64,000 nt of DNA from Bacillota bacterium (GTDB lineage Bacteria > Bacillota > Bacilli > Bacillales > Cytobacillaceae), in the NCBI GenBank assembly GCA_030705955.1, contig JAUZPL010000006.1, positions 1 to 64,000 on the forward strand, in the 5' to 3' direction. The translations under genes and the position numbers were made by a program. Shown here one piece after another: positions 1-64,000 of the stretch (positions are counted from its first letter, which is position 1; each line of letters opens with the position of its first letter). The notes beneath the pieces were generated by a model, which saw only the letters and a list, made by a program, of their open reading frames with translations, had not been told where the DNA came from and did not search any database.

Positions 1-230
1 GGCAAAAGGATTAACTTTCTGCCGAAGAGGTTACAGGTACATCGGATTATCGAAAGTTGTTCAAAGAGCTATCTCAAATAAAAGGTTAAAACAGAGGTGA
101 CTTCCCTCTGCTTTAGAACATTATCTAAAAGTACACACTGTAATATAAATTGAACCGCCGTATACGGAACCGTACGTACGGTGGTGTGAGAGGGGCGAAA
201 ATAATCAACTTATTTTCCCTCTACTCGATT
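1..230 (+). mobile_element. 3' end of a group II intron (maturase C-terminal remnant plus domain V/VI-like RNA)
   Basis: gaaccgccgtatacggaaccgtacgtacggtggtgtgagagg (domain V-like hairpin) followed by a GGGGCGAAAATAA...TTATTTTCCCTCTACTCGATT domain VI-like hairpin. Frame 2 upstream reads RRGYRYIGLSKVVQRAISNKRLKQ, resembling a group II RT/maturase C-terminus. 5' part lies outside the window. Confidence 0.7.
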
Positions 231-285
231 TAGCCAATTAGAAGGGCAACTAGGCGATTTCCTGGCGCTAGCCAAGTTTTCTTTA

Positions 286-525
286 TTATTGCCCCATCAT
301 GGTACTGCAGTCTGCAGCTGGTTGTTGTTTCATTTGAACAGCACATGCTTTATGTTTTTCTTTTAATTGTTTCTCTGTTAAATCAGGGAATTTTTCCTGC
401 ATCATTGGGAGCATTTGCTTGAAGCTATCAACTGTACACTTGATTGTATCACTCTTTGCAAAAACCCCTGTTCCAATTCCTACTAACAAGCATAAGGTGA
501 AAAATGCTGTGATAAACTTTTTCAA
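286..525 (-). CDS. small exported hypothetical protein with signal peptide
   Basis: 79 aa, MKKFITAFFTLCLLVGIGTGVFA signal peptide; two Cys in mature part; RBS upstream. Confidence 0.6.
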   Translation of the reverse strand: MKKFITAFFTLCLLVGIGTGVFAKSDTIKCTVDSFKQMLPMMQEKFPDLTEKQLKEKHKACAVQMKQQPAADCSTMMGQ

Positions 526-740
526 ATTCCTTACCTCCTTCTAATAAATGTACCCATACCCCTATTTTAACCTTTTATAACACCCATGGTGGTATTTATT
601 GTGACAAGTTATTAAATCTTTCTCTCCTTTCTTTCAAATAAATAAATCAATCGGTTATGATTCAAGTAATCATTTATATAAAAAAGTCGGCATTTTGTCA
701 AATATTCACAGTAAAGGAAACCTAGTTTTACAATATAGTT

Positions 741-2876
741 ATGGTATTGAGTCTATTAATTGAAGGCGGGATACTCTTGGAAAATCTATCCCATAAATAT
801 GATGAATTGTGTTTAAAAGTAGAAGAGTTGGAGAAAAAGCTCCTTCTTCGTGAATCCCTCTATTTGAAAATTCTTGATGCACTCCCTATAAACGTATTTT
901 TAGAAGATCCAGAAGGCCGTACTATTTTTGCCAATGAGCAAACATGTAAAATGAATGGTAAGGAACAATCCGAGTTAATAGGAAAAACGGTGTATGATTT
1001 CTTCCCTCCTGAGATTGCAGAGATCCAGCGCAAGATTGATCTTAATGTTTGGAATCAAAGAAAGCTAATGACAAATGAAGTTCCTGTCGACTTTCAGGGT
1101 AAGGAATCGTACATGTTAACTGGCAAGACCATCATTCATGTACAGGATTTGAATGAGGATTATATGCTTGGATTTGGTGTAGATATAACGGATAGAGTAA
1201 GAACCGAAAAATTATTAAAACAAAGTGAAGAAAGATTCCGCAACTTAATTGAACAAGCTGGGGATTGCCTTTTTCTTATAGATCTTAATGGGCAAATCAT
1301 AAATGTAAACAGGATGACGTGTAAGGTTCTTCAATATCAGGAAGAGGAGCTTTTAAAATTAAAAGTGAGCGACCTTTTTCTTGAGATGCAGAATAAACTT
1401 CCAGATTTGACACAAGAGGATCTCCCATATACTTTTGAAGATCAATTAATAACATCCAATAAAAATCTTGTTCCTGTTGATATTAATCTTCAAATGGTAC
1501 AAATAAATGACAGCAAGCTTTACTTAGGGCTTTGCAGGGATATATCAGAAAAGAAGAAAACGGAAGCTGAAATTGCACATATGGCATACCATGATAAATT
1601 AACTGACTTACCGAATCGCTGGTATATTGAGTCACAAATGTGCGATTATTTAAAAAGCTATAAACGGAATGATAAGTTACTTGGTATTTTTCTTCTTGAT
1701 TTGGATCGGTTTAAGGTAATTAATGATAGTTTTGGCCATCAAGCAGGGGATCTTTTATTACAAATTGTTGCTAAACGACTTCAAAAAGCAGTAAAGAATC
1801 GGGGTATCATTGCAAGATTTGGTGGGGATGAGTTCATTCTTCTTGTCCCCAACCTGCACCACTATGAGGATGCTTTTGATTTTTGTGAAATGGTTATGAA
1901 TGAAATGGGTGAAACGTTTGAAATATATGGGCAAAACCTTAATGTTTCTACAAGTATTGGAATAAGTCTGTTCCCCCTCCATGGTGAGGACATTCATACT
2001 TTAATAAAAAATGCAGACCTTGCCATGTATCAAGCGAAAGAAAAAGGTAGAAATTGCTATTCTATGTTTACTCCAATTATGAAAGAGCGAGCTATAGAAC
2101 GTATGGATAAGGAAATTCTTTTGTGGAATGGCTTAGAACATAACGAATTTATTTTACATTATCAGCCTAAAGTAGATTTTGCCACGGGAAAAATCTACGG
2201 AATGGAAACATTGATTAGGTGGAAGGATGGAAGTGGCCAAATTCTTTATCCAGATTCCTTTATTTCTATTGCTGAGGAAACAGGTTTAATTGTTCCAATT
2301 GGTGAATGGGTACTTCGTGAAGCATGTACACAATGTAAGAAATGGCATGATAGCGGATTAACGCATTTATCCGTAAGTGTGAATATTTCTTTAAAACAAT
2401 TTCAAAAGCAGGATTTAGAGAATCTCATTAGCACCATTTTGGAGGAAACGGGACTTTCTCCAACTGCTTTAGAATTGGAATTAACTGAAAGTACCATTAT
2501 GGAGGATCCAGCCTATGCCTCCATTATTTTAAAAAATTTAAAGGCTCTAGGTATAAAAATTTCTATTGATGACTTTGGTACAGGCTTTTCTTCTTTAAGT
2601 TATTTAAAGCAGTTCCCTATCGATATATTAAAAATTGATAAATCATTCATTGTGAACCTTGAGTGGGATGAGGCCAATGCTTCTATTGCAGCTGCCGTTA
2701 TTTCTTTAGCACATAATTTAAAGTTAAAGGTGGTTGCTGAAGGAATTGAAACTTTAAATCAAGTTGAATTTTTAAAAGAAAGAAAATGTGATTTTGGACA
2801 GGGATATTTATTCAGCAAACCAATAGAATTGGAAAAAGCGATTGAGCTTATTAAAAGGGAAGAATGCCTTTTATAA
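741..2876 (+). CDS. PAS-PAS-GGDEF-EAL diguanylate cyclase/phosphodiesterase
   Basis: LTDLPNR, DLDRFKVINDSFGH, ARFGGDEF; EAL domain with METLIRW and DDFGTGFSSLSYLK. Confidence 0.93.
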   Translation: MVLSLLIEGGILLENLSHKYDELCLKVEELEKKLLLRESLYLKILDALPINVFLEDPEGRTIFANEQTCKMNGKEQSELIGKTVYDFFPPEIAEIQRKIDLNVWNQRKLMTNEVPVDFQGKESYMLTGKTIIHVQDLNEDYMLGFGVDITDRVRTEKLLKQSEERFRNLIEQAGDCLFLIDLNGQIINVNRMTCKVLQYQEEELLKLKVSDLFLEMQNKLPDLTQEDLPYTFEDQLITSNKNLVPVDINLQMVQINDSKLYLGLCRDISEKKKTEAEIAHMAYHDKLTDLPNRWYIESQMCDYLKSYKRNDKLLGIFLLDLDRFKVINDSFGHQAGDLLLQIVAKRLQKAVKNRGIIARFGGDEFILLVPNLHHYEDAFDFCEMVMNEMGETFEIYGQNLNVSTSIGISLFPLHGEDIHTLIKNADLAMYQAKEKGRNCYSMFTPIMKERAIERMDKEILLWNGLEHNEFILHYQPKVDFATGKIYGMETLIRWKDGSGQILYPDSFISIAEETGLIVPIGEWVLREACTQCKKWHDSGLTHLSVSVNISLKQFQKQDLENLISTILEETGLSPTALELELTESTIMEDPAYASIILKNLKALGIKISIDDFGTGFSSLSYLKQFPIDILKIDKSFIVNLEWDEANASIAAAVISLAHNLKLKVVAEGIETLNQVEFLKERKCDFGQGYLFSKPIELEKAIELIKREECLL

Positions 2877-2921
2877 AGTAGTTTTACATTCAAGCTGCCT
2901 ACATTTGGCAGCTTGAATTAT

Positions 2922-4253
2922 TTAAATGAGGTATCTAAAATAAATATAACCTGTACAAAGAAGAATAGATACAACCATTAAGGGAAAGGAAATGAAAAGA
3001 AACTTTTTAAAAGAAATCGGTGTCCCTTCTTGAGCGGCAAGCCCGGCTACAATAACATTGGCACTAGCTCCAATTAATGTACCATTTCCTCCTATACAAG
3101 CGCCTAGAGAAAGACTCCACCATATGGGCTCCAAATGTTGAATCCCCATCGAGCCCATTTCTTTAATCATGGGAATCATTGTGGCAACAAACGGAATATT
3201 ATCTATGAAAGCAGAGGCAACTGCACTTATCCAAAGAATGAGAATACTAGTGGAGGTTATATTTCCTTTAGTATAGTTCATGGATAATTTAGCTAATAAG
3301 GAAATAACCCCTGTTTCCAATAATCCAGATACGAGGACGAAAAGGCCGATAAAGAAGAAAATGGTTCCCCATTCAACCTTTGAAAATGACTTCTCTAAAT
3401 ACTTTTCACCAGTCATAATGAGAAGTAAAAAGGCTCCAGCAAGAGCAACTGTGGCTGATTCTATTTGAATAACTTGATGCAGAAAGAAACCTAAAATGGT
3501 AAAGGATAGAGCAATTAAGCTTTTGACAAGCAATTTTTTGTCCGTAATTTCTTTCCTTTCATCTAAACTCATTAATTGGTTTCTTAATTCATTAGATGTC
3601 CTTAGCTCTTTTCGAAAAATAAAGGCCAATAATAAAATATTCACAAGTAATATGAAAAAGGAAATGGCAGTAAGATGATTGATAAATTGCATAAAGGTCA
3701 ATTGCTTTACTGCGCTTCCAATCATAATATTAGGAGGATCTCCAATAAGGGTGGAGGTCCCTCCTATATTAGAAGCAATAATTTCTGTAACAAGATATGG
3801 AATGGGTTTAACCTGTAGTTCCTTTGTAATGTTAAATGTGACAGGAACCATGAGTAAAACAGTTGTAACGTTATCTAAAAAAGCGGAGCCAACAGCAGTT
3901 AGGATACCTAGGACAACTAGAATTTTTAGCGGGTCTCCTTTTACTTTTTTGGCGGCCCAAATGGCCAAGTAATGAAATAAGCCTGTTTCAGCGGTTATGG
4001 CAACAATGATCATCATACCTGTCAATAATCCAAGAGTATTAAAATCAACGTGCTGTAGGGCAGTTTCTTGTTTCACAATGCCAAGTATAATCATTAAAAT
4101 ACCCCCAGCCATGGCGATGATGGTCCGATGAATTTTTTCAGTGACAATAAATGCGTACGTAATGAGAAATATACCAATTGCAAGAATCGCTTGGTTTGTC
4201 ACATTCTCACTTCCTCTCTTAAAAAGTGTGTGTATTTCATTTGCAAAATACAT
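2922..4253 (-). CDS. ArsB/NhaD-family (SLC13-like) ion permease
   Basis: SAFLDNVTTVLLMVPVT, GGTSTLIGDPPNIMIG, SAFIDNIPFVATMIPM, GGNGTLIGASANVI duplicated transporter motifs. Confidence 0.88.
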   Translation of the reverse strand: MYFANEIHTLFKRGSENVTNQAILAIGIFLITYAFIVTEKIHRTIIAMAGGILMIILGIVKQETALQHVDFNTLGLLTGMMIIVAITAETGLFHYLAIWAAKKVKGDPLKILVVLGILTAVGSAFLDNVTTVLLMVPVTFNITKELQVKPIPYLVTEIIASNIGGTSTLIGDPPNIMIGSAVKQLTFMQFINHLTAISFFILLVNILLLAFIFRKELRTSNELRNQLMSLDERKEITDKKLLVKSLIALSFTILGFFLHQVIQIESATVALAGAFLLLIMTGEKYLEKSFSKVEWGTIFFFIGLFVLVSGLLETGVISLLAKLSMNYTKGNITSTSILILWISAVASAFIDNIPFVATMIPMIKEMGSMGIQHLEPIWWSLSLGACIGGNGTLIGASANVIVAGLAAQEGTPISFKKFLFISFPLMVVSILLCTGYIYFRYLI

Positions 4254-4528
4254 AAAAAAGACAAAGAGGAGCCTGTGATGACAGACTCCTCCAAAAAAAA
4301 CATATTAAGATAATAATATTTTATAAATAAACAAAAGGGATGTAAAGGAATTCTTTTTTTCAGTCCTTATAGTAGCGAATTTTAAAAGAAGAAAAAATTT
4401 TCTTAATAGTCCATTTTAAGTTTCATTTTTGACAAAAATGTTTGAATAAAAAACGAAAATAAGCACTTTCAAAAAACAAATTTAAAAAATTTTTTTATAA
4501 TAGTGATGACGATAAGGGAGGGATAAAA

Positions 4529-4849
4529 ATGAACGTAACTACAATCATTGAATTAGAAAATAATGAGGTAGAAACATTGGCTGGTGCCAAATTGGTATTT
4601 TGTCAGGAGCATATTGATGAAAATATTGTAGAAACATGTGTTGAATGCTTTCAATCAGAAACATCAGGAGAAACCGTTCCAACAGAGGAAGCAATGGAAA
4701 AGGTGTTCAATGAGTTAAAAAAAGAGGGTGTAATCCCGAAACAAGTAGAAGATTTTTCATTTGAAATGCCTTCATGTGGAAATTTGATCAGTAAATCACA
4801 TTTTGAAACTGATTTACCTCAAAAAGTAATTCTTACTTACATGTGCTAG
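4529..4849 (+). CDS. hypothetical protein (106 aa, Cys-containing)
   Basis: ORF with AAGGGAGGG RBS; no recognised family. Confidence 0.5.
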   Translation: MNVTTIIELENNEVETLAGAKLVFCQEHIDENIVETCVECFQSETSGETVPTEEAMEKVFNELKKEGVIPKQVEDFSFEMPSCGNLISKSHFETDLPQKVILTYMC

Positions 4850-5018
4850 AAAGAAGTTCTTTAAAAAGGCTTCTTCTTTTTTTAGTTTTCAAATTCTCCT
4901 GTCTTGTCGCCTTTTGTCTAAAGTATGAGTGTGACTTTGGTCAATTCGGGATCAAGAAGAGTGGACTATAATAATGTTGGTTAAAGATGTTAGAGTTGGA
5001 TATTTAAGAGACATATTG

Positions 5019-5032
5019 TGAAAGCGCTTACA
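5019..5032 (+). promoter_or_regulatory. candidate catabolite-responsive element (cre, CcpA site)
   Basis: TGAAAGCGCTTACA matches the TGWAANCGNTNWCA consensus; 27 nt upstream of the oxidoreductase operon start. Confidence 0.7.
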
Positions 5033-5058
5033 CTCTTCTTTGGAAGGAGGCTTATTTT

Positions 5059-5730
5059 TTGAATCAAAAGATTACCATTTTAACTGGACACTTTGGAAGT
5101 GGAAAAACAGAGATTGCTATTAATTTAGCTTTAAAAGAACGAAAAAACTTTGAAAGAGTTGCCATTAATGATTTAGATGTAATCAACCCTTATTTTCGAT
5201 CAAGGGAGGTTGCCTCAATCTTTAAGCAGCATGATATTGAATTGATTGCTCCAAAAGACCAGCTTGCCTCTTCTGATTTACCAATTGTATCGGGAGAGAT
5301 ATACCGTGTTTTGCATGATCCGAGATATCGGATTATTATTGATGCCGGCGGAGATAAGGATGGAGCAACTGCTTTAGGGCAATATTACCATGAGTGGAAG
5401 GGCCTAGAGGTTGAAATGATATTTGTGTTAAATGCGAATCGTCCCTATGTGAGCACATTGGAGGGGGCCATTCATACGATAAAAGAGATTGAAAAAGCTT
5501 CACGCTTAAAGATAACTGGGATTGTTAACAATTCAAATATTGGCTCAGAAACAACGTTAGAGGATATAGAGAAAGGCTTTGAACTTAGTACCTTTTTATC
5601 TAAAAAACTAGAAATTCCACTTTTATACACAGGTATTTCATCTCATTTGGAAAAAACAGCAGCTCATTTTGCTGAAAATCATGAGGTAATGTGGATAAAA
5701 CGATATATGAAATTGCCATGGGAATCATGA
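5059..5730 (+). CDS. MinD/CobQ-like P-loop NTPase
   Basis: TTG start; GHFGSGKTEIAINLA Walker A; IIIDAGGDKDG; cotranscribed with 2-oxoacid oxidoreductase genes. Confidence 0.75.
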   Translation: MNQKITILTGHFGSGKTEIAINLALKERKNFERVAINDLDVINPYFRSREVASIFKQHDIELIAPKDQLASSDLPIVSGEIYRVLHDPRYRIIIDAGGDKDGATALGQYYHEWKGLEVEMIFVLNANRPYVSTLEGAIHTIKEIEKASRLKITGIVNNSNIGSETTLEDIEKGFELSTFLSKKLEIPLLYTGISSHLEKTAAHFAENHEVMWIKRYMKLPWES

Positions 5731-5975
5731 GGAGGGCGAAGGTGTTGGAAAAAAGAGTCGTTTTCAATGAAGAAATATGTAAGTCCTGCAGTTTATGTGT
5801 TCATGTGTGCCCTACAAACGTTATTTTTCTAGCAGACTATTTAAATGGAAAAGGGTACCGTCCAGCGACAGTCGTCAATCAAGATAATTGTATAAGCTGT
5901 GCAAAATGTGGTCAGGTATGTCCTGATTCGGTTATTACCGTGTATCGGCCGGAAAAGAAAAAACAAACGGTGTGA
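5691..5975 (+). CDS. 2x[4Fe-4S] ferredoxin subunit of 2-oxoacid:acceptor oxidoreductase (true start probably GTG/TTG near 5742-5745)
   Basis: CKSCSLCVHVCP and CISCAKCGQVCP motifs. Confidence 0.88.
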   Translation: MDKTIYEIAMGIMRRAKVLEKRVVFNEEICKSCSLCVHVCPTNVIFLADYLNGKGYRPATVVNQDNCISCAKCGQVCPDSVITVYRPEKKKQTV

Positions 5976-5993
5976 TGGGAAGGAGTTTTATTC

Positions 5994-7058
5994 ATGGGGA
6001 AAGTGTTAATGAAAGGAAATGAGGTTATAGCCGAGTCAGCCGTACATGCAGGCTGTAAATATTTTTTTGGCTATCCAATTACACCTCAAAGTGAATTAGT
6101 TGCATATATGGCAAGAAGATTACCTGAAGTAGGCGGCTTATTTCTTCAAGCTGAAAGTGAAATAGCTGCAATCAATATGGTTTACGGAGCATCCAGCACT
6201 GGGGCAAGGGTAATGACTTCCTCATCAAGTCCAGGCTTTAGTTTAAAGCAAGAAGGAATCTCTTATTTAGTAGGATCCGAGCTTCCAGCTGTTATTTGTA
6301 ATATTGTTAGAGGAGGCCCTGGACTTGGAAATATTCAACCAGCCCAATCTGATTATTTTCAAGTTACAAAAGGCGGAGGACATGGAGATTATCATATACC
6401 TGTCTTAGCACCAGCAAGTTTGCAAGAAATAGTGGAGTTAATTCAGGATGCCTTTGATATTGCTGACCGTTATCGCAACCCTGTCATTATTATGGGGGAT
6501 GGAATGCTCGGCCAAATGATGGAGCCAGTTGAATTTACGGAACGTCCAGTGAGTGAATTACCTGAGAAAAACTGGGCTGCCACTGGAACTCGCGGTGATG
6601 GAGGTCCAAAAATTATTACTTCACTTGAGCTTGATGCGGATGGTCTTGAAAAAAGGAATCAGCATTTACAGAAAAAGTTTGCTGAAATGAAAGAAAAAGA
6701 AGTTCGCTATGAGACATATAAAACAGAAGATGCTGATTATATTATAGTTGCATTTGGCACAGTAGCTAGGATTGCCATGAATGCAATGAATAAAGCAAGA
6801 CAAGATGGAGTGAAAGTAGGATTAATTCGCCCTATCTCTCTTTGGCCATTTCCAGAAAAGCCATTTATTGAAACAAGAGATAAAGTGAACATGTATATTT
6901 CGGTGGAAATGAGTGCTGGACAAATGGTGGAGGATGTTAGACTTGCTGTCAATGGCCATGCACCTGTCGACTTCTTTGGACGAAACGGTGGCGTCGTTCC
7001 AACCCAGGAGGAAATTTATCATAAGATTATGATGATTGCCGGAGGGATACAAGTATGA
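5994..7058 (+). CDS. 2-oxoacid:ferredoxin oxidoreductase alpha subunit (VorB/KorA-like)
   Basis: MKGNEVIAESAVHAGCKYFFGYPITPQSE pyruvate:ferredoxin oxidoreductase alpha-type N-terminus. Confidence 0.9.
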   Translation: MGKVLMKGNEVIAESAVHAGCKYFFGYPITPQSELVAYMARRLPEVGGLFLQAESEIAAINMVYGASSTGARVMTSSSSPGFSLKQEGISYLVGSELPAVICNIVRGGPGLGNIQPAQSDYFQVTKGGGHGDYHIPVLAPASLQEIVELIQDAFDIADRYRNPVIIMGDGMLGQMMEPVEFTERPVSELPEKNWAATGTRGDGGPKIITSLELDADGLEKRNQHLQKKFAEMKEKEVRYETYKTEDADYIIVAFGTVARIAMNAMNKARQDGVKVGLIRPISLWPFPEKPFIETRDKVNMYISVEMSAGQMVEDVRLAVNGHAPVDFFGRNGGVVPTQEEIYHKIMMIAGGIQV

Positions 7059-7807
7059 CAATGAAAACAGTATTTCAAAAGACTAAAGGATTAACAGATA
7101 AACCTACCCATTACTGCCCAGGCTGTACACATGGGGTAATCCATCGCCTTGTTGGAGAAGTTTTAGAGGAAATGGATATTTTAGAAGATACGATTGGTGT
7201 TGCTTCAGTAGGATGCTCTGTGCTTTCCTATGAATATTTTAATTGTGATATGACTCAAGCTGCACACGGCCGTGCACCCGCTGTGGCAACAGGGGTAAAA
7301 AGAGTAAGACCAGATCGATTTGTGTTTACTTACCAAGGGGATGGAGACCTTGCATCGATTGGTATCAGTGAAATTATCCATGCTGCTGCCAGGGGAGAGA
7401 AAATTACTGTTATTTTTGTTAATAATGCAATTTATGGAATGACAGGGGGGCAAATGGCTCCAACTACTTTAATAGGGCAAAAGACTGCCACAACCCCGTT
7501 TGGACGAAATGAAAATATTCAAGGTTCGCCTATTCGTGTTTCGGAAATGCTTTCAACACTTGATGGTACCGCCTATATTGAACGTGTTTCAACACATGAT
7601 GTTCCAAACATATTAAAGGCGAAGAAGGCTATTAGGAAAGCATTTGAAACACAGAAAAAAGGGCTTGGCTTTTCAATGGTAGAGGTTTTATCTACTTGCC
7701 CAACAAACTGGGGACTTGACCCACAAGAATCACTTGAATGGGTAAGAGAAAATATGGTTCCTGTTTATCCTCTTGGGGTATATAAAAATAAAGAGGGAGG
7801 GAATTAA
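7055..7807 (+). CDS. 2-oxoacid:ferredoxin oxidoreductase beta subunit (TPP-binding)
   Basis: HYCPGCTHGVIHRL; TYQGDGDLASIG TPP motif; NNAIYGMTGGQMAPTT. Confidence 0.92.
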   Translation: MTMKTVFQKTKGLTDKPTHYCPGCTHGVIHRLVGEVLEEMDILEDTIGVASVGCSVLSYEYFNCDMTQAAHGRAPAVATGVKRVRPDRFVFTYQGDGDLASIGISEIIHAAARGEKITVIFVNNAIYGMTGGQMAPTTLIGQKTATTPFGRNENIQGSPIRVSEMLSTLDGTAYIERVSTHDVPNILKAKKAIRKAFETQKKGLGFSMVEVLSTCPTNWGLDPQESLEWVRENMVPVYPLGVYKNKEGGN

Positions 7808-7809
7808 GG

Positions 7810-8358
7810 ATGCTGGAGGAAATTATTATAGCTGGTTTTGGCGGTCAAGGTGTTATGTCCATGGGGCAACTTATTGCTTATGCAGGGATGCTTGAAGGAA
7901 AAGGAGTTTCATGGCTTCCATCCTATGGACCAGAACAAAGAGGGGGAACAGCAAACTGTGCTGTAGTCGTAAGTGACGAGCCTGTTGGATCACCACTTGT
8001 AACAAAACCAACTACGGCGATTGTTTTAAATAACCCCTCTTTTGATAAGTTTGAATCAAAAGTACGCTCTGGCGGCCTTTTCATTGTTAATTCTTCATTA
8101 GTGACTCGAACAGCCGATCGTAAGGATATTACAAATATTGAGATAAAGGCAACTGATCTCGCAAATGAGCTAGGGAATTCACGAGTAGCCAATATGATTC
8201 TTTTAGGAGCTTTTTTAGAGTACACAAAAATAGTTACAATGGACTCTATTTTGGAATCTCTAAAAAAGGTATTAGGACCCGATAAGTATCATCTAATTGA
8301 AGTGAATAAACAGGCACTTGAGAAGGGTGCTAGCCTTTTAATGGAAAAGACGATTTAA
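7810..8358 (+). CDS. 2-oxoacid:acceptor oxidoreductase gamma subunit
   Basis: EEIIIAGFGGQGVMSMGQLIAYAGM; PSYGPEQRGGTANC. Confidence 0.92.
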   Translation: MLEEIIIAGFGGQGVMSMGQLIAYAGMLEGKGVSWLPSYGPEQRGGTANCAVVVSDEPVGSPLVTKPTTAIVLNNPSFDKFESKVRSGGLFIVNSSLVTRTADRKDITNIEIKATDLANELGNSRVANMILLGAFLEYTKIVTMDSILESLKKVLGPDKYHLIEVNKQALEKGASLLMEKTI

Positions 8359-8362
8359 AAAG

Positions 8363-8400
8363 AAAGCCAGCTGGGGAGGAGAATCCAAGCTGGCTTTTGT
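8363..8400. terminator. intrinsic terminator
   Basis: AAGCCAGC...GCTGGCTTTTG hairpin between convergent genes. Confidence 0.75.
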
Positions 8401-8421
8401 TTTTCTCAATGCTTTATCAGT

Positions 8422-10245
8422 TTATAGCTCTTGCTTATTTACATGATGTCCATGATCGTCTCTTACGGATCGAAGCAACATGCAACCTAGCGTGATTGCA
8501 AAACCAACAAATATTAAAACTAACAAATTGTCCCCTTTAAAGATAATTCCAAAGCTTGCAATGAATAAACCAAGGGATGTGAAAAAAGGCAAAATAGAAG
8601 GATTAGGCATGTGAATATCTCCAACTGGTTCTGCAGGTGTCATCTCCTTCTTTCCCTCCATTTTTTCTCTCCAAAATGGATCAAGTCCTTTGACTAAGGG
8701 CAATTGCTTGAAATTATATTCTGGAGGGGGGGATGGAATAGACCATTCAAGTGAACGACCATTCCAAGGATCATTACCAGCTTGTTTATGCTTTACTTGT
8801 GTCAAAATGATATTTACAAACATCACGATTGCTGCAATGGTCATTAAGGCAGCACCCACAGTACTGATTAGATTAAAGGTTTCAAAGCCCTGCCCTGGAA
8901 GGTAGGTAAATACACGTCTAGGCATTCCATATACACCTAGGAAATGATAGAAGAAGAAGGCTAAATGAAAACCGATAAAAAAGAACCAAAAAGTAATTTT
9001 GCCCAGTGTATCATTTAACATGGTTCCGAACATTTTTGGCCACCAGTAATGTAAAGCAGCAAAAATAGCAAAAACAACTCCGCCTATAATAACATAGTGA
9101 AAGTGACCAACAACAAAGTATGTGTCGTGGAATTGAAAATCTGCAGCAGCCGATGCAAGCATAACTCCTGTTGCCCCTCCAAAGGTGAAGGTTGGGATAA
9201 AACCAGCTGCCCATAGCATAGGAGTGCTAAATTGAATACTTCCACCCCACATAGTAAAAAGCCAGTTAAAGATTTTAATTCCAGTCGGAATAGAAACAGC
9301 CATGGTCGTGACCGCAAATATAGCATTTGTCACAGGGCCTGCCCCGGTTGTAAACATGTGGTGAAACCAAACCATGAAACCAAGAAAACCAATAAGCACA
9401 GTTGCAAATACCATGGAAGAATAGCCAAATAACCTTTTTAAAGAAAATGTGCTGATTACTTCAGAAAAAATTCCGAAGGCTGGAAGGGCAAGAATATATA
9501 CTTCCGGATGACCAAAAATCCAAAATAAGTGCTCCCATATGATGGTATTTCCACCCATTGCTGTATGAAAAAAATTAGCCCCGAATAGCCTGTCAAAGGT
9601 TAGGAAAAAAAGGGCAACCGTTAATGGTGGGAAAGCGAATAGAATGAGAGATGATGTGACAAAAGCTGTCCATGAGAATAAAGGCATTCTCATATAGGTC
9701 ATCCCCGGTGTCCGCATATTTATAATGGTTACCAAAAAATTGATGGCACTTATGATCGTTCCAAATCCGGAAATTTGTAGACCAAGGGCATAGAAGTCGA
9801 CTCCATGTGTAGGAGATGCTAATGCAAGAGAAGCATAGCTTGTCCAGCCGGCATCAGGAGCCCCTCCTAAAAACCAACTGCAATTTAGGAGAATGCCACC
9901 AAATAAAAAAAACCAGAATCCAAGTGCATTTAAATAGGGGAATGCTACATCCCGTGCGCCTATTTGAAGCGGAACGATGAAATTCATAAAGGCTAATAAT
10001 AATGGCATGGCAGCAAAAAAAATCATGGTCGTTCCGTGCATGGTCAGCAATTCATTATATAAACCTGCACTTACAAAATCATTATTAGGAACAGTCAATT
10101 GAATCCGCATGAGCATGACCTCTGTTCCACCAGCTAAAAAGAATAAGCCTCCACCAAGCAAATACAGGATTCCGATTTTTTTATGATCAACCGTTGTTAA
10201 ATAGTCCATAAAAATTCCTTTTTGCTTTACTGCAACAGATGACAT
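8422..10245 (-). CDS. ctaD: cytochrome c oxidase subunit I (heme-copper oxidase)
   Basis: TVDHKKIGILYL, WEHLFWIFGHPEVYIL, GFMVWFHHMFTTG, DTYFVVGHFHYV. Confidence 0.95.
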   Translation of the reverse strand: MSSVAVKQKGIFMDYLTTVDHKKIGILYLLGGGLFFLAGGTEVMLMRIQLTVPNNDFVSAGLYNELLTMHGTTMIFFAAMPLLLAFMNFIVPLQIGARDVAFPYLNALGFWFFLFGGILLNCSWFLGGAPDAGWTSYASLALASPTHGVDFYALGLQISGFGTIISAINFLVTIINMRTPGMTYMRMPLFSWTAFVTSSLILFAFPPLTVALFFLTFDRLFGANFFHTAMGGNTIIWEHLFWIFGHPEVYILALPAFGIFSEVISTFSLKRLFGYSSMVFATVLIGFLGFMVWFHHMFTTGAGPVTNAIFAVTTMAVSIPTGIKIFNWLFTMWGGSIQFSTPMLWAAGFIPTFTFGGATGVMLASAAADFQFHDTYFVVGHFHYVIIGGVVFAIFAALHYWWPKMFGTMLNDTLGKITFWFFFIGFHLAFFFYHFLGVYGMPRRVFTYLPGQGFETFNLISTVGAALMTIAAIVMFVNIILTQVKHKQAGNDPWNGRSLEWSIPSPPPEYNFKQLPLVKGLDPFWREKMEGKKEMTPAEPVGDIHMPNPSILPFFTSLGLFIASFGIIFKGDNLLVLIFVGFAITLGCMLLRSVRDDHGHHVNKQEL

Positions 10246-10439
10246 ACATTCTCCTCCAATTGGAAAAATACTATTACTATTTTTTTACAAAAGGAGAGAC
10301 TTTTAGCAAAAAAAAATATGTTAAATTTGTGAACAATAATTTTTGGGAATAAGGTAAATCCTAAAACATGATATAAATCAATTAATTGAAAGTCTCTTTC
10401 AATTAAGATAAATTCATAGTTAATAAGGAGGGAATGTAA

Positions 10440-10781
10440 ATGAGCAAGCATTCATTAAAGGATTATCAAGAATTTAGTGCAGAAAGATTTACAAAAAGAA
10501 TTATTTTTAACGAAGGTGGAAGCACTGCATTTATGTTAAACTTCGAGCCTGGTCAGAAGTTACCAGAGCACAAGCATTCGGGATCAGAGGTTTACCTTTT
10601 GGTTTTATCCGGAAGCGGTACAGCTATTATCGGTGGCGAGGAAATTGAAATGAATGCACAAGATGTCGTTCATTCTGGCGGAGATACTGAACTTGCTATT
10701 GTAAATAGTGGCAGTGAACAAATGAGCGTGTATGTTGTCCTAAGTAAAACACCAAATGAAGAATATGCAAAAAATATATAA
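10440..10781 (+). CDS. cupin domain protein
   Basis: PGQKLPEHKHSGSEVYLLVLSGSGTAIIGGEE cupin motif 1. Confidence 0.85.
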   Translation: MSKHSLKDYQEFSAERFTKRIIFNEGGSTAFMLNFEPGQKLPEHKHSGSEVYLLVLSGSGTAIIGGEEIEMNAQDVVHSGGDTELAIVNSGSEQMSVYVVLSKTPNEEYAKNI

Positions 10782-10825
10782 AAATAAAAACAGATGACCA
10801 ATGCGCGTCATCTGTTTTTATTTTT
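10781..10825. terminator. bidirectional terminator
   Basis: AAAATAAAAACAGATGAC...GTCATCTGTTTTTATTTTT. Confidence 0.8.
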
Positions 10826-12974
10826 AAAGAGCTGACTTCTTCTTTCGTTTATACCCAAAGAACCACCAATTCCAATCTCCAAGAAGTTTCATTAATGCAG
10901 GAACTAGGACCATCCGAACGATGGTAGAATCAATGAAGATGGCTAATGCAATCCCAACTCCTAGTTGTTTGATTGGCATAACCCCTGTAAAAGCGAAGGC
11001 TCCAGTCACAACAATCATGATGGCTGCTGCAGAGGTAATAATTTTACTTGTATACGTTAATCCAGAGACAGTTGCGAGACTATTATCACCAGTGTTTAAA
11101 TAAAACTCCTGAATCCTCGAAATGAGAAAAACTTCATAATCCATGGAAAGTCCAAAAACTAGGGTGAAAACAAATACAGGGAGAATAAGAGCGATATCCA
11201 CCGGTTTCATTCCTAAATGGCCTTCTTGATAAATCCAAACGACAATCCCAAAGGTGCAGCCAAGGCTCAATATATTCATTAAAATAGCTTTTAATGGAAT
11301 GAGTAATGACCGAAACGCCACCATTAAAATGAAAAAGGTTGATAAAAAAATCAATAAAAGCCCATAGGGTGCCTTCTTATAAATTTCCGTAAAAATTTCT
11401 TGTTCAAATTTAATTTGGCCATCAAAGGTTGTTTTAACATCATCAAAATGAAATTGTGACCATTTACTAATCCAATCCCTTGCTTTTGATGAGTGCTCTT
11501 CTGTATTAAGAAAAACTTGAACAAGCATTTTATTTTTTGAAACAGAATTTTTCAAAACAGGAGCAAATTTATCTTTGTTCATATTTACTAGCAATGAAAG
11601 TCTAGTTGGGTCGTTAATTCCAGTGACAGAAAATGGTGATATAACCTGATGCACAAGGGGGTCCTTTTTTAATTTTTGAATCACCTTATATATCTTTTCA
11701 AGATTATTCCTCTCAAGTGCGTCTCCGTTTGTTTCAATGACAAGGACAACCTTTTTCTCATCGCGCTGATCCTTCGGTATAAATTGAGTCTTAAATGTTT
11801 CGTAAGCAATTCTTGATGGATATTTAGGTGGAAGAGAATCAATACCTGGTATGGTCAAAACCATATTTCTTGCCGGAATTAGTCCGCCAAGAAGTAGTAA
11901 TAGAGCTAGAATAGTCATTAAAATAGGAGCCTTCATTACTCCTTTTGCAAACTGATACCAAATGGATGAATGATTTTCTTTTGCACGAAATAAACTTAGA
12001 TGATTAATTTTCTTTCCCATAACAGAAAGTAATGCTGGAAGAAAGGTAGTGGCTGAAAGGGCAGAAATAAATACAACTGTCATTCCGCCCAATGCGACAT
12101 TTTGAAAAATATCAATTTTGATAAATAACAGACCTGAAAGACCAATAAAAACACAAAAGGCAGAAAACATAATAGAACGACCTGCTGTTGCTACTGTAGT
12201 GTGAATAGCCTCTTCAATTGGATGATTGTTTAATTCTTCCTTAAATCGATTAATAAAAAGAAGGGCAAAATCAATACTTAGGGCAAGGCCAATCATTGGA
12301 ATAATATTCAAAATAAAAATGGACAAATTGGTGGTAAAACTATAAAAATAAACCATTCCCATAGTAGTTAAAATAGAAACTACCCCGATAATGAGAGGAA
12401 TTGTAGCTGCAACTATCCCGCCAAATGCGAGAATAAGCACAATTAATGCAATCGGTAGGCCAATCATTTCAGCCTTTGCTAAATCCTCCTGGCTTGCTTT
12501 ATTAAGATCCTGAACAATAATGGGCTCACCCGTCATTGTGACAGTTAACCCTTTTTTATTTTTTAAAAGTTGATGTAAATGGGAAGTCTCCTTTTGCAAA
12601 TTTTCAGGGTCTTTATTAAATGATAGGATTCCGTATGCATAGTCTCCTTTTTTCATCCCAACACGATCAATTGGTGTTATAGACTTGTATTTATGAAGCA
12701 TGGCAAATGTATCTTGGATGTATGTGTTCCATTCAAAGTCGTTTATGGATTTGTCTTTATGAAAGAGCAGAATGATGGTTGACTTTGGTTGTCCGAAATT
12801 ATTTTCTAAAATTTTTTTTGTTTTGATATATTGACCGTGATATTCAAACCCATTTCCACTTAATATGGTAGGTAGCTTTATAGCAAAAGAACTAAAAATG
12901 AAAATAAGGATAACCCAAATAATTAAAAACCATTTTCTATTTTGAAAAGTGATTTGACCTAGTTTTTGCAGCAT
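10824..12974 (-). CDS. MMPL/RND-superfamily transporter
   Basis: 12-TM two-repeat architecture; ALSIDFALLFINRFKEE and GLSMDYEVFLISRIQEF motifs. Confidence 0.9.
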   Translation of the reverse strand: MLQKLGQITFQNRKWFLIIWVILIFIFSSFAIKLPTILSGNGFEYHGQYIKTKKILENNFGQPKSTIILLFHKDKSINDFEWNTYIQDTFAMLHKYKSITPIDRVGMKKGDYAYGILSFNKDPENLQKETSHLHQLLKNKKGLTVTMTGEPIIVQDLNKASQEDLAKAEMIGLPIALIVLILAFGGIVAATIPLIIGVVSILTTMGMVYFYSFTTNLSIFILNIIPMIGLALSIDFALLFINRFKEELNNHPIEEAIHTTVATAGRSIMFSAFCVFIGLSGLLFIKIDIFQNVALGGMTVVFISALSATTFLPALLSVMGKKINHLSLFRAKENHSSIWYQFAKGVMKAPILMTILALLLLLGGLIPARNMVLTIPGIDSLPPKYPSRIAYETFKTQFIPKDQRDEKKVVLVIETNGDALERNNLEKIYKVIQKLKKDPLVHQVISPFSVTGINDPTRLSLLVNMNKDKFAPVLKNSVSKNKMLVQVFLNTEEHSSKARDWISKWSQFHFDDVKTTFDGQIKFEQEIFTEIYKKAPYGLLLIFLSTFFILMVAFRSLLIPLKAILMNILSLGCTFGIVVWIYQEGHLGMKPVDIALILPVFVFTLVFGLSMDYEVFLISRIQEFYLNTGDNSLATVSGLTYTSKIITSAAAIMIVVTGAFAFTGVMPIKQLGVGIALAIFIDSTIVRMVLVPALMKLLGDWNWWFFGYKRKKKSAL

Positions 12975-13149
12975 GTTATCACCAACCTTTATAGGTCTCT
13001 AGTTTGAATCATTCCCAGTTTAATGAGTGTACATTCCAATATATGAAAGTAAAAATGTTCAAAGTTATTTTTACAAATGTAAAAAAGTCATTGTTTCCAA
13101 CCTAACATTTGTTAAAATAAAGTTAAACATTCGAACTAGGTGATTCTAA

Positions 13150-14094
13150 GTGGAAAAAGAAAAGTTAAGCAAGGTTATTGAGGCTGCAAAATTATATTAT
13201 TTACTTGATTATAATCAAAATGAGATTGCCAGCATTCTTGGGGTATCACGTCCAACTGTTTCACGCTTTTTACAATTAGCGAAAAGCGAAGGGATTGTTG
13301 AAATTACGATCAAAGATCCAAATGAAAATGTAGAAAATCTATCAACCCAGCTTGAAAAGAAATTTAATTTAAAACGAGTGATTATTGCCTCTGCGCCCCA
13401 ATTTGAAAATCATATTATAAAAAATTATTTAGGTGAAAAAACAGCAGAATTTCTGGATGAAATTGTGAAGGATAACGATATTATCGGTGTAACTTGGGGA
13501 ACGACTCTTTACCATGTTGCCATTGAGTTAAAGCAAAAGTTTGTAAAAGATGTAAAGGTTGTTCAGCTTAAAGGAGGAGTAAGTCATTCTGAGACAAACA
13601 CATATGCCTCTGAAATTCTGTATTTATTCGGTAAAGCCTATAATACAACGCCCCTTCATTTACCTTTGCCTGCAATTGTTGATCATGTTGTTGTCAAGCA
13701 GGCGATGGAAGCTGATCGACATATAAAACGAATACTTGAGTTAGGGAAACAATCCAATATTGCTATCTTTACCTTAGGCACCGTAAAGCCTGACTCTCTG
13801 TTATTTCAGTTAGGATACTTTACTGAAAGTGACCTAGCTTCACTTTACGGAAAATCAGTTGGAGATATTTGCTCTCGTTTCTTTGATCATGAGGGTAGGG
13901 TTTGTAATGAAAGCTTAAACGATAGAACACTTGGAATTAATTTCGAGGATTTAAAAACAAAGGAATATTCCATTCTCGTTGCTGGAGGCCCTAATAAAAT
14001 CGAGGGGATCTATGGCGCCTTAAAAGGGCGTTTTGCAAATGTATTAGTTACAGACCAGTTTACTGCACAATTTTTAATAGAGAAAAAGCAATAA
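13150..14094 (+). CDS. deoR: SorC/DeoR-type sugar-binding transcriptional regulator
   Basis: HTH YNQNEIASILGVSRPTVSRFLQLA; adjacent to deoC. Confidence 0.85.
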   Translation: MEKEKLSKVIEAAKLYYLLDYNQNEIASILGVSRPTVSRFLQLAKSEGIVEITIKDPNENVENLSTQLEKKFNLKRVIIASAPQFENHIIKNYLGEKTAEFLDEIVKDNDIIGVTWGTTLYHVAIELKQKFVKDVKVVQLKGGVSHSETNTYASEILYLFGKAYNTTPLHLPLPAIVDHVVVKQAMEADRHIKRILELGKQSNIAIFTLGTVKPDSLLFQLGYFTESDLASLYGKSVGDICSRFFDHEGRVCNESLNDRTLGINFEDLKTKEYSILVAGGPNKIEGIYGALKGRFANVLVTDQFTAQFLIEKKQ

Positions 14095-14215
14095 TTTTTT
14101 ACATTTGTTCAAATTGATAATTACAAATGTTCAATTCTTTGGTATAGTATCTTTAGATGAAATAACAAATACTAATTAAACATTTTTACAAAAGGTTAGG
14201 AAGGAAGTATTTAAT

Positions 14216-14890
14216 ATGGTTCAAAATATTGCAAGAATGATTGATCACACATTATTAAAAGCAAATGCATCTATGGAAGAAATCGTTAAGCTTGCAGAAG
14301 AGGCGAAACAATATAAGTTCGCATCTGTTTGTGTTAATCCTACTTGGGTGAAAACCGCAGCACAATTGCTGGCAGAAGCACCAGAGGTAAAGGTTTGTAC
14401 GGTTATTGGCTTCCCATTAGGTGCGACAACTCCTGAAACAAAAGCATTTGAAGCAAAAAATGCAATCGAAAATGGAGCAACTGAGGTTGATATGGTGATC
14501 AATATTGGTGCACTTAAAGATAAAAAGAATGAGTTTGTTGAAGAAGATATTCGAGCCGTTGTGGATGCTGCTAATGGCAATGCTTTAGTAAAAGTGATTA
14601 TCGAAACATGTCTTTTGACAGATGAAGAAAAGGTTCGTGCATGTGAGCTTTCAGTAAAAGCTGGGGCGGATTATGTTAAAACCTCTACAGGTTTTTCAAC
14701 TGGAGGGGCGACAGCTGCTGATATTCAATTAATGCGTCAAACGGTTGGTCCAGAAGTCGGAGTAAAAGCATCAGGTGGGGTTAGAAGCAGAAATGATGCC
14801 CTAGCCATGATTGAAGCAGGTGCCTCACGTATTGGGGCAAGTTCAGGGATTGCTATTGTAAACGGAGAAACATCTGCAAGTGATTATTAA
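14216..14890 (+). CDS. deoC: deoxyribose-phosphate aldolase
   Basis: [46 protein letters not shown]. Confidence 0.97.
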
Positions 14891-14907
14891 GTAAAACGAG
14901 GGAGATT

Positions 14908-15506
<599 letters not shown>

Positions 15507-15517
15507 TGAAAAACCAG

Positions 15518-16138
15518 TCAGATGACTGGCTTTTTACTTTCTATCTGATGTCTTGATACAAACGGATTCTCTGTAATCCAAAACCTCCAAGGATAATCTT
15601 TTGCTTCTCCAGTATTGTTAATTCCGATTCTTTTTCCTTGTGAAATGGAATGGGGAGAGATGCCGTTTGAAATGAAAATAGGTGGTTCCCATAATACCCG
15701 CCCATAATCCTCCATAGAAATTCCTAATGATTTTGTAAGCTTTCCTGGCCCATTTGTTAAATTTTTGATATCTGTCATTCCTCTGCGCTTGAACATAAGT
15801 TCCATACCAGCGACCGGCTCTACTGCTCGTATAAGTACAGCTTCAGGTTTTTCTTTATCACTGGACACTACATTTACAAGACAATGCGTGTGCATTAAAT
15901 ATGTATAAACATGGCCGGCTTCAGCAAACATGATTTCAGTTCGTTTTGTTCTTCTATTTTGATGACTATGTGCAGCACGGTCCATCGGCCCCATGTATGC
16001 CTCTGTTTCTACAATATATCCAGCTGCTGTCCCTTCATTTGTTATTTTCACTAAAGTACATCCCAATAAGGCTTGAGCAAGATCTATGGTAGATTGCATA
16101 AAAAAATCTCGATGAAGCGGCTCATATGAATTTTTCAC
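15518..16138 (-). CDS. 3-methyladenine DNA glycosylase (AAG/MPG family)
   Basis: LAQALLGCTLVK; IVETEAYMGPMDRAAHSHQNRRTKRTEIMF; NGPGKLTKSLGI. Confidence 0.93.
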   Translation of the reverse strand: MKNSYEPLHRDFFMQSTIDLAQALLGCTLVKITNEGTAAGYIVETEAYMGPMDRAAHSHQNRRTKRTEIMFAEAGHVYTYLMHTHCLVNVVSSDKEKPEAVLIRAVEPVAGMELMFKRRGMTDIKNLTNGPGKLTKSLGISMEDYGRVLWEPPIFISNGISPHSISQGKRIGINNTGEAKDYPWRFWITENPFVSRHQIESKKPVI

Positions 16139-16214
16139 GCATTTGCTCCCCCTTTCTATTTTTTTCTTAATTATATATGATGAATTAAGAATAAGTTAAA
16201 GGTGTGAATACTTC

Positions 16215-17021
16215 ATGAAAAAAATAGGATTTATTGGCTCAGGAAAAATGGCTCAAGCTATGTTGGAAGGAATGCTTTCCTCTAATGATATAACCAAAGA
16301 AAATATAATGGCTAGTTCAGCAACAGAGAAAACACGAGTAAAAATAGAACAAAAATTTGGAATACTAACCACAATTGATAATCAGACAGTAGCAAAATTT
16401 GCTGATATTCTTATTTTGGCAGTGAAACCGGATATTCATCCAGCTATTATTGAGGATATCAAAAAAGAAGTCAAACATGACGTAGTGGTGGTAACCATTG
16501 CTGCGGGAATCACATTAGATGATATAGAAAAATTCTTTGGGAAAAAAATAAAAGCTGTAAGGACTATGCCAAATACACCATCCTTGGTAGGGGAAGGGAT
16601 GAGTGTGATATGTCCTAACAGCTATTTACGTGAGGAAGAAATTGTAGAGGTGGAACAGCTCTTTTCTACATTTGGGAAAACTGAACGTTTAGAGGAAAAA
16701 TGGATGGATGCTGTTCCTGCAATTAGTGGTTCGTCTCCCGCTTATGTTTATATGTTCATTGAAGCAATGGCAGATGGAGGCGTCCGTCAAGGAATACCAA
16801 GAGAAAAAGCCTATCGACTTGCTGCTCAAGCAGTGCTTGGGGCGGCAAAAATGGTTTTGGAAACAGGAGTACACCCTGGTGAATTAAAAGACAATGTGTG
16901 CACACCTGGGGGAGCAACTATTGAAGCTGTGGCTGAGCTTGAAAAAAGACAATTAAGAGGGGGAATACTGGCTGCAATGGAGAAGTGTACAGAGAAAGTT
17001 AAACATTTGAAAGTGGACTAA
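16215..17021 (+). CDS. proC: pyrroline-5-carboxylate reductase
   Basis: MKKIGFIGSGKMAQAM; VRTMPNTPSLVGEGM; SGSSPAYVYMFIEAM; CTPGGATIEAV. Confidence 0.95.
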   Translation: MKKIGFIGSGKMAQAMLEGMLSSNDITKENIMASSATEKTRVKIEQKFGILTTIDNQTVAKFADILILAVKPDIHPAIIEDIKKEVKHDVVVVTIAAGITLDDIEKFFGKKIKAVRTMPNTPSLVGEGMSVICPNSYLREEEIVEVEQLFSTFGKTERLEEKWMDAVPAISGSSPAYVYMFIEAMADGGVRQGIPREKAYRLAAQAVLGAAKMVLETGVHPGELKDNVCTPGGATIEAVAELEKRQLRGGILAAMEKCTEKVKHLKVD

Positions 17022-17105
17022 AAAGAAAAAATAATTGGGAACCTGTTGAAGGTTCCCTCTACTTCTGAAATAAAAAACTTCTGTGTACCCGATGTTTTAA
17101 AATTT

Positions 17106-17579
17106 CTACAATTTTTTTAAAAGATGATGTTTACTGCTTATAAATTGTGGTTGCTCCGTATTTGGAAGATACCATAAATTTTCTATTTCAATTTTATTTT
17201 GGCTTAATAAGGATAAAAATTCTTCCATAAATACACCTCGGCTTGGATCACATGAGGGACTGCTTTGTATCCCGACAGTGCCGATTATTTTATAGTGCTG
17301 TTTTTTGTATTCAATAAGTTGATTGATGATGGGCTGTAAAATGGTTTGACTGTGAGTCCTATACTCCTTAGTATCATATTCTTCATATGTCATGGGAGGA
17401 CGGTTAAGCCCTAGAAAAGTGAACTCAGGACATGGCAATTGTAATAAGCCATAGCCATTCTTTATGGCCCATTCCATTATAGAAGGTATAGCCCCTAATG
17501 CTCGCGCCTCTGTTTCTATTACCGTATTTTGGTTTAGGATACAATGAGAGACAACTAAAATACATTTACTACGCTGCAC
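17106..17579 (-). CDS. TudS-related putative desulfidase (DUF523-like; CD3072-type)
   Basis: SHCILNQN...LPCPEFTF...SSPSCDPSRG three-Cys pattern; overlaps ECF S-component gene. Confidence 0.7.
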   Translation of the reverse strand: MQRSKCILVVSHCILNQNTVIETEARALGAIPSIMEWAIKNGYGLLQLPCPEFTFLGLNRPPMTYEEYDTKEYRTHSQTILQPIINQLIEYKKQHYKIIGTVGIQSSPSCDPSRGVFMEEFLSLLSQNKIEIENLWYLPNTEQPQFISSKHHLLKKL

Positions 17580-18156
17580 GTTTATTCAAATCCTTTTTAG
17601 GCTTATAAATTTTCTGTAATGGAGGTATGCGCATGATCAAAAACATGACAATCAAACAAGTAAGAATTTTATCGACAAAATTTCCCGTAATTCTTGAAAT
17701 AAAAGTGGAGGCAAAAATACTTTCACCTGCTGAACGTGCCCATAAAACAACCAAATCCATTCCACTTCCATTTAACCCGCCAAAAAGTGCAACTGCAATT
17801 GGTGTTCCAATTAATGGTGCAACAATGGATAAAATAAGACCAGTAATGAGAGCAACATACCATTTTTGAAAATCATATTTTTTTGCAATCGTACCAACAA
17901 TAATAGCAATCACCAAATTGACAATCCCAAAGAAAACGGAAGATGGCTCAGTGGTAACCCCTAATACAACATTTGTAAGCACACCTGTTAATGATCCCCA
18001 CCAAGGACCAAATAAAACCGAAACAAGAACAGTTCCAATCGTATCCAAAAAGAGCAAAGGAATTTTCAACCATGAAACAGCAGTTCCAAGTACTACGTTT
18101 AAAGCAATTCCAAGAGCAGCATAAACTAAAATGAGTGTTTTACTTTTGTTATACAT
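17569..18156 (-). CDS. ECF transporter S component (CD3073-type)
   Basis: multi-TM; GIALNVVLGTAVSWLKIPLLFLDTIGTVLVSVLFGPWWGSLTGVLTNVVLG S-component motif. Confidence 0.8.
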   Translation of the reverse strand: MYNKSKTLILVYAALGIALNVVLGTAVSWLKIPLLFLDTIGTVLVSVLFGPWWGSLTGVLTNVVLGVTTEPSSVFFGIVNLVIAIIVGTIAKKYDFQKWYVALITGLILSIVAPLIGTPIAVALFGGLNGSGMDLVVLWARSAGESIFASTFISRITGNFVDKILTCLIVMFLIMRIPPLQKIYKPKKDLNKRAA

Positions 18157-18193
18157 TTTTAACTTTCCCCCTTTTATATGTTTGGAAACTTTT

Positions 18194-18222
18194 ATCCTTA
18201 TTATAAAAAATTGGAAAGTATG
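18194..18222 (-). promoter_or_regulatory. sigmaA-type promoter of the TudS/ECF operon
   Basis: minus strand TTTACC-N17-TATAAT, about 40 nt upstream of the start codon. Confidence 0.6.
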
Positions 18223-18235
18223 GGTAAATTCAAAT

Positions 18236-18275
18236 AATCGATAATATCAATTAAAATTAATCTATAATATCGATT
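18236..18275. promoter_or_regulatory. tandem 17-bp imperfect palindromes (candidate operator pair)
   Basis: AATCGATAATATCAATT (18236-18252) and AATCTATAATATCGATT (18259-18275), 15/17 identical, 23 bp apart, just upstream of the -35. Confidence 0.6.
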
Positions 18276-18372
18276 ATTTTATTTCCCGGAAAATGTCGTT
18301 TTAAAAAGAAAAGTGTCATTATAGAAAGTAAAAAAAAGTAGTGCATTTATTTATACACTACTTTAAAGAAGG

Positions 18373-19124
18373 TTATGGTTTTAGAACGACCTTTATATTA
18401 CAATCTTCTTTTTCATCAAATATTTCATATCCGTGTTTTGCATGTTCAAGTGGAAGGCGTTATGATTTCGGCTGGATTTATTTTTCCGGTCTTAATTAAG
18501 TTGTAAAGCTCTGGCATGTAGTGAATAAAAGGGCCTGTCCCATTTTTAAAGTGATGTTTCGGGAAAAGAAATCCCCAAGTGGAAATTGATTATACCTGGA
18601 ACCATAAACACCAACTAATTGAATGGTAGCTCCTTTTCTTACACACTGTGCTGCCATAGTGATGGCGCCCATGTTCCCGCCCTGTAGTTTTAAGTGAAAT
18701 TTTCAAAAGGAACTCTTAAATATTCTGCCTGACCACCGGGATATTCACCAAAAGTTACCGAATACCCAAAATAACCGCCTGTATCCCCATGAGGATTGGA
18801 ATTGTCACATGGGCTCTCAAGGTGATTTTAGCAGTAATAGCATTTTCCGCAAGAAACATTGAAGGGAACTATCACTCTGTCCCCTTTTTTAACCTTTGTG
18901 ACAGCAGAACCGATTTCTTCAACAATGCCCATTGGCTCGTGACCAATAATAAAATCGTGGGGCATATTGGGCATCATCCCATGGATTAGGTGAAGATTAG
19001 ATCCACATATAGCTGTACTAGTAATTTTAATAATGAGGTCATCCTGCTTTTGAATTTTTGGATCAGGAACTTCTTTTACTTTTACATTTCTCATTCCTTG
19101 ATAGGTTACAGCTTTTATTATCAT
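18373..19124 (-). pseudogene. zinc-dependent alcohol dehydrogenase, degraded
   Basis: N-terminus intact to CGKCYYC then TAA; continued homology in shifted frames (NHLESPCDNSNPHGDTGGYFGY...; GVYGSRYNQFPLGDFF; LEHAKHGYEIFDE). Confidence 0.85.
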
Positions 19125-19226
19125 TCTCCTTCAACCTTATTTCTTTTTAGGATTTACAAATGTAAAATAAAAACACCAGCAAATGCCAGTGTTAATATCC
19201 GGAAATGCAATAAACTAAATGTTGAA

Positions 19227-19829
19227 TTATTGCGCCTGTTGTTCAGCTGTTGAAGTAATAGCAGTCATGATTCCTACACAGAAAATAGTAAGGAAAGAAT
19301 ATAGAAACTTCTCCCATCCAATTACTTTTATTCCTCCTAAAATAACTAAAGCATCAATGATAAAAATAATGATTCCAATATTTAAAGTGGTTAATTTAGT
19401 TAAGAGTTGTGCTAGTAAGTCTGTCCCACCCGTGCTAGTTTCATATCTAAGCATCAGGCCGACCCCAACTCCTACAATTAATCCGCCCATAATTGTGCTT
19501 GGAAGAATGCTGAGGTGAATTTTTCCATCCATAAAGGAAAAAAGGTCAATACAAAAGGACGACACAATAAGTCCATGGATACTATAGTAGAAGTATCGTC
19601 TTTCGAATATCCATGCTAATGCGTAAAGCGGTATACTTATCAGAAGAATACTAATCCCTGTTGGCCATCCATAGAAATAATGAACAATTAACCCTATTCC
19701 AATTACACCGCCATCAAGTAAGTGATATGGAACTAAAAAGGCATTTACCCCAAGGCCTAATAATGTACTTCCTGCAAAGATTGCTACTACTTTTTCCCAC
19801 ATTTGACTACCTCCAAACAAGTCCCACAT
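19227..19829 (-). CDS. YitT family membrane protein
   Basis: GVNAFLVPYHLLDGGVIGIGLIVHY; STGGTDLLAQLL. Confidence 0.85.
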   Translation of the reverse strand: MWDLFGGSQMWEKVVAIFAGSTLLGLGVNAFLVPYHLLDGGVIGIGLIVHYFYGWPTGISILLISIPLYALAWIFERRYFYYSIHGLIVSSFCIDLFSFMDGKIHLSILPSTIMGGLIVGVGVGLMLRYETSTGGTDLLAQLLTKLTTLNIGIIIFIIDALVILGGIKVIGWEKFLYSFLTIFCVGIMTAITSTAEQQAQ

Positions 19830-19981
19830 TATAAAAAGTATGAGATGGGAAATTTTTTAGAAGTAAAAAAAAGCTACTGACATTGTCAGAAGCGAACAAA
19901 TTAATGTTGTAAAAAGGTTAATTGGTAAAAATGGAGAACTGTAAATATATAAGGAAGTGCTATCTCATTATTATCTCCCCT

Positions 19982-20434
19982 TTAAATAGAGGAGGATATT
20001 TGTGAAAAAATTTGGGCATGTCGTTCTTCATCATCAGCAGCCATTTGGAACCTTTCCTTTAATTGCTGATCTGCAATTTGTGCTGCTAAATTGCGATAAA
20101 ATGGCACCGTTTCTTGTTCATCTTTAATAGATTCCCGAACGCCTCTTTTAAATGAGCTTGGTAATGCCACCCCTAATTCAATTGGGGGATATTTCCCTGA
20201 CATATCCACATATCCTTTTGAAAACCAGTGAAAATGTTTGATTTCATCCTGGCGAATTGCAAGTATTGTTTGGCGGTATTGTTTATTTGGAGCTAACTCA
20301 GCGAGCCTTGTATAGTATTGGATTGCTTGAAATTCATCATTAACAGCTTTGGATATATCTTTTAATAGCTTTTTCTGCTGCTGCCGATAATCGTCAAAGC
20401 CCCCTTGATTATAAAAATAAGGCAAATAATACAT
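19982..20434 (-). CDS. ferritin-like domain protein
   Basis: NDEFQAIQYYTRLAELAP...DEIKHFHWFSKGY...DEERHAQIFSQI. Confidence 0.8.
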   Translation of the reverse strand: MYYLPYFYNQGGFDDYRQQQKKLLKDISKAVNDEFQAIQYYTRLAELAPNKQYRQTILAIRQDEIKHFHWFSKGYVDMSGKYPPIELGVALPSSFKRGVRESIKDEQETVPFYRNLAAQIADQQLKERFQMAADDEERHAQIFSQISSSI

Positions 20435-20638
20435 TCTATTCCCTCCTCCATCATATCAGTGCATTGTATGCATGATAGAAGTCTGTGGTCCGCCTATTTT
20501 CTATAATTCTGTTGGGAAGCTTTAATGTGAATCTGATAGACTATGCTCAGGGAGTGTGGAGAGATAGGATATGTGTGATTATAAACGGTGATGGGAAATA
20601 ATAGAAAAAAAGGATGACCACAATTGGTCATCCTTTTA

Positions 20639-21640
20639 CTATTTAATAAACAAACTAAAAATGAAATAGAATACGGAGGCGAGTAACGCCGAAATTGGAA
20701 GAGTTATAACCCATGTAACCAGCATTCGTTGAGCTGTACCCCATTTTACCCCTTTTAAGCGATGTGAGGATCCAACCCCTAAAATACCTGAAGAAATAAC
20801 GTGTGTAGTACTTACAGGTAAGTGAACAAATGTGGCTCCAAAAATAACAAATGCACCAGTTAAGTCAGCGGCAACACCGTTAACAGGACGAATCTTCATA
20901 ATCTTACCGCCAACGGTTTTAATAATCTTCCAGCCACCAACGGATGTTCCAATACCCATTGAAATCGCACAAGCAAGTTGAACCCAGAAGGGGATACTAG
21001 TTGTGGTAAGATAGCCATTTGCAATAAGAGCCATTGTAATAATACCCATTGATTTTTGTGAATCATTTGTACCGTGTGAATAGGACTGTAGGGCGGCAGT
21101 TGCAATTTGGATATAACGGAAAGTCCGATTTGTTTTTGTTAAATTTAAGTTTTTAAAGCTGACTTTAAAAATACTGTACATAATATAACCGATAATAAAA
21201 GCAAGGAAAGGAGATACAATAAGTCCTTCAAGAATTTTTAAGAACCCCGCATATTTCAAGGCTGAAAAACCCGCTGCAGCAATTGCTGCTCCCGCAACAG
21301 AACCAATGATAGCATGGGAAGAACTACTCGGAATTCCAAAATACCAAGTAATTAAATTCCAAACGATTGCAGAGATCAAGGCAGCTATAATGACAATATG
21401 TCCATTGTGCATATGGTATGGGTCAATAATATCTGAAGTAATGGTTTTTGCAACACCAGTAAAGGTTAAAGCTCCTAAAAGATTCATAACAGCAGCTAAA
21501 ATAATTGCGTGCCGTGGCTTTAGAGCCTTCGTTGAAACAGAGGTAGCAATTGCATTTGCCGTATCATGGAAGCCATTAATAAAGTCAAAAACAAGCGCAC
21601 CTATAACAATGACAATCGTTATAATAAATAGACCACTCAT
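20639..21640 (-). CDS. PiT-family inorganic phosphate transporter
   Basis: FDFINGFHDTANAIATSVSTKAL; SHGTNDSQKSMGIITMAL. Confidence 0.95.
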   Translation of the reverse strand: MSGLFIITIVIVIGALVFDFINGFHDTANAIATSVSTKALKPRHAIILAAVMNLLGALTFTGVAKTITSDIIDPYHMHNGHIVIIAALISAIVWNLITWYFGIPSSSSHAIIGSVAGAAIAAAGFSALKYAGFLKILEGLIVSPFLAFIIGYIMYSIFKVSFKNLNLTKTNRTFRYIQIATAALQSYSHGTNDSQKSMGIITMALIANGYLTTTSIPFWVQLACAISMGIGTSVGGWKIIKTVGGKIMKIRPVNGVAADLTGAFVIFGATFVHLPVSTTHVISSGILGVGSSHRLKGVKWGTAQRMLVTWVITLPISALLASVFYFIFSLFIK

Positions 21641-21651
21641 ATTAGGACTCC

Positions 21652-22269
21652 TTACGCATTCTTCATGATAATTGTTTCAAGTGTATTCGCAACAGTTTGG
21701 CAGCTATCTGCAATGTCTTCAAGTGTTTCATAAATTTCTTTAAATTGAATAATGCGAATTGGATCTTTTTCGACAGTAAATAGGTGCTTAATGGATTGTC
21801 TTAAAATATTATCGCATTTGGATTCATAATCCTTAATTTTAATAGAATGTTCTCTAATTTGAAGAAGTTTTTTATTTGATAACAATTCAATAGCCTTCTC
21901 AATTTCATAAATACTTCCTTGAATCGCACTAACGAAGCTAAGCATGAATTCATCCGCTTGTGTCATGGAGTACATCTCAAATAATGCTGCACAGCCCTCA
22001 AGTCCATCTAATACATCATCCATACTCATAGCTAAATGTAATATATCTTCACGTTCGATTGGTGTAATAAACGCATCATTTAATTCTTTAATCACTTCAT
22101 GAACAAAAGAATCACCTTTTGATTCATATTCCTTCATTCTTTCAGAGAAAATTTTCAAATCACTTACATTCTTTATTTTATATTCTGTAAAGAAATTGGC
22201 ACTTTCCTTCATATTTATTGCAATGTTTAAAAGCAACGATGAAAACTTATCATTTTTTTTGAATGCCAT
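21652..22269 (-). CDS. DUF47 (PhoU-like) protein paired with PiT transporter
   Basis: ESKGDSFVHEVIKELNDAFITPIEREDILHLAMSMDDVLDGLEG. Confidence 0.93.
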   Translation of the reverse strand: MAFKKNDKFSSLLLNIAINMKESANFFTEYKIKNVSDLKIFSERMKEYESKGDSFVHEVIKELNDAFITPIEREDILHLAMSMDDVLDGLEGCAALFEMYSMTQADEFMLSFVSAIQGSIYEIEKAIELLSNKKLLQIREHSIKIKDYESKCDNILRQSIKHLFTVEKDPIRIIQFKEIYETLEDIADSCQTVANTLETIIMKNA

Positions 22270-22505
22270 ATGTATTCCCCCTATAGATTTTTAACTGTTT
22301 TATTATTTCACTGGAATCTATTTTATATGAAAATTGTCGAATAAAAGTAAATGTAAGTGAAAATTTACAAAAACTTAACATTAGAAAATTCAGAATAAAT
22401 AAAGAAGTTTGTTTTGTTGACCGTATAAACTATTCGTTTTATAATTATCTCGAATTAAGGATATTTTGTTTAATGTAAAGTATAGGGAATGATATTTTTA
22501 GTGAG

Positions 22506-23213
22506 GTGATTCTGGTGTTTGAAATTTATAAAGCAGATGAGCGATATACTGCGAATCATGGCTGGTTAATCAGCAACTTTAGCTTTTCTTTTGCAGAGTA
22601 TTTTGATCCAAATAACTTACAATTTGGCCCAATGAGGGTTTTAAATGATGATATTGTGAAACCGTTAAGAGGATTTGGGGCACATCCACATAAGGAAATG
22701 GAAATCGTTTCGATTGTTTTAAAAGGAAAGTTAAAGCACGAGGATAGTACTGGTGAAAGTGCAATTACTTCATTTGGCGGTATTCAAAGAATGTCTGCCG
22801 GGACAGGGGTTATTCACTCTGAGGTAAATCCCTCCTCTGTTGAGGATGTTAATTTTTTACAATTATGGTTCCTGCCTGAGGAGCAAGGCCTTACGCCTTC
22901 TTACGAGAAAACGGAATTTGACCTTGCCAAATTAAAAAATGACCTTTTGCCTGTAGTTTCTAAACGAAAAGGAGATCAGATTGCCTATATTCATCAAGAT
23001 TTAACGATTTATTTATCTGATTTAGATAAGGGAAATGACATTCTATTTAAACAAGAAGCAGGCAGAAGGATTTTTCTTTTTGTTATAGAGGGAGAAATCA
23101 TTGTAAACGGTAATTTATTGAAGAAACGGGATTCAGCAAGAATCATACAAACACCAAATTTAGAAATGAAGGCAACCAATGATTCGAGATTTATGCTTAT
23201 AGATTTACCTTAA
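22506..23213 (+). CDS. pirin family protein
   Basis: FGAHPHKEMEIVSIVLKGKLKHEDSTG; GGIQRMSAGTGVIHSEVNPS. Confidence 0.92.
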   Translation: MILVFEIYKADERYTANHGWLISNFSFSFAEYFDPNNLQFGPMRVLNDDIVKPLRGFGAHPHKEMEIVSIVLKGKLKHEDSTGESAITSFGGIQRMSAGTGVIHSEVNPSSVEDVNFLQLWFLPEEQGLTPSYEKTEFDLAKLKNDLLPVVSKRKGDQIAYIHQDLTIYLSDLDKGNDILFKQEAGRRIFLFVIEGEIIVNGNLLKKRDSARIIQTPNLEMKATNDSRFMLIDLP

Positions 23214-23230
23214 AAAATTTTAAAGCCTTA

Positions 23231-23266
23231 AAAGCCGACCTCGAATATGATATAGGTCGGCTTTTT
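23231..23266 (+). terminator. intrinsic terminator
   Basis: AAAGCCGACC...GGTCGGCTTTTT. Confidence 0.8.
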
Positions 23267-23391
23267 CGTTAATTTATGTTTAATTAAAGCAAAAAGGGGC
23301 AATTTAAGTATACAAGCATTCTACCTATTGCTTGTGGTACACAAGTTTAAACAATGAAATAATAATAAAAGTGCTTAAAGGAGAGTGTAAA

Positions 23392-23652
23392 ATGGGTTTT
23401 CTTTGGTCACTAATAGTTGGAGGCATCATTGGATGGATTGCTGGATTAATTGCTGGCAAGGATATCCCTGGTGGTGTAATTGGAAATATAATCGCTGGCT
23501 TTGTGGGAGCATGGTTAGGTACGCTTATATTAGGTAACTGGGGCCCTCATGTTGCTAATTTTGCGATTATACCGGCCGTTATTGGTGCGGTTGTGCTTGT
23601 TTTCATTCTAAGCATTATCCTAAGATCGTTTAGAAGAGCTGACCGATCATAA
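23392..23652 (+). CDS. GlsB/YeaQ/YmgE family stress membrane protein
   Basis: MGFLWSLIVGGIIGWIAGLIAGKDIPGGVIGNIIAGFVGAWLG; start after AAAGGAGAG. Confidence 0.9.
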   Translation: MGFLWSLIVGGIIGWIAGLIAGKDIPGGVIGNIIAGFVGAWLGTLILGNWGPHVANFAIIPAVIGAVVLVFILSIILRSFRRADRS

Positions 23653-23689
23653 TAATATAAAGCCTCCCCTTATAGGGAGGCTTTATATT
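23653..23689. terminator. bidirectional terminator
   Basis: AATATAAAGCCTCCCCTTATAGGGAGGCTTTATATT. Confidence 0.8.
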
Positions 23690-24597
23690 GAATCCATGTT
23701 AATCTCTTTAAAAATGGGTGGAATATCCAAGAAAGGTGCAAAGCATACTATCTGTTCCTCTGTTATTGGATGAATAAATTCGAGCTTTGCTGCATGTAAC
23801 GCCTGACGTGGGAAAATGGGCTGACCCCCGTATACGATATCACCTGCAAGGGGATGTCCAATATAAGACATATGAACTCTAATTTGATGGGTTCTACCAG
23901 TTTCAAGCCAACATTTTACATATGATAAACCTTTTTCTTTATCTTCTTTTACTAATTGGTAATGCGTCACAGCCTCTTGTCCTGAGGGAGACACTCTCCT
24001 TCTAGTTGAATGATGCCGGTCACGACCGATTGGTGCGTTAATGATTCCCTTTTTTGAAGGAAGTTTTCCATGAACTAGCGCAATATATGTTCTTTTGATA
24101 TTCCTATTTTCCATTGCCTGATCTAGTAGTGCTCCAGCTAAAGAATGCTTGGCAAAAAGGATAGCCCCTGATGTATCCCGGTCTAATCGATGTATATGCC
24201 GAATGCTTCCCATTTCTCCACTTTGTTGCAAATGGAAAACAGCGGCATTTAGAAGTGTATCCGTTTCTAAATGATTAGGGTGTGTATTCATAAAAGGGGG
24301 TTTGTTAAACACAATTAAATGGTCATCCTCATAAAGGGTGGGAACATTGAGATAGGATGGCGGTATATCACTGTTTTTTTCATTAAATAAATTTAATTGT
24401 ATTTTCTTCCCTGGCTCGAGAGTGGTGTGCCAATTGACATCTCCATTCACAAGTACCTTTTTCTCTGTTCGAAATTCGTGTGTCAGTTTTTTGGGGGCAC
24501 ACCATACCTTTTTAAAAAGATCCTCTATTGTTAAGCCTCGCCATTTTTGGGGGACAATAATTTCTAACCACTTACCCTTTCGTTCTGTTTTCAGCAT
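23683..24597 (-). CDS. RluA family pseudouridine synthase
   Basis: HRLDRDTSGAILFAK; GRTHQIRVHMSYIGHPLAGD. Confidence 0.95.
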   Translation of the reverse strand: MLKTERKGKWLEIIVPQKWRGLTIEDLFKKVWCAPKKLTHEFRTEKKVLVNGDVNWHTTLEPGKKIQLNLFNEKNSDIPPSYLNVPTLYEDDHLIVFNKPPFMNTHPNHLETDTLLNAAVFHLQQSGEMGSIRHIHRLDRDTSGAILFAKHSLAGALLDQAMENRNIKRTYIALVHGKLPSKKGIINAPIGRDRHHSTRRRVSPSGQEAVTHYQLVKEDKEKGLSYVKCWLETGRTHQIRVHMSYIGHPLAGDIVYGGQPIFPRQALHAAKLEFIHPITEEQIVCFAPFLDIPPIFKEINMDSI

Positions 24598-24711
24598 TTT
24601 TTCCTCCTATCTAAGACATGTAATGATGGTCACAATTACCACCGATTTTATTTCTTCTACTATGATATTCTTATATTAACTATATAAAGAGATAGAAAAG
24701 GTGGGTTCCTC

Positions 24712-25110
24712 GTGAAAATTGTTTTTGCCTCTACTCCAGGTCAAACGGAACATATAGCCGAACTTGTGAGGCATCTCTATTCCAATGTTTTTCCAATGTA
24801 TTTTGCCGATGATGATATAAAAGAGTTTGAGCAATTAAAGGTGTTAGAAACTTCTTCTCAATACTTTAATGATATTAATACGTTACAGGATGCTTTTCAA
24901 GTGATGACATGTTTGCAAACCATTATATCCATCCTGGAATGTGGAGTTTTATACGAAAATTACATTAAATTATTTAATATAAATGCTGAAATTATACAAA
25001 AATCTGGATTATTTTTTCCATTTGAATTTGAACAATTTCTGGAATCTAAGACTTTAAAAAAATGTATTTTTAGTACGTATACAAAAGCTGCAAATGAGCT
25101 ACTTATCTAA
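24712..25110 (+). CDS. YhcU-like (DUF5365) protein
   Basis: MKIVFASTPGQTEHIAELVRHLYSNVFPMYFADDDIKEFEQLKVL; synteny with RluA and phosphoglucomutase genes. Confidence 0.65.
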   Translation: MKIVFASTPGQTEHIAELVRHLYSNVFPMYFADDDIKEFEQLKVLETSSQYFNDINTLQDAFQVMTCLQTIISILECGVLYENYIKLFNINAEIIQKSGLFFPFEFEQFLESKTLKKCIFSTYTKAANELLI

Positions 25111-25285
25111 CACCTATTTGGTGTTTTTTTTTTGACCTGACTATTGTACTTTTTTTAAATCTAAATATAAAATAAAGATGGCTTTGAACTATTATTAGCA
25201 AAAAATGTCGTAAGAAACATGGCTTTTTTTAAAGGAGTATCAAGTAAAAGATACGAAATTATAAAGAATAATAGGAGGAGATTAA

Positions 25286-27028
25286 ATGGACTGGAAGATA
25301 AAGGCCGATAGGTGGATCCAATTTGAAAACCTTGATGGTGAGTTAAGGTTGCAGCTTGGAAAAATGATAAATAATGAAAAGGAACTTGAAGAAGTTTTCT
25401 ATAAAAACTTAGAATTTGGAACAGGTGGCATGAGAGGGGAAATCGGTGTGGGCACAAACCGAATGAACCTTTATACAGTAAGAAAAGCTTCAGCTGGTTT
25501 GGCTGCATACATAGAAGATAATGGGCTAGAAGCCAAAAAACGTGGTGTGGTTATTGCATATGATTCTCGTCATAAATCACCTGAATTTGCAATGGAGGCT
25601 GCTAAAACTCTTGCTACACGGGGAATACAAACCTACGTATTTGACGAATTGCGGCCAACTCCTGAATTATCGTTCGCGGTAAGGTATTTAAATGCTTATG
25701 CTGGGATTGTTATTACCGCAAGCCACAATCCACCAGAATATAATGGATATAAAGTATACGGATTTGATGGGGGACAACTTCCACCTGATGGTGCCGATCA
25801 AGTTATTGAAAAAGTAAATGAAATTGAAAATGAGCTTTTAATTCATGTAGAAAGTGAAGAAAAATTAAAGGCGTCAGGTTTGATTGTTACAATTGGTCCT
25901 GAAATGGATCAAGCCTATATTGAAAAGCTAAGAACTATTTCAGAAAACCATGACATTGCTTTACAATCTGATATAAAAATTGTCTACACTCCTTTACATG
26001 GAACAGGAAATAAACCTGTAAGGACTGCACTTACCGCACTTGGGTATAAAAATGTTCATGTAGTAAATGAACAGGAGCTGCCAGATCCGGAGTTTTCAAC
26101 AGTAAAGAGTCCAAACCCTGAAGAACATGCAGCATTTGAATTGGCTATTCGTGACGGAAAACAAATTGGCGCTGATATATTAATTGGCACAGATCCGGAT
26201 GCTGACCGCTTGGGAATTGCCGTGTTAAATCCAGAAGGGGAATACGTGGTTCTTACAGGTAATCAAACTGGGGCGCTGTTACTTGACTATTTACTAACAC
26301 AAAAGAAAGCAAAAGGCACCATTCCACAAAACGGTGTCATTCTAAAAACGATTGTTACATCGGAAATTGGAAGGACCATTGCCTCATCATATGGGATACC
26401 TACAATGGATGTCTTGACAGGCTTCAAATTTATTGCGGAAAAAATTAATGAATATAAATATACCGGTGAATACTCTTTCTTATTCGGTTATGAAGAAAGC
26501 TATGGTTACTTAATTGGTGACTTTGTACGGGATAAAGATGCCGTTCAAGCAGCAATTTTAGCAGTGGAGGTTTGCGCATATTATAAAAATCAAGGGCTTT
26601 CTTTGTATGAAGGCTTAATGCAAGTGTTTGAAAAATATGGCTATTATCTTGAAGGATTACGTTCTTTAACGCTAAAAGGAAAAGATGGGGCTGAAAAGAT
26701 TCAGCAAATTTTAGCTTCCTTCCGTTCAAATGGTTTGGAAAGCCTTGGTGATTTTAATGTACAGTATAGTGAAGATTATTTAACAAGCATTCGTATTACG
26801 AAGGATGGAGATGAAAAAATTAATCTTCCTAAATCAAATGTGCTGAAATATGGCTTTGAAGATGGTTCTTGGATATGCTTAAGACCCTCGGGTACAGAGC
26901 CAAAGGTAAAATTTTATTTTGGAGTTAATAGCCAAAATTTTGAGGAAAGTAAGAAAAAGCTCCAAGAGATTGAAAATCAGTTTATGGATCTTGTGAATCA
27001 AAAAATAAATATGGCTTCAAACAACTAA
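25286..27028 (+). CDS. pgcA: phospho-sugar mutase (phosphoglucomutase/phosphomannomutase)
   Basis: [64 protein letters not shown]. Confidence 0.95.
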
Positions 27029-27035
27029 ACATAAT

Positions 27036-27075
27036 AAAAACACGGTCCCTTTTATTTGGGAGCCGTGTTTTTTGT
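27036..27075 (+). terminator. intrinsic terminator
   Basis: AAAACACGGTCCC...GGGAGCCGTGTTTTTTG. Confidence 0.75.
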
Positions 27076-27140
27076 TTGGTGGAATTCTATAGCCCGGTTG
27101 TTAAATACTTCTTAAAAATAAAACGTATCCCTTTATTGTT

Positions 27141-27395
27141 TCAGGAAAAACTATACATCGTTATCTCGTTTACATCTGACTCCAGCGTTTCATTTGCATG
27201 ATCAATGTAACGCAGAAGTGAATATAAATTTTTTTCTATTACAGTGTAGTCATGTTCGAAGTTGTATGCATGCAGGAAATGCTCAATCTTTTTAGACAAA
27301 AAGTGGTCTTCCGTACGAACCATTAATATTAATAAGTTATCCCATTCGGATCGATGCGTATAGTAAAGGGCTCGATCATAATCCATTTTATTCAT
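27141..27395 (-). CDS. YhdB-like protein
   Basis: MNKMDYDRALYYTHRSEWDNLLILMVRTEDHFLSKKIEHFLHAYNF; conserved neighbourhood with spoVR. Confidence 0.7.
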   Translation of the reverse strand: MNKMDYDRALYYTHRSEWDNLLILMVRTEDHFLSKKIEHFLHAYNFEHDYTVIEKNLYSLLRYIDHANETLESDVNEITMYSFS

Positions 27396-27519
27396 TTTGT
27401 TTTCTCCTCCTTGATAGGAGTTGAAATTAGTTTATGTCTTTCTGTTAAGAACTTTCGCAGAAAATCTTGGACTACCTTATATGACGCGTTTTGCAAGTAT
27501 TACCTGAATAAATGGACTG

Positions 27520-28521
27520 TTGGAAGGGAATGGTGAAATGTTCAAAGTCATTTTTTTAAATTTTCTCTTAGTTGTCTTTTTCAACGAAAGCACGATTCAT
27601 GCTGAAATGATTGAAACAAATACAAACCAACCATATACATATGAAATGTTAGAGAATGACTTACTTACTCTTAAAGCAAAATATAAAGACAACATTGAAT
27701 TGAGGACAATTGGCACCACCTATTTTGGCAGAAACATTTCTGCAATAAAGGTGGGAGAAGGAAAGGCATGTGTATTATTTGTAGGTTCCCATCATGCACG
27801 TGAATGGATGACAAGCATGATTTTAATAAATATGGCAGAAAAATATGCAAGTGGGTTCTCAAATAAGACAACTCATATACCCCAAGATATTTCAATATGG
27901 TTTGTCCCGATGTTAAATCCAGATGGAGTCACCATTCAACAAAATCAGATTCATTTATTTCCACCAGAGTACCAAAATTACTTACTATTTCTGAATGAAG
28001 GCTGGGATAACTATATTAGATGGAAAGCAAATGGAAAAGGAATTGATTTAAATCGACAATATCCTGCTGGCTGGAAAGCACTTGAAAAAAAAGACTATTC
28101 CCCTTCTTATCAGTATTTTAAAGGTAAAAAACCATTAGAAGCAGAAGAAGTCATAGCATTAACAAAATTTGTTAAAGAAATTAACCCTTTAATAGCTGTT
28201 TCATACCATTCAGCAGGTAGAGAGATTTTCTGGAAATATAAAAATGGAGAAAATGTTAAGCGTGACAGGGGAATAGCCAAAAAAGTTGCAAAGCAAACTG
28301 GTTATAAGTTAGGAAAGCCTCCAAAAGAAGCAGTAGGTGGAGGATTTACAGATTGGTTTATTACCACTTACCATAGACCTGCACTAACCATTGAAATTAG
28401 TTATCTTGTCGGTGACAGGCATCCGCCATTAAAGGTATTTAAAGAGGAATGGAAAAGAAATGAAAATGTTGGGTTGTTAATTGCAAGGGAAGCATTGAAA
28501 CTACAAAGTAGAGATAGATAA
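27520..28521 (+). CDS. secreted M14 family zinc carboxypeptidase
   Basis: VGSHHAREWMTSM; FVPMLNPDGV; GIDLNRQYPAGW; SYHSAGREIFW; ALTIEIS. Confidence 0.92.
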   Translation: MEGNGEMFKVIFLNFLLVVFFNESTIHAEMIETNTNQPYTYEMLENDLLTLKAKYKDNIELRTIGTTYFGRNISAIKVGEGKACVLFVGSHHAREWMTSMILINMAEKYASGFSNKTTHIPQDISIWFVPMLNPDGVTIQQNQIHLFPPEYQNYLLFLNEGWDNYIRWKANGKGIDLNRQYPAGWKALEKKDYSPSYQYFKGKKPLEAEEVIALTKFVKEINPLIAVSYHSAGREIFWKYKNGENVKRDRGIAKKVAKQTGYKLGKPPKEAVGGGFTDWFITTYHRPALTIEISYLVGDRHPPLKVFKEEWKRNENVGLLIAREALKLQSRDR

Positions 28522-28616
28522 AAAAGGAATTATTATAATTATCTGATGTTGTTTTCATTCTCATTTCATCATTCCAGCTTAAACCTCATACATTGTGGTA
28601 AGAGGAAAAAGGGGGA

Positions 28617-30035
28617 ATGGCTGTGAATATTGAAGGACACAAAGACCTCGAAAAGGCAATTAGTGAAATAACGGAAATTGCAACAGGCTTTGGTTTAGAT
28701 TTCTATCCGATGCGATATGAAATTTGCCCTGCAGATATTATTTATACGTTTGGCGCCTATGGAATGCCAACCCGTTTTTCACATTGGAGCTTTGGAAAGC
28801 AATTTTTCAAAATGAAGCTCCAATATGACTTTGGATTAAGCAAGATATACGAATTGGTAATCAACGCTAATCCGTGCTATGCGTTTCTACTTGATTCAAA
28901 TTCACTGATTCAAAATAAGCTCATTGTTGCCCATGTACTTGCCCATTGTGACTTCTTTAAAAACAATGTTCGTTTTCAAAACACAAAGCGTGACATGGTA
29001 GAAAGTATGGCCGCCACAGCAGACCGAATTCGACAGTATGAAATTCAATATGGAAAAGCAGAGGTTGAAAAGTTTTTAGATGCCGTATTGGCGATTGATG
29101 AACATATCGATCCGTCGTTAATGAGGCCCAAGCTAGCCTGGTCAATGGATGATTTGGAGGAAGAAGAGGAGGATCGTCCAGCCTCAACTCCTTATGATGA
29201 CCTATGGAATCTTGAGAAAAAAACTGACGATCAATCGAAAAAGAAAATGAAAAGGAAGTTTCCTCCAAAACCCGAAAAGGACTTGTTGTTATTTCTGGAG
29301 ACCTATAGTAGGGAACTCGATGATTGGCAGCGAGATATTTTGACCATGATGCGAGAAGAGATGCTTTATTTCTGGCCACAGCTGGAAACTAAAATCATGA
29401 ATGAAGGCTGGGCATCTTATTGGCATCAACGCATTCTACGTGAGCTGGAACTCACAAGCGGCGAAGCCATTGAATTCGCCAAATTAAATGCGGGTGTTGT
29501 GATTCCATCCAAAACAAGCATTAACCCTTATTATTTAGGAATCAAAATGTATGAGGATATCGAGGAACGATACAACAATCCAACTGAAGAAATGAAACGA
29601 AGGGGAGTGAAACCAGGCTCAGGACGAGAAAAGATTTTTGAGGTCAGGGAAATTGAGTCGGATATATCATTTCTTCGAAATTATTTAAATAAGGATCTTG
29701 TGATGAGGGAGGATATGTATCTATTCCAAAAACAAGGCCGAGATTACAAAATTGTGGATAAAGAATGGGAGAAAATCCGCGATCAGCTCGTAAATTCCAG
29801 GGTGAATGGTGGATTCCCATATATTACGGTGAATGATGGAGACTATTTAAAAAATGGGGAGCTTTACTTGAAACATTGGTATGAGGGTATTGAACTGGAT
29901 TTGAAGTATCTAGAAAAGGTCATCCCATATATACACCAGCTTTGGGGGAGAACCGTTCATATGGAGACGATCATTGAAGACCGCCCCATGTTGTTTACGT
30001 ATGATGGGAAAGTGGTTCATCGGAAATATTTATAA
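28617..30035 (+). CDS. spoVR: SpoVR family stage V sporulation protein
   Basis: [40 protein letters not shown]. Confidence 0.95.
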
Positions 30036-30099
30036 ATATAAAGGAAGTGAAATTTTTGATTTTCACTTCCTTTTTTGTTTGTTGTGTAAACTTTACATA

Positions 30100-30115
30100 A
30101 TACACATGGGGGTAT
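30100..30115. promoter_or_regulatory. candidate CstR/CsoR operator upstream of the regulator
   Basis: ATACACATGGGGGTAT. Confidence 0.6.
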
Positions 30116-30196
30116 AAAATAAACTTGTATACTTAATTTAAGAGGTCAATTATGGTTTTTATATCATCTTGTGTACAAAAGGTAGGGGGAAAGAAA

Positions 30197-30457
30197 TTGG
30201 AATATAATAAGCAGACAAAAAACCGTTTGAAGAGAATAGAAGGACAAGTAAGGGGCGTTTTGAAAATGATGGAGGAACGTCAGGAGTGTGAAAAAATCGT
30301 TATTCAATTGTCTGCGGTAGCCTCAGCAATTCATCATACTGTGGGTGTTATCGTGAGCGAAAACCTAAAAAATTGTCTGATGGAACAAATCACCAATGGG
30401 GACAATACTGAAGATTTAGTCAAAGATGCCGTAAAACTATTAGTTAAAAGTAGATAA
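30197..30457 (+). CDS. cstR: CsoR/FrmR-family repressor, CstR-like (persulfide sensor)
   Basis: MEYNKQTKNRLKRIEGQVRGVLKMMEERQECEKIVIQLSA...SENLKNCL: two Cys, with Asn instead of the CsoR His before the second Cys; TTG start after AGGGGGA; track ORF starts at 30152. Confidence 0.85.
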   Translation: MEYNKQTKNRLKRIEGQVRGVLKMMEERQECEKIVIQLSAVASAIHHTVGVIVSENLKNCLMEQITNGDNTEDLVKDAVKLLVKSR

Positions 30458-30490
30458 AAACAGTTGACATCTATTTTTTTATCCATTAAT

Positions 30491-30506
30491 ATACCCCTAT
30501 GGGTAT
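30491..30506. promoter_or_regulatory. candidate CstR operator upstream of rhodanese/persulfide operon
   Basis: ATACCC-CTAT-GGGTAT perfect half-site palindrome. Confidence 0.75.
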
Positions 30507-30527
30507 AAAATAAAAGGAGATGAAATA

Positions 30528-30884
30528 ATGAGTACCAATATTATTATTATCATTATTTTACTTGGATTGTTAATTTGGAGATTACGTCCTGTAAAAGGTA
30601 TTCGAAATATAACCACAGCTGAGTTAAAAAATGAACTTGGCGATAACAATAAGCAATTTATTGATGTTCGAACACCTGGAGAATTTAAAGGTCGTTCAAT
30701 TAAAGAATTTAAAAATATTCCTCTTGATCAATTAACAAATAAAGTATCTTCTTTGTCGAAGGAAAAAGAAGTAGTTGTCATTTGTCAAAGTGGAATGCGT
30801 AGCGCAAGAGCAGCAAAGATTCTTAAAAAACTAGGTTTTCAAAAAATCACAAACGTCAAGGGCGGTATGAGTGCTTGGCAATAG
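30528..30884 (+). CDS. membrane-anchored rhodanese
   Basis: N-terminal TM; FIDVRTPGEFKG; VVICQSGMRSARAAKIL. Confidence 0.93.
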   Translation: MSTNIIIIIILLGLLIWRLRPVKGIRNITTAELKNELGDNNKQFIDVRTPGEFKGRSIKEFKNIPLDQLTNKVSSLSKEKEVVVICQSGMRSARAAKILKKLGFQKITNVKGGMSAWQ

Positions 30885-30896
30885 GAGGAGATAAAG

Positions 30897-31193
30897 ATGA
30901 AACAGATTACAGCTAATGAGGTAGAACAAAAATTACAAAATGGAGAGCAATTAAATATTATTGATGTTCGGGAAACACATGAAGTAGCAATGGGAAAAAT
31001 TCCAACAGCTGTAAATATTCCATTAGGGTTAGTAGAATTTAAGATGCCAGATTTAGATAAAAAGAAGGAATATATTATTGTTTGCCGGTCTGGTGCAAGA
31101 AGCTCACAAGCAACCAGATTCCTAGAAAGCTATGGATTTAGTGTAACAAATATGGATGGTGGAATGATGGCTTGGGAAGGCGAAGTGGAGTAA
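30897..31193 (+). CDS. rhodanese-like sulfurtransferase
   Basis: NIIDVRETHEV; IIVCRSGARSSQA. Confidence 0.93.
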   Translation: MKQITANEVEQKLQNGEQLNIIDVRETHEVAMGKIPTAVNIPLGLVEFKMPDLDKKKEYIIVCRSGARSSQATRFLESYGFSVTNMDGGMMAWEGEVE

Positions 31194-31249
31194 TATCTTC
31201 TTCACCTCTTTTTTTGGAATAAACAATACAATCGGGGGTATGTGTAAAA

Positions 31250-32383
31250 ATGTCATTAAACGAAATACTTGCAAACGAAGTTGCCAACAAAGTTATTAAC
31301 AAAGAACCATTGTTCATTCTCGATGTACGAAATGAAACAGATTATAATGACTGGAAAGTAGAGGGGGAGACCGTTACCTCTATTAACGTCCCTTACTTTG
31401 ATTTACTAGATGGAGTAGATGAACTTTTACCGAAATTACCTAAGGATCAACCAATTTTGGTTGTTTGTGCAAAAGAAGGCTCATCCAAATTTGTGGCAGA
31501 AAGTTTAGTGGAGGCAGGATTAACCAATGTTTCGTATCTTTCAGGTGGAATGAAAGCTTGGAGCGAATACCTTTATCCCACTACTATTTACCATGATGAA
31601 AACGTAAAGGTTTACCAGTTTATTCGTGTAGGAAAAGGTTGCCTTTCTTATATGATTATTTCAGAAAATGAGGCGCTTGTTATTGATCCTTCCCGCTTCC
31701 TTGATGTGTACGAAAATGTAGCTAATAACGATGGAGTTAAAATCTCTCACATTGTAGATTCCCATTTACATGCTGATCATATCTCAGGTGGAAGAGACCT
31801 AGCAAATCGTGTGGGGGCTAAGTACTACATGATGAAGAGCGAAGGGGCAATCTACGATTTTCATGCTCTTGAAGAATACACTCATATTGAATTTGAAAAA
31901 GTAAACCTTGAGGTTCTTGCAGTAAAAACACCAGGTCATACACCAGGTAGTGTCTCTTTCTTGGTTAATGATAAACTTCTTTTTTCAGGGGATACGATCT
32001 TTGTTGGTGGACTTGGTCGTCCAGACTTAGGTGGAAAAGCTGCTGAATGGGCCGGTGATTTATACGAAACTGTTTTCAATAAAGTTGCTGTCATTGCTGA
32101 TGAAGTGATTGTATTGCCTGGCCACTATGCTAGTCTTGACGAAATGAATAGTGAAGGGTTCGTAGGTGACATACTTGGAAATATCCGCAATCGAAATGAA
32201 ATGATGAAGACGAAGGATAAAACAGAATTTATAGAAAAGGTTGCATCGAATGCGGGTAGTGAGACACCTCCTAACTATGAAGAGATTGTTGCTATCAATC
32301 GAGGGATCATTCCTGCATCAGATGAAAAGAAGCAAGAACTTGAAATTGGACCAAATCGTTGCGCCCTTCACCATAAACACTAA
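31250..32383 (+). CDS. rhodanese-persulfide dioxygenase (MBL-fold) fusion
   Basis: N-terminal rhodanese VVCAKEGSS; C-terminal MBL HIVDSHLHADHISGG, TPGHTPGSVSF, FSGDTIFVGGLGRPDL, LPGHY. Confidence 0.93.
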   Translation: MSLNEILANEVANKVINKEPLFILDVRNETDYNDWKVEGETVTSINVPYFDLLDGVDELLPKLPKDQPILVVCAKEGSSKFVAESLVEAGLTNVSYLSGGMKAWSEYLYPTTIYHDENVKVYQFIRVGKGCLSYMIISENEALVIDPSRFLDVYENVANNDGVKISHIVDSHLHADHISGGRDLANRVGAKYYMMKSEGAIYDFHALEEYTHIEFEKVNLEVLAVKTPGHTPGSVSFLVNDKLLFSGDTIFVGGLGRPDLGGKAAEWAGDLYETVFNKVAVIADEVIVLPGHYASLDEMNSEGFVGDILGNIRNRNEMMKTKDKTEFIEKVASNAGSETPPNYEEIVAINRGIIPASDEKKQELEIGPNRCALHHKH

Positions 32384-32410
32384 GAATTAGACACCAAAGG
32401 AGGAATTTTC

Positions 32411-32638
32411 ATGAATGCAGATAAAATTCTAGATGTAAAAGGGTTGGCATGTCCAATGCCAATAGTGAAAACAAAAAAGTTCATTGATACAATGGAATCT
32501 GGGCAGGTTTTAGAAATACATGCAACAGATAAAGGGGCAATAAATGACTTACCTGCTTGGGCTAATTCAACAGGACATGAATTAGTCAAAATGGATGAAG
32601 AGGCAGATGTATTAAAATTTTGGGTAAAAAAGGTATAA
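32411..32638 (+). CDS. tusA: TusA family sulfurtransferase
   Basis: LDVKGLACPMPIVKTKKFI CPxP motif. Confidence 0.93.
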   Translation: MNADKILDVKGLACPMPIVKTKKFIDTMESGQVLEIHATDKGAINDLPAWANSTGHELVKMDEEADVLKFWVKKV

Positions 32639-32682
32639 TGTTGGGCAGATCTTCTGCTCTTCTAATTTTAGGAGGTCTCTAA

Positions 32683-33471
32683 ATGGCATGGACCTTTGTA
32701 CTGGTTCTGTTTTTACTTGGATTTATTGGTTCGTTTATTTCTGGGATGGTTGGAATTGGTGGTGCCATTGTTAACTTCCCATTATTGCTATATGTACCGC
32801 CTCTTTTAGGGTTTGCTGCTTTTACATCTCATCAAGTCTCAGGGATTAGTGCGATGCAGGTCTTTTTTGCCACCATTGGTGGGGTTTTGATCTATAGAAA
32901 AAGTGGATATTTAAATAAGACGGTTATTTTAACAATGGGAATCAGTGTCCTTTTAGGGAGTTTTATTGGTGGATATGGATCCCATCTATTGCCAGAACAT
33001 GGGATCAATCTTGTTTATGGTATTCTAGCTATTATTGCTGTTGTTTTAATGTTTATTCCAAGGAAAAGTATGGAGGATGTTAGAACTGATGATCTAAAAA
33101 TAAATAAGCCGCTTGCAGCTAGTCTTTCCTTCATAGTTGGGATTAGTGCAGGTATTGTTGGTGCAGGTGGGGCGTTTTTATTGGTTCCAATCATGCTTAC
33201 ACTCTTAAAAATACCCACACGGATTACCATAGCTTCTTCCCTTGCCATTACCCTTATTTCTTCTATTGGTGTATCTGTTGGGAAGGTTTTTACAGGCCAG
33301 GTTGACTTACAACCTTCTGTTGTTGTGGTTATTGCCAGCTTGATTGCTTCTCCATTAGGCGCAAAGCTAGGAAAAAGGTTAAATACAAAAATTTTACAAT
33401 GGATTCTTGCCTTGTTAATTGGGTTAACAGCCATAAAGGTTTGGTATAGTATTTTTCAGGCATGGTTTTAA
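32683..33471 (+). CDS. TauE/SafE family sulfite exporter-type permease
   Basis: [27 protein letters not shown]; duplicated [20 protein letters not shown]. Confidence 0.92.
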
Positions 33472-33485
33472 AAGGGGGATTTGAA

Positions 33486-33665
33486 ATGGAAGAAAACAAG
33501 AAAATTGATCATGATTGTTCCACTACAGGCTTTTGAGGAATCAAACGTTCAAATATGTCTGGAAACGAAGAAGGACCGGTAAAACTGCCGATTCGGATAT
33601 GACCGGGCACATTTGTGTGGCTCCTGGTAGGAGCCATTTACCTGATTTATAAATTTTTTAGTTAA
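33486..33665 (+). CDS. putative novel selenoprotein: small C-terminal-TM protein with two in-frame TGA codons
   Basis: RBS AGGGGGA, ATG 33486; MEENKKIDHDCSTTGF[TGA]GIKRSNMSGNEEGPVKLPIRI[TGA]PGTFVWLLVGAIYLIYKFFS-TAA; hairpin with GGT loop 23 nt after second TGA; sits between TauE gene and operon terminator. Confidence 0.6.
33618..33636 (+). promoter_or_regulatory. candidate bacterial SECIS hairpin (second TGA of 33486 ORF)
   Basis: TGGCTCCT-GGT-AGGAGCCA perfect 8-bp stem with GGU apical loop. Confidence 0.6.
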
Positions 33666-33705
33666 GCGTTCATGCTTAATGAGCTAAATTACTGTTTACA
33701 CAAGT

Positions 33706-33736
33706 AGAGAGCAAAACAATTTGCTCTCTTTTTTTG
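33706..33736 (+). terminator. intrinsic terminator of the persulfide operon
   Basis: AGAGAGCAAA-ACAA-TTTGCTCTCTTTTTTT. Confidence 0.85.
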
Positions 33737-33752
33737 TAGGCAGGACATAATA

Positions 33753-34157
33753 ATGTTTAAGGAGATGATTTTTTTGTTTCATTTCACAGTGGATTCAAAT
33801 AAATCAATGGAAGATGTAATTTTTAGATTGAAGGAAGTTTTGAAAGAAGAAAAATTCGGGGTGCTTTGGGAATTAAATTTAAGAGAGAAGCTGCAGGAAA
33901 AGGGTTTAGAGTTAGACAAGGAATTCGTAGTACTTGAAGTATGTAATCCTCATGAGGCAAAACGAGTTTTAACCCAAAATACACTTGTTGGATATTTTCT
34001 TCCTTGTAAAATCGTTGTGTATTTAGAGAAAGGGAAAACAAAAATTGGAATGCCCAAACCTACTTCCCTAATTAGTATGGTTTCAGACTCGGAGTTAGAA
34101 ACAATTGCCGAAGATATTGAACATCGCTTAATTGGTTGTATCGAAAAGGCAAAATAA
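33753..34157 (+). CDS. DUF302 domain protein (likely TTG start 33774)
   Basis: EEKFGVLWELNLREKLQEKG; EVCNPHEAKRVL; PCKIVVY. Confidence 0.85.
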   Translation: MFKEMIFLFHFTVDSNKSMEDVIFRLKEVLKEEKFGVLWELNLREKLQEKGLELDKEFVVLEVCNPHEAKRVLTQNTLVGYFLPCKIVVYLEKGKTKIGMPKPTSLISMVSDSELETIAEDIEHRLIGCIEKAK

Positions 34158-34207
34158 TTAATAAAAATGTATTTCTTTCTAAGGGATCCCTAAAAAAAAT
34201 CTAGAAC

Positions 34208-34234
34208 AAAAAAGAGGCCTAAGCCTCTTTTTTA
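34208..34234. terminator. intrinsic terminator
   Basis: AAAAAAGAGGCCTAAGCCTCTTTTTT. Confidence 0.8.
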
Positions 34235-34237
34235 TTC

Positions 34238-34468
34238 CTATTTTACATACCTCATTAACGTTTCAGGATCATAGCCCAAAACCCAATGGCCATTTACCTT
34301 TGTCTGTGGTACCCCCATCTGTCCAGTTTCCTGAACAAGTCTTTGGGCGGCTATAGGATCTAACTGCACATTTACTTCTTTGAAGGTTAATCCTTGAGAC
34401 TCAAGGAATTGTTTCATCATTGTGCAGTATGGTCAAGTATTGGTCGAATAAACCGTAATTTCATTCAT
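34238..34468 (-). CDS. glutaredoxin family selenoprotein (UPYC active site)
   Basis: minus strand AGGAGG RBS, ATG 34468: MNEITVYSTNT[TGA 34435-34433]PYCTMMKQFLESQGLTFKEVNVQLDP...MGVPQTKVNGHWVLGYDPETLMRYVK; TGA replaces the nucleophilic Cys of CPYC. Confidence 0.85.
34392..34406 (-). promoter_or_regulatory. candidate SECIS hairpin in glutaredoxin gene
   Basis: minus strand CCTTG-AGTCT-CAAGG, stem begins 26 nt after TGA. Confidence 0.35.
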
Positions 34469-34574
34469 TCTGCGTGCCTCCTAGTATTGATTTCCCGATT
34501 CTGTTATTGCAAATAAAGAATTGGGACAACAATTTTGGTTTTCCCTTTCTTTTAATAAAAAAAACTGGCTAATA

Positions 34575-36221
34575 TTAAGCAAAAACTGAAGAATAAGTCT
34601 TCCAACCACCATCTAGGTTTTTTACTTTAAAGCCATTTTCTGAAAGAATCCGTGCAGCAAGGTAGCCTCTCAACCCAACTTGACATGAAACATATATCGT
34701 TTCATTCTTTGGAAGCTCTTCAAGATGTTCACGAATATCACCAAGAGGCATATTAATGGAGCCCTTAATAAATCCATTTTCTCTTTCTTTTGGTTCACGA
34801 ACATCAATTAATAATCCGTTATTTTCAATAATCTTGTCTATCTCATCCCATTGGACTGTCTCCACTTCACCATTTATTATGTTTGTTGCAACATATCCCG
34901 CCATGTTTACAGGGTCCTTTGCAGAGGAAAATGGAGGAGCATATGACAACTCAATTTCGGTCATGTCAAAGACTGTTAAGTTTCCTTTAATAGCTGTGGC
35001 AATGACATCAATCCGTTTATCAACGCCATCTTTCCCTACTGCCTGGGCTCCTAAAATATACCCTTCATTTGGATCAAATAATAATTTTAAAGCGATGGGA
35101 GCTGCACCAGGATAATACCCTGCATGGGAACTTGGATGAGTGTGAATGGCCTGGTAAGGAATATTTAATTGTTTTAATCGTTTCTCGTTATTTCCTGTCG
35201 TTGCAACGGTTAAGTCAAAAACTTTAGCAATAGAGGTTCCAAGAGTTCCTTTATAAGTTTCTTGTTTTCCGTAAATATTATTAGCAACTATCCGGCCTTG
35301 ACGGTTAGCAGGTCCAGCAAGTGGAATCATGGCAGCATTTCCGTTAATATAATCAGTTACTTCAATAGCGTCCCCAATGGCAAAAATACTTTCATCATTG
35401 GTTTGCAGGAATTCATTAACTTGGATACCACCCCTTTCTCCAATATTCAAGCCAGCATCTTTTGCTAATTGGTTTTCAGGGCGAACACCAATGGAAAGAA
35501 GGGTTAAGTCTGAAGGTAGTTGCTTTCCACTTGAAAGCTCAATCACAGTTCCATTTTCTTCAAAGGCTTTTACTCCATCGTTTAAAATAAGATTTACGCC
35601 TTTCTCAATTAAATGTTTATGCACAATCGCTGCCATCTCATAATCAAGTGGAGCCATAACTTGATTAGCCATTTCCACAACTGTAACGTTTAAGCCACGT
35701 TCAACTAAATTTTCGGCCATTTCAAGTCCAATAAATCCCCCACCTACAATAACAGCATTTTTTGGCTGTTCTTGATCTACCACGGCTTTGATTTTATCTG
35801 TATCGGGAATATTGCGAAGGGTAAATACATTCTTTGCTTCGCTTACCCCCTCGATGTTTGGAAAAATTGGCTTTGCGCCCGGCGATAAAATCAGCGCATC
35901 ATAGCTTTCTTCATATTCTTCATTTGTTATGAGATTTCTAACTTCAACTGTTTTTTTAATACGATTAATTTTTGTTACCTCAGTTGAGACACGGATATCT
36001 AAATTAAATTTCTTACTCATTCCTTCAACTGTTTGTACTAAAAGCTTCCCGCGATCTTTAATTGTTTCTCCAATGTAATAAGGAAGACCACAATTAGCAA
36101 AAGATATATGTTCACCCCGTTCAAAAAGAACAATTTGGGATTTTTCATCAAGTCTTCTTAATCTAGCTGCGGCAGTTGCACCACCGGCAACCCCACCTAT
36201 AATGACTATTTTTTTAGACAT
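34575..36221 (-). CDS. CoA-disulfide reductase with C-terminal rhodanese domain
   Basis: IIGGVAGGATAAARLRRLDE; HISFANCGLPYYIGE; FAD/NAD motifs; rhodanese VSCQVGLRGYLAARIL. Confidence 0.93.
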   Translation of the reverse strand: MSKKIVIIGGVAGGATAAARLRRLDEKSQIVLFERGEHISFANCGLPYYIGETIKDRGKLLVQTVEGMSKKFNLDIRVSTEVTKINRIKKTVEVRNLITNEEYEESYDALILSPGAKPIFPNIEGVSEAKNVFTLRNIPDTDKIKAVVDQEQPKNAVIVGGGFIGLEMAENLVERGLNVTVVEMANQVMAPLDYEMAAIVHKHLIEKGVNLILNDGVKAFEENGTVIELSSGKQLPSDLTLLSIGVRPENQLAKDAGLNIGERGGIQVNEFLQTNDESIFAIGDAIEVTDYINGNAAMIPLAGPANRQGRIVANNIYGKQETYKGTLGTSIAKVFDLTVATTGNNEKRLKQLNIPYQAIHTHPSSHAGYYPGAAPIALKLLFDPNEGYILGAQAVGKDGVDKRIDVIATAIKGNLTVFDMTEIELSYAPPFSSAKDPVNMAGYVATNIINGEVETVQWDEIDKIIENNGLLIDVREPKERENGFIKGSINMPLGDIREHLEELPKNETIYVSCQVGLRGYLAARILSENGFKVKNLDGGWKTYSSVFA

Positions 36222-36247
36222 TATTTTTTCCTCCTTTTTCCCTTGAA

Positions 36248-36263
36248 ATACCTATAGGGGTAT
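36248..36263. promoter_or_regulatory. candidate CstR operator in divergent intergenic region
   Basis: ATACCTATAGGGGTAT. Confidence 0.65.
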
Positions 36264-36378
36264 GTTAACATATTTTTTGTGATAATGCATGTGATTAATA
36301 TCACTCACATAATGCGCCATTTTTCAAAGTATGATTTTGTCACATTTTAAAATACTAATTGTTTGAAGGAGGGTTTTC

Positions 36379-36954
36379 ATGAGTATAACAGCTAATTATG
36401 TACTAGATGCCAAGGGACTTGCGTGTCCAATGCCTATTGTAAAAACTAAAAAAGCTATGACTGAATTACTTCCTGGGCAAGTAATTGAAATTCAGGCCAC
36501 AGATAAGGGCTCTACTGCAGACTTAAAAGCCTGGGCTGAAACAACTGGGAATCAGTATTTAGGGACAATTGAAGAGGGAATCACGTTAAAACATTATTTA
36601 CGCAAAGCCTCTGAAAATGAAGTAAAGCTAGAAAGAACTTATTCAGATGTTGTCTCACTAAATGAACTGTTAACTAAAATAGAGGGTAATGAAAAAATTA
36701 CCGTCCTAGACGTTCGTGAACCTGCGGAGTATGCTTTTGGGCACATTCCTGGAGCAAAATCCATTCCATTAGGTGAATTGGAACAACGCCTTAATGAATT
36801 AAACCAGGAAGATGAAATTCATATCATTTGCCGGTCTGGATCAAGAAGTGATTTAGCAGCAAAGCAGTTATCAAAAAAAGGATTTAAAATTATAAAAAAT
36901 GTAGTTTCGGGAATGAAAGACTGGACAGGTCCAGTTGAAACCGAAAACAACTAA
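36379..36954 (+). CDS. TusA-rhodanese fusion sulfurtransferase
   Basis: LDAKGLACPMPIVKTKKAM plus HIICRSGSRSDLAAKQL. Confidence 0.93.
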   Translation: MSITANYVLDAKGLACPMPIVKTKKAMTELLPGQVIEIQATDKGSTADLKAWAETTGNQYLGTIEEGITLKHYLRKASENEVKLERTYSDVVSLNELLTKIEGNEKITVLDVREPAEYAFGHIPGAKSIPLGELEQRLNELNQEDEIHIICRSGSRSDLAAKQLSKKGFKIIKNVVSGMKDWTGPVETENN

Positions 36955-36971
36955 TTAGGAGGAATAGGAAA

Positions 36972-37361
36972 ATGAAAGTAGCGATTATTGCCGCTAATGG
37001 AGGATTATTTGATGCATATAAGGTGTTTAATATTGCAACAGCAGCAGCTGCTACAGATGCTGAGGTAGGGATCTTTTTTACGTTTGAAGGGCTAAATTTG
37101 ATTCATAAACAAGCCTATAAGCAACTTCCACTACCTGAAGGAAAAGAACATTTTCAAGAGGGATTCCAAAAGGCAAATGTCCCGTCAATTGAAGAACTTG
37201 TATCCATGGCACAAGAAATGGGAGTTAAATTAATAGCTTGTCAAATGACCATGGATGTGATGAGTTTGGAAAAAGAACATTTTGTTGAAGGAATTGAAGT
37301 AGGCGGAGCGGCTTCCTTCCTTAACTTTGCCAAGGATGCTAATGTCACTTTATCCTTTTAA
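36972..37361 (+). CDS. DsrE/DsrF/DrsH-like family protein
   Basis: AIIAANGGLFDAYKVFNIATAAAATDAEVGIFFTFEGL; LIACQMTMDVM. Confidence 0.88.
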   Translation: MKVAIIAANGGLFDAYKVFNIATAAAATDAEVGIFFTFEGLNLIHKQAYKQLPLPEGKEHFQEGFQKANVPSIEELVSMAQEMGVKLIACQMTMDVMSLEKEHFVEGIEVGGAASFLNFAKDANVTLSF

Positions 37362-37485
37362 TCAGAAGAAGATGGATCATTTAATATCGGAAGAAACGTT
37401 AATCTTAAAAAGGAGAATTCTCTAACTGAAAAAAGAAGGAAATCAATTTCTCTAAAAGTATCAATTGATTCTTCAAAAATACAAG

Positions 37486-37518
37486 AAACCACACTGATTG
37501 AAATCAGTGTGGTTTTTG
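37486..37518 (+). terminator. intrinsic terminator
   Basis: AAACCACACTGATTGAAATCAGTGTGGTTTTT. Confidence 0.8.
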
Positions 37519-37593
37519 TATGGGAAAAGTTTATTTACAATAAACATAAAATACCTAATTTATGAATATCCATTAAAAAGGTGAAAGGAGAGG

Positions 37594-37869
37594 GTGTGGA
37601 TGGTTAAGGTACCAATCCCTGCTCAATTTAATATTCATATTAACATTATTAAAGTGAATTCCTTTGAAAATGCATCCGCAATTAATGTTGGTAATAATTT
37701 ATTGGCAGAATGGCACAATTCAGATAAGAAGAATATGGGTCTTGGACAAAATATGGGGGATGGAAGCTGTTTTTTGGGAACTGAAAGTATGGTGGATGAC
37801 AGGGATCAGATTGATTCAGCTTCTTCTTTTGAATCGGAATGGCTTCCAAGGCCTGATATAACGGAATAA
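37594..37869 (+). CDS. GerPA/GerPF-family spore germination-like protein
   Basis: FNIHINIIKVNSFENASAINVGNNLL. Confidence 0.75.
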   Translation: MWMVKVPIPAQFNIHINIIKVNSFENASAINVGNNLLAEWHNSDKKNMGLGQNMGDGSCFLGTESMVDDRDQIDSASSFESEWLPRPDITE

Positions 37870-37881
37870 AGGAGTTTTGAT

Positions 37882-38112
37882 ATGTTTTTTAAACCAACTG
37901 ACATCGAAATAGGTGCCCTTAAAGTGAACAACTTAGACCATGGAGGAGCAATTTCTTTTGGCGCTACACAGAAAATAGGAAGAAACGTATGTGCAAAAAA
38001 AACTCAAGGATTTGGTCAACAGATGGCTGATTATACCATTCAAGCAGTTAATGTCCGTTATGTATTAGATGATGATAGTTTAGATCAATTTTCAATTAAA
38101 ATAAACAAATAA
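37882..38112 (+). CDS. GerPA/GerPF-family protein
   Basis: IEIGALKVNNLDHGGAISFGATQKIG...KKTQGFGQQMAD. Confidence 0.75.
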   Translation: MFFKPTDIEIGALKVNNLDHGGAISFGATQKIGRNVCAKKTQGFGQQMADYTIQAVNVRYVLDDDSLDQFSIKINK

Positions 38113-38160
38113 TTGAACCGATTTTTTAAAACATCAATATATCCTGGGGAGGTATGGCAT

Positions 38161-38394
38161 TTGTATTTCGGACCGGTAACTATCAACCTTCTTGCCTTGA
38201 AAATTAACTCGGTTGATCATTCAGCTATTGTAAATATGGGTCCCAGTCAACATATTGATGTATTTGTATCCTATAAAAGAAGCCAGGGGGTTGGAGAACA
38301 GAATGGCGATATCTCTCCAATGCTTTTGAACAAATCCTTTGTTTTGGATAATGATTTAAATGATAGTCCTACTATTAAAAATAGTGTTCTATAA
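38161..38394 (+). CDS. GerPA/GerPF-family protein (TTG start after GGGGAGG)
   Basis: YFGPVTINLLALKINSVDHSAIVNMGPSQHIDVFVSYKRSQGVGEQNGD. Confidence 0.75.
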   Translation: MYFGPVTINLLALKINSVDHSAIVNMGPSQHIDVFVSYKRSQGVGEQNGDISPMLLNKSFVLDNDLNDSPTIKNSVL

Positions 38395-38453
38395 GAACTA
38401 GACTAATAGTGGAGAAATATTACCCTAAAATTCATTCAAGGGAGTGTTGAAAC

Positions 38454-38690
38454 TTGGTTTTTTTTACGCCCTTAGTCATTAATCTTCTAGGTTTTAAAGT
38501 GAATTCTGTAGATAATTCATCTGTTATAAATGCTGGTTCCCTTTTTTATATTGATCAATTTACGTCCTATAAACGAAATCAAGCATTTGGAGAGCAAAAT
38601 GGTGATCTTTCTCCAATTAATATACCGATTATGTCTGTTATTGACCCAGATATTGCTGATAGCCCGACAGTCAAAAATAGTTTGGCATAA
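38454..38690 (+). CDS. GerPA/GerPF-family protein
   Basis: PLVINLLGFKVNSVDNSSVINAGSLFYIDQFTSYKRNQAFGEQNGD; paralogue of preceding gene. Confidence 0.75.
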   Translation: MVFFTPLVINLLGFKVNSVDNSSVINAGSLFYIDQFTSYKRNQAFGEQNGDLSPINIPIMSVIDPDIADSPTVKNSLA

Positions 38691-39140
38691 AGTTTCAAAT
38701 TAAAAGTAGGATCTAGGCTGCCGTTTAGGTGGCTTTTTTAGCTAATCAGCATTTATATCTATAAATGCTGAACGCATAAGAAAAACTAAGGAATTCGCCT
38801 CAAAGACATGGAGAATTCCAAGTTTTTCTAATTGAGGAAGGATAGAAAAAAATCAATTGATCTCCTCATCCTAATTGTCAATTCTTAATTTTAAACCAAT
38901 TTTTTTGAAAATATAGAATCATAACGGTCACAATAATTTCAATTACTAATGGGAGAAGAGACCCTCCGGCAGTAAATACAAAGTCATTCGATTTACCTTT
39001 TTGATAGAAATGGAAAGTTACATTTTGACATGAAATAAAAAGCCAATTTAGTACAATACTGTTACTGTTAAAATAAATGTTAAGAAACTGGTCAGGAATA
39101 ACTTCATTTTAATCCTCTTTTTTTAGGTTTAATTCCTCCT

Positions 39141-40334
39141 TTATATTTCATTCTTACACACACAAGAGACAACAACATCATTCTTCTTTATAATAAAATT
39201 ACTTTTTCTGTAAAAAATGATAGAAATCAGAAAGAATACTATAGTGAGGTAACCCACTATAGGGTAACCATGATAGGCATGATAGAGCCACCCTGAAGCA
39301 GTGGATCCAACAAATGCCCCTCCGTACATTGTAGCACTGGCTAAACTGGATATTGTTCCTTTTAAGGATGGGTTAATGGACTGTAAAGAACTCATCATGA
39401 AAGGGAACAATATGCCCCCCAATGTAAACACGAATAAAAAGCAGATAATGAAAACTGGAATTACTGGTAGCTGTGAAAGGATTATATAAAGAAAGACCAA
39501 ACTGAAAATTCCATAGGAAAATAAAGTTTTAAGTTCTAATTTTTTGGCCAAATTTGAACTAATAAAGCTGCCAATTAAATTTCCTATTCCAAGTATCATC
39601 ATAGCAGTGCCTATTCCAAATAGTGTTAAATGATAGTAGTCGTGTAGCACCATTCCAATCAGACTGAACGATGCAAAGTTTCCAATTTGAAAAAGGAGAT
39701 AAGCTAGAAAGCTCGGTACACTTTGTTTTGAAGTAAATAATTGCCTATATCTGGCCCATAGATTTGCAGCTTGGTTCTGGGGTGTAATAGGTGTCGGAAG
39801 ATAAAGGTAAGAGAGAATGAGTAATACAAATGAAAAGGTTCCAAGGACGAAAAATGGTGTGGACCAATGATTAATGGCTAAATAACTTCCTAATGGGACC
39901 CCTAGAAACTGAGCAGTAGAAAGCCCCGCGGCAGCTATACCCATTCCTTTCACGATATCCTTTGGAGCAACAAGAGTGGGAACGAGTGCCCAAACTTGAG
40001 GAGCTACCATGGCTGCACATATACCTGCTAGTAATCGAAAGGTAATGATTGACCATTCATTAAAGGCTATTCCGCAAAGCATGGTAGAAGCGGCGAAACT
40101 AATTAACCCAAATAATAAGACCTTTTTTCTATTCCACCCATCAGATAGAGGGCCTATAAAAATAGCAAACATTGCATATCCGATTGCATACGCACCCACC
40201 ACCCAACCCAAATGTTCAGGACTGATGCTTAAATCAGATTTTAATGTTGGTAGTAAAGGGGAAACAATAAAGGTATCTGTTCCGATAGCAAACATAATTA
40301 AGAAGGGCAAAAAAATAAATTTCATAAACGACAT
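39141..40334 (-). CDS. MFS transporter
   Basis: 12-TM; GTDTFIVSPLLPTLKSDLSISPEHLGWVVGAYAIGYAM; GPLSDGWNRKKVLL. Confidence 0.93.
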   Translation of the reverse strand: MSFMKFIFLPFLIMFAIGTDTFIVSPLLPTLKSDLSISPEHLGWVVGAYAIGYAMFAIFIGPLSDGWNRKKVLLFGLISFAASTMLCGIAFNEWSIITFRLLAGICAAMVAPQVWALVPTLVAPKDIVKGMGIAAAGLSTAQFLGVPLGSYLAINHWSTPFFVLGTFSFVLLILSYLYLPTPITPQNQAANLWARYRQLFTSKQSVPSFLAYLLFQIGNFASFSLIGMVLHDYYHLTLFGIGTAMMILGIGNLIGSFISSNLAKKLELKTLFSYGIFSLVFLYIILSQLPVIPVFIICFLFVFTLGGILFPFMMSSLQSINPSLKGTISSLASATMYGGAFVGSTASGWLYHAYHGYPIVGYLTIVFFLISIIFYRKSNFIIKKNDVVVSCVCKNEI

Positions 40335-40511
40335 CTCCTTATTTTAGTTTAATAACAATTGGGGGAAGTTAACTTTGTTGCTATTGGCTGTAGCCAGCCA
40401 AATATTAAGTCTTATTAAGGAAAAGGGGATAGATTATTAAGTCCTTTTTATTTCTACCTAGGAAATTATAAAAAATCTACATGTTGATAACTTTGAAAAT
40501 AGTTAATTTAC

Positions 40512-40720
40512 GTCTAGCTTCGAAGCACTGGATGTGCAAGTACCGACGTTGCACATGGATGCGGTGATTTTAGTCGGTCAGTGCCTAGCGTCTAGTGTCA
40601 TTCCCTCTCCGCCCTACGATTTGTCAGCATCGAATCACCTCCGGTTCTTCGTGTTTCCTGTATCTCAATTGGAGAGCTCTAGGCCATACGCCGCTGATCA
40701 AGGCGCTTGCGCTTTTGTTC
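40512..40720. repeat. structured Bacillaceae-type intergenic repeat
   Basis: begins GTCTAGCTTCGAAGCACTG and ends CAAGGCGCTTGCGCTTTTGTTC; internal hairpin ATGTGCAA-GTACCGACG-TTGCACAT; no coding signal. Confidence 0.55.
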
Positions 40721-40760
40721 AATAATCAAAGAATATGAACTAAAATAGTATGAATGAGTA

Positions 40761-40937
40761 TCAGGCACAACTTTGGCAATAGTTGTTTATTTTGATTTCA
40801 GTTGATGGCTTTTTAGTATTTATGCCCTGTTCTTTCAAAATCTCTTCAGCAAAAAACCGCCATGCACTTCTAGACTTTCTTTCTATTTCCATTTGACGGT
40901 TTTTTATAGTGACCAACATTTCATATTCATGTAACAT
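40761..40937 (-). CDS. small hypothetical protein (58 aa)
   Basis: MLHEYEMLVTIKNRQMEIERKSRSAWRFFAEEILKEQGINTKKPSTEIKINNYCQSCA; strong GGGAGAGGG RBS. Confidence 0.55.
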   Translation of the reverse strand: MLHEYEMLVTIKNRQMEIERKSRSAWRFFAEEILKEQGINTKKPSTEIKINNYCQSCA

Positions 40938-41108
40938 ATTGAACCCTCTCCCTTTTATCAAATAATTTTGATGTATTGTATAAAAAAATAAAGTGGTTAT
41001 GTTTTTCTTTTCTAAATCAAATAATATTGATGAATTAATAATATGTCCAAAACTCCCTAATGTCAACTATTAATCAAAATAAATTGATTATAATTATTCG
41101 GAGCTGTT

Positions 41109-41761
41109 ATGTCCGCCACTGACCCTATTTCAGTGTTAACAATTTTTAAATCAATGGATTTGAATAAAAGATTATTTATAATTGTTGAAGGAGAAAGCCT
41201 TGGAAATGATGGGGTAACTGTTGTCCTTTTTAAGATTGCTGTTGTAACTACAGCTTTAACTACTTCAGGAATTTTTGATGCTTCTACAGAATTTTTGAAG
41301 GTAGTTATAGGCGGAATAATCGTTGGGGCATTGTTTGGATTTTTGGCTTCTTGTATTACTCGACACATTGATCAGCACTGCGAGAAATGGACTCATTTTG
41401 GGAAGTCATTGCATTTCTTGCAAATGCTTTGATCTTTTTTTTAATAGGGAATGAGGTAACAAGAAAAGGTTTTGAAGGGAAATGGGATGTTGTCATAGGA
41501 AGTATTTTCATTTTTGTTCTTTTAAGAATGATAGCTATATTTGCAAGTTTAGTGTTTGACAGAAAGATCCCGCTTTCTTGGAAGGCAGTAATAGGATGGG
41601 GAGGACTAAAGGGTTCTTTATCCATTGCACTCGTTTTATCCATTACATCTAATTTCCAAGGTAAAGATTTATTATTAGCCATAACCTTTGGAAATGTTTT
41701 ATTTTCTTTGCTGGTTCAAGGAACAACAATTAAATCCCTAGTACGTAAATTAAAAATCTAA
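41109..41761 (+). pseudogene. CPA1-type Na+/H+ antiporter fragment, internally deleted and frameshifted
   Basis: ATDPISVLTIFKSMDLNKRLFIIVEGESLGNDG then frame change to MDSFWEVIAFLANALIFFLIGNEV...AVIGWGGLKGSLSIALVLSI; N-terminus and middle missing. Confidence 0.85.
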
Positions 41762-41877
41762 CCCCAAAAGACGGAAAGAAGAAGTAGATATTAAAAACTA
41801 GCCTGATTACAAGTCATGCCAGTTTTTTAGCAGATAATTTTATTCTTTTAAACGTAAAGTAATAATGTGGGAAATCT

Positions 41878-43092
41878 TCACCGTTTTTTTAAAGGAAAAT
41901 TAACGATAACCTTTGTTCCTTTGCCTTTTTCGCTTTCAAATTGGATAGAACCATTATACTTATGAACGATATTGAAACAAATCATCAAACCTAAGCCAGT
42001 CCCTTTACTTTTTAGAGAGTAAAATGGGGTTCCAATCATCTTGAGTTCTTCATCAGTCATTCCATTCCCTGAATCAATTAAATGGATGGAAACGGAATGA
42101 TTTTTCTCTTTTGCAATGACCATAAGAGAAGCTCCAAATGGTGATGCTTCAATGGCGTTTTTTAACAAATTCACATATAACTGCTTAAATTCCACTAAAC
42201 TACATGTTATATAAAGATTTTCATCTATGTCCAAATTAAAAGTAATATTGTTAAGTAAAGCATAGGAATTTATTAAATCAATAACGCTATTCAAAGTTTC
42301 CTTTATATTTAATATATGGGATTCTATATTATCCTTGGGCTTAGCAATTGACAAAAAATCTGAAATTACCGCTTCAGCTACTTGTAACTCGTCCAACATC
42401 ATTGCAAAATGTTCTTGCCTTTTTTTACTAATCAATTGATCTTCTTTATAAAATTGAAGAAACCCTTTGACAACTGTAATGGGGTTTCTTATTTCATGTG
42501 CAACGGCAGCGGCTATTTGCCCGGTGGTCTTTAATCGTTCTGCTTGCTGACTTTGTTCATAAAATAATTTTTGATTTCGAAATCGTATATTGGTTAAATA
42601 AAAAATAAAATACATAATTGCCTGACTTGCTAAGAAATTAACAAAATTTCCAGGTAAGTCCATATAAATATAAGAATAAGACCCCCCTCTATCGTATAGG
42701 GAAATGTAACAAAATATAATAGTCATGAAGAGTACGTTAACGATTAGTGAACAATAAAATAGTCTGGGAAGAAAGAATAATATAGAAATTGCCGGGATTA
42801 AACAAATCAATGTAAAAGATGAGGATATTTCTGGATAAAAGATGAAAAGGGTATACAGATATAACATTGCCTCAATTACGATGATCGTTTTCAAAAAGCT
42901 AGTTTCTTTTTTTGGATAAACCCACAATGAAATAGATAAAATTAAAACTAGTAAAAGGTGAATATAAAGCTGAAAATGATTATAACTGTAACGCAAAAAT
43001 CCATCAAATAACCCTAAAATCATTAAAACATTGATAAAAGCGATTATAAGACGATAAAACTTAAAATCCCCCAAACCATTCAAATCCCTCAT
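41878..43092 (-). CDS. membrane sensor histidine kinase
   Basis: VAHEIRNPITVVKGFLQFYKE H-box; NLLKNAIEASP N-box; DSGNGMTDEE; GTGLGLMICFNIV. Confidence 0.93.
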   Translation of the reverse strand: MRDLNGLGDFKFYRLIIAFINVLMILGLFDGFLRYSYNHFQLYIHLLLVLILSISLWVYPKKETSFLKTIIVIEAMLYLYTLFIFYPEISSSFTLICLIPAISILFFLPRLFYCSLIVNVLFMTIIFCYISLYDRGGSYSYIYMDLPGNFVNFLASQAIMYFIFYLTNIRFRNQKLFYEQSQQAERLKTTGQIAAAVAHEIRNPITVVKGFLQFYKEDQLISKKRQEHFAMMLDELQVAEAVISDFLSIAKPKDNIESHILNIKETLNSVIDLINSYALLNNITFNLDIDENLYITCSLVEFKQLYVNLLKNAIEASPFGASLMVIAKEKNHSVSIHLIDSGNGMTDEELKMIGTPFYSLKSKGTGLGLMICFNIVHKYNGSIQFESEKGKGTKVIVNFPLKKR

Positions 43093-43381
43093 TCAATTCA
43101 TCCTTATTCTAAATATTCTAATACTAGCATACCAAACACATGGTAATTAGAACCACAAAATAAATATTGTGTTCACCAATTTGTAATATGATTACTGAAC
43201 ATTGGAAGGAACCACGGACAAGTTAGGCACGATGTGGAAGGGATATATTAATGAATAAAGTATGATTGTTTTTTATAGGAGTGGACACTCTTTTTGTAAT
43301 GATTAGGGTAACAGAAGATAAAAGTTAAAAAATTAGAATAAATGGTAGTTTCCTGTAAAAACTATAGATGGTTTTCAATAT

Positions 43382-43728
43382 TTGGAAATTCTTATTTTGG
43401 AGGTTAAACAACGTAATATGTCTTCTAATAACACAAAAAATGTACGGGATATTGCCGCCTTTATTTCTCCCTATTCAATCAACTATTTGCATATAAAGAA
43501 TCCTTGGGTTTCAGCTTGGTGGTCTGGTGCTTTTCCAGGATTAGGACAGATTATGATGTGCAAATATATTATTGGTTTTATCTTAATTTGTTGGGAAATA
43601 TTTATTAATCAGCACGCACATTTAAACTTAGCCATTTATCTCTCTATGGTGCAAGAATGAGAATGAGGATAAATTTAAAAAAATACTATGGGACAATTAC
43701 GCTTTAGGATTGACCACTTTTAAAAACT
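43382..43728 (+). pseudogene. truncated paralogue of the 55224 membrane protein
   Basis: NPWVSAWWSGAFPGLGQIMMCKYIIGFILICWEIFINQHAHLNLA; then stops; downstream frameshifted LWDNYALGLTTFKN. Confidence 0.65.
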
Positions 43729-43753
43729 AAATCATTCATGTAGGTCCAATTGT

Positions 43754-43787
43754 AAAAGACCATCGGGTAATGAACCGATGGTCTTTT
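43754..43787. terminator. intrinsic terminator
   Basis: AAAAGACCATCGG...CCGATGGTCTTTT. Confidence 0.8.
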
Positions 43788-43795
43788 GAATTTCT

Positions 43796-44251
43796 CTATA
43801 CTCGTTTAGCTCCGACATATCTTGGTTTCCAATAAACATTGCTTGTACTTGTAATCATTACTCCTCTTGATGAAGATGCCATAATCATTTTACCTGAACC
43901 TATATACATTGCAACGTGTGTTGGACTATTTGCTTTAGTTGGTGCAAAAAACATTAAATCTCCTGGTTGCAAGGAGTATACATGATAGCCATTTGTATAA
44001 AACATTTGAGCTGCAGTACGATTTAATGTTCTGCCTGCTCTTGCATACGAATATTTAACGAAGCCAGAACAATCAAAACCATAAGGTGATGTACCACCAT
44101 ATTGGTAAGGAACCCCTAGATTCGCTTTAGCAATTGCAACAGCCGTTGAATGATAATTGTATGTTGCCGCTTCAGCTCTATCACCCATGTTGGCAAACAA
44201 AGAGCTTAAAGAAACAAGGATTGCGATAGCTACGATGATTTTCTTTAGCAT
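43796..44251 (-). CDS. secreted NlpC/P60 family endopeptidase
   Basis: signal peptide; GVPYQYGGTSPYGFDCSGFVKYSY; THVAMYIGSGKMI. Confidence 0.93.
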   Translation of the reverse strand: MLKKIIVAIAILVSLSSLFANMGDRAEAATYNYHSTAVAIAKANLGVPYQYGGTSPYGFDCSGFVKYSYARAGRTLNRTAAQMFYTNGYHVYSLQPGDLMFFAPTKANSPTHVAMYIGSGKMIMASSSRGVMITSTSNVYWKPRYVGAKRV

Positions 44252-44528
44252 GATTGTTTCCTCCTAATTGTGTGATTTGATAACTCTACTTTACTAGAAA
44301 GGGATAACAGGGACATATCAGGAAAATTAAAGTTCTGTTACAAAGTTATTTTAAAATAATTTTAGTATATAAGGCTTTATAACAAACCAAATTTTAATAA
44401 GGTATATAGAAATGAGATATATTTTCGTGTTTTTAAGGAAATTTGGGGCCAATGAGGGAAATATCCATACAATAAATATTGGAAAGAATATAAAAAGCCA
44501 GCGCATTACATTAAATGGAGGTGGGGAA

Positions 44529-45146
44529 ATGGAAAATAAAATGTTTGATGCTGTTTCAAAAGATTGTGAGCTTCCCTTTTGCGCTCAGACAACTGATATA
44601 GCACCTCAGTTTGTCACAGAAGCTTATGATAATGCAGAAAAAAAGATGAAAGAGATTCGGTTGGAAAGCTATTTAGGAAAGTGGGTTATTTTATTTTTTT
44701 ATGCGAGTGATTTTACTTTTGTTTGACCAACAGAATTGGCAGCGGTCGCTGCTATTCATGATCAATTAAAGTATTTAAATACTGAAATACTTGCTATTAG
44801 TACAGATAGTGTGTATGCACATAAGGTTTTTACTGAGGTTTCGCCCTCAGGAGCAAAGGTTACATTTCCGCTCTTAAGTGACAGAACACAAAAGATTAGT
44901 AAGGCTTACAGAGTATTAAATGAAGAGACCGGAGCTACATTGAGAGCAACCATCATAATAGATCCAGAAGGAATGATTGTTTCCAAATTCGTAAACCCTT
45001 TAGAGGTAGGTAGGAATGTTTATGAAATCTTAAGGGTCATTCAAGGAATTCAATATGGTAGAAAGACTGGGGAAGGGGTTCCTGCTAATTGGGTTCCAGG
45101 GAAACAGGGGATTATTAGAGATATAAAATACATTGGTAAAATCTAA
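44529..45146 (+). CDS. selenocysteine-containing peroxiredoxin
   Basis: ATG 44529 after GGAGG; reads through TGA 44724-44726 in frame: ASDFTFV[U]PTELAAVAAIHDQL; TGA is exactly at the peroxidatic Cys position; track splits it into 44412-44726 and 44736-45146. Confidence 0.9.
44737..44754 (+). promoter_or_regulatory. candidate bacterial SECIS hairpin in peroxiredoxin gene
   Basis: TGGCAGC-GGTC-GCTGCTA, GGUC loop 17 nt after TGA. Confidence 0.75.
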
Positions 45147-45199
45147 ATATTTTCTGTATAAAAAATTAAATGAAAAGAGTGGCCATTTTGGCCACTCCT

Positions 45200-46627
45200 T
45201 TACATAGTCGATTGCTCAGCTTCTTCTTTTGCAACCGATGGTTTTAAAAGCATTAGTAGCGGATAAAGAATAATTCCTAACACATACAATGCGATACCTA
45301 ATAGGAATGTTTTCATATTAGAGGTTCCCGCAATGATTACGTAAATGGAGTACACAGTTGCAAGAATGGATATAACACCATCAGAAAAACGTCCCTTTGT
45401 ATTTTTATAGGTTTCACCTGAAAATACAAGTTTTACCTGATAAATAGCCGTTGCTGCATATGGAACAAGATAGGCAAGAGTTGCAACCTGAACGACAAAA
45501 TTAAATGCATTGCTTAATGAATCTGAAATTGTTAAGAAAAGGAAAATCTGAGAAAACGCATTTGTAAGTACCAGAGATGCTACTGGGACCCCATTTTTAT
45601 TTTCTTTCCTAAAAATAGGTGGGAAAAGCCCTTGCTTTGCAGCTTGGTATGGTGCTTCTGCACTTAAGAAAATCCAACCGAGAGTTGTACCAGTTAATGA
45701 GATAATATCAAAAACAGCCATCACGTAACTTACATTGTGTCCAACTACCTTTTGTAATGCATCGACAAGTGGCTTGTTGGCGTGAATTAATTCCGTTTGT
45801 GTTAAGCTTCCCATTACTAATAATGTAATTCCAACATAAATGACTAGTGAAATAGCAAGACCGAGTACGGTTGCTTTTTTAATATCTGAAGACTTTTTCG
45901 CGCGTTTTGAGAACATAACAGCTGATTCAATACCTACAAACGCCCAAAGTGTTGTAACAGCAGCATTGTTAACTTGTCCAAGAAGGCCTAAGTGTACACC
46001 ACTATCACTAACACGTGTTTGAACAAGTGGGAAAAGATTTGTTTTTTCAAATGCAAAAAGAGTAAAACAAATAAAAATTAAAAATCCAATAACCTTTGTA
46101 GCGGTTGCTACGAAATTAATTTGTCCAGTTCTTTCTATACCTCTTAGAATAATGGCATTCATTACCCAAAGGACAATCGTACAAACGATGAAGGTAATAA
46201 ACCCTCCGACTGTGACTGAAATGGACCCCATTGTAACAAGTTTGGCACTGTTAGTCATGATTGGGAAAAATGTTGAAAGATACCCAACAAAGGTTGTTAA
46301 GACGGCAACGTTACCTGATACGTTTGCAATCCAATACCCCCAAGAGATAACATATCCGGATAGAATTCCAGTTTGTGATCCTTTAGGAAAAATGGCTTGG
46401 GCGTACATTTGAACCCCACCATTTAGATCTGGCTTTCGCTGCGATAAATTACCAAACACCAATGAAAGCATTAAGACTCCAATACCTGTTAGAAGCCAAG
46501 CAAGAAAAACCCCACCTGGACTTGCTGCTTTTGCGAGAGATTGTGGCAGCATAAAAATCCCTGATCCAACCATGTTTCCAACAACAAGCGCAGTGAGAAG
46601 CCATAGTCCTAATTTATTACTTTTCAT
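45200..46627 (-). CDS. APC-superfamily basic amino acid antiporter/permease
   Basis: VVGNMVGSGIFMLPQSLA; WAFVGIESAVMFSKRAK. Confidence 0.9.
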   Translation of the reverse strand: MKSNKLGLWLLTALVVGNMVGSGIFMLPQSLAKAASPGGVFLAWLLTGIGVLMLSLVFGNLSQRKPDLNGGVQMYAQAIFPKGSQTGILSGYVISWGYWIANVSGNVAVLTTFVGYLSTFFPIMTNSAKLVTMGSISVTVGGFITFIVCTIVLWVMNAIILRGIERTGQINFVATATKVIGFLIFICFTLFAFEKTNLFPLVQTRVSDSGVHLGLLGQVNNAAVTTLWAFVGIESAVMFSKRAKKSSDIKKATVLGLAISLVIYVGITLLVMGSLTQTELIHANKPLVDALQKVVGHNVSYVMAVFDIISLTGTTLGWIFLSAEAPYQAAKQGLFPPIFRKENKNGVPVASLVLTNAFSQIFLFLTISDSLSNAFNFVVQVATLAYLVPYAATAIYQVKLVFSGETYKNTKGRFSDGVISILATVYSIYVIIAGTSNMKTFLLGIALYVLGIILYPLLMLLKPSVAKEEAEQSTM

Positions 46628-46814
46628 ATATAAACCCCCTGATTATTTATCCAATATCGCGTATGTTCATTCAGCAACAGACACTATTGTACTCTAATAT
46701 ACTAAAGGATTCAATGGTTTTTTTTTACTGGATGGATTTACATCGTTTGGGGTTTAAAGCAAAAAGGCCACATTCAGGGCAGATATTTTAAATTTTAGAG
46801 GGGAACATTCAAAT

Positions 46815-46846
46815 AAAACAGTGGATTTCTAGAAATCCACTGTTTT
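46815..46846. terminator. intrinsic terminator
   Basis: AAAACAGTGGATTTCTAGAAATCCACTGTTTT. Confidence 0.75.
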
Positions 46847-46864
46847 ACTCCAATAGAGGTAAAA

Positions 46865-48154
46865 TTAAATTTTCATAAATGCTTCTATTTCTTCAACAGA
46901 ACGGAATATTTCTTTTGAAAGGACCTCATGGCCTTCCTCAGTTACTAACACATCATCCTCAATCCTTATTCCGATTCTTTCTTCTTCAATATACAACCCT
47001 GGTTCGACTGTCAAAACCATTCCAGGCTGAAGAATTAAGTCCTTATATTTACCTACATCATGGGTATCCAAACCTAACATGTGGCTTACCCCATGATAAT
47101 AATAATTTCCAATTTCACTTTCTTCCTTAATTAGGCCGACTTTTATACACTCTTCTGCTAAAATTTTCTTTGTATGTGCATTTAGTGCAGCAAATGGAAC
47201 ACCAGGTTTAATCAATTGTGTGGTCTCCCTTAAAGCTTTTAAAACGATGTTATAGTAAGTTTTTTGTTTTTCAGTAAACGTTCCATTTACGGGGAATGTA
47301 AAACTTATATCAGCATTGTAATAGTGATATTGTGCACCTAAATCAAGCAGTACCAGGCTGTTGTCTTCTACAGTTGCATTATTTTTATCATAGTGAAGAA
47401 CGGTACCATTTTTACCGCTAGCACAGATTGTAGGAAATGCGTAATGTTTTACACCTGCTGTCTTAAGGGTGAAATCAAAATAGGCCTCAAGCTGATACTC
47501 CTTCATTCCAGGCTTGGCATGCTTCATCAAGTTTTTGATACCATCATAGGTAATGGCAATTGCATTTTTGATTTCTTTTATTTCTTCGGAGGTTTTATAA
47601 ACTCGTAATTCACAAATTTCTGGATAAATATTTTTAATCTGAAGGAAAGGGTAATTAGCCTGAATTTTGCTAGTAAATTCTTGTGGTTTTGAGATTGAAA
47701 GATCCAGCTCTCTTTTTTCAAGATCTAAATATATATTGGTTGATTGTGGATTAGTAAATAGAATTCTGGAAATGATAGATTCAAATTGATCAACAAATAG
47801 AATATTATTTATTCCAGAAATGTCTTCAGCTTCTTCCTCTGAAACTGTTCTTCCTACCCATTTCTCTAAAAAAGGATCAAATTTCTCAATAAAAAGATAC
47901 TCTTCTGCTTGATTATTTGTTTTATGTACTAAAAAGATAATAGTAGGTTCATCAAGTCCTGTTAAGTAATAAAAGTTTCGATTAGGTACAAACTGATAAA
48001 ATTCATCCGCACTTTTTATAGGTGCTTTTCCGGCAAAAAGTACAAGGAGCGATGAATCCTCCATTTTTTCATATAGACGATTACGATTTTTGATATAAAA
48101 ATCCTTTTGCATTTTATTACCCCTTTTCATCCATGATTTACCTATATTATACAA
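46865..48154 (-). CDS. Xaa-Pro aminopeptidase (M24B)
   Basis: LVLLDLGAQYHYYNADISFTFPVNG; GVSHMLGLDTHDVG; TVEPGLY; IRIEDDVLVTEEGHEVL. Confidence 0.93.
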   Translation of the reverse strand: MYNIGKSWMKRGNKMQKDFYIKNRNRLYEKMEDSSLLVLFAGKAPIKSADEFYQFVPNRNFYYLTGLDEPTIIFLVHKTNNQAEEYLFIEKFDPFLEKWVGRTVSEEEAEDISGINNILFVDQFESIISRILFTNPQSTNIYLDLEKRELDLSISKPQEFTSKIQANYPFLQIKNIYPEICELRVYKTSEEIKEIKNAIAITYDGIKNLMKHAKPGMKEYQLEAYFDFTLKTAGVKHYAFPTICASGKNGTVLHYDKNNATVEDNSLVLLDLGAQYHYYNADISFTFPVNGTFTEKQKTYYNIVLKALRETTQLIKPGVPFAALNAHTKKILAEECIKVGLIKEESEIGNYYYHGVSHMLGLDTHDVGKYKDLILQPGMVLTVEPGLYIEEERIGIRIEDDVLVTEEGHEVLSKEIFRSVEEIEAFMKI

Positions 48155-48274
48155 TAAAAAAATCTTCAGAGCCTTTTAGAACACTAATTTTGATCAGAAA
48201 GTTCAATGAGATGGGCGGTATAAAATGTTGTAGATAAGAAAAAATAAACAAAAATAGTGTAAGGGGTTTTTTCT

Positions 48275-49309
48275 TTGTCAGAATTAAAACCGATAAATAT
48301 AAACTCTGAAAAGTCTCAGCCAGCTGAACATCTAACAGCTGCTGAAATGGGAAAGCTTTGGGCTACCTATACAGGAAACAGTATGTCCATTTGTATATTA
48401 AGTTACTTTCTTCAACATGTAGAGGACGAGGAAATTAAGCAATTATTAGAAAATGCATTATGCTTAAGTACTGAATTTATGAATATGGCGAAGGAAATAT
48501 TTGAAAAGGAAGGATTTCCTATTCCGATTGGTTTTACAAAAGATGATGTAAATCTAAGTGCACCAAGACTATTTGAGGATGAATTCTATGTTCATTATCT
48601 AAAATATGTAGCTAAGGCCGGTATGAGTATCTATAATGTTGCAATACCGTTAGTATTTAGAGAGGATGTACGAGATTATTTTCACCATTGTATGAAATCT
48701 ACCTTAGTATTAATGGAACAAACTAAAGGGATACTAATGAAAAAAGGGTTTATTATTAAACCTCCAACAATTCCAGTACCAGAAAAGGTTCAATTTGTAA
48801 AAAGTGCTTTTCTTAATGGCTACTTTGGAAATGTTAGACCTCTGCATTCATTGGAGATCACACATCTTTATGATAATATCGAAAATAATGCCACGGGCCA
48901 TGCATTATTAACAGGATTTAGCCAGGTAGTAAAAATGAAGGAAATTCGAGATTTGTTTTTTAAAGGTAAAGAAATTACCAAACAAGCAGTTGAACGTTAT
49001 GTGAATAAACTAAATGAGTTGAATTTACCTTCCCCATCATTTCTTGATCAATTAGTAACAAAATCAACCTTTTCTCCCTTTTCAGATAAAATCATGTTAT
49101 TTCATAAGGTGGACATGTTTTCATTGAAAATTCGAGCATTTGGTAATTCAATGGCTGTAAATGGGAGGCATGATATTGCTTTTATGTATACGAGGGCATT
49201 AATGAATGTTTCATTATTCGTCGAAGACGGTGCAAAAATTATGATTGAGAATGGTTGGATGGAACAGCCACCAGAAGCTCTTGATAGGGATAGCTTGGCA
49301 ATAAGTTAG
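48275..49309 (+). CDS. DUF3231 family protein (paralogue 1)
   Basis: EHLTAAEMGKLWATYTGNSMSICILSYFLQHVEDEEI. Confidence 0.88.
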   Translation: MSELKPININSEKSQPAEHLTAAEMGKLWATYTGNSMSICILSYFLQHVEDEEIKQLLENALCLSTEFMNMAKEIFEKEGFPIPIGFTKDDVNLSAPRLFEDEFYVHYLKYVAKAGMSIYNVAIPLVFREDVRDYFHHCMKSTLVLMEQTKGILMKKGFIIKPPTIPVPEKVQFVKSAFLNGYFGNVRPLHSLEITHLYDNIENNATGHALLTGFSQVVKMKEIRDLFFKGKEITKQAVERYVNKLNELNLPSPSFLDQLVTKSTFSPFSDKIMLFHKVDMFSLKIRAFGNSMAVNGRHDIAFMYTRALMNVSLFVEDGAKIMIENGWMEQPPEALDRDSLAIS

Positions 49310-49383
49310 ACATGGGGGATGCATGAAAATTAAAAAGGTATCTAGCATCAATGCAATTTACATAGTAAACAAATGAACAATTG

Positions 49384-49420
49384 AAAAAGGAAGTACACAT
49401 TAAAATGTACTTCCTTTTTT
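49384..49420. terminator. intrinsic terminator
   Basis: AAAAAGGAAGTACA...TGTACTTCCTTTTTT. Confidence 0.8.
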
Positions 49421-49442
49421 TATTTTAGCTTTTTCAACTATT

Positions 49443-50303
49443 TTATTGCACTACGTTAATATTCCCCATCATAAATCCAGGATGGCTCATGGAATATCCG
49501 TCACAGGCAACCATACAATTCCACATATATTTACCAGCTTTTGCAGGAGTAAATTGTACAGTAGATATGCTTGGTGTACCTGTTGATTTGCTGCCGACAA
49601 CATTAAGATTTAAATTTAAATCCTTGTTTGTAACTGTATGATTACTATCATCAAAGTTATAGACGGTTAATTGTACTGGTTGTCCAGCTTTTACTGTAAT
49701 ATCACCAGGTGTGGCTGTATCATAAAGTTTTCCATCCGTACCTAAATGATATCCTGCATTCATAACCATTGAAACATATTGAACTTTGTTCGTTGAAGGT
49801 AAAACAGTGATGGTTCCCTGCATATAGCCTTTTTGTGCCATTGACCAATCATCACACTTGTCAGCACACAACCAATTAAATGTACCTGTTTTAGTTGGTG
49901 TGAAAGTATATGTTGTTTCTGCTGCAGTACCTTTCTTCGTTGTTCCATTAATTTTCACGTTTAATCCTAAATCTGCAGAAGTATACGTATGTGTTGCATC
50001 ATCGTAGTTTAGGAAATGAAGTGTAACAGGTTGTCCTTTGGTAATTTTTATATCTCCACCTAAAAAGACATCATGCATTTTTTTATCAGGTCCCATTTTC
50101 CCGCCTGGTTCAACAACAATATATTGATTTGCAGATGTTTGTACTTGGGTATTCGTTGTTCCATTAGTAGCAACTTTTACTGTTTTTGCAGGTTTTGGAG
50201 ATGTTGCTTTTGCAGTATTGCTAGCACCACATCCTGCAAGGGCAAAAGATAAAGCAGAAACTAGTGCTAAAGCAGTCATACTTTGTTTGATAGACTTTTC
50301 CAT
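49443..50303 (-). CDS. lipoprotein with two tandem cupredoxin-like domains
   Basis: lipobox LAGC; repeated ...NYDDATHTYTSADLGLN...WLCADKCDDWSMAQKGYMQG and ...NFDDSNHTVTNKDLNLN...WNCMVACDGYSMSHPGFMMG. Confidence 0.85.
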   Translation of the reverse strand: MEKSIKQSMTALALVSALSFALAGCGASNTAKATSPKPAKTVKVATNGTTNTQVQTSANQYIVVEPGGKMGPDKKMHDVFLGGDIKITKGQPVTLHFLNYDDATHTYTSADLGLNVKINGTTKKGTAAETTYTFTPTKTGTFNWLCADKCDDWSMAQKGYMQGTITVLPSTNKVQYVSMVMNAGYHLGTDGKLYDTATPGDITVKAGQPVQLTVYNFDDSNHTVTNKDLNLNLNVVGSKSTGTPSISTVQFTPAKAGKYMWNCMVACDGYSMSHPGFMMGNINVVQ

Positions 50304-50464
50304 GTTGTTCCTCCAAAAATTTATTTAGAAATGTAGTAAGACTATAGTGTAATATCCTTTTATTAAAATTTCATTAAAATCCCCTGAGGAATTTTTCCCA
50401 ATTAACATTTTTGGCGATTGTAACAAAATTTTTAAACGTAAAAAAAAACTGCCAATTGGCAGCA

Positions 50465-51892
50465 TTAAAATTTTGTATAATCCGTCAGATCTTTATCAAA
50501 CCATTTTATACTAATACTTTGGCGCCCTGTTGAATCAGAGGGATTATACGAAATATAACTCAAATCAATAGGTTTTCCATTTACCAGTACCTGGGTTTGT
50601 TGTGGGCTATCGACATAAAAGGTTACACCTCTCAAATCGTTTATGGTTGGAATAAATTTACCTAACAAAGGATCATTTACCGATAAAATATTGATTACCA
50701 TTTTATTATTATTTACTGTTGCCTTATAATTCAAATACTGTTGCACTAAATTGTAATTTAGTAGTCGCGAGGTTCTGGCAACAAGTATATTGTGATTTAA
50801 ATATTGCTCATCTAAATACCTTAAAGCATTTATTGCATTTTGATTAAAGATAATCTTATTGTGACGTATGCCAAGATGCTGTGCCACAATCGTGTATTGA
50901 TGATGATTGATTAAGGATTGTAAATTCTGTTTAGACAATTCTGTATCAATAAATTCGGGGTCCCAAATTAATTTTCCGTTTACACTATCACTGTATCGAT
51001 AAAACTCCCATAATTTATTGCCATCCTTTAGCCTTCTAGGAAAAATCATGCTATTATATCCAAACTTACTTGATGTTGGACCCCATCCGAATTTTATGCC
51101 ATAGGGAATTAATAGATTTGTATGGTAATACGGAGATTTAGGATTATCACCCTTCTGGAATCGGTAAACATTGCTTGAAACAAAGTTTTGAACATTTGAA
51201 GGGCTGCCATGGTCCAGCCATACTTTTATATAAATATTTTGTTTTTTTAATTCGTTAATGGCTAGTGCAGCATACTTTTTGTTAAATGTTACTATGTTTT
51301 TTTCTTGCATTGTGAAATCCCCGTAAGTATGTATGCAATCTATCCAACCGTTTCTAATAAATTTAATGATTTCTTTGTTATTGTGTAGTTGATTGGTATT
51401 TAATCCAACCCAATAGGACATTTCATCTTTAACTTTTGCATTTTTAAAGTCAAAGTCACCTTTATCATCATCTCCAACATACATCCAAAACGTATCTCCA
51501 ACATCCAGGCCTAATCCAGTTCCATATTCTGTTTTGGCATTTGAATTTAAAAATCGGTGATAATCAAGAAATTCAGTTAATGTTGTACCGTCAATATCCG
51601 AGCACAGGGCTAACATGGATTTGTATGGAAATGGAAATTTTCTTAATTCAACATTATGGTTTAGCAATTTCTTTACTATTTTCACAACTTTATTATCATT
51701 AGAAAGTGCGTTGGTTAAATGATAATTTGGTTTTTCTTTAAATGTACTTCCTTCTTTCATCACTTTAGAATTAATACCTTTTTTCGTACTAGTTGTATCA
51801 TTATGGTTTTCAAATAATGAAGTGTAACTAAAAGCCAGTAAAATCCCTAATAACAAAATTGCAAAAAAAAGATACCTCTTGTACTTTCTCAT
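50465..51892 (-). CDS. membrane-anchored hypothetical protein (possible polysaccharide-deacetylase-like)
   Basis: N-terminal TM; LALCSDIDGTTLTEFLDYHRFL; conserved His/Asp-rich stretches; family not certain. Confidence 0.5.
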   Translation of the reverse strand: MRKYKRYLFFAILLLGILLAFSYTSLFENHNDTTSTKKGINSKVMKEGSTFKEKPNYHLTNALSNDNKVVKIVKKLLNHNVELRKFPFPYKSMLALCSDIDGTTLTEFLDYHRFLNSNAKTEYGTGLGLDVGDTFWMYVGDDDKGDFDFKNAKVKDEMSYWVGLNTNQLHNNKEIIKFIRNGWIDCIHTYGDFTMQEKNIVTFNKKYAALAINELKKQNIYIKVWLDHGSPSNVQNFVSSNVYRFQKGDNPKSPYYHTNLLIPYGIKFGWGPTSSKFGYNSMIFPRRLKDGNKLWEFYRYSDSVNGKLIWDPEFIDTELSKQNLQSLINHHQYTIVAQHLGIRHNKIIFNQNAINALRYLDEQYLNHNILVARTSRLLNYNLVQQYLNYKATVNNNKMVINILSVNDPLLGKFIPTINDLRGVTFYVDSPQQTQVLVNGKPIDLSYISYNPSDSTGRQSISIKWFDKDLTDYTKF

Positions 51893-52135
51893 TCAACATT
51901 CCTCTTTTCAAATACAACATTCTAGACTTATACTTTGTTTATTTCATTAAATCTATAATAAAATTTCGAAATGAATCATTCATGAAAATAGAATTATTTT
52001 CTAATTAAGATTTAATAGAAGGAGCTCTTTTTTTCTATTTTGCTATTAGATTCTTTGCTTTTTGCAGATCCTCCATTTTCATTAAAAGGATTATTCTCTA
52101 CTAATGAGAATAACCCTTTTTGTTATATTGCCTTA

Positions 52136-52930
52136 TTAGATTTTAGCCTCTTTTTGGTTTCCTTTCCTATCTCTTAATGCTAAAAAGATCATTAGACCCA
52201 GGTCAATAAGAATAATTGCAAGGGCTGACCATTGCCCGCCCGTTAAATGATTATATCGTGGAGAATCTCCGCGGAAGAATTCTAGAATAAAACGTTCTGA
52301 GAAATATAGAAATACATAAAAGGAAGCAATCCAACCCTTTGTTAATCGATGTCCTGCAAGTACAAGTAACATAAAAAGAATGCAGAAAATAATCATATTC
52401 CCTTGGCTTTCCCATACCTCAGCAGGCCACAAAGGTTTACTTCCGTAATAATTATAAGCGTATGAACCTTTCGGATAGACAATTCCAAAATTACCGCCTG
52501 TAGGACTTCCGAAAGCATCACCATTCATAAAGCATGCAATCCGGCCAATACCCTGAGCCAAAATTACAGCTGGTGAAATATAGTCTAAAAACTCTAAAAA
52601 GCTTATTTTTTGCACTCGGCAATAAATAATTAAAGTGATAATTCCGCCAGCAATAGCACCTTCAATTGAAATACCACCTTCCCAAATCTTTAAAATTTGA
52701 AGGGGATGGTGTGAATAGGTTGGCCATTGAAAAACAAAGACGTGCCAAATTCGAGCGCCAATAATGGATCCAACTAGGCCATACATTAAAAAGTTTTGAA
52801 GATGGTTATAGTAAATGGTCTTTTTCGTTAGAGCAAGTCCTACTCCATAGCCAAGTAATATGGCAATCACGGACACAACACCATGTGTTTGAACGACATA
52901 ACCAAATAAGTTAAATAAATCCTTATGCAT
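52136..52930 (-). CDS. lgt: prolipoprotein diacylglyceryl transferase
   Basis: GGISIEGAIAGGIITL; GRIACFMNGDAFGSPTGGNFGIVYP. Confidence 0.93.
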   Translation of the reverse strand: MHKDLFNLFGYVVQTHGVVSVIAILLGYGVGLALTKKTIYYNHLQNFLMYGLVGSIIGARIWHVFVFQWPTYSHHPLQILKIWEGGISIEGAIAGGIITLIIYCRVQKISFLEFLDYISPAVILAQGIGRIACFMNGDAFGSPTGGNFGIVYPKGSYAYNYYGSKPLWPAEVWESQGNMIIFCILFMLLVLAGHRLTKGWIASFYVFLYFSERFILEFFRGDSPRYNHLTGGQWSALAIILIDLGLMIFLALRDRKGNQKEAKI

Positions 52931-53411
52931 TTTTTATAACAACCCCTCAGAATTTTTTCGGACTCTTTAAATCATTTTAAGAAATTTTTATAAATTATAA
53001 ATTCGCTAAGCGCACAAAATTGCTTTTCTTAAAAATTACACATTCAATAGTAACAGTTTAGAAGCATTTTAATTATCTAAGTATAAATTAAGTAAGTCAA
53101 TACCTTGAGGAATGATGGACATTTTTTAGGGTTTAGAATCCTCCTATTTCAAAAGAGGGAAGGAAGCCTGAGGCTTCCTTCCTTAAAAGGAGGTTAAATA
53201 GTATGCTATGATGCTGGCTTATGATACAGTATGTCTAATAAATTTTTCTGGTAGGGCATAACTCCCTTTAGTTCTAAAAATAGGCAATAGAAATGGCTTT
53301 TGTATACTATGTAAAAAGAAAAAGGCCAATTTTAAAAGGACCTTTTCCATAAAAATGAATTTGTTTTATAATTAAAAGGATAAAAAATACAAGCAAATCC
53401 ACCGCCAAATA

Positions 53412-53885
53412 TTACATTTTAATTTGGTGATTATTCGGTTGTGTTATTTCCTTTTCTATAAATCCTTTTAGGAATTTGACATCAATGGTATGTCTATTAC
53501 CATTCACTATAATATCAGCCTTATCCTGATCCAAAACTCCCTCTAATTTAAAGAGGGGACTTTGAATAGTATATTGTTTTGTTGTTGGATTGTAGGAACT
53601 TTTTGTATTTTGTAATTCACTATTAATTACTGGCAGAATTGCTGATTCTGCAAATTTTTGTGTTGAGGCTATTGGATCTTGAATGTGATCAAGAAACTTT
53701 GGCCCAAAGTAAATATATCCTGCTACTGTTAATACTGCCAATATAAGCGCAATTTTTACAAGAAATCGTAAGATAAAAGGAAAAATAACAAGTAGGATAA
53801 TAAGTGCAAATGCTATAAATAAATGATTTAAAATAAAATGAATCATATGAATACACCTCCATAATGCTTTAAACATTATAGGCAA
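53412..53885 (-). CDS. hypothetical membrane protein
   Basis: two N-terminal TM segments; ORF with RBS. Confidence 0.5.
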   Translation of the reverse strand: MPIMFKALWRCIHMIHFILNHLFIAFALIILLVIFPFILRFLVKIALILAVLTVAGYIYFGPKFLDHIQDPIASTQKFAESAILPVINSELQNTKSSYNPTTKQYTIQSPLFKLEGVLDQDKADIIVNGNRHTIDVKFLKGFIEKEITQPNNHQIKM

Positions 53886-54062
53886 AATTTATATGATTCA
53901 AACGAGTAAGGGAAAAACCTTTGATGCATATTTAAAACCTAATGGTGCCTAAAATGGAAAAGTTAATAAGATAAAAATGTAGTTAACTGTTTTGGGGCTT
54001 GGATATTAGCTTTTGAAAACGAGGAATACTTTGTAAATAGATAAATTTGGAGGAGAGGTTTT

Positions 54063-54572
54063 ATGTTAAAAATATCAGAAGCAAATGAAAGCTTACATAC
54101 ATGGTTAGAAATGGATTTATTTACAGAGGAAACAAAGGTAAGAATTAAAGAAGCGGATATTATTTTAGTTCCCGATATCGGAAAGATTGAAGGAATTGCT
54201 AAGGCATTTAGACCGGATACAAAGCCATTTTATAAATTTGCAAAAGCAAATAACCTATCCGGGGAAAAAATTGAAATACTTGAGAATAAAGGTGAATTAA
54301 ATGTATTAAACTTTCACTCATATGAACTTTGGCTGCCAAATCTATATATTAATGATGTGAATTTACTTCCAACCGTTATGGATTTAATCAATCGTTATAT
54401 AGGAGAGAAACAAAAACTCAATAAGGAAACGATAGTTGTAAATTTTTGTTTGAAAATACAAAAACAAAGTAGTACATGCAAAATATTATCGTATAAAGGT
54501 GACATAGAACGACTTAATGATTTAATTAGAGATTTAGAAGGTGAAACTATCCAAAATTGGAGGGACATTTAG
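54063..54572 (+). CDS. hypothetical protein
   Basis: 169 aa; RBS GGAGAGG; no recognised family. Confidence 0.6.
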   Translation: MLKISEANESLHTWLEMDLFTEETKVRIKEADIILVPDIGKIEGIAKAFRPDTKPFYKFAKANNLSGEKIEILENKGELNVLNFHSYELWLPNLYINDVNLLPTVMDLINRYIGEKQKLNKETIVVNFCLKIQKQSSTCKILSYKGDIERLNDLIRDLEGETIQNWRDI

Positions 54573-54714
54573 ATATGACCTTAATTTCTAGTCTTAATAA
54601 AAAATCTCCTTTATTTGAAAATCACAACTGCATGAAAAAGGGTGCCCTTTTACTATAAAATAGAAAGTCACCCTAAATGTGAGTTATTTTCTAAGGTAGG
54701 CACCCATTTTTTTA

Positions 54715-54834
54715 TTAATAAAAACCACCGCCAAAGCTAGCTCCAACAATAATTAATAGTATAAACAATACAACGATTAATACAAAACTGCCACCGTAGC
54801 CATAACCGCCACCATATCCATATCCGAAGCACAT
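54715..54834 (-). CDS. YjcZ family small sporulation protein
   Basis: 39 aa below track cutoff: [39 protein letters not shown]. Confidence 0.88.
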
Positions 54835-55223
54835 ACAAATTCACCTCCTCTTAAGTTGGTTACTTTATAGATATGTATATTAATCTTTTTTGGAAAGGCT
54901 AATGGAGTAATTTGGGCAAAAATGGATGTTTAGCTAAAATATTATAAGTGTTATTCAATAAAAAGAAGGAGGCTAAATAGCTTCCTTCTTTTCATGGAGG
55001 TAAACAATATGCATTCTTAATGGCTTACAATAAAATATGTCTGCTTCATCTTTTTGATAGTACAAAATTCCAGTTTAATTAAAATTCCACCATAGCCTTA
55101 TAAACGGTTGCCTTCCTAATTTTATGGTTTTTTCTTTAATTACAATTTATTTAATAAATTTTGGATAATAACTGTTGACATATGGAAAAATATCTTTAAA
55201 TTATTTCCTTAAGGCGGACTTAA

Positions 55224-56006
55224 ATGAATAACTACATAACTGACAATACAGCAAGACGTTATAAGGCACATGTTAGTATTCTAGGAACGACCCAGCTTCA
55301 TTTGCGAAGTCCTTACATTATTGCATGGTGGTTTGCGGCATTTCCTGGATTTGGACATTTACTCTTATCAAAATATATCCGGGGATATGTATTATTTATT
55401 TGGGAGGTTGTAGTAAACCTAAATGCACATGTCAATCTCTCCATGATTTATTCTTTTCAAGGAAATATTGATATGGCAAAAGAAGTGTTAAATACAAGGT
55501 GGCTTCTTATGTATATACCTGTATACCTTTTTGGAATTTGGGATAGTTATCGAACAACAGTAGATTTGAATAAAGTTTATATCATGTCTGATCGAGAGGA
55601 TCATCGTTTTAATACATTTGCAATTGGTGCATTAGAAATCAATTATTTAGATAAACGGAACCCCATCCTCGCCATTTTTTGGTCAGCGTTTGTTCCGGGT
55701 TTAGGACAACTCTACTTACATAGGATATTAACTTCTTTCTTTATCATCATTACATTGGTCGCGTTTTTTTACTATTCTCATTTACAGGAAGCAATTTCAT
55801 TATTGTTCTTGGGTAAAATTAAAGAAGCTACCTCCGTTCTAAAACCTGAATGGTTTTTATTTATTCCTTCGCACTATGGATTTGCAATGTACGATTCCTA
55901 TATTAATACGGTTGAAAATAATAAGCTTTTTGAAAAAGACACAAGAAAATTTTTGAAGGAAAATTATCAAGCTTCAGGATTCAAAATTCTAAAAGGAAAA
56001 AAGTAA
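55224..56006 (+). CDS. membrane protein with internal duplication
   Basis: SPYIIAWWFAAFPGFGHLLLSKYIRGY...VNLNAHVN and NPILAIFWSAFVPGLGQLYLHRIL repeats. Confidence 0.7.
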   Translation: MNNYITDNTARRYKAHVSILGTTQLHLRSPYIIAWWFAAFPGFGHLLLSKYIRGYVLFIWEVVVNLNAHVNLSMIYSFQGNIDMAKEVLNTRWLLMYIPVYLFGIWDSYRTTVDLNKVYIMSDREDHRFNTFAIGALEINYLDKRNPILAIFWSAFVPGLGQLYLHRILTSFFIIITLVAFFYYSHLQEAISLLFLGKIKEATSVLKPEWFLFIPSHYGFAMYDSYINTVENNKLFEKDTRKFLKENYQASGFKILKGKK

Positions 56007-56017
56007 GGTGATAGATA

Positions 56018-56476
56018 TTGCAGCTTTTTTCAACATTCGAAACGAACGAGTTTATAGAAATGGCGATTTTAACATTAGAAAAAAAAGGGGTAAAAAAGGA
56101 AAATATTTATGCTGTACCCCTCGATAGCCAAAAAGAGGATCCGAAGTTTTTCGATACTCTTAATCGTTCAGATGGTACGTCACTTATTGATATTGGGATC
56201 GCCCTTGCAACAGCCTTTTCAGTAGTTGGAGCTAGTATTGGATTTAAATTATCTTTGGGGCCTGTTTATTGGGGCCTTATATATGCATTAATTGGATTTC
56301 TTGTGGGTATTGGTATACGGCTTTTTATCGAATTAGTAATAAAAAAGAAAAAGCGCCTTTTGAAAGGTGAGCATTCCGAGGTTATTCTTATTGTTGATTG
56401 TGAAGAAACTCAGGCGGAATTTATTGAAAATGTGCTTTGGAGCCATTTTGCAATAGGAGTAGCAAAAGTAAAGTGA
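56018..56476 (+). CDS. hypothetical membrane protein cotranscribed with 55224 gene
   Basis: TTG start; two TM helices; LGPVYWGLIYALIGFLVGIGIRLFIELVIKKKKR. Confidence 0.65.
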   Translation: MQLFSTFETNEFIEMAILTLEKKGVKKENIYAVPLDSQKEDPKFFDTLNRSDGTSLIDIGIALATAFSVVGASIGFKLSLGPVYWGLIYALIGFLVGIGIRLFIELVIKKKKRLLKGEHSEVILIVDCEETQAEFIENVLWSHFAIGVAKVK

Positions 56477-56648
56477 AATCTCCAAATAAAATGCACTAAA
56501 AAAGCAGTTTGTTATAAAATGTCCAATTTTTTAACAAAGAAGCATAAAAAAGTGTTCTTTAGCAGAACACCAAAAAATAAATAGTTTAGATCTTCATTTT
56601 TTCAGAACAAGAAAAATTTTTATTCTAACCTTAAAATAGGATTCAAAC

Positions 56649-56681
56649 TTAAAAGCCGTTTCCAATTGGAAACGGCTTTTA
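56649..56681. terminator. intrinsic terminator-like hairpin
   Basis: TTAAAAGCCGTTTCCAATTGGAAACGGCTTTTA. Confidence 0.75.
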
Positions 56682-56825
56682 TAATTGGGAAATTGATCAA
56701 ATGATCTACCAAAAGACAAAATTTAGTCAAGAAAAACACAAAGTTTCTGCACACATTTTTATTAATGTTTATCTAGGTTAAATACAAAATTTACTTTAAA
56801 TATCTTGGAATTGAGGTGAAATGCT

Positions 56826-57203
56826 TTGAAAGGAAAAATGTTAATCATAATGGCTCTTTTTCTTGTACTAACCGGTGGAACCGTTGCAATGGCCCATGGT
56901 GGTAATCAACATTCGCAGTCAAACTCAAGCATGAAGGGCATGGACATGAATGGTAAGGATAAAGGGATGGATATGAAGGGCATGGACATGAATGGCAAAG
57001 ATAAAAACATGGATATGAGTGGCTCGAAAAGTAATGATGATATGCAGGGCATGAATATGGGAGGGGATGAACCTGTAAAGGAAACTCCGCCCAACGTAAA
57101 GGTTTTAGGTACTTATGGGGTCGTTAATCTTGCATTTATTTTAATAGGTATTTGGAACAAGTGGTTTAGAAGAAAGGATGGTTCATATGGCAATACCAAG
57201 TAA
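56826..57203 (+). CDS. exported Met/Asp-rich repeat protein (putative copper binding)
   Basis: signal peptide; MKGMDMNGKDKGMDMKGMDMNGKDKNMDMSG repeats; C-terminal TM. Confidence 0.75.
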   Translation: MKGKMLIIMALFLVLTGGTVAMAHGGNQHSQSNSSMKGMDMNGKDKGMDMKGMDMNGKDKNMDMSGSKSNDDMQGMNMGGDEPVKETPPNVKVLGTYGVVNLAFILIGIWNKWFRRKDGSYGNTK

Positions 57204-58575
57204 TAAATATAATACAGAAAAAATACAAGTAGACGGTGCCAAACAACCCTTTAATCTACTATCTATTCCTACCATTAAAAAATTTATTCAAAGTAGATGG
57301 TATCCTGGTATTTTTCAATGGGCAGCCTTTGTGGTCTTTTCAGTTATTGTTTATGAATTGGTAGCCGGAACGGTTGATCCGACTAGGAATATTGGTACTT
57401 CTCTAACTTGGGTTTTATGGTGGCCACTTGTCCCCGTATTCTTTGTACTTATTGGAAGATTTTGGTGTGCTATTTGTCCTTTTGGAAAACTAAGTGATAT
57501 TATTCGAAAAACCATTGGCAGTGAGAGACCAACCCCAAGATTTTTGCGGAAATATGGGTTATGGATAATTGACTTATTTTTTATTGCTATCACATATAGT
57601 GATCATATTTGGGGAATTGTGGAATCACCCAGGGGTTCTGGATACTTACTGCTTTTACTGGTGACAATGGTGGTAGGAACTTCTGTGTTTTATGAAAGAA
57701 GAACTTTTTGCAAAACTTTATGTTTTCTTGGGGGGCTTTCAGGAAACTATTCCCGTTCAGGTGCATTAGAACTAAGGGGAACTCCAGATATTTGTAAAAC
57801 ATGTAAAACTCAATCGTGTTTTAAAGGAAGCGATAAAGCTGAAGGCTGTCCAATGTTTCAATTTGTAAGAACAATGGATTCTAGTGCAGATTGTAATTTA
57901 TGCGGGAACTGTGTAAAATCCTGTCCAAACAATTCAATTCGAATTTCTCCTAGAGTCCCAACATCAGAACTATGGGGGACTAAAAATCCAAAGATTGAAC
58001 ACTCCTTCTTAGCAGCTGTCATCATGGGAATTGTTTTTGTACAAAACATAACGATGATTTCCATTTGGCAAGATATATTAAAAGCAATAAGTTTTGTAAC
58101 TGGAACAGAAAACTATACTATAAACTTTACTGTTGCCTATATTATTTCTATGCTGATTCCAATTTTACTTCTTCTAGGTACTGCGAAGCTTGCAGTTTTA
58201 ACAGGTGGTTCTATCTCAAAAGTTAAACAAAATTTTGTGCGATTTGGTTATGCTATTATCCCTTTAGATTTAGCAGGACATCTTGCCCATAACCTGTTCC
58301 ATATCATTACAGAAGGAAGAGCTGTTTGGTATAATTCTGCTGCATTATTTGGAGCCAATGTCACAAGGGGAGACCTTGCTTTTGCTAGTGCCTCATCTGT
58401 TCAAATTCTTCAATATATCATCATTGTTATTGGAATGGTGGGTTCACTTTATACTGCATATCGTATTGGCAATAAGGGTACATTCAAAGCTTTAATGCCA
58501 TACTATACTTTAATGATTCTGCTTGCAGTCATGAATATCTACCTGTTCTCCATGCCAATGATGCATCGGGTATAA
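57187..58575 (+). CDS. membrane polyferredoxin (NosR/CcoG-like 4Fe-4S protein)
   Basis: multi-TM; CAICPFGKLSDIIRK; CKTCKTQSC; CNLCGNCVKSCPNNSI; overlaps upstream gene. Confidence 0.85.
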   Translation: MAIPSNKYNTEKIQVDGAKQPFNLLSIPTIKKFIQSRWYPGIFQWAAFVVFSVIVYELVAGTVDPTRNIGTSLTWVLWWPLVPVFFVLIGRFWCAICPFGKLSDIIRKTIGSERPTPRFLRKYGLWIIDLFFIAITYSDHIWGIVESPRGSGYLLLLLVTMVVGTSVFYERRTFCKTLCFLGGLSGNYSRSGALELRGTPDICKTCKTQSCFKGSDKAEGCPMFQFVRTMDSSADCNLCGNCVKSCPNNSIRISPRVPTSELWGTKNPKIEHSFLAAVIMGIVFVQNITMISIWQDILKAISFVTGTENYTINFTVAYIISMLIPILLLLGTAKLAVLTGGSISKVKQNFVRFGYAIIPLDLAGHLAHNLFHIITEGRAVWYNSAALFGANVTRGDLAFASASSVQILQYIIIVIGMVGSLYTAYRIGNKGTFKALMPYYTLMILLAVMNIYLFSMPMMHRV

Positions 58576-58694
58576 AAATAGAATGTAGAATACTTAGTGG
58601 ATGAAATCAAATGGTTTCGTCCACTTCTTTTTTATTCCCAAGACACCTACGAAGGAAATGATTGGAGGGATAAAGAGAACTAACAAAAAAAGAC

Positions 58695-59027
58695 CTAGCA
58701 GCAGCGAGGTCGGAAAATACAGCAGAGTTCCGGGGATAAAAGATGATTGATTCCAGGTTCATTAATTTTATAATAGCTCCATGTCCCTTGGGTCTCTTTT
58801 AGAATTAAATTGGCATCAAGTAATATTTTAAGATGGTATGAAAGTTTGGACTGAGGCATACCAATCATATCGCATAAATCGCAAACACAAATCGATTCTT
58901 GTTGACAAAGAAGGTTTAAAATTTGTAGCCGTTTTTGGTCTGCTAATGCTTTAAACTTTGTTTCATATTCAGAGAAAGTAGTGGCTAAAGATAAATCTGT
59001 AAGAGGAATAATTTTCTCCATAAGCAT
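58695..59027 (-). CDS. ArsR/SmtB family metalloregulator
   Basis: ALADQKRLQILNLLCQQESICVCDLCDMIGMPQSKLSYHLKIL; C-terminal ELCCIFRPRCC. Confidence 0.93.
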   Translation of the reverse strand: MLMEKIIPLTDLSLATTFSEYETKFKALADQKRLQILNLLCQQESICVCDLCDMIGMPQSKLSYHLKILLDANLILKETQGTWSYYKINEPGINHLLSPELCCIFRPRCC

Positions 59028-59222
59028 CTCCCTAAATCAAAATCATTTGATATAAAGTATTATAATTCTAATTTGTTTGGTTTACAACTATAATATCAAG
59101 AAAAATTGATTTAATTTATTACTTCTTCATGTTATTTGTGCTAAAGTTTTCAATCCTTTATACCTTTTCTTTCATATGCATTTTTGTTATTTACTTGGGG
59201 AAATTACCTTTATAAATAAACG

Positions 59223-59714
59223 GTGGTCTTGGGGGGTGGATTTGTGACATTTTCGATTTGCATGCTGATTACATGGATTGTCATTATTATTTTGTCCCTT
59301 ATTCCAAAGAGATTATCTGAAATTGATATGGTATTCCTTTTTTTTGTTAATACCATTTTTGAATTAAGCATATTTACCATTTTTCATGTCAATTTAAAAT
59401 GGCTGAATATATCGCAAGAGGTTGAAAAATCACTAGCAGATTTGATGTTTCGACTAATTATGGTTCCCCTTTTTTTTATCATATCGACCAATATTCTGTT
59501 ATATTCCTGGAAATTTCTCAAGTGGATCATCATATTGGCTATGCTTGTGTGCTTTATTTTAATGAAAGATTTACTTAAAAGTCTAGGAATCCTAACGACT
59601 CATCATTGGAATATGATGTATAGCATTTTAATGTTCTGTAGTTATCTTATTTTTTCAAGACTGATGGCATGGTTCATTACCAAAGCGGGGTCGAAAGAAG
59701 TGGATAAATTATGA
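59223..59714 (+). CDS. hypothetical membrane protein
   Basis: multi-TM ORF overlapping next gene by 4 nt. Confidence 0.6.
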   Translation: MVLGGGFVTFSICMLITWIVIIILSLIPKRLSEIDMVFLFFVNTIFELSIFTIFHVNLKWLNISQEVEKSLADLMFRLIMVPLFFIISTNILLYSWKFLKWIIILAMLVCFILMKDLLKSLGILTTHHWNMMYSILMFCSYLIFSRLMAWFITKAGSKEVDKL

Positions 59715-60214
59715 TTGTGTATGATAACCAGTTCAATGCTAACGAATGGTTTATAATAATCGGATTAGGCATTGGCATTGTCACTACGATGATTTTACCA
59801 AAGCGATTTCCAATAAAAATTTCAATAGTTTTTTTTATGTGTGGTATTTATAGCGGATTCTTTTTTGATCATTCCCTCAGTGTTCAGCCTGTCAGTTTTT
59901 ATGATGTAAATGATAATTCCTCCTATCAATTTTTTGATTTTCTTTCCTATCTTACATTTGGTCCATTTAGCTATTTGTATTTTTATTTTTTTGATTGGTT
60001 TAATTTTAAAAATAAATATATACCAATTTATATACTTATGTGGTCATTCATTTGCCTTGGTTTTGAATGGTGTGCTACTTATGTTGGTGTTTATCATTAC
60101 CAGCATGGATACAGCATGTATTATTCGTTTTCTATTTATTTGTTGGTTTTAAGCAGTTGGCTTTTTTTATATTTCCGGTATTATGGAAAAAGCTCCGTTA
60201 CCTTGACTAAGTAG
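59711..60214 (+). CDS. CBO0543-like membrane protein
   Basis: DFLSYLTFGPFSYLYFYFFDWFNFKNKYIPIYILMWSFICLGFEW. Confidence 0.65.
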   Translation: MIVYDNQFNANEWFIIIGLGIGIVTTMILPKRFPIKISIVFFMCGIYSGFFFDHSLSVQPVSFYDVNDNSSYQFFDFLSYLTFGPFSYLYFYFFDWFNFKNKYIPIYILMWSFICLGFEWCATYVGVYHYQHGYSMYYSFSIYLLVLSSWLFLYFRYYGKSSVTLTK

Positions 60215-60437
60215 GCTTTTAGTTCTTTTCTAAGCCAATTTGGGTAAATCCAAAGGAATGAGAAGGAATAAAGTAATTCCTTATAGAAAAGAAGTATAAA
60301 CAAAATGATTGCCGAAGGTCAAAATGGATAAAAATTTTAATGACCATTGGAAAAAAGACAGGATAGCATCAGATAGTAGGATCTAATGATTTTACTACCT
60401 TTAGTGATATGTTTTTTGGGGAAAGGGAGAAAAAGGG

Positions 60438-61082
60438 ATGAATCGTAACCAGGTTTCTTTAGAATTGCCAGAATACCTTGAGATGGATCGAAGTCAAATA
60501 GAAAAGACTTTATTTACAGCACAAGAAAAGGTAAGAACCTTTGCAGCTTCTCATAATTGGGGTTTATATGCAAATGAAGCTTTGATTAAAAAAACACATA
60601 TTTTTTCTACTAAAAATGAATTTGATTATGCAGTTATTACAGCATTTGATCTTAATTCAAATACAGTACTGCCATTAACTGTTTCAGCCATCATTGCTAA
60701 TGATGAATTGCTCATGGTATCACCAAATGTATATGCAGAAATTTATCCGCAAGGCAAAGAAGAAAATTCTTATAAAAAACTAATTATTCATGAATTAGCC
60801 CATGCTCTTCATATTCGAATTCTAAATGGAGACGAAGAAAAAATGGGCCCAAAGTGGTTTTTTGAGGGATTTGCTATCTATGCAGCAAAACAATTTGAAA
60901 GCCATAGAAATATATTAAGTGATGATGAAATTTGGGAAATTATTTTGACTGATAAGGAAACTAATTATCAAAGTTATAAAGAGGTTATGGATTTCTTACT
61001 AGAAAAGGTAAGTATCAATGAGCTAGTTGCTCATGCCTGGAAATCAAATTTTCTGGAATTTTTACAATCAACTTTAGGTTAA
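60438..61082 (+). CDS. zincin-like metallopeptidase (peptidase MA-like)
   Basis: LIIHELAHALHIRI...KWFFEGFAIYAAKQ HExxH with downstream Glu. Confidence 0.8.
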   Translation: MNRNQVSLELPEYLEMDRSQIEKTLFTAQEKVRTFAASHNWGLYANEALIKKTHIFSTKNEFDYAVITAFDLNSNTVLPLTVSAIIANDELLMVSPNVYAEIYPQGKEENSYKKLIIHELAHALHIRILNGDEEKMGPKWFFEGFAIYAAKQFESHRNILSDDEIWEIILTDKETNYQSYKEVMDFLLEKVSINELVAHAWKSNFLEFLQSTLG

Positions 61083-61095
61083 GGGGCAGTTAAAA

Positions 61096-61506
61096 ATGAC
61101 TAACGACAAAAATTGTCCTTTTTGTAATCCACATACGGACAGTGACCAAAAAATCGTGTTTGAAAATGAGTTTTGTTATTTCTTACAGCATATTAAATTT
61201 CAGGAAGTTTTAGAGGGAAGTGGTGTAATTGTTCCAAAAAAACATCATGCTAATGCTTTTGAATTAACACATGATGAATGGAACGATACATACAATCTTT
61301 TGCAAAAGGCAAAAAAATATCTAGATGAAACTTTTTCTCCTGATGGATATACACTTGGATGGAATGTTGGAGAGGTTTCAAATCAAACGATTTTGCATTG
61401 CCATTTACATGTCATCCCAAGATACAAAGATGAACCATTAGCCGGAAAAGGGGTACGCTACTGGTTAAAGCAACCTGAAAATAAAAGGCGAAGAAAAACG
61501 AGTTAG
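61096..61506 (+). CDS. HIT family protein
   Basis: NCPFCNPHT; LHCHLHVIPRYKDE histidine triad. Confidence 0.93.
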   Translation: MTNDKNCPFCNPHTDSDQKIVFENEFCYFLQHIKFQEVLEGSGVIVPKKHHANAFELTHDEWNDTYNLLQKAKKYLDETFSPDGYTLGWNVGEVSNQTILHCHLHVIPRYKDEPLAGKGVRYWLKQPENKRRRKTS

Positions 61507-61516
61507 GATGCGAAGG

Positions 61517-61584
61517 GAATGTAAAATTAGACAAAGGGCCAAATCGGTTTTTTCCGAATTGGTCCTTTGTCTAATTTTACATTC
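61517..61584. repeat. long near-perfect inverted repeat (31-bp arms, 6-nt loop)
   Basis: GAATGTAAAATTAGACAAAGGGCCAAATCGG-TTTTTT-CCGAATTGGTCCTTTGTCTAATTTTACATTC. Confidence 0.9.
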
Positions 61585-61868
61585 GAAATTTCTGTTGTGT
61601 AACAATAAAATGGTATCGGCTCCACCTACGCCTAATACCGTGATAGCCACTCCTGCTATCCCCGCTAATTTTTAAATTTATTTCCGTAAAGCAAACTTAT
61701 CTGGGCTGGGGAAAATATGGATTGTTGTACTTACAAGAACAATCATACAACACAAATATTAACAGTTTATGACCATACCATTAATGTTTAATAACATTTA
61801 ATTCAAATAGGCCTTTTGACGGATTTATGAACTTTCTCGAATATATTTATTTAGACAGTCAAAACTAA

Positions 61869-62936
61869 ATGAAGATTAGTTTAAAGGGGGTTTTTGTCGT
61901 GGAAATAATAAAGCCAATCAAGATTGCTTCTAGAAAAACAAGCCCCAATGAAAAGTTAACTGCCGCTGAGATGGGTAAGCTCTGGGCTACCTACATGGGA
62001 AACAGTATGTCAACACGTATTTTAACCTACTATCTACAGCATGTTGATGATGAGGAGATCAAAAGGCTGTTAAAAAATGCACTAAATTTGAGCCAGGATT
62101 TCCTTAAGACCATAACTGGAATTTTTAATAAGGAAGGATTTCCACTTCCTATTGGTTTTACTGAGGAGGATGTTAATCTTGGTGCACCAAGATTATTCGA
62201 AGATGAATTTTATGTTCATTATTTAAAATACGTAGTAAAAGCAGGGCTTAGTATTTACAATGTAGCCATTCCATTAGTGTTTAGAGAGGATATAAAGGAA
62301 TTCTTTATTGATTGCTTAAATAAAACCATTGTATTGGTGGAAGAAATTAAAGAAATACTTATGGGAAAAGGGTTTATTATAAAACCGCCGCCCATTCCAA
62401 TACCAGAAAAGCCGGAATTTGCCAAAAGTAATTTTTTAAATGGATATCTTGGAGAAATTCGCCCATTACAAGCTTTAGAAATTACCCACCTTTATGACAA
62501 CATTGAAAATAATGCGACAAGTTTTGCTTTAATAACTGGTTTTAGCCAGGTTGTCAAAGATGAAAAAATTCAAAAGCTATTTTTAAAAGGAAAGGACATT
62601 ACGAATAAAGCAGTAGAGCGTTATTCGCAGAAGCTTCATGATGCTAATTTGCCTAGTCCTTCATTACTCAATCATTTAATAACAACATCAACCTTTTCAC
62701 CTTTTTCCGATAAAATCATGCTCTTTCACAAGGTAGACATGTTCTCGATGAAAATTAGGGCTTTTGGAAATTCAATGGCTGTAAATGGCAGACATGATAT
62801 TGCACTAATGTATTCTAAATCTTTAATGGATATTTCTTTGTTTGTTTCGGAAGGGGCCACTATTTTAATTGAAAAAGGGTGGATGGAGAAGCCACCAGAG
62901 GCTGTTGATCGAGAAACATTAGCTTTAAAATCATAA
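61869..62936 (+). CDS. DUF3231 family protein (paralogue 2)
   Basis: KLTAAEMGKLWATYMGNSMSTRILTYYLQHVDDEEIKRLL; strongly similar to 48275 gene. Confidence 0.88.
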   Translation: MKISLKGVFVVEIIKPIKIASRKTSPNEKLTAAEMGKLWATYMGNSMSTRILTYYLQHVDDEEIKRLLKNALNLSQDFLKTITGIFNKEGFPLPIGFTEEDVNLGAPRLFEDEFYVHYLKYVVKAGLSIYNVAIPLVFREDIKEFFIDCLNKTIVLVEEIKEILMGKGFIIKPPPIPIPEKPEFAKSNFLNGYLGEIRPLQALEITHLYDNIENNATSFALITGFSQVVKDEKIQKLFLKGKDITNKAVERYSQKLHDANLPSPSLLNHLITTSTFSPFSDKIMLFHKVDMFSMKIRAFGNSMAVNGRHDIALMYSKSLMDISLFVSEGATILIEKGWMEKPPEAVDRETLALKS

Positions 62937-63286
62937 ATGTTATTGAATTACTGCGATACTCAGGGAACGGTATCGCTTTTTTTGTACAAAAAGGAAATAG
63001 CGGTTTATGCATTTGCTGCTGTAAGGCTGGGAAGAAGGTATACAAGAGTTTGAAAAACATTTCTTTTAGGGTTAAATAGAAATAATACTATGTCAATAAA
63101 AAAGTCCGACCCATGGCCGGATAGGATAGTAATTGGTAGGTTTATACCCAAATTTACTATAAATTAAAAATATGACGAAAATGTGAACAAATTAATAAAA
63201 AAATTAGATTACTAGAAAAAATAAAAAGTTACTTCTATCAATTCATTATGGGGCATATCCATTTTAATAGAAGGAGGTAACTTCAA

Positions 63287-64000
63287 ATGAAGAATCAGAA
63301 AAAGGTTAGTATATTTATTCGGGTAAATGGTGCATTATTGTCCGTTATTCTAGTTTTTTTAATAGTTGGAAGCATGACTACCATTTTCTCCTTTACCATG
63401 TCTTCGGATTATGTGGGAATGGCTCTTGAAAAAAGTGATTTATCTAAGCTTTATATGTATTTCTTTGGATTTGAAAATCGATACTTTATTCAAAATAATA
63501 TGGAAGTAGAAAATATTCCTCTTACAAAAATTGGATTTCAATTAGCTACTAATATAAAAATAAATGATATGAGAACCTTTTTTGAGAGAGAATTACCGGG
63601 ATTCTCAGAATTTAATACAAAAATTCAAGTTGCAGGTGTAGGAACAGACATTACATCACTGCCTATTGAATCAGCACCTCCGATGGAAACGTTATTAACT
63701 GAAAGACAAGTATCTAAGGATGCCTTGAATGGTCATAATTCAAATAATAATCAACCAACCCCGAAACCAGCTGAGACTACAAATGGAAAGAAAGTCGTTT
63801 ATATCTATCATTCTCATAGCTGGGAATCCTATTTACCGTTACTCCAACAGGTACAATCACCAAATGATGCTACGAGCTCAAATAATACAGTTAATATTGT
63901 AGGAGTAGGGGATCAGCTTGCAATGGATTTAGAATCAAAAGGAATTGGAACGGAACATAGTACGGTAAATGCTGCCGAAAAACTTCATGCGAGAGGCTGG
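63287..64000 (+). CDS. spoIIP: stage II sporulation protein P (3' truncated by window end)
   Basis: AAGGAGG RBS; MKNQKKVSIFIRVNGALLSVILVFLIVGSMTTIFSF...KVVYIYHSHSWESYLPLL...GIGTEHSTVNAAEKLHARGW. Confidence 0.85.
   Translation, partial: MKNQKKVSIFIRVNGALLSVILVFLIVGSMTTIFSFTMSSDYVGMALEKSDLSKLYMYFFGFENRYFIQNNMEVENIPLTKIGFQLATNIKINDMRTFFERELPGFSEFNTKIQVAGVGTDITSLPIESAPPMETLLTERQVSKDALNGHNSNNNQPTPKPAETTNGKKVVYIYHSHSWESYLPLLQQVQSPNDATSSNNTVNIVGVGDQLAMDLESKGIGTEHSTVNAAEKLHARGW

Follow-up and report, generated by a model that had tools for sequence, protein, structure and literature searches.

We have analyzed a short gene at positions 33486-33665 (plus strand) of a 64,000-nucleotide stretch of DNA from a Bacillota genome of the family Cytobacillaceae; this whole stretch is referred to here as the window. 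The gene has 59 codons, and its reading frame, MEENKKIDHDCSTTGF-U-GIKRSNMSGNEEGPVKLPIRI-U-PGTFVWLLVGAIYLIYKFFS-TAA, contains two in-frame TGA codons, designated UGA1 (33534-33536, residue 17) and UGA2 (33600-33602, residue 39). A ribosome-binding site, AGGGGGA, can be read from the sequence at 33474-33480. A single transmembrane (TM) helix, assigned to residues 40-58 (33603-33659) by AlphaFold and hydropathy, is encoded directly 3' of the Sec39 codon. UGA2 is followed by a SECIS-like hairpin (33618-33636) with an 8-bp stem and a GGU loop at 33626-33628, and an intrinsic terminator (33706-33736), made up of 33706-33729 plus a T run, marks the end of the operon. An earlier note, made from the sequence alone, had described the frame with its two TGAs, its ribosome-binding site, its TAA, the C-terminal hydrophobic helix and the terminator, and all of these are present as described.

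The miniprotein gene starts 14 nt downstream of the end of the preceding gene and is the last gene of an operon whose genes are all on the plus strand. The others encode a CsoR-family repressor of the CstR/YrkD type (30152-30457, start codon uncertain), a rhodanese with an N-terminal hydrophobic segment (30528-30884), a second rhodanese (30897-31193), a rhodanese/metallo-beta-lactamase-fold protein of the persulfide dioxygenase (PDO) kind (YrkH-like, 31250-32383), a TusA-like sulfur carrier (YrkI-like, 32411-32638) and a TauE/SafE-type exporter (YrkJ-like, 32683-33471), the homologous gene of which on pBO1 is annotated TauE/SafE. An operator palindrome of the CstR/CsoR type, ATACCCCTATGGGTAT, is found at 30491-30506 (strand not assigned). 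With this repressor and the operator at 30491, the operon qualifies as a CstR/YrkD-type regulon; the assignment is made from sequence, without binding data, and does not distinguish the operator from a copper-type CsoR site.

Searched with the single miniprotein sequence, 399 order-level genomes yielded homologues in 37, and almost all of these homologues have both TGAs in frame. The profile search (E up to 1e-3) identified 54 of the 399, with an in-frame TGA in 52 of the 54, as well as homologues in 67 of 151 genomes of the host family; the wider class provided a few more. The occurrence of both TGAs in homologues from dozens of genomes places the double-TGA frame far beyond chance. In addition, 84,980 species genomes were scanned with a DNA pattern that allows any TGN at the second codon. 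This pattern matched 117 stretches, 101 of which are family members; the other 16 were judged to be chance matches, as was a viral match of the pattern (L191). The hosts of the 101 members include Neobacillus, Mesobacillus, Cytobacillus, Rossellomorea, Halalkalibacter, Salipaludibacillus, Virgibacillus and Aneurinibacillus, among others. The second codon is TGA in 100 of them and TGT in one. Counted over unique sequences, TGA occupies site 1 in 113 of 114 and site 2 in 118 of 119. Both exceptions are TGT (Cys), at site 1 in Halalkalibacter oceani (L134) and at site 2 in Peribacillus saganii (L103), and each retains TGA at its other site. Trp was not found at either TGA site among the family sequences compared, and the homologue searches returned no relative with Cys at both. 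The check proposed in the earlier note, asking what the TGA codons align with, is therefore answered by TGA, rarely Cys and never Trp. The family consensus is C-x(3-5)-U-G ... PPI-U-P-[GA]-xx-[VIL]-W-L-L-x-G, in proteins of about 45-65 residues. Cys11 is not invariant (it is absent in L118 and L157), while both Sec codons nearly are.

Closely similar miniprotein copies are common to several genera (L088, L099, L119, L127, L130, L205 and L209), several of them beside CcdA, redoxin and methyltransferase genes, and copies are also carried by the Cytobacillus plasmids NZ_CP015507, NZ_CP085393 and NZ_CP107028. The close similarity across genera and the plasmid locations suggest horizontal transfer. 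A tblastn search against plasmids gave no match at E up to 1, though pBO1 has a copy. Two plasmids have the gene in their sequence but not in the gene tables distributed with them, and no CDS is listed where a Cytobacillus plasmid carries its copy, the PLSDB gene table being incomplete. Two records with members, titled Chryseobacterium sp. ISL-80 (L097) and Pseudomonas sp. ISL-84 (L137), consist of Bacillus-type sequence, and their titles are probably wrong.

The coding character noted beyond both TGAs is borne out by purifying selection. In two clades (Mesobacillus-type and Neobacillus-type) the segment between the TGAs has a pN/pS of 0.21-0.33, and codons 13-18 downstream of UGA2 have 0.06-0.23. 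Values are higher and scatter more in two further groups of greater divergence, where the same downstream codons give 0.46-1.41. Since selection persists 3' of UGA1, ribosomes must pass this codon. The codon immediately 5' of UGA2 (33597-33599) is ATA in 98 of 101 sequences with Ile at this position, against a background of 20%. A second gene starting from the ATG that overlaps ATA-TGA at UGA2 was considered and rejected, as the alternative frames run for 16-100 codons and vary in length.

The SECIS-type hairpin proposed to follow the second TGA is confirmed in the relatives. In the window it reads TGGCTCCT-GGT-AGGAGCCA, with 23 nt separating its loop from UGA2, and the 19-mer folds at -12.3 kcal/mol, a stability reached by 0 of 200 shuffles. 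All 8 pairs are kept in 100 of 118 relatives, the loop is GGT, GGC or GGG in 117 of 118 sequences, and the stability of the hairpin exceeds that of synonymously recoded sequences (mean z -2.8). Synonymous sites are frozen: pS over the hairpin codons is 0.00-0.13 in all four groups, compared with 0.24-0.65 in nearly all other segments. Thus, downstream of UGA2 one Leu codon is CTC in 101 of 107 sequences (8% background in neighbouring genes) and another is CTG in 118 of 119 (13%), while GTA is used in 65 of 66 (28% background) and GGA in 116 of 118 (35%). Changes in the stem are of the compatible kind only (G-C to G-U, C-G to U-G). There is no two-sided compensation, so that the evidence at the RNA level is codon freezing and stability rather than covariation. 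As a positive control, the same scan recovered hairpins 3' of the selD Sec codon in seven genomes. Bacterial SECIS elements have been modelled with a loop of 3-9 nt, a stem of 4-16 bp, a G in the first two loop nucleotides and a distance of 16-37 nt from the UGA (PMC13188914); the UGA2 hairpin (8 bp, GGY loop, 23 nt) fits this model. Rfam returned nothing relevant.

The situation at UGA1 is different. The weaker hairpin CGTTC...GAAACG, which had been pointed out after the first TGA, is rejected as its SECIS (z = +0.99 in the window), and 114 relatives show no excess structure after UGA1 relative to synonymous recodings (mean z -0.01, or -0.21 with SECIS constraints). Good hairpins at a distance like that of UGA2 occur in a few clades only (L091/L137/L159, L167/L172 and L155). 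A conserved SECIS for UGA1 is absent in most species, and the decoding of this codon is unexplained. Conceivably one SECIS serves both codons, the UGA2 hairpin also directing Sec insertion at UGA1. A hint in this direction comes from P. saganii, where site 2 is Cys but the site-1 TGA and the hairpin are both retained. However, UGA1 lies about 65-89 nt upstream of the hairpin loop, beyond the usual 16-37 nt, and we offer this reading as a conjecture that may well be wrong.

The search for selA, selB, selC and selD suggested in the earlier note found the complete set in the host genome (selA, selB, selD and tRNA-Sec), and host selD is itself Sec-coding. The selD genes of the host and its relatives (L193, L087, L095, L142, L143, L147 and L182) are likewise Sec-coding and have a conserved GTT-loop hairpin 33 nt after the UGA. 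The host has two tRNA-Sec genes with a UCA anticodon (L003 and L004, on contigs C147 and C42 of G000); the second is either a duplicate or an effect of assembly or contamination. In the order, selB is present in 49 of 52 family-positive genomes versus 131 of 347 others (180 of 399 overall; Fisher p ~1e-15, uncorrected for phylogeny). The exceptions without selB are G204 (fragmented, 480 contigs), G344 and G270; the latter two have an intact miniprotein copy with no selB match, and another copy in G270 is broken by TAG. The miniprotein is missing from the majority of the order's selB-positive genomes, and the family is therefore not required for Sec synthesis. Two other genes of the window had been claimed to carry TGA at redox Cys positions. 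One of these stands: a glutaredoxin-like gene (34238-34480, minus strand) has an in-frame TGA at 34435, at the active-site Cys of its NTUPYC motif, and probably encodes a Sec glutaredoxin. The second could not be confirmed.

The persulfide-operon context of the window recurs across genera. A sulfane-sulfur gene, a label that covers relatives of rhodanese, PDO, TusA, TauE, DsrE, CoA-disulfide-reductase, CstR and DUF302, lies on the same strand within four ORFs at 63 of the 101 loci and is adjacent in 44. Thiol-redox genes (TlpA/ResA, TrxB-like, CcdA, Grx, OsmC) are near 47 loci and selD or selA-selB close by in 8, and 19 loci have none of the labelled neighbours. The labels derive from best BLAST hits and single-linkage clusters, and individual labels are approximate. 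The CstR-like operator TATACCC-N-GGGTA occurs 44 times in 786 kb of loci, where 0.1 are expected, and within 500 nt upstream of UGA2 in 7 loci. An in-frame TGA suspected of splitting a TrxB-like neighbour in Mesobacillus was not there on read-through.

AlphaFold predicts one confident helix (residues 40-58, pLDDT about 91-92) and a flexible N-terminus. The linker between the two Secs has a mean net charge of +3. By the positive-inside rule the positively charged side of a membrane protein faces the cytosol, and the Sec side is therefore expected to be cytosolic. A Cys is usually present 4-6 residues upstream of the first Sec (Sec17 here). The positively charged, selenol-bearing N-terminal segment would then face the cytosol, with Sec17 in a flexible tail and Sec39 at the start of the helix, on the membrane surface. 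A rise in sulfane sulfur would cause the CstR/YrkD-type repressor to release its operator, and the operon, including the miniprotein, would be made. Persulfidated rhodanese, TusA or low-molecular thiols could then pass their outer sulfur (or Se0) to the selenols. The second selenol or the Cys would resolve the adduct by forming a diselenide or selenylsulfide, and the protein would be recycled by a reductase of the thioredoxin type. No known domain or fold that would fix the chemistry was found. Such a role as a persulfide/selenium relay or reductase is inferred, the chemistry has not been shown, and we put it forward as a tentative proposal with somewhat less than even chances.

The reading of the frame as a double-Sec membrane miniprotein, the central claim of the earlier note, is supported by the tests that can be made on sequences (Sec machinery, TGA/Cys alignment, conservation, the UGA2 SECIS and context), and we are close to certain that the gene encodes a double-Sec selenoprotein, although proof of Sec by 75Se labelling or mass spectrometry is lacking. 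That the frame is instead a decayed gene or a chance opening can practically be discarded. Broken copies exist, with TAA in the linker (L136), TAG (L027 and L204), a disrupted frame (L189 and L202) or TCA replacing TGA (L206), but they are exceptions to a TGA that is near-universal across many genera, and decay or chance is refuted by the codon counts of the TGN pattern, the order-wide profile matches and the purifying selection beyond both TGAs. Ordinary UGA suppression, by near-cognate Trp or otherwise, would yield a C-terminally extended membrane form without Sec. UGA followed by C is a leaky stop context, and C always stands directly 3' of UGA2; UGA1, moreover, has no conserved SECIS. Nevertheless, suppression accounts poorly for a SECIS-type hairpin with frozen synonymous codons, for the association of the family with selB and for a natural replacement that is Cys and never Trp, and we regard it as very improbable. 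Hardly better placed is a selenium-status sensor, in which the two UGAs would make production of the short peptide, or translational coupling to the following gene, dependent on Sec supply. Two UGAs within a very short ORF and a next gene close behind in many loci are what a sensor would lead one to expect, but the miniprotein of the window is last in its operon and followed by a terminator, downstream genes vary between clades, and the C-terminal helix is under selection at the protein level.

A different alternative accepts the selenoprotein and gives it a selenium rather than a sulfur role, as a membrane-side perselenide or selenide carrier that either detoxifies selenite or supplies SelD with Se; rhodanese and TusA would then be handling selenium. 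Genes for selD occur in the four-gene same-strand neighbourhood at 8 loci (at least 5 of them with selD directly adjacent, and 4 with selA-selB near), the TusA of the operon weakly matches YedF models of selenium metabolism, TehB/MduS-like methyltransferases are found in the vicinity, and Mesobacillus selenatarsenatis is among the hosts. Against these 8 loci with sel genes, however, stand the 63 with sulfane-sulfur genes, many with CstR-type operators, as well as the selB-positive genomes of the order that do without the family. We consider a selenium role unlikely but not to be dismissed. The best explanation overall remains a new double-Sec, single-TM selenoprotein family, to which we assign a probability of roughly 0.87; work on sulfane sulfur (or selenium) is our best guess at its role, and Sec insertion and function are both inferred.

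The family looks like a real and undescribed one. Searches of Pfam, NCBIfam (all 48 aligned members), PHROGs and PDB gave no significant match, the literature search (which did not extend to subscription journals and preprints) found no description, and no entry with the C-x(3-5)-U-G ... PPI-U-P-[GA] motif appears in the 119-family selenoprotein table of a 2026 review (PMC13188914). Multi-Sec bacterial selenoproteins are known, such as the rhodanese/DsbD-like TsoB (UxxxxU), MbdU and the Grx-like UXX-star (PMC13188914, Table 1), and share with the miniprotein in-frame UGA, a bSECIS-type hairpin, a Sec-decoding host and a redox context, but none of the entries is a single-pass protein of 45-65 residues with its motif. 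Nearly all known selenoprotein families have Cys homologues (PMC13188914), whereas no double-Cys homologue turned up here, and the conserved SECIS is at UGA2 only. Discovery methods rely on Cys homologues (PMC13188914), and a Sec-only family of less than 65 residues therefore escapes them; this one is tiny and unannotated yet common in Bacillales (about a hundred genomes). Its two UGAs and one conserved SECIS make the decoding question directly testable. Glutaredoxin-type selenoproteins (UPYC) use the same host machinery, and the probable Sec glutaredoxin of the window is encoded only ~770 nt away on the opposite strand; unlike these, the miniprotein is membrane-anchored and has neither a thioredoxin fold nor a UxxC motif. 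The operon itself resembles the yrkD-yrkEFHIJ cluster of Bacillus licheniformis (PMC9918477) and the cst operon of Staphylococcus aureus (PMC5480029), which likewise combine a CsoR/CstR-type repressor, a rhodanese, a PDO-like protein, TusA and TauE; sulfane sulfur is the signal sensed by the YrkD/CstR-type repressors of such clusters (PMC9918477, PMC5480029). No selenoprotein is named in the B. licheniformis paper, whose text has 0 instances of 'seleno'. In Sec-decoding relatives the double-Sec gene comes as an addition to this yrkD-J/cst-like cluster, and it ties selenocysteine to bacterial persulfide homeostasis.
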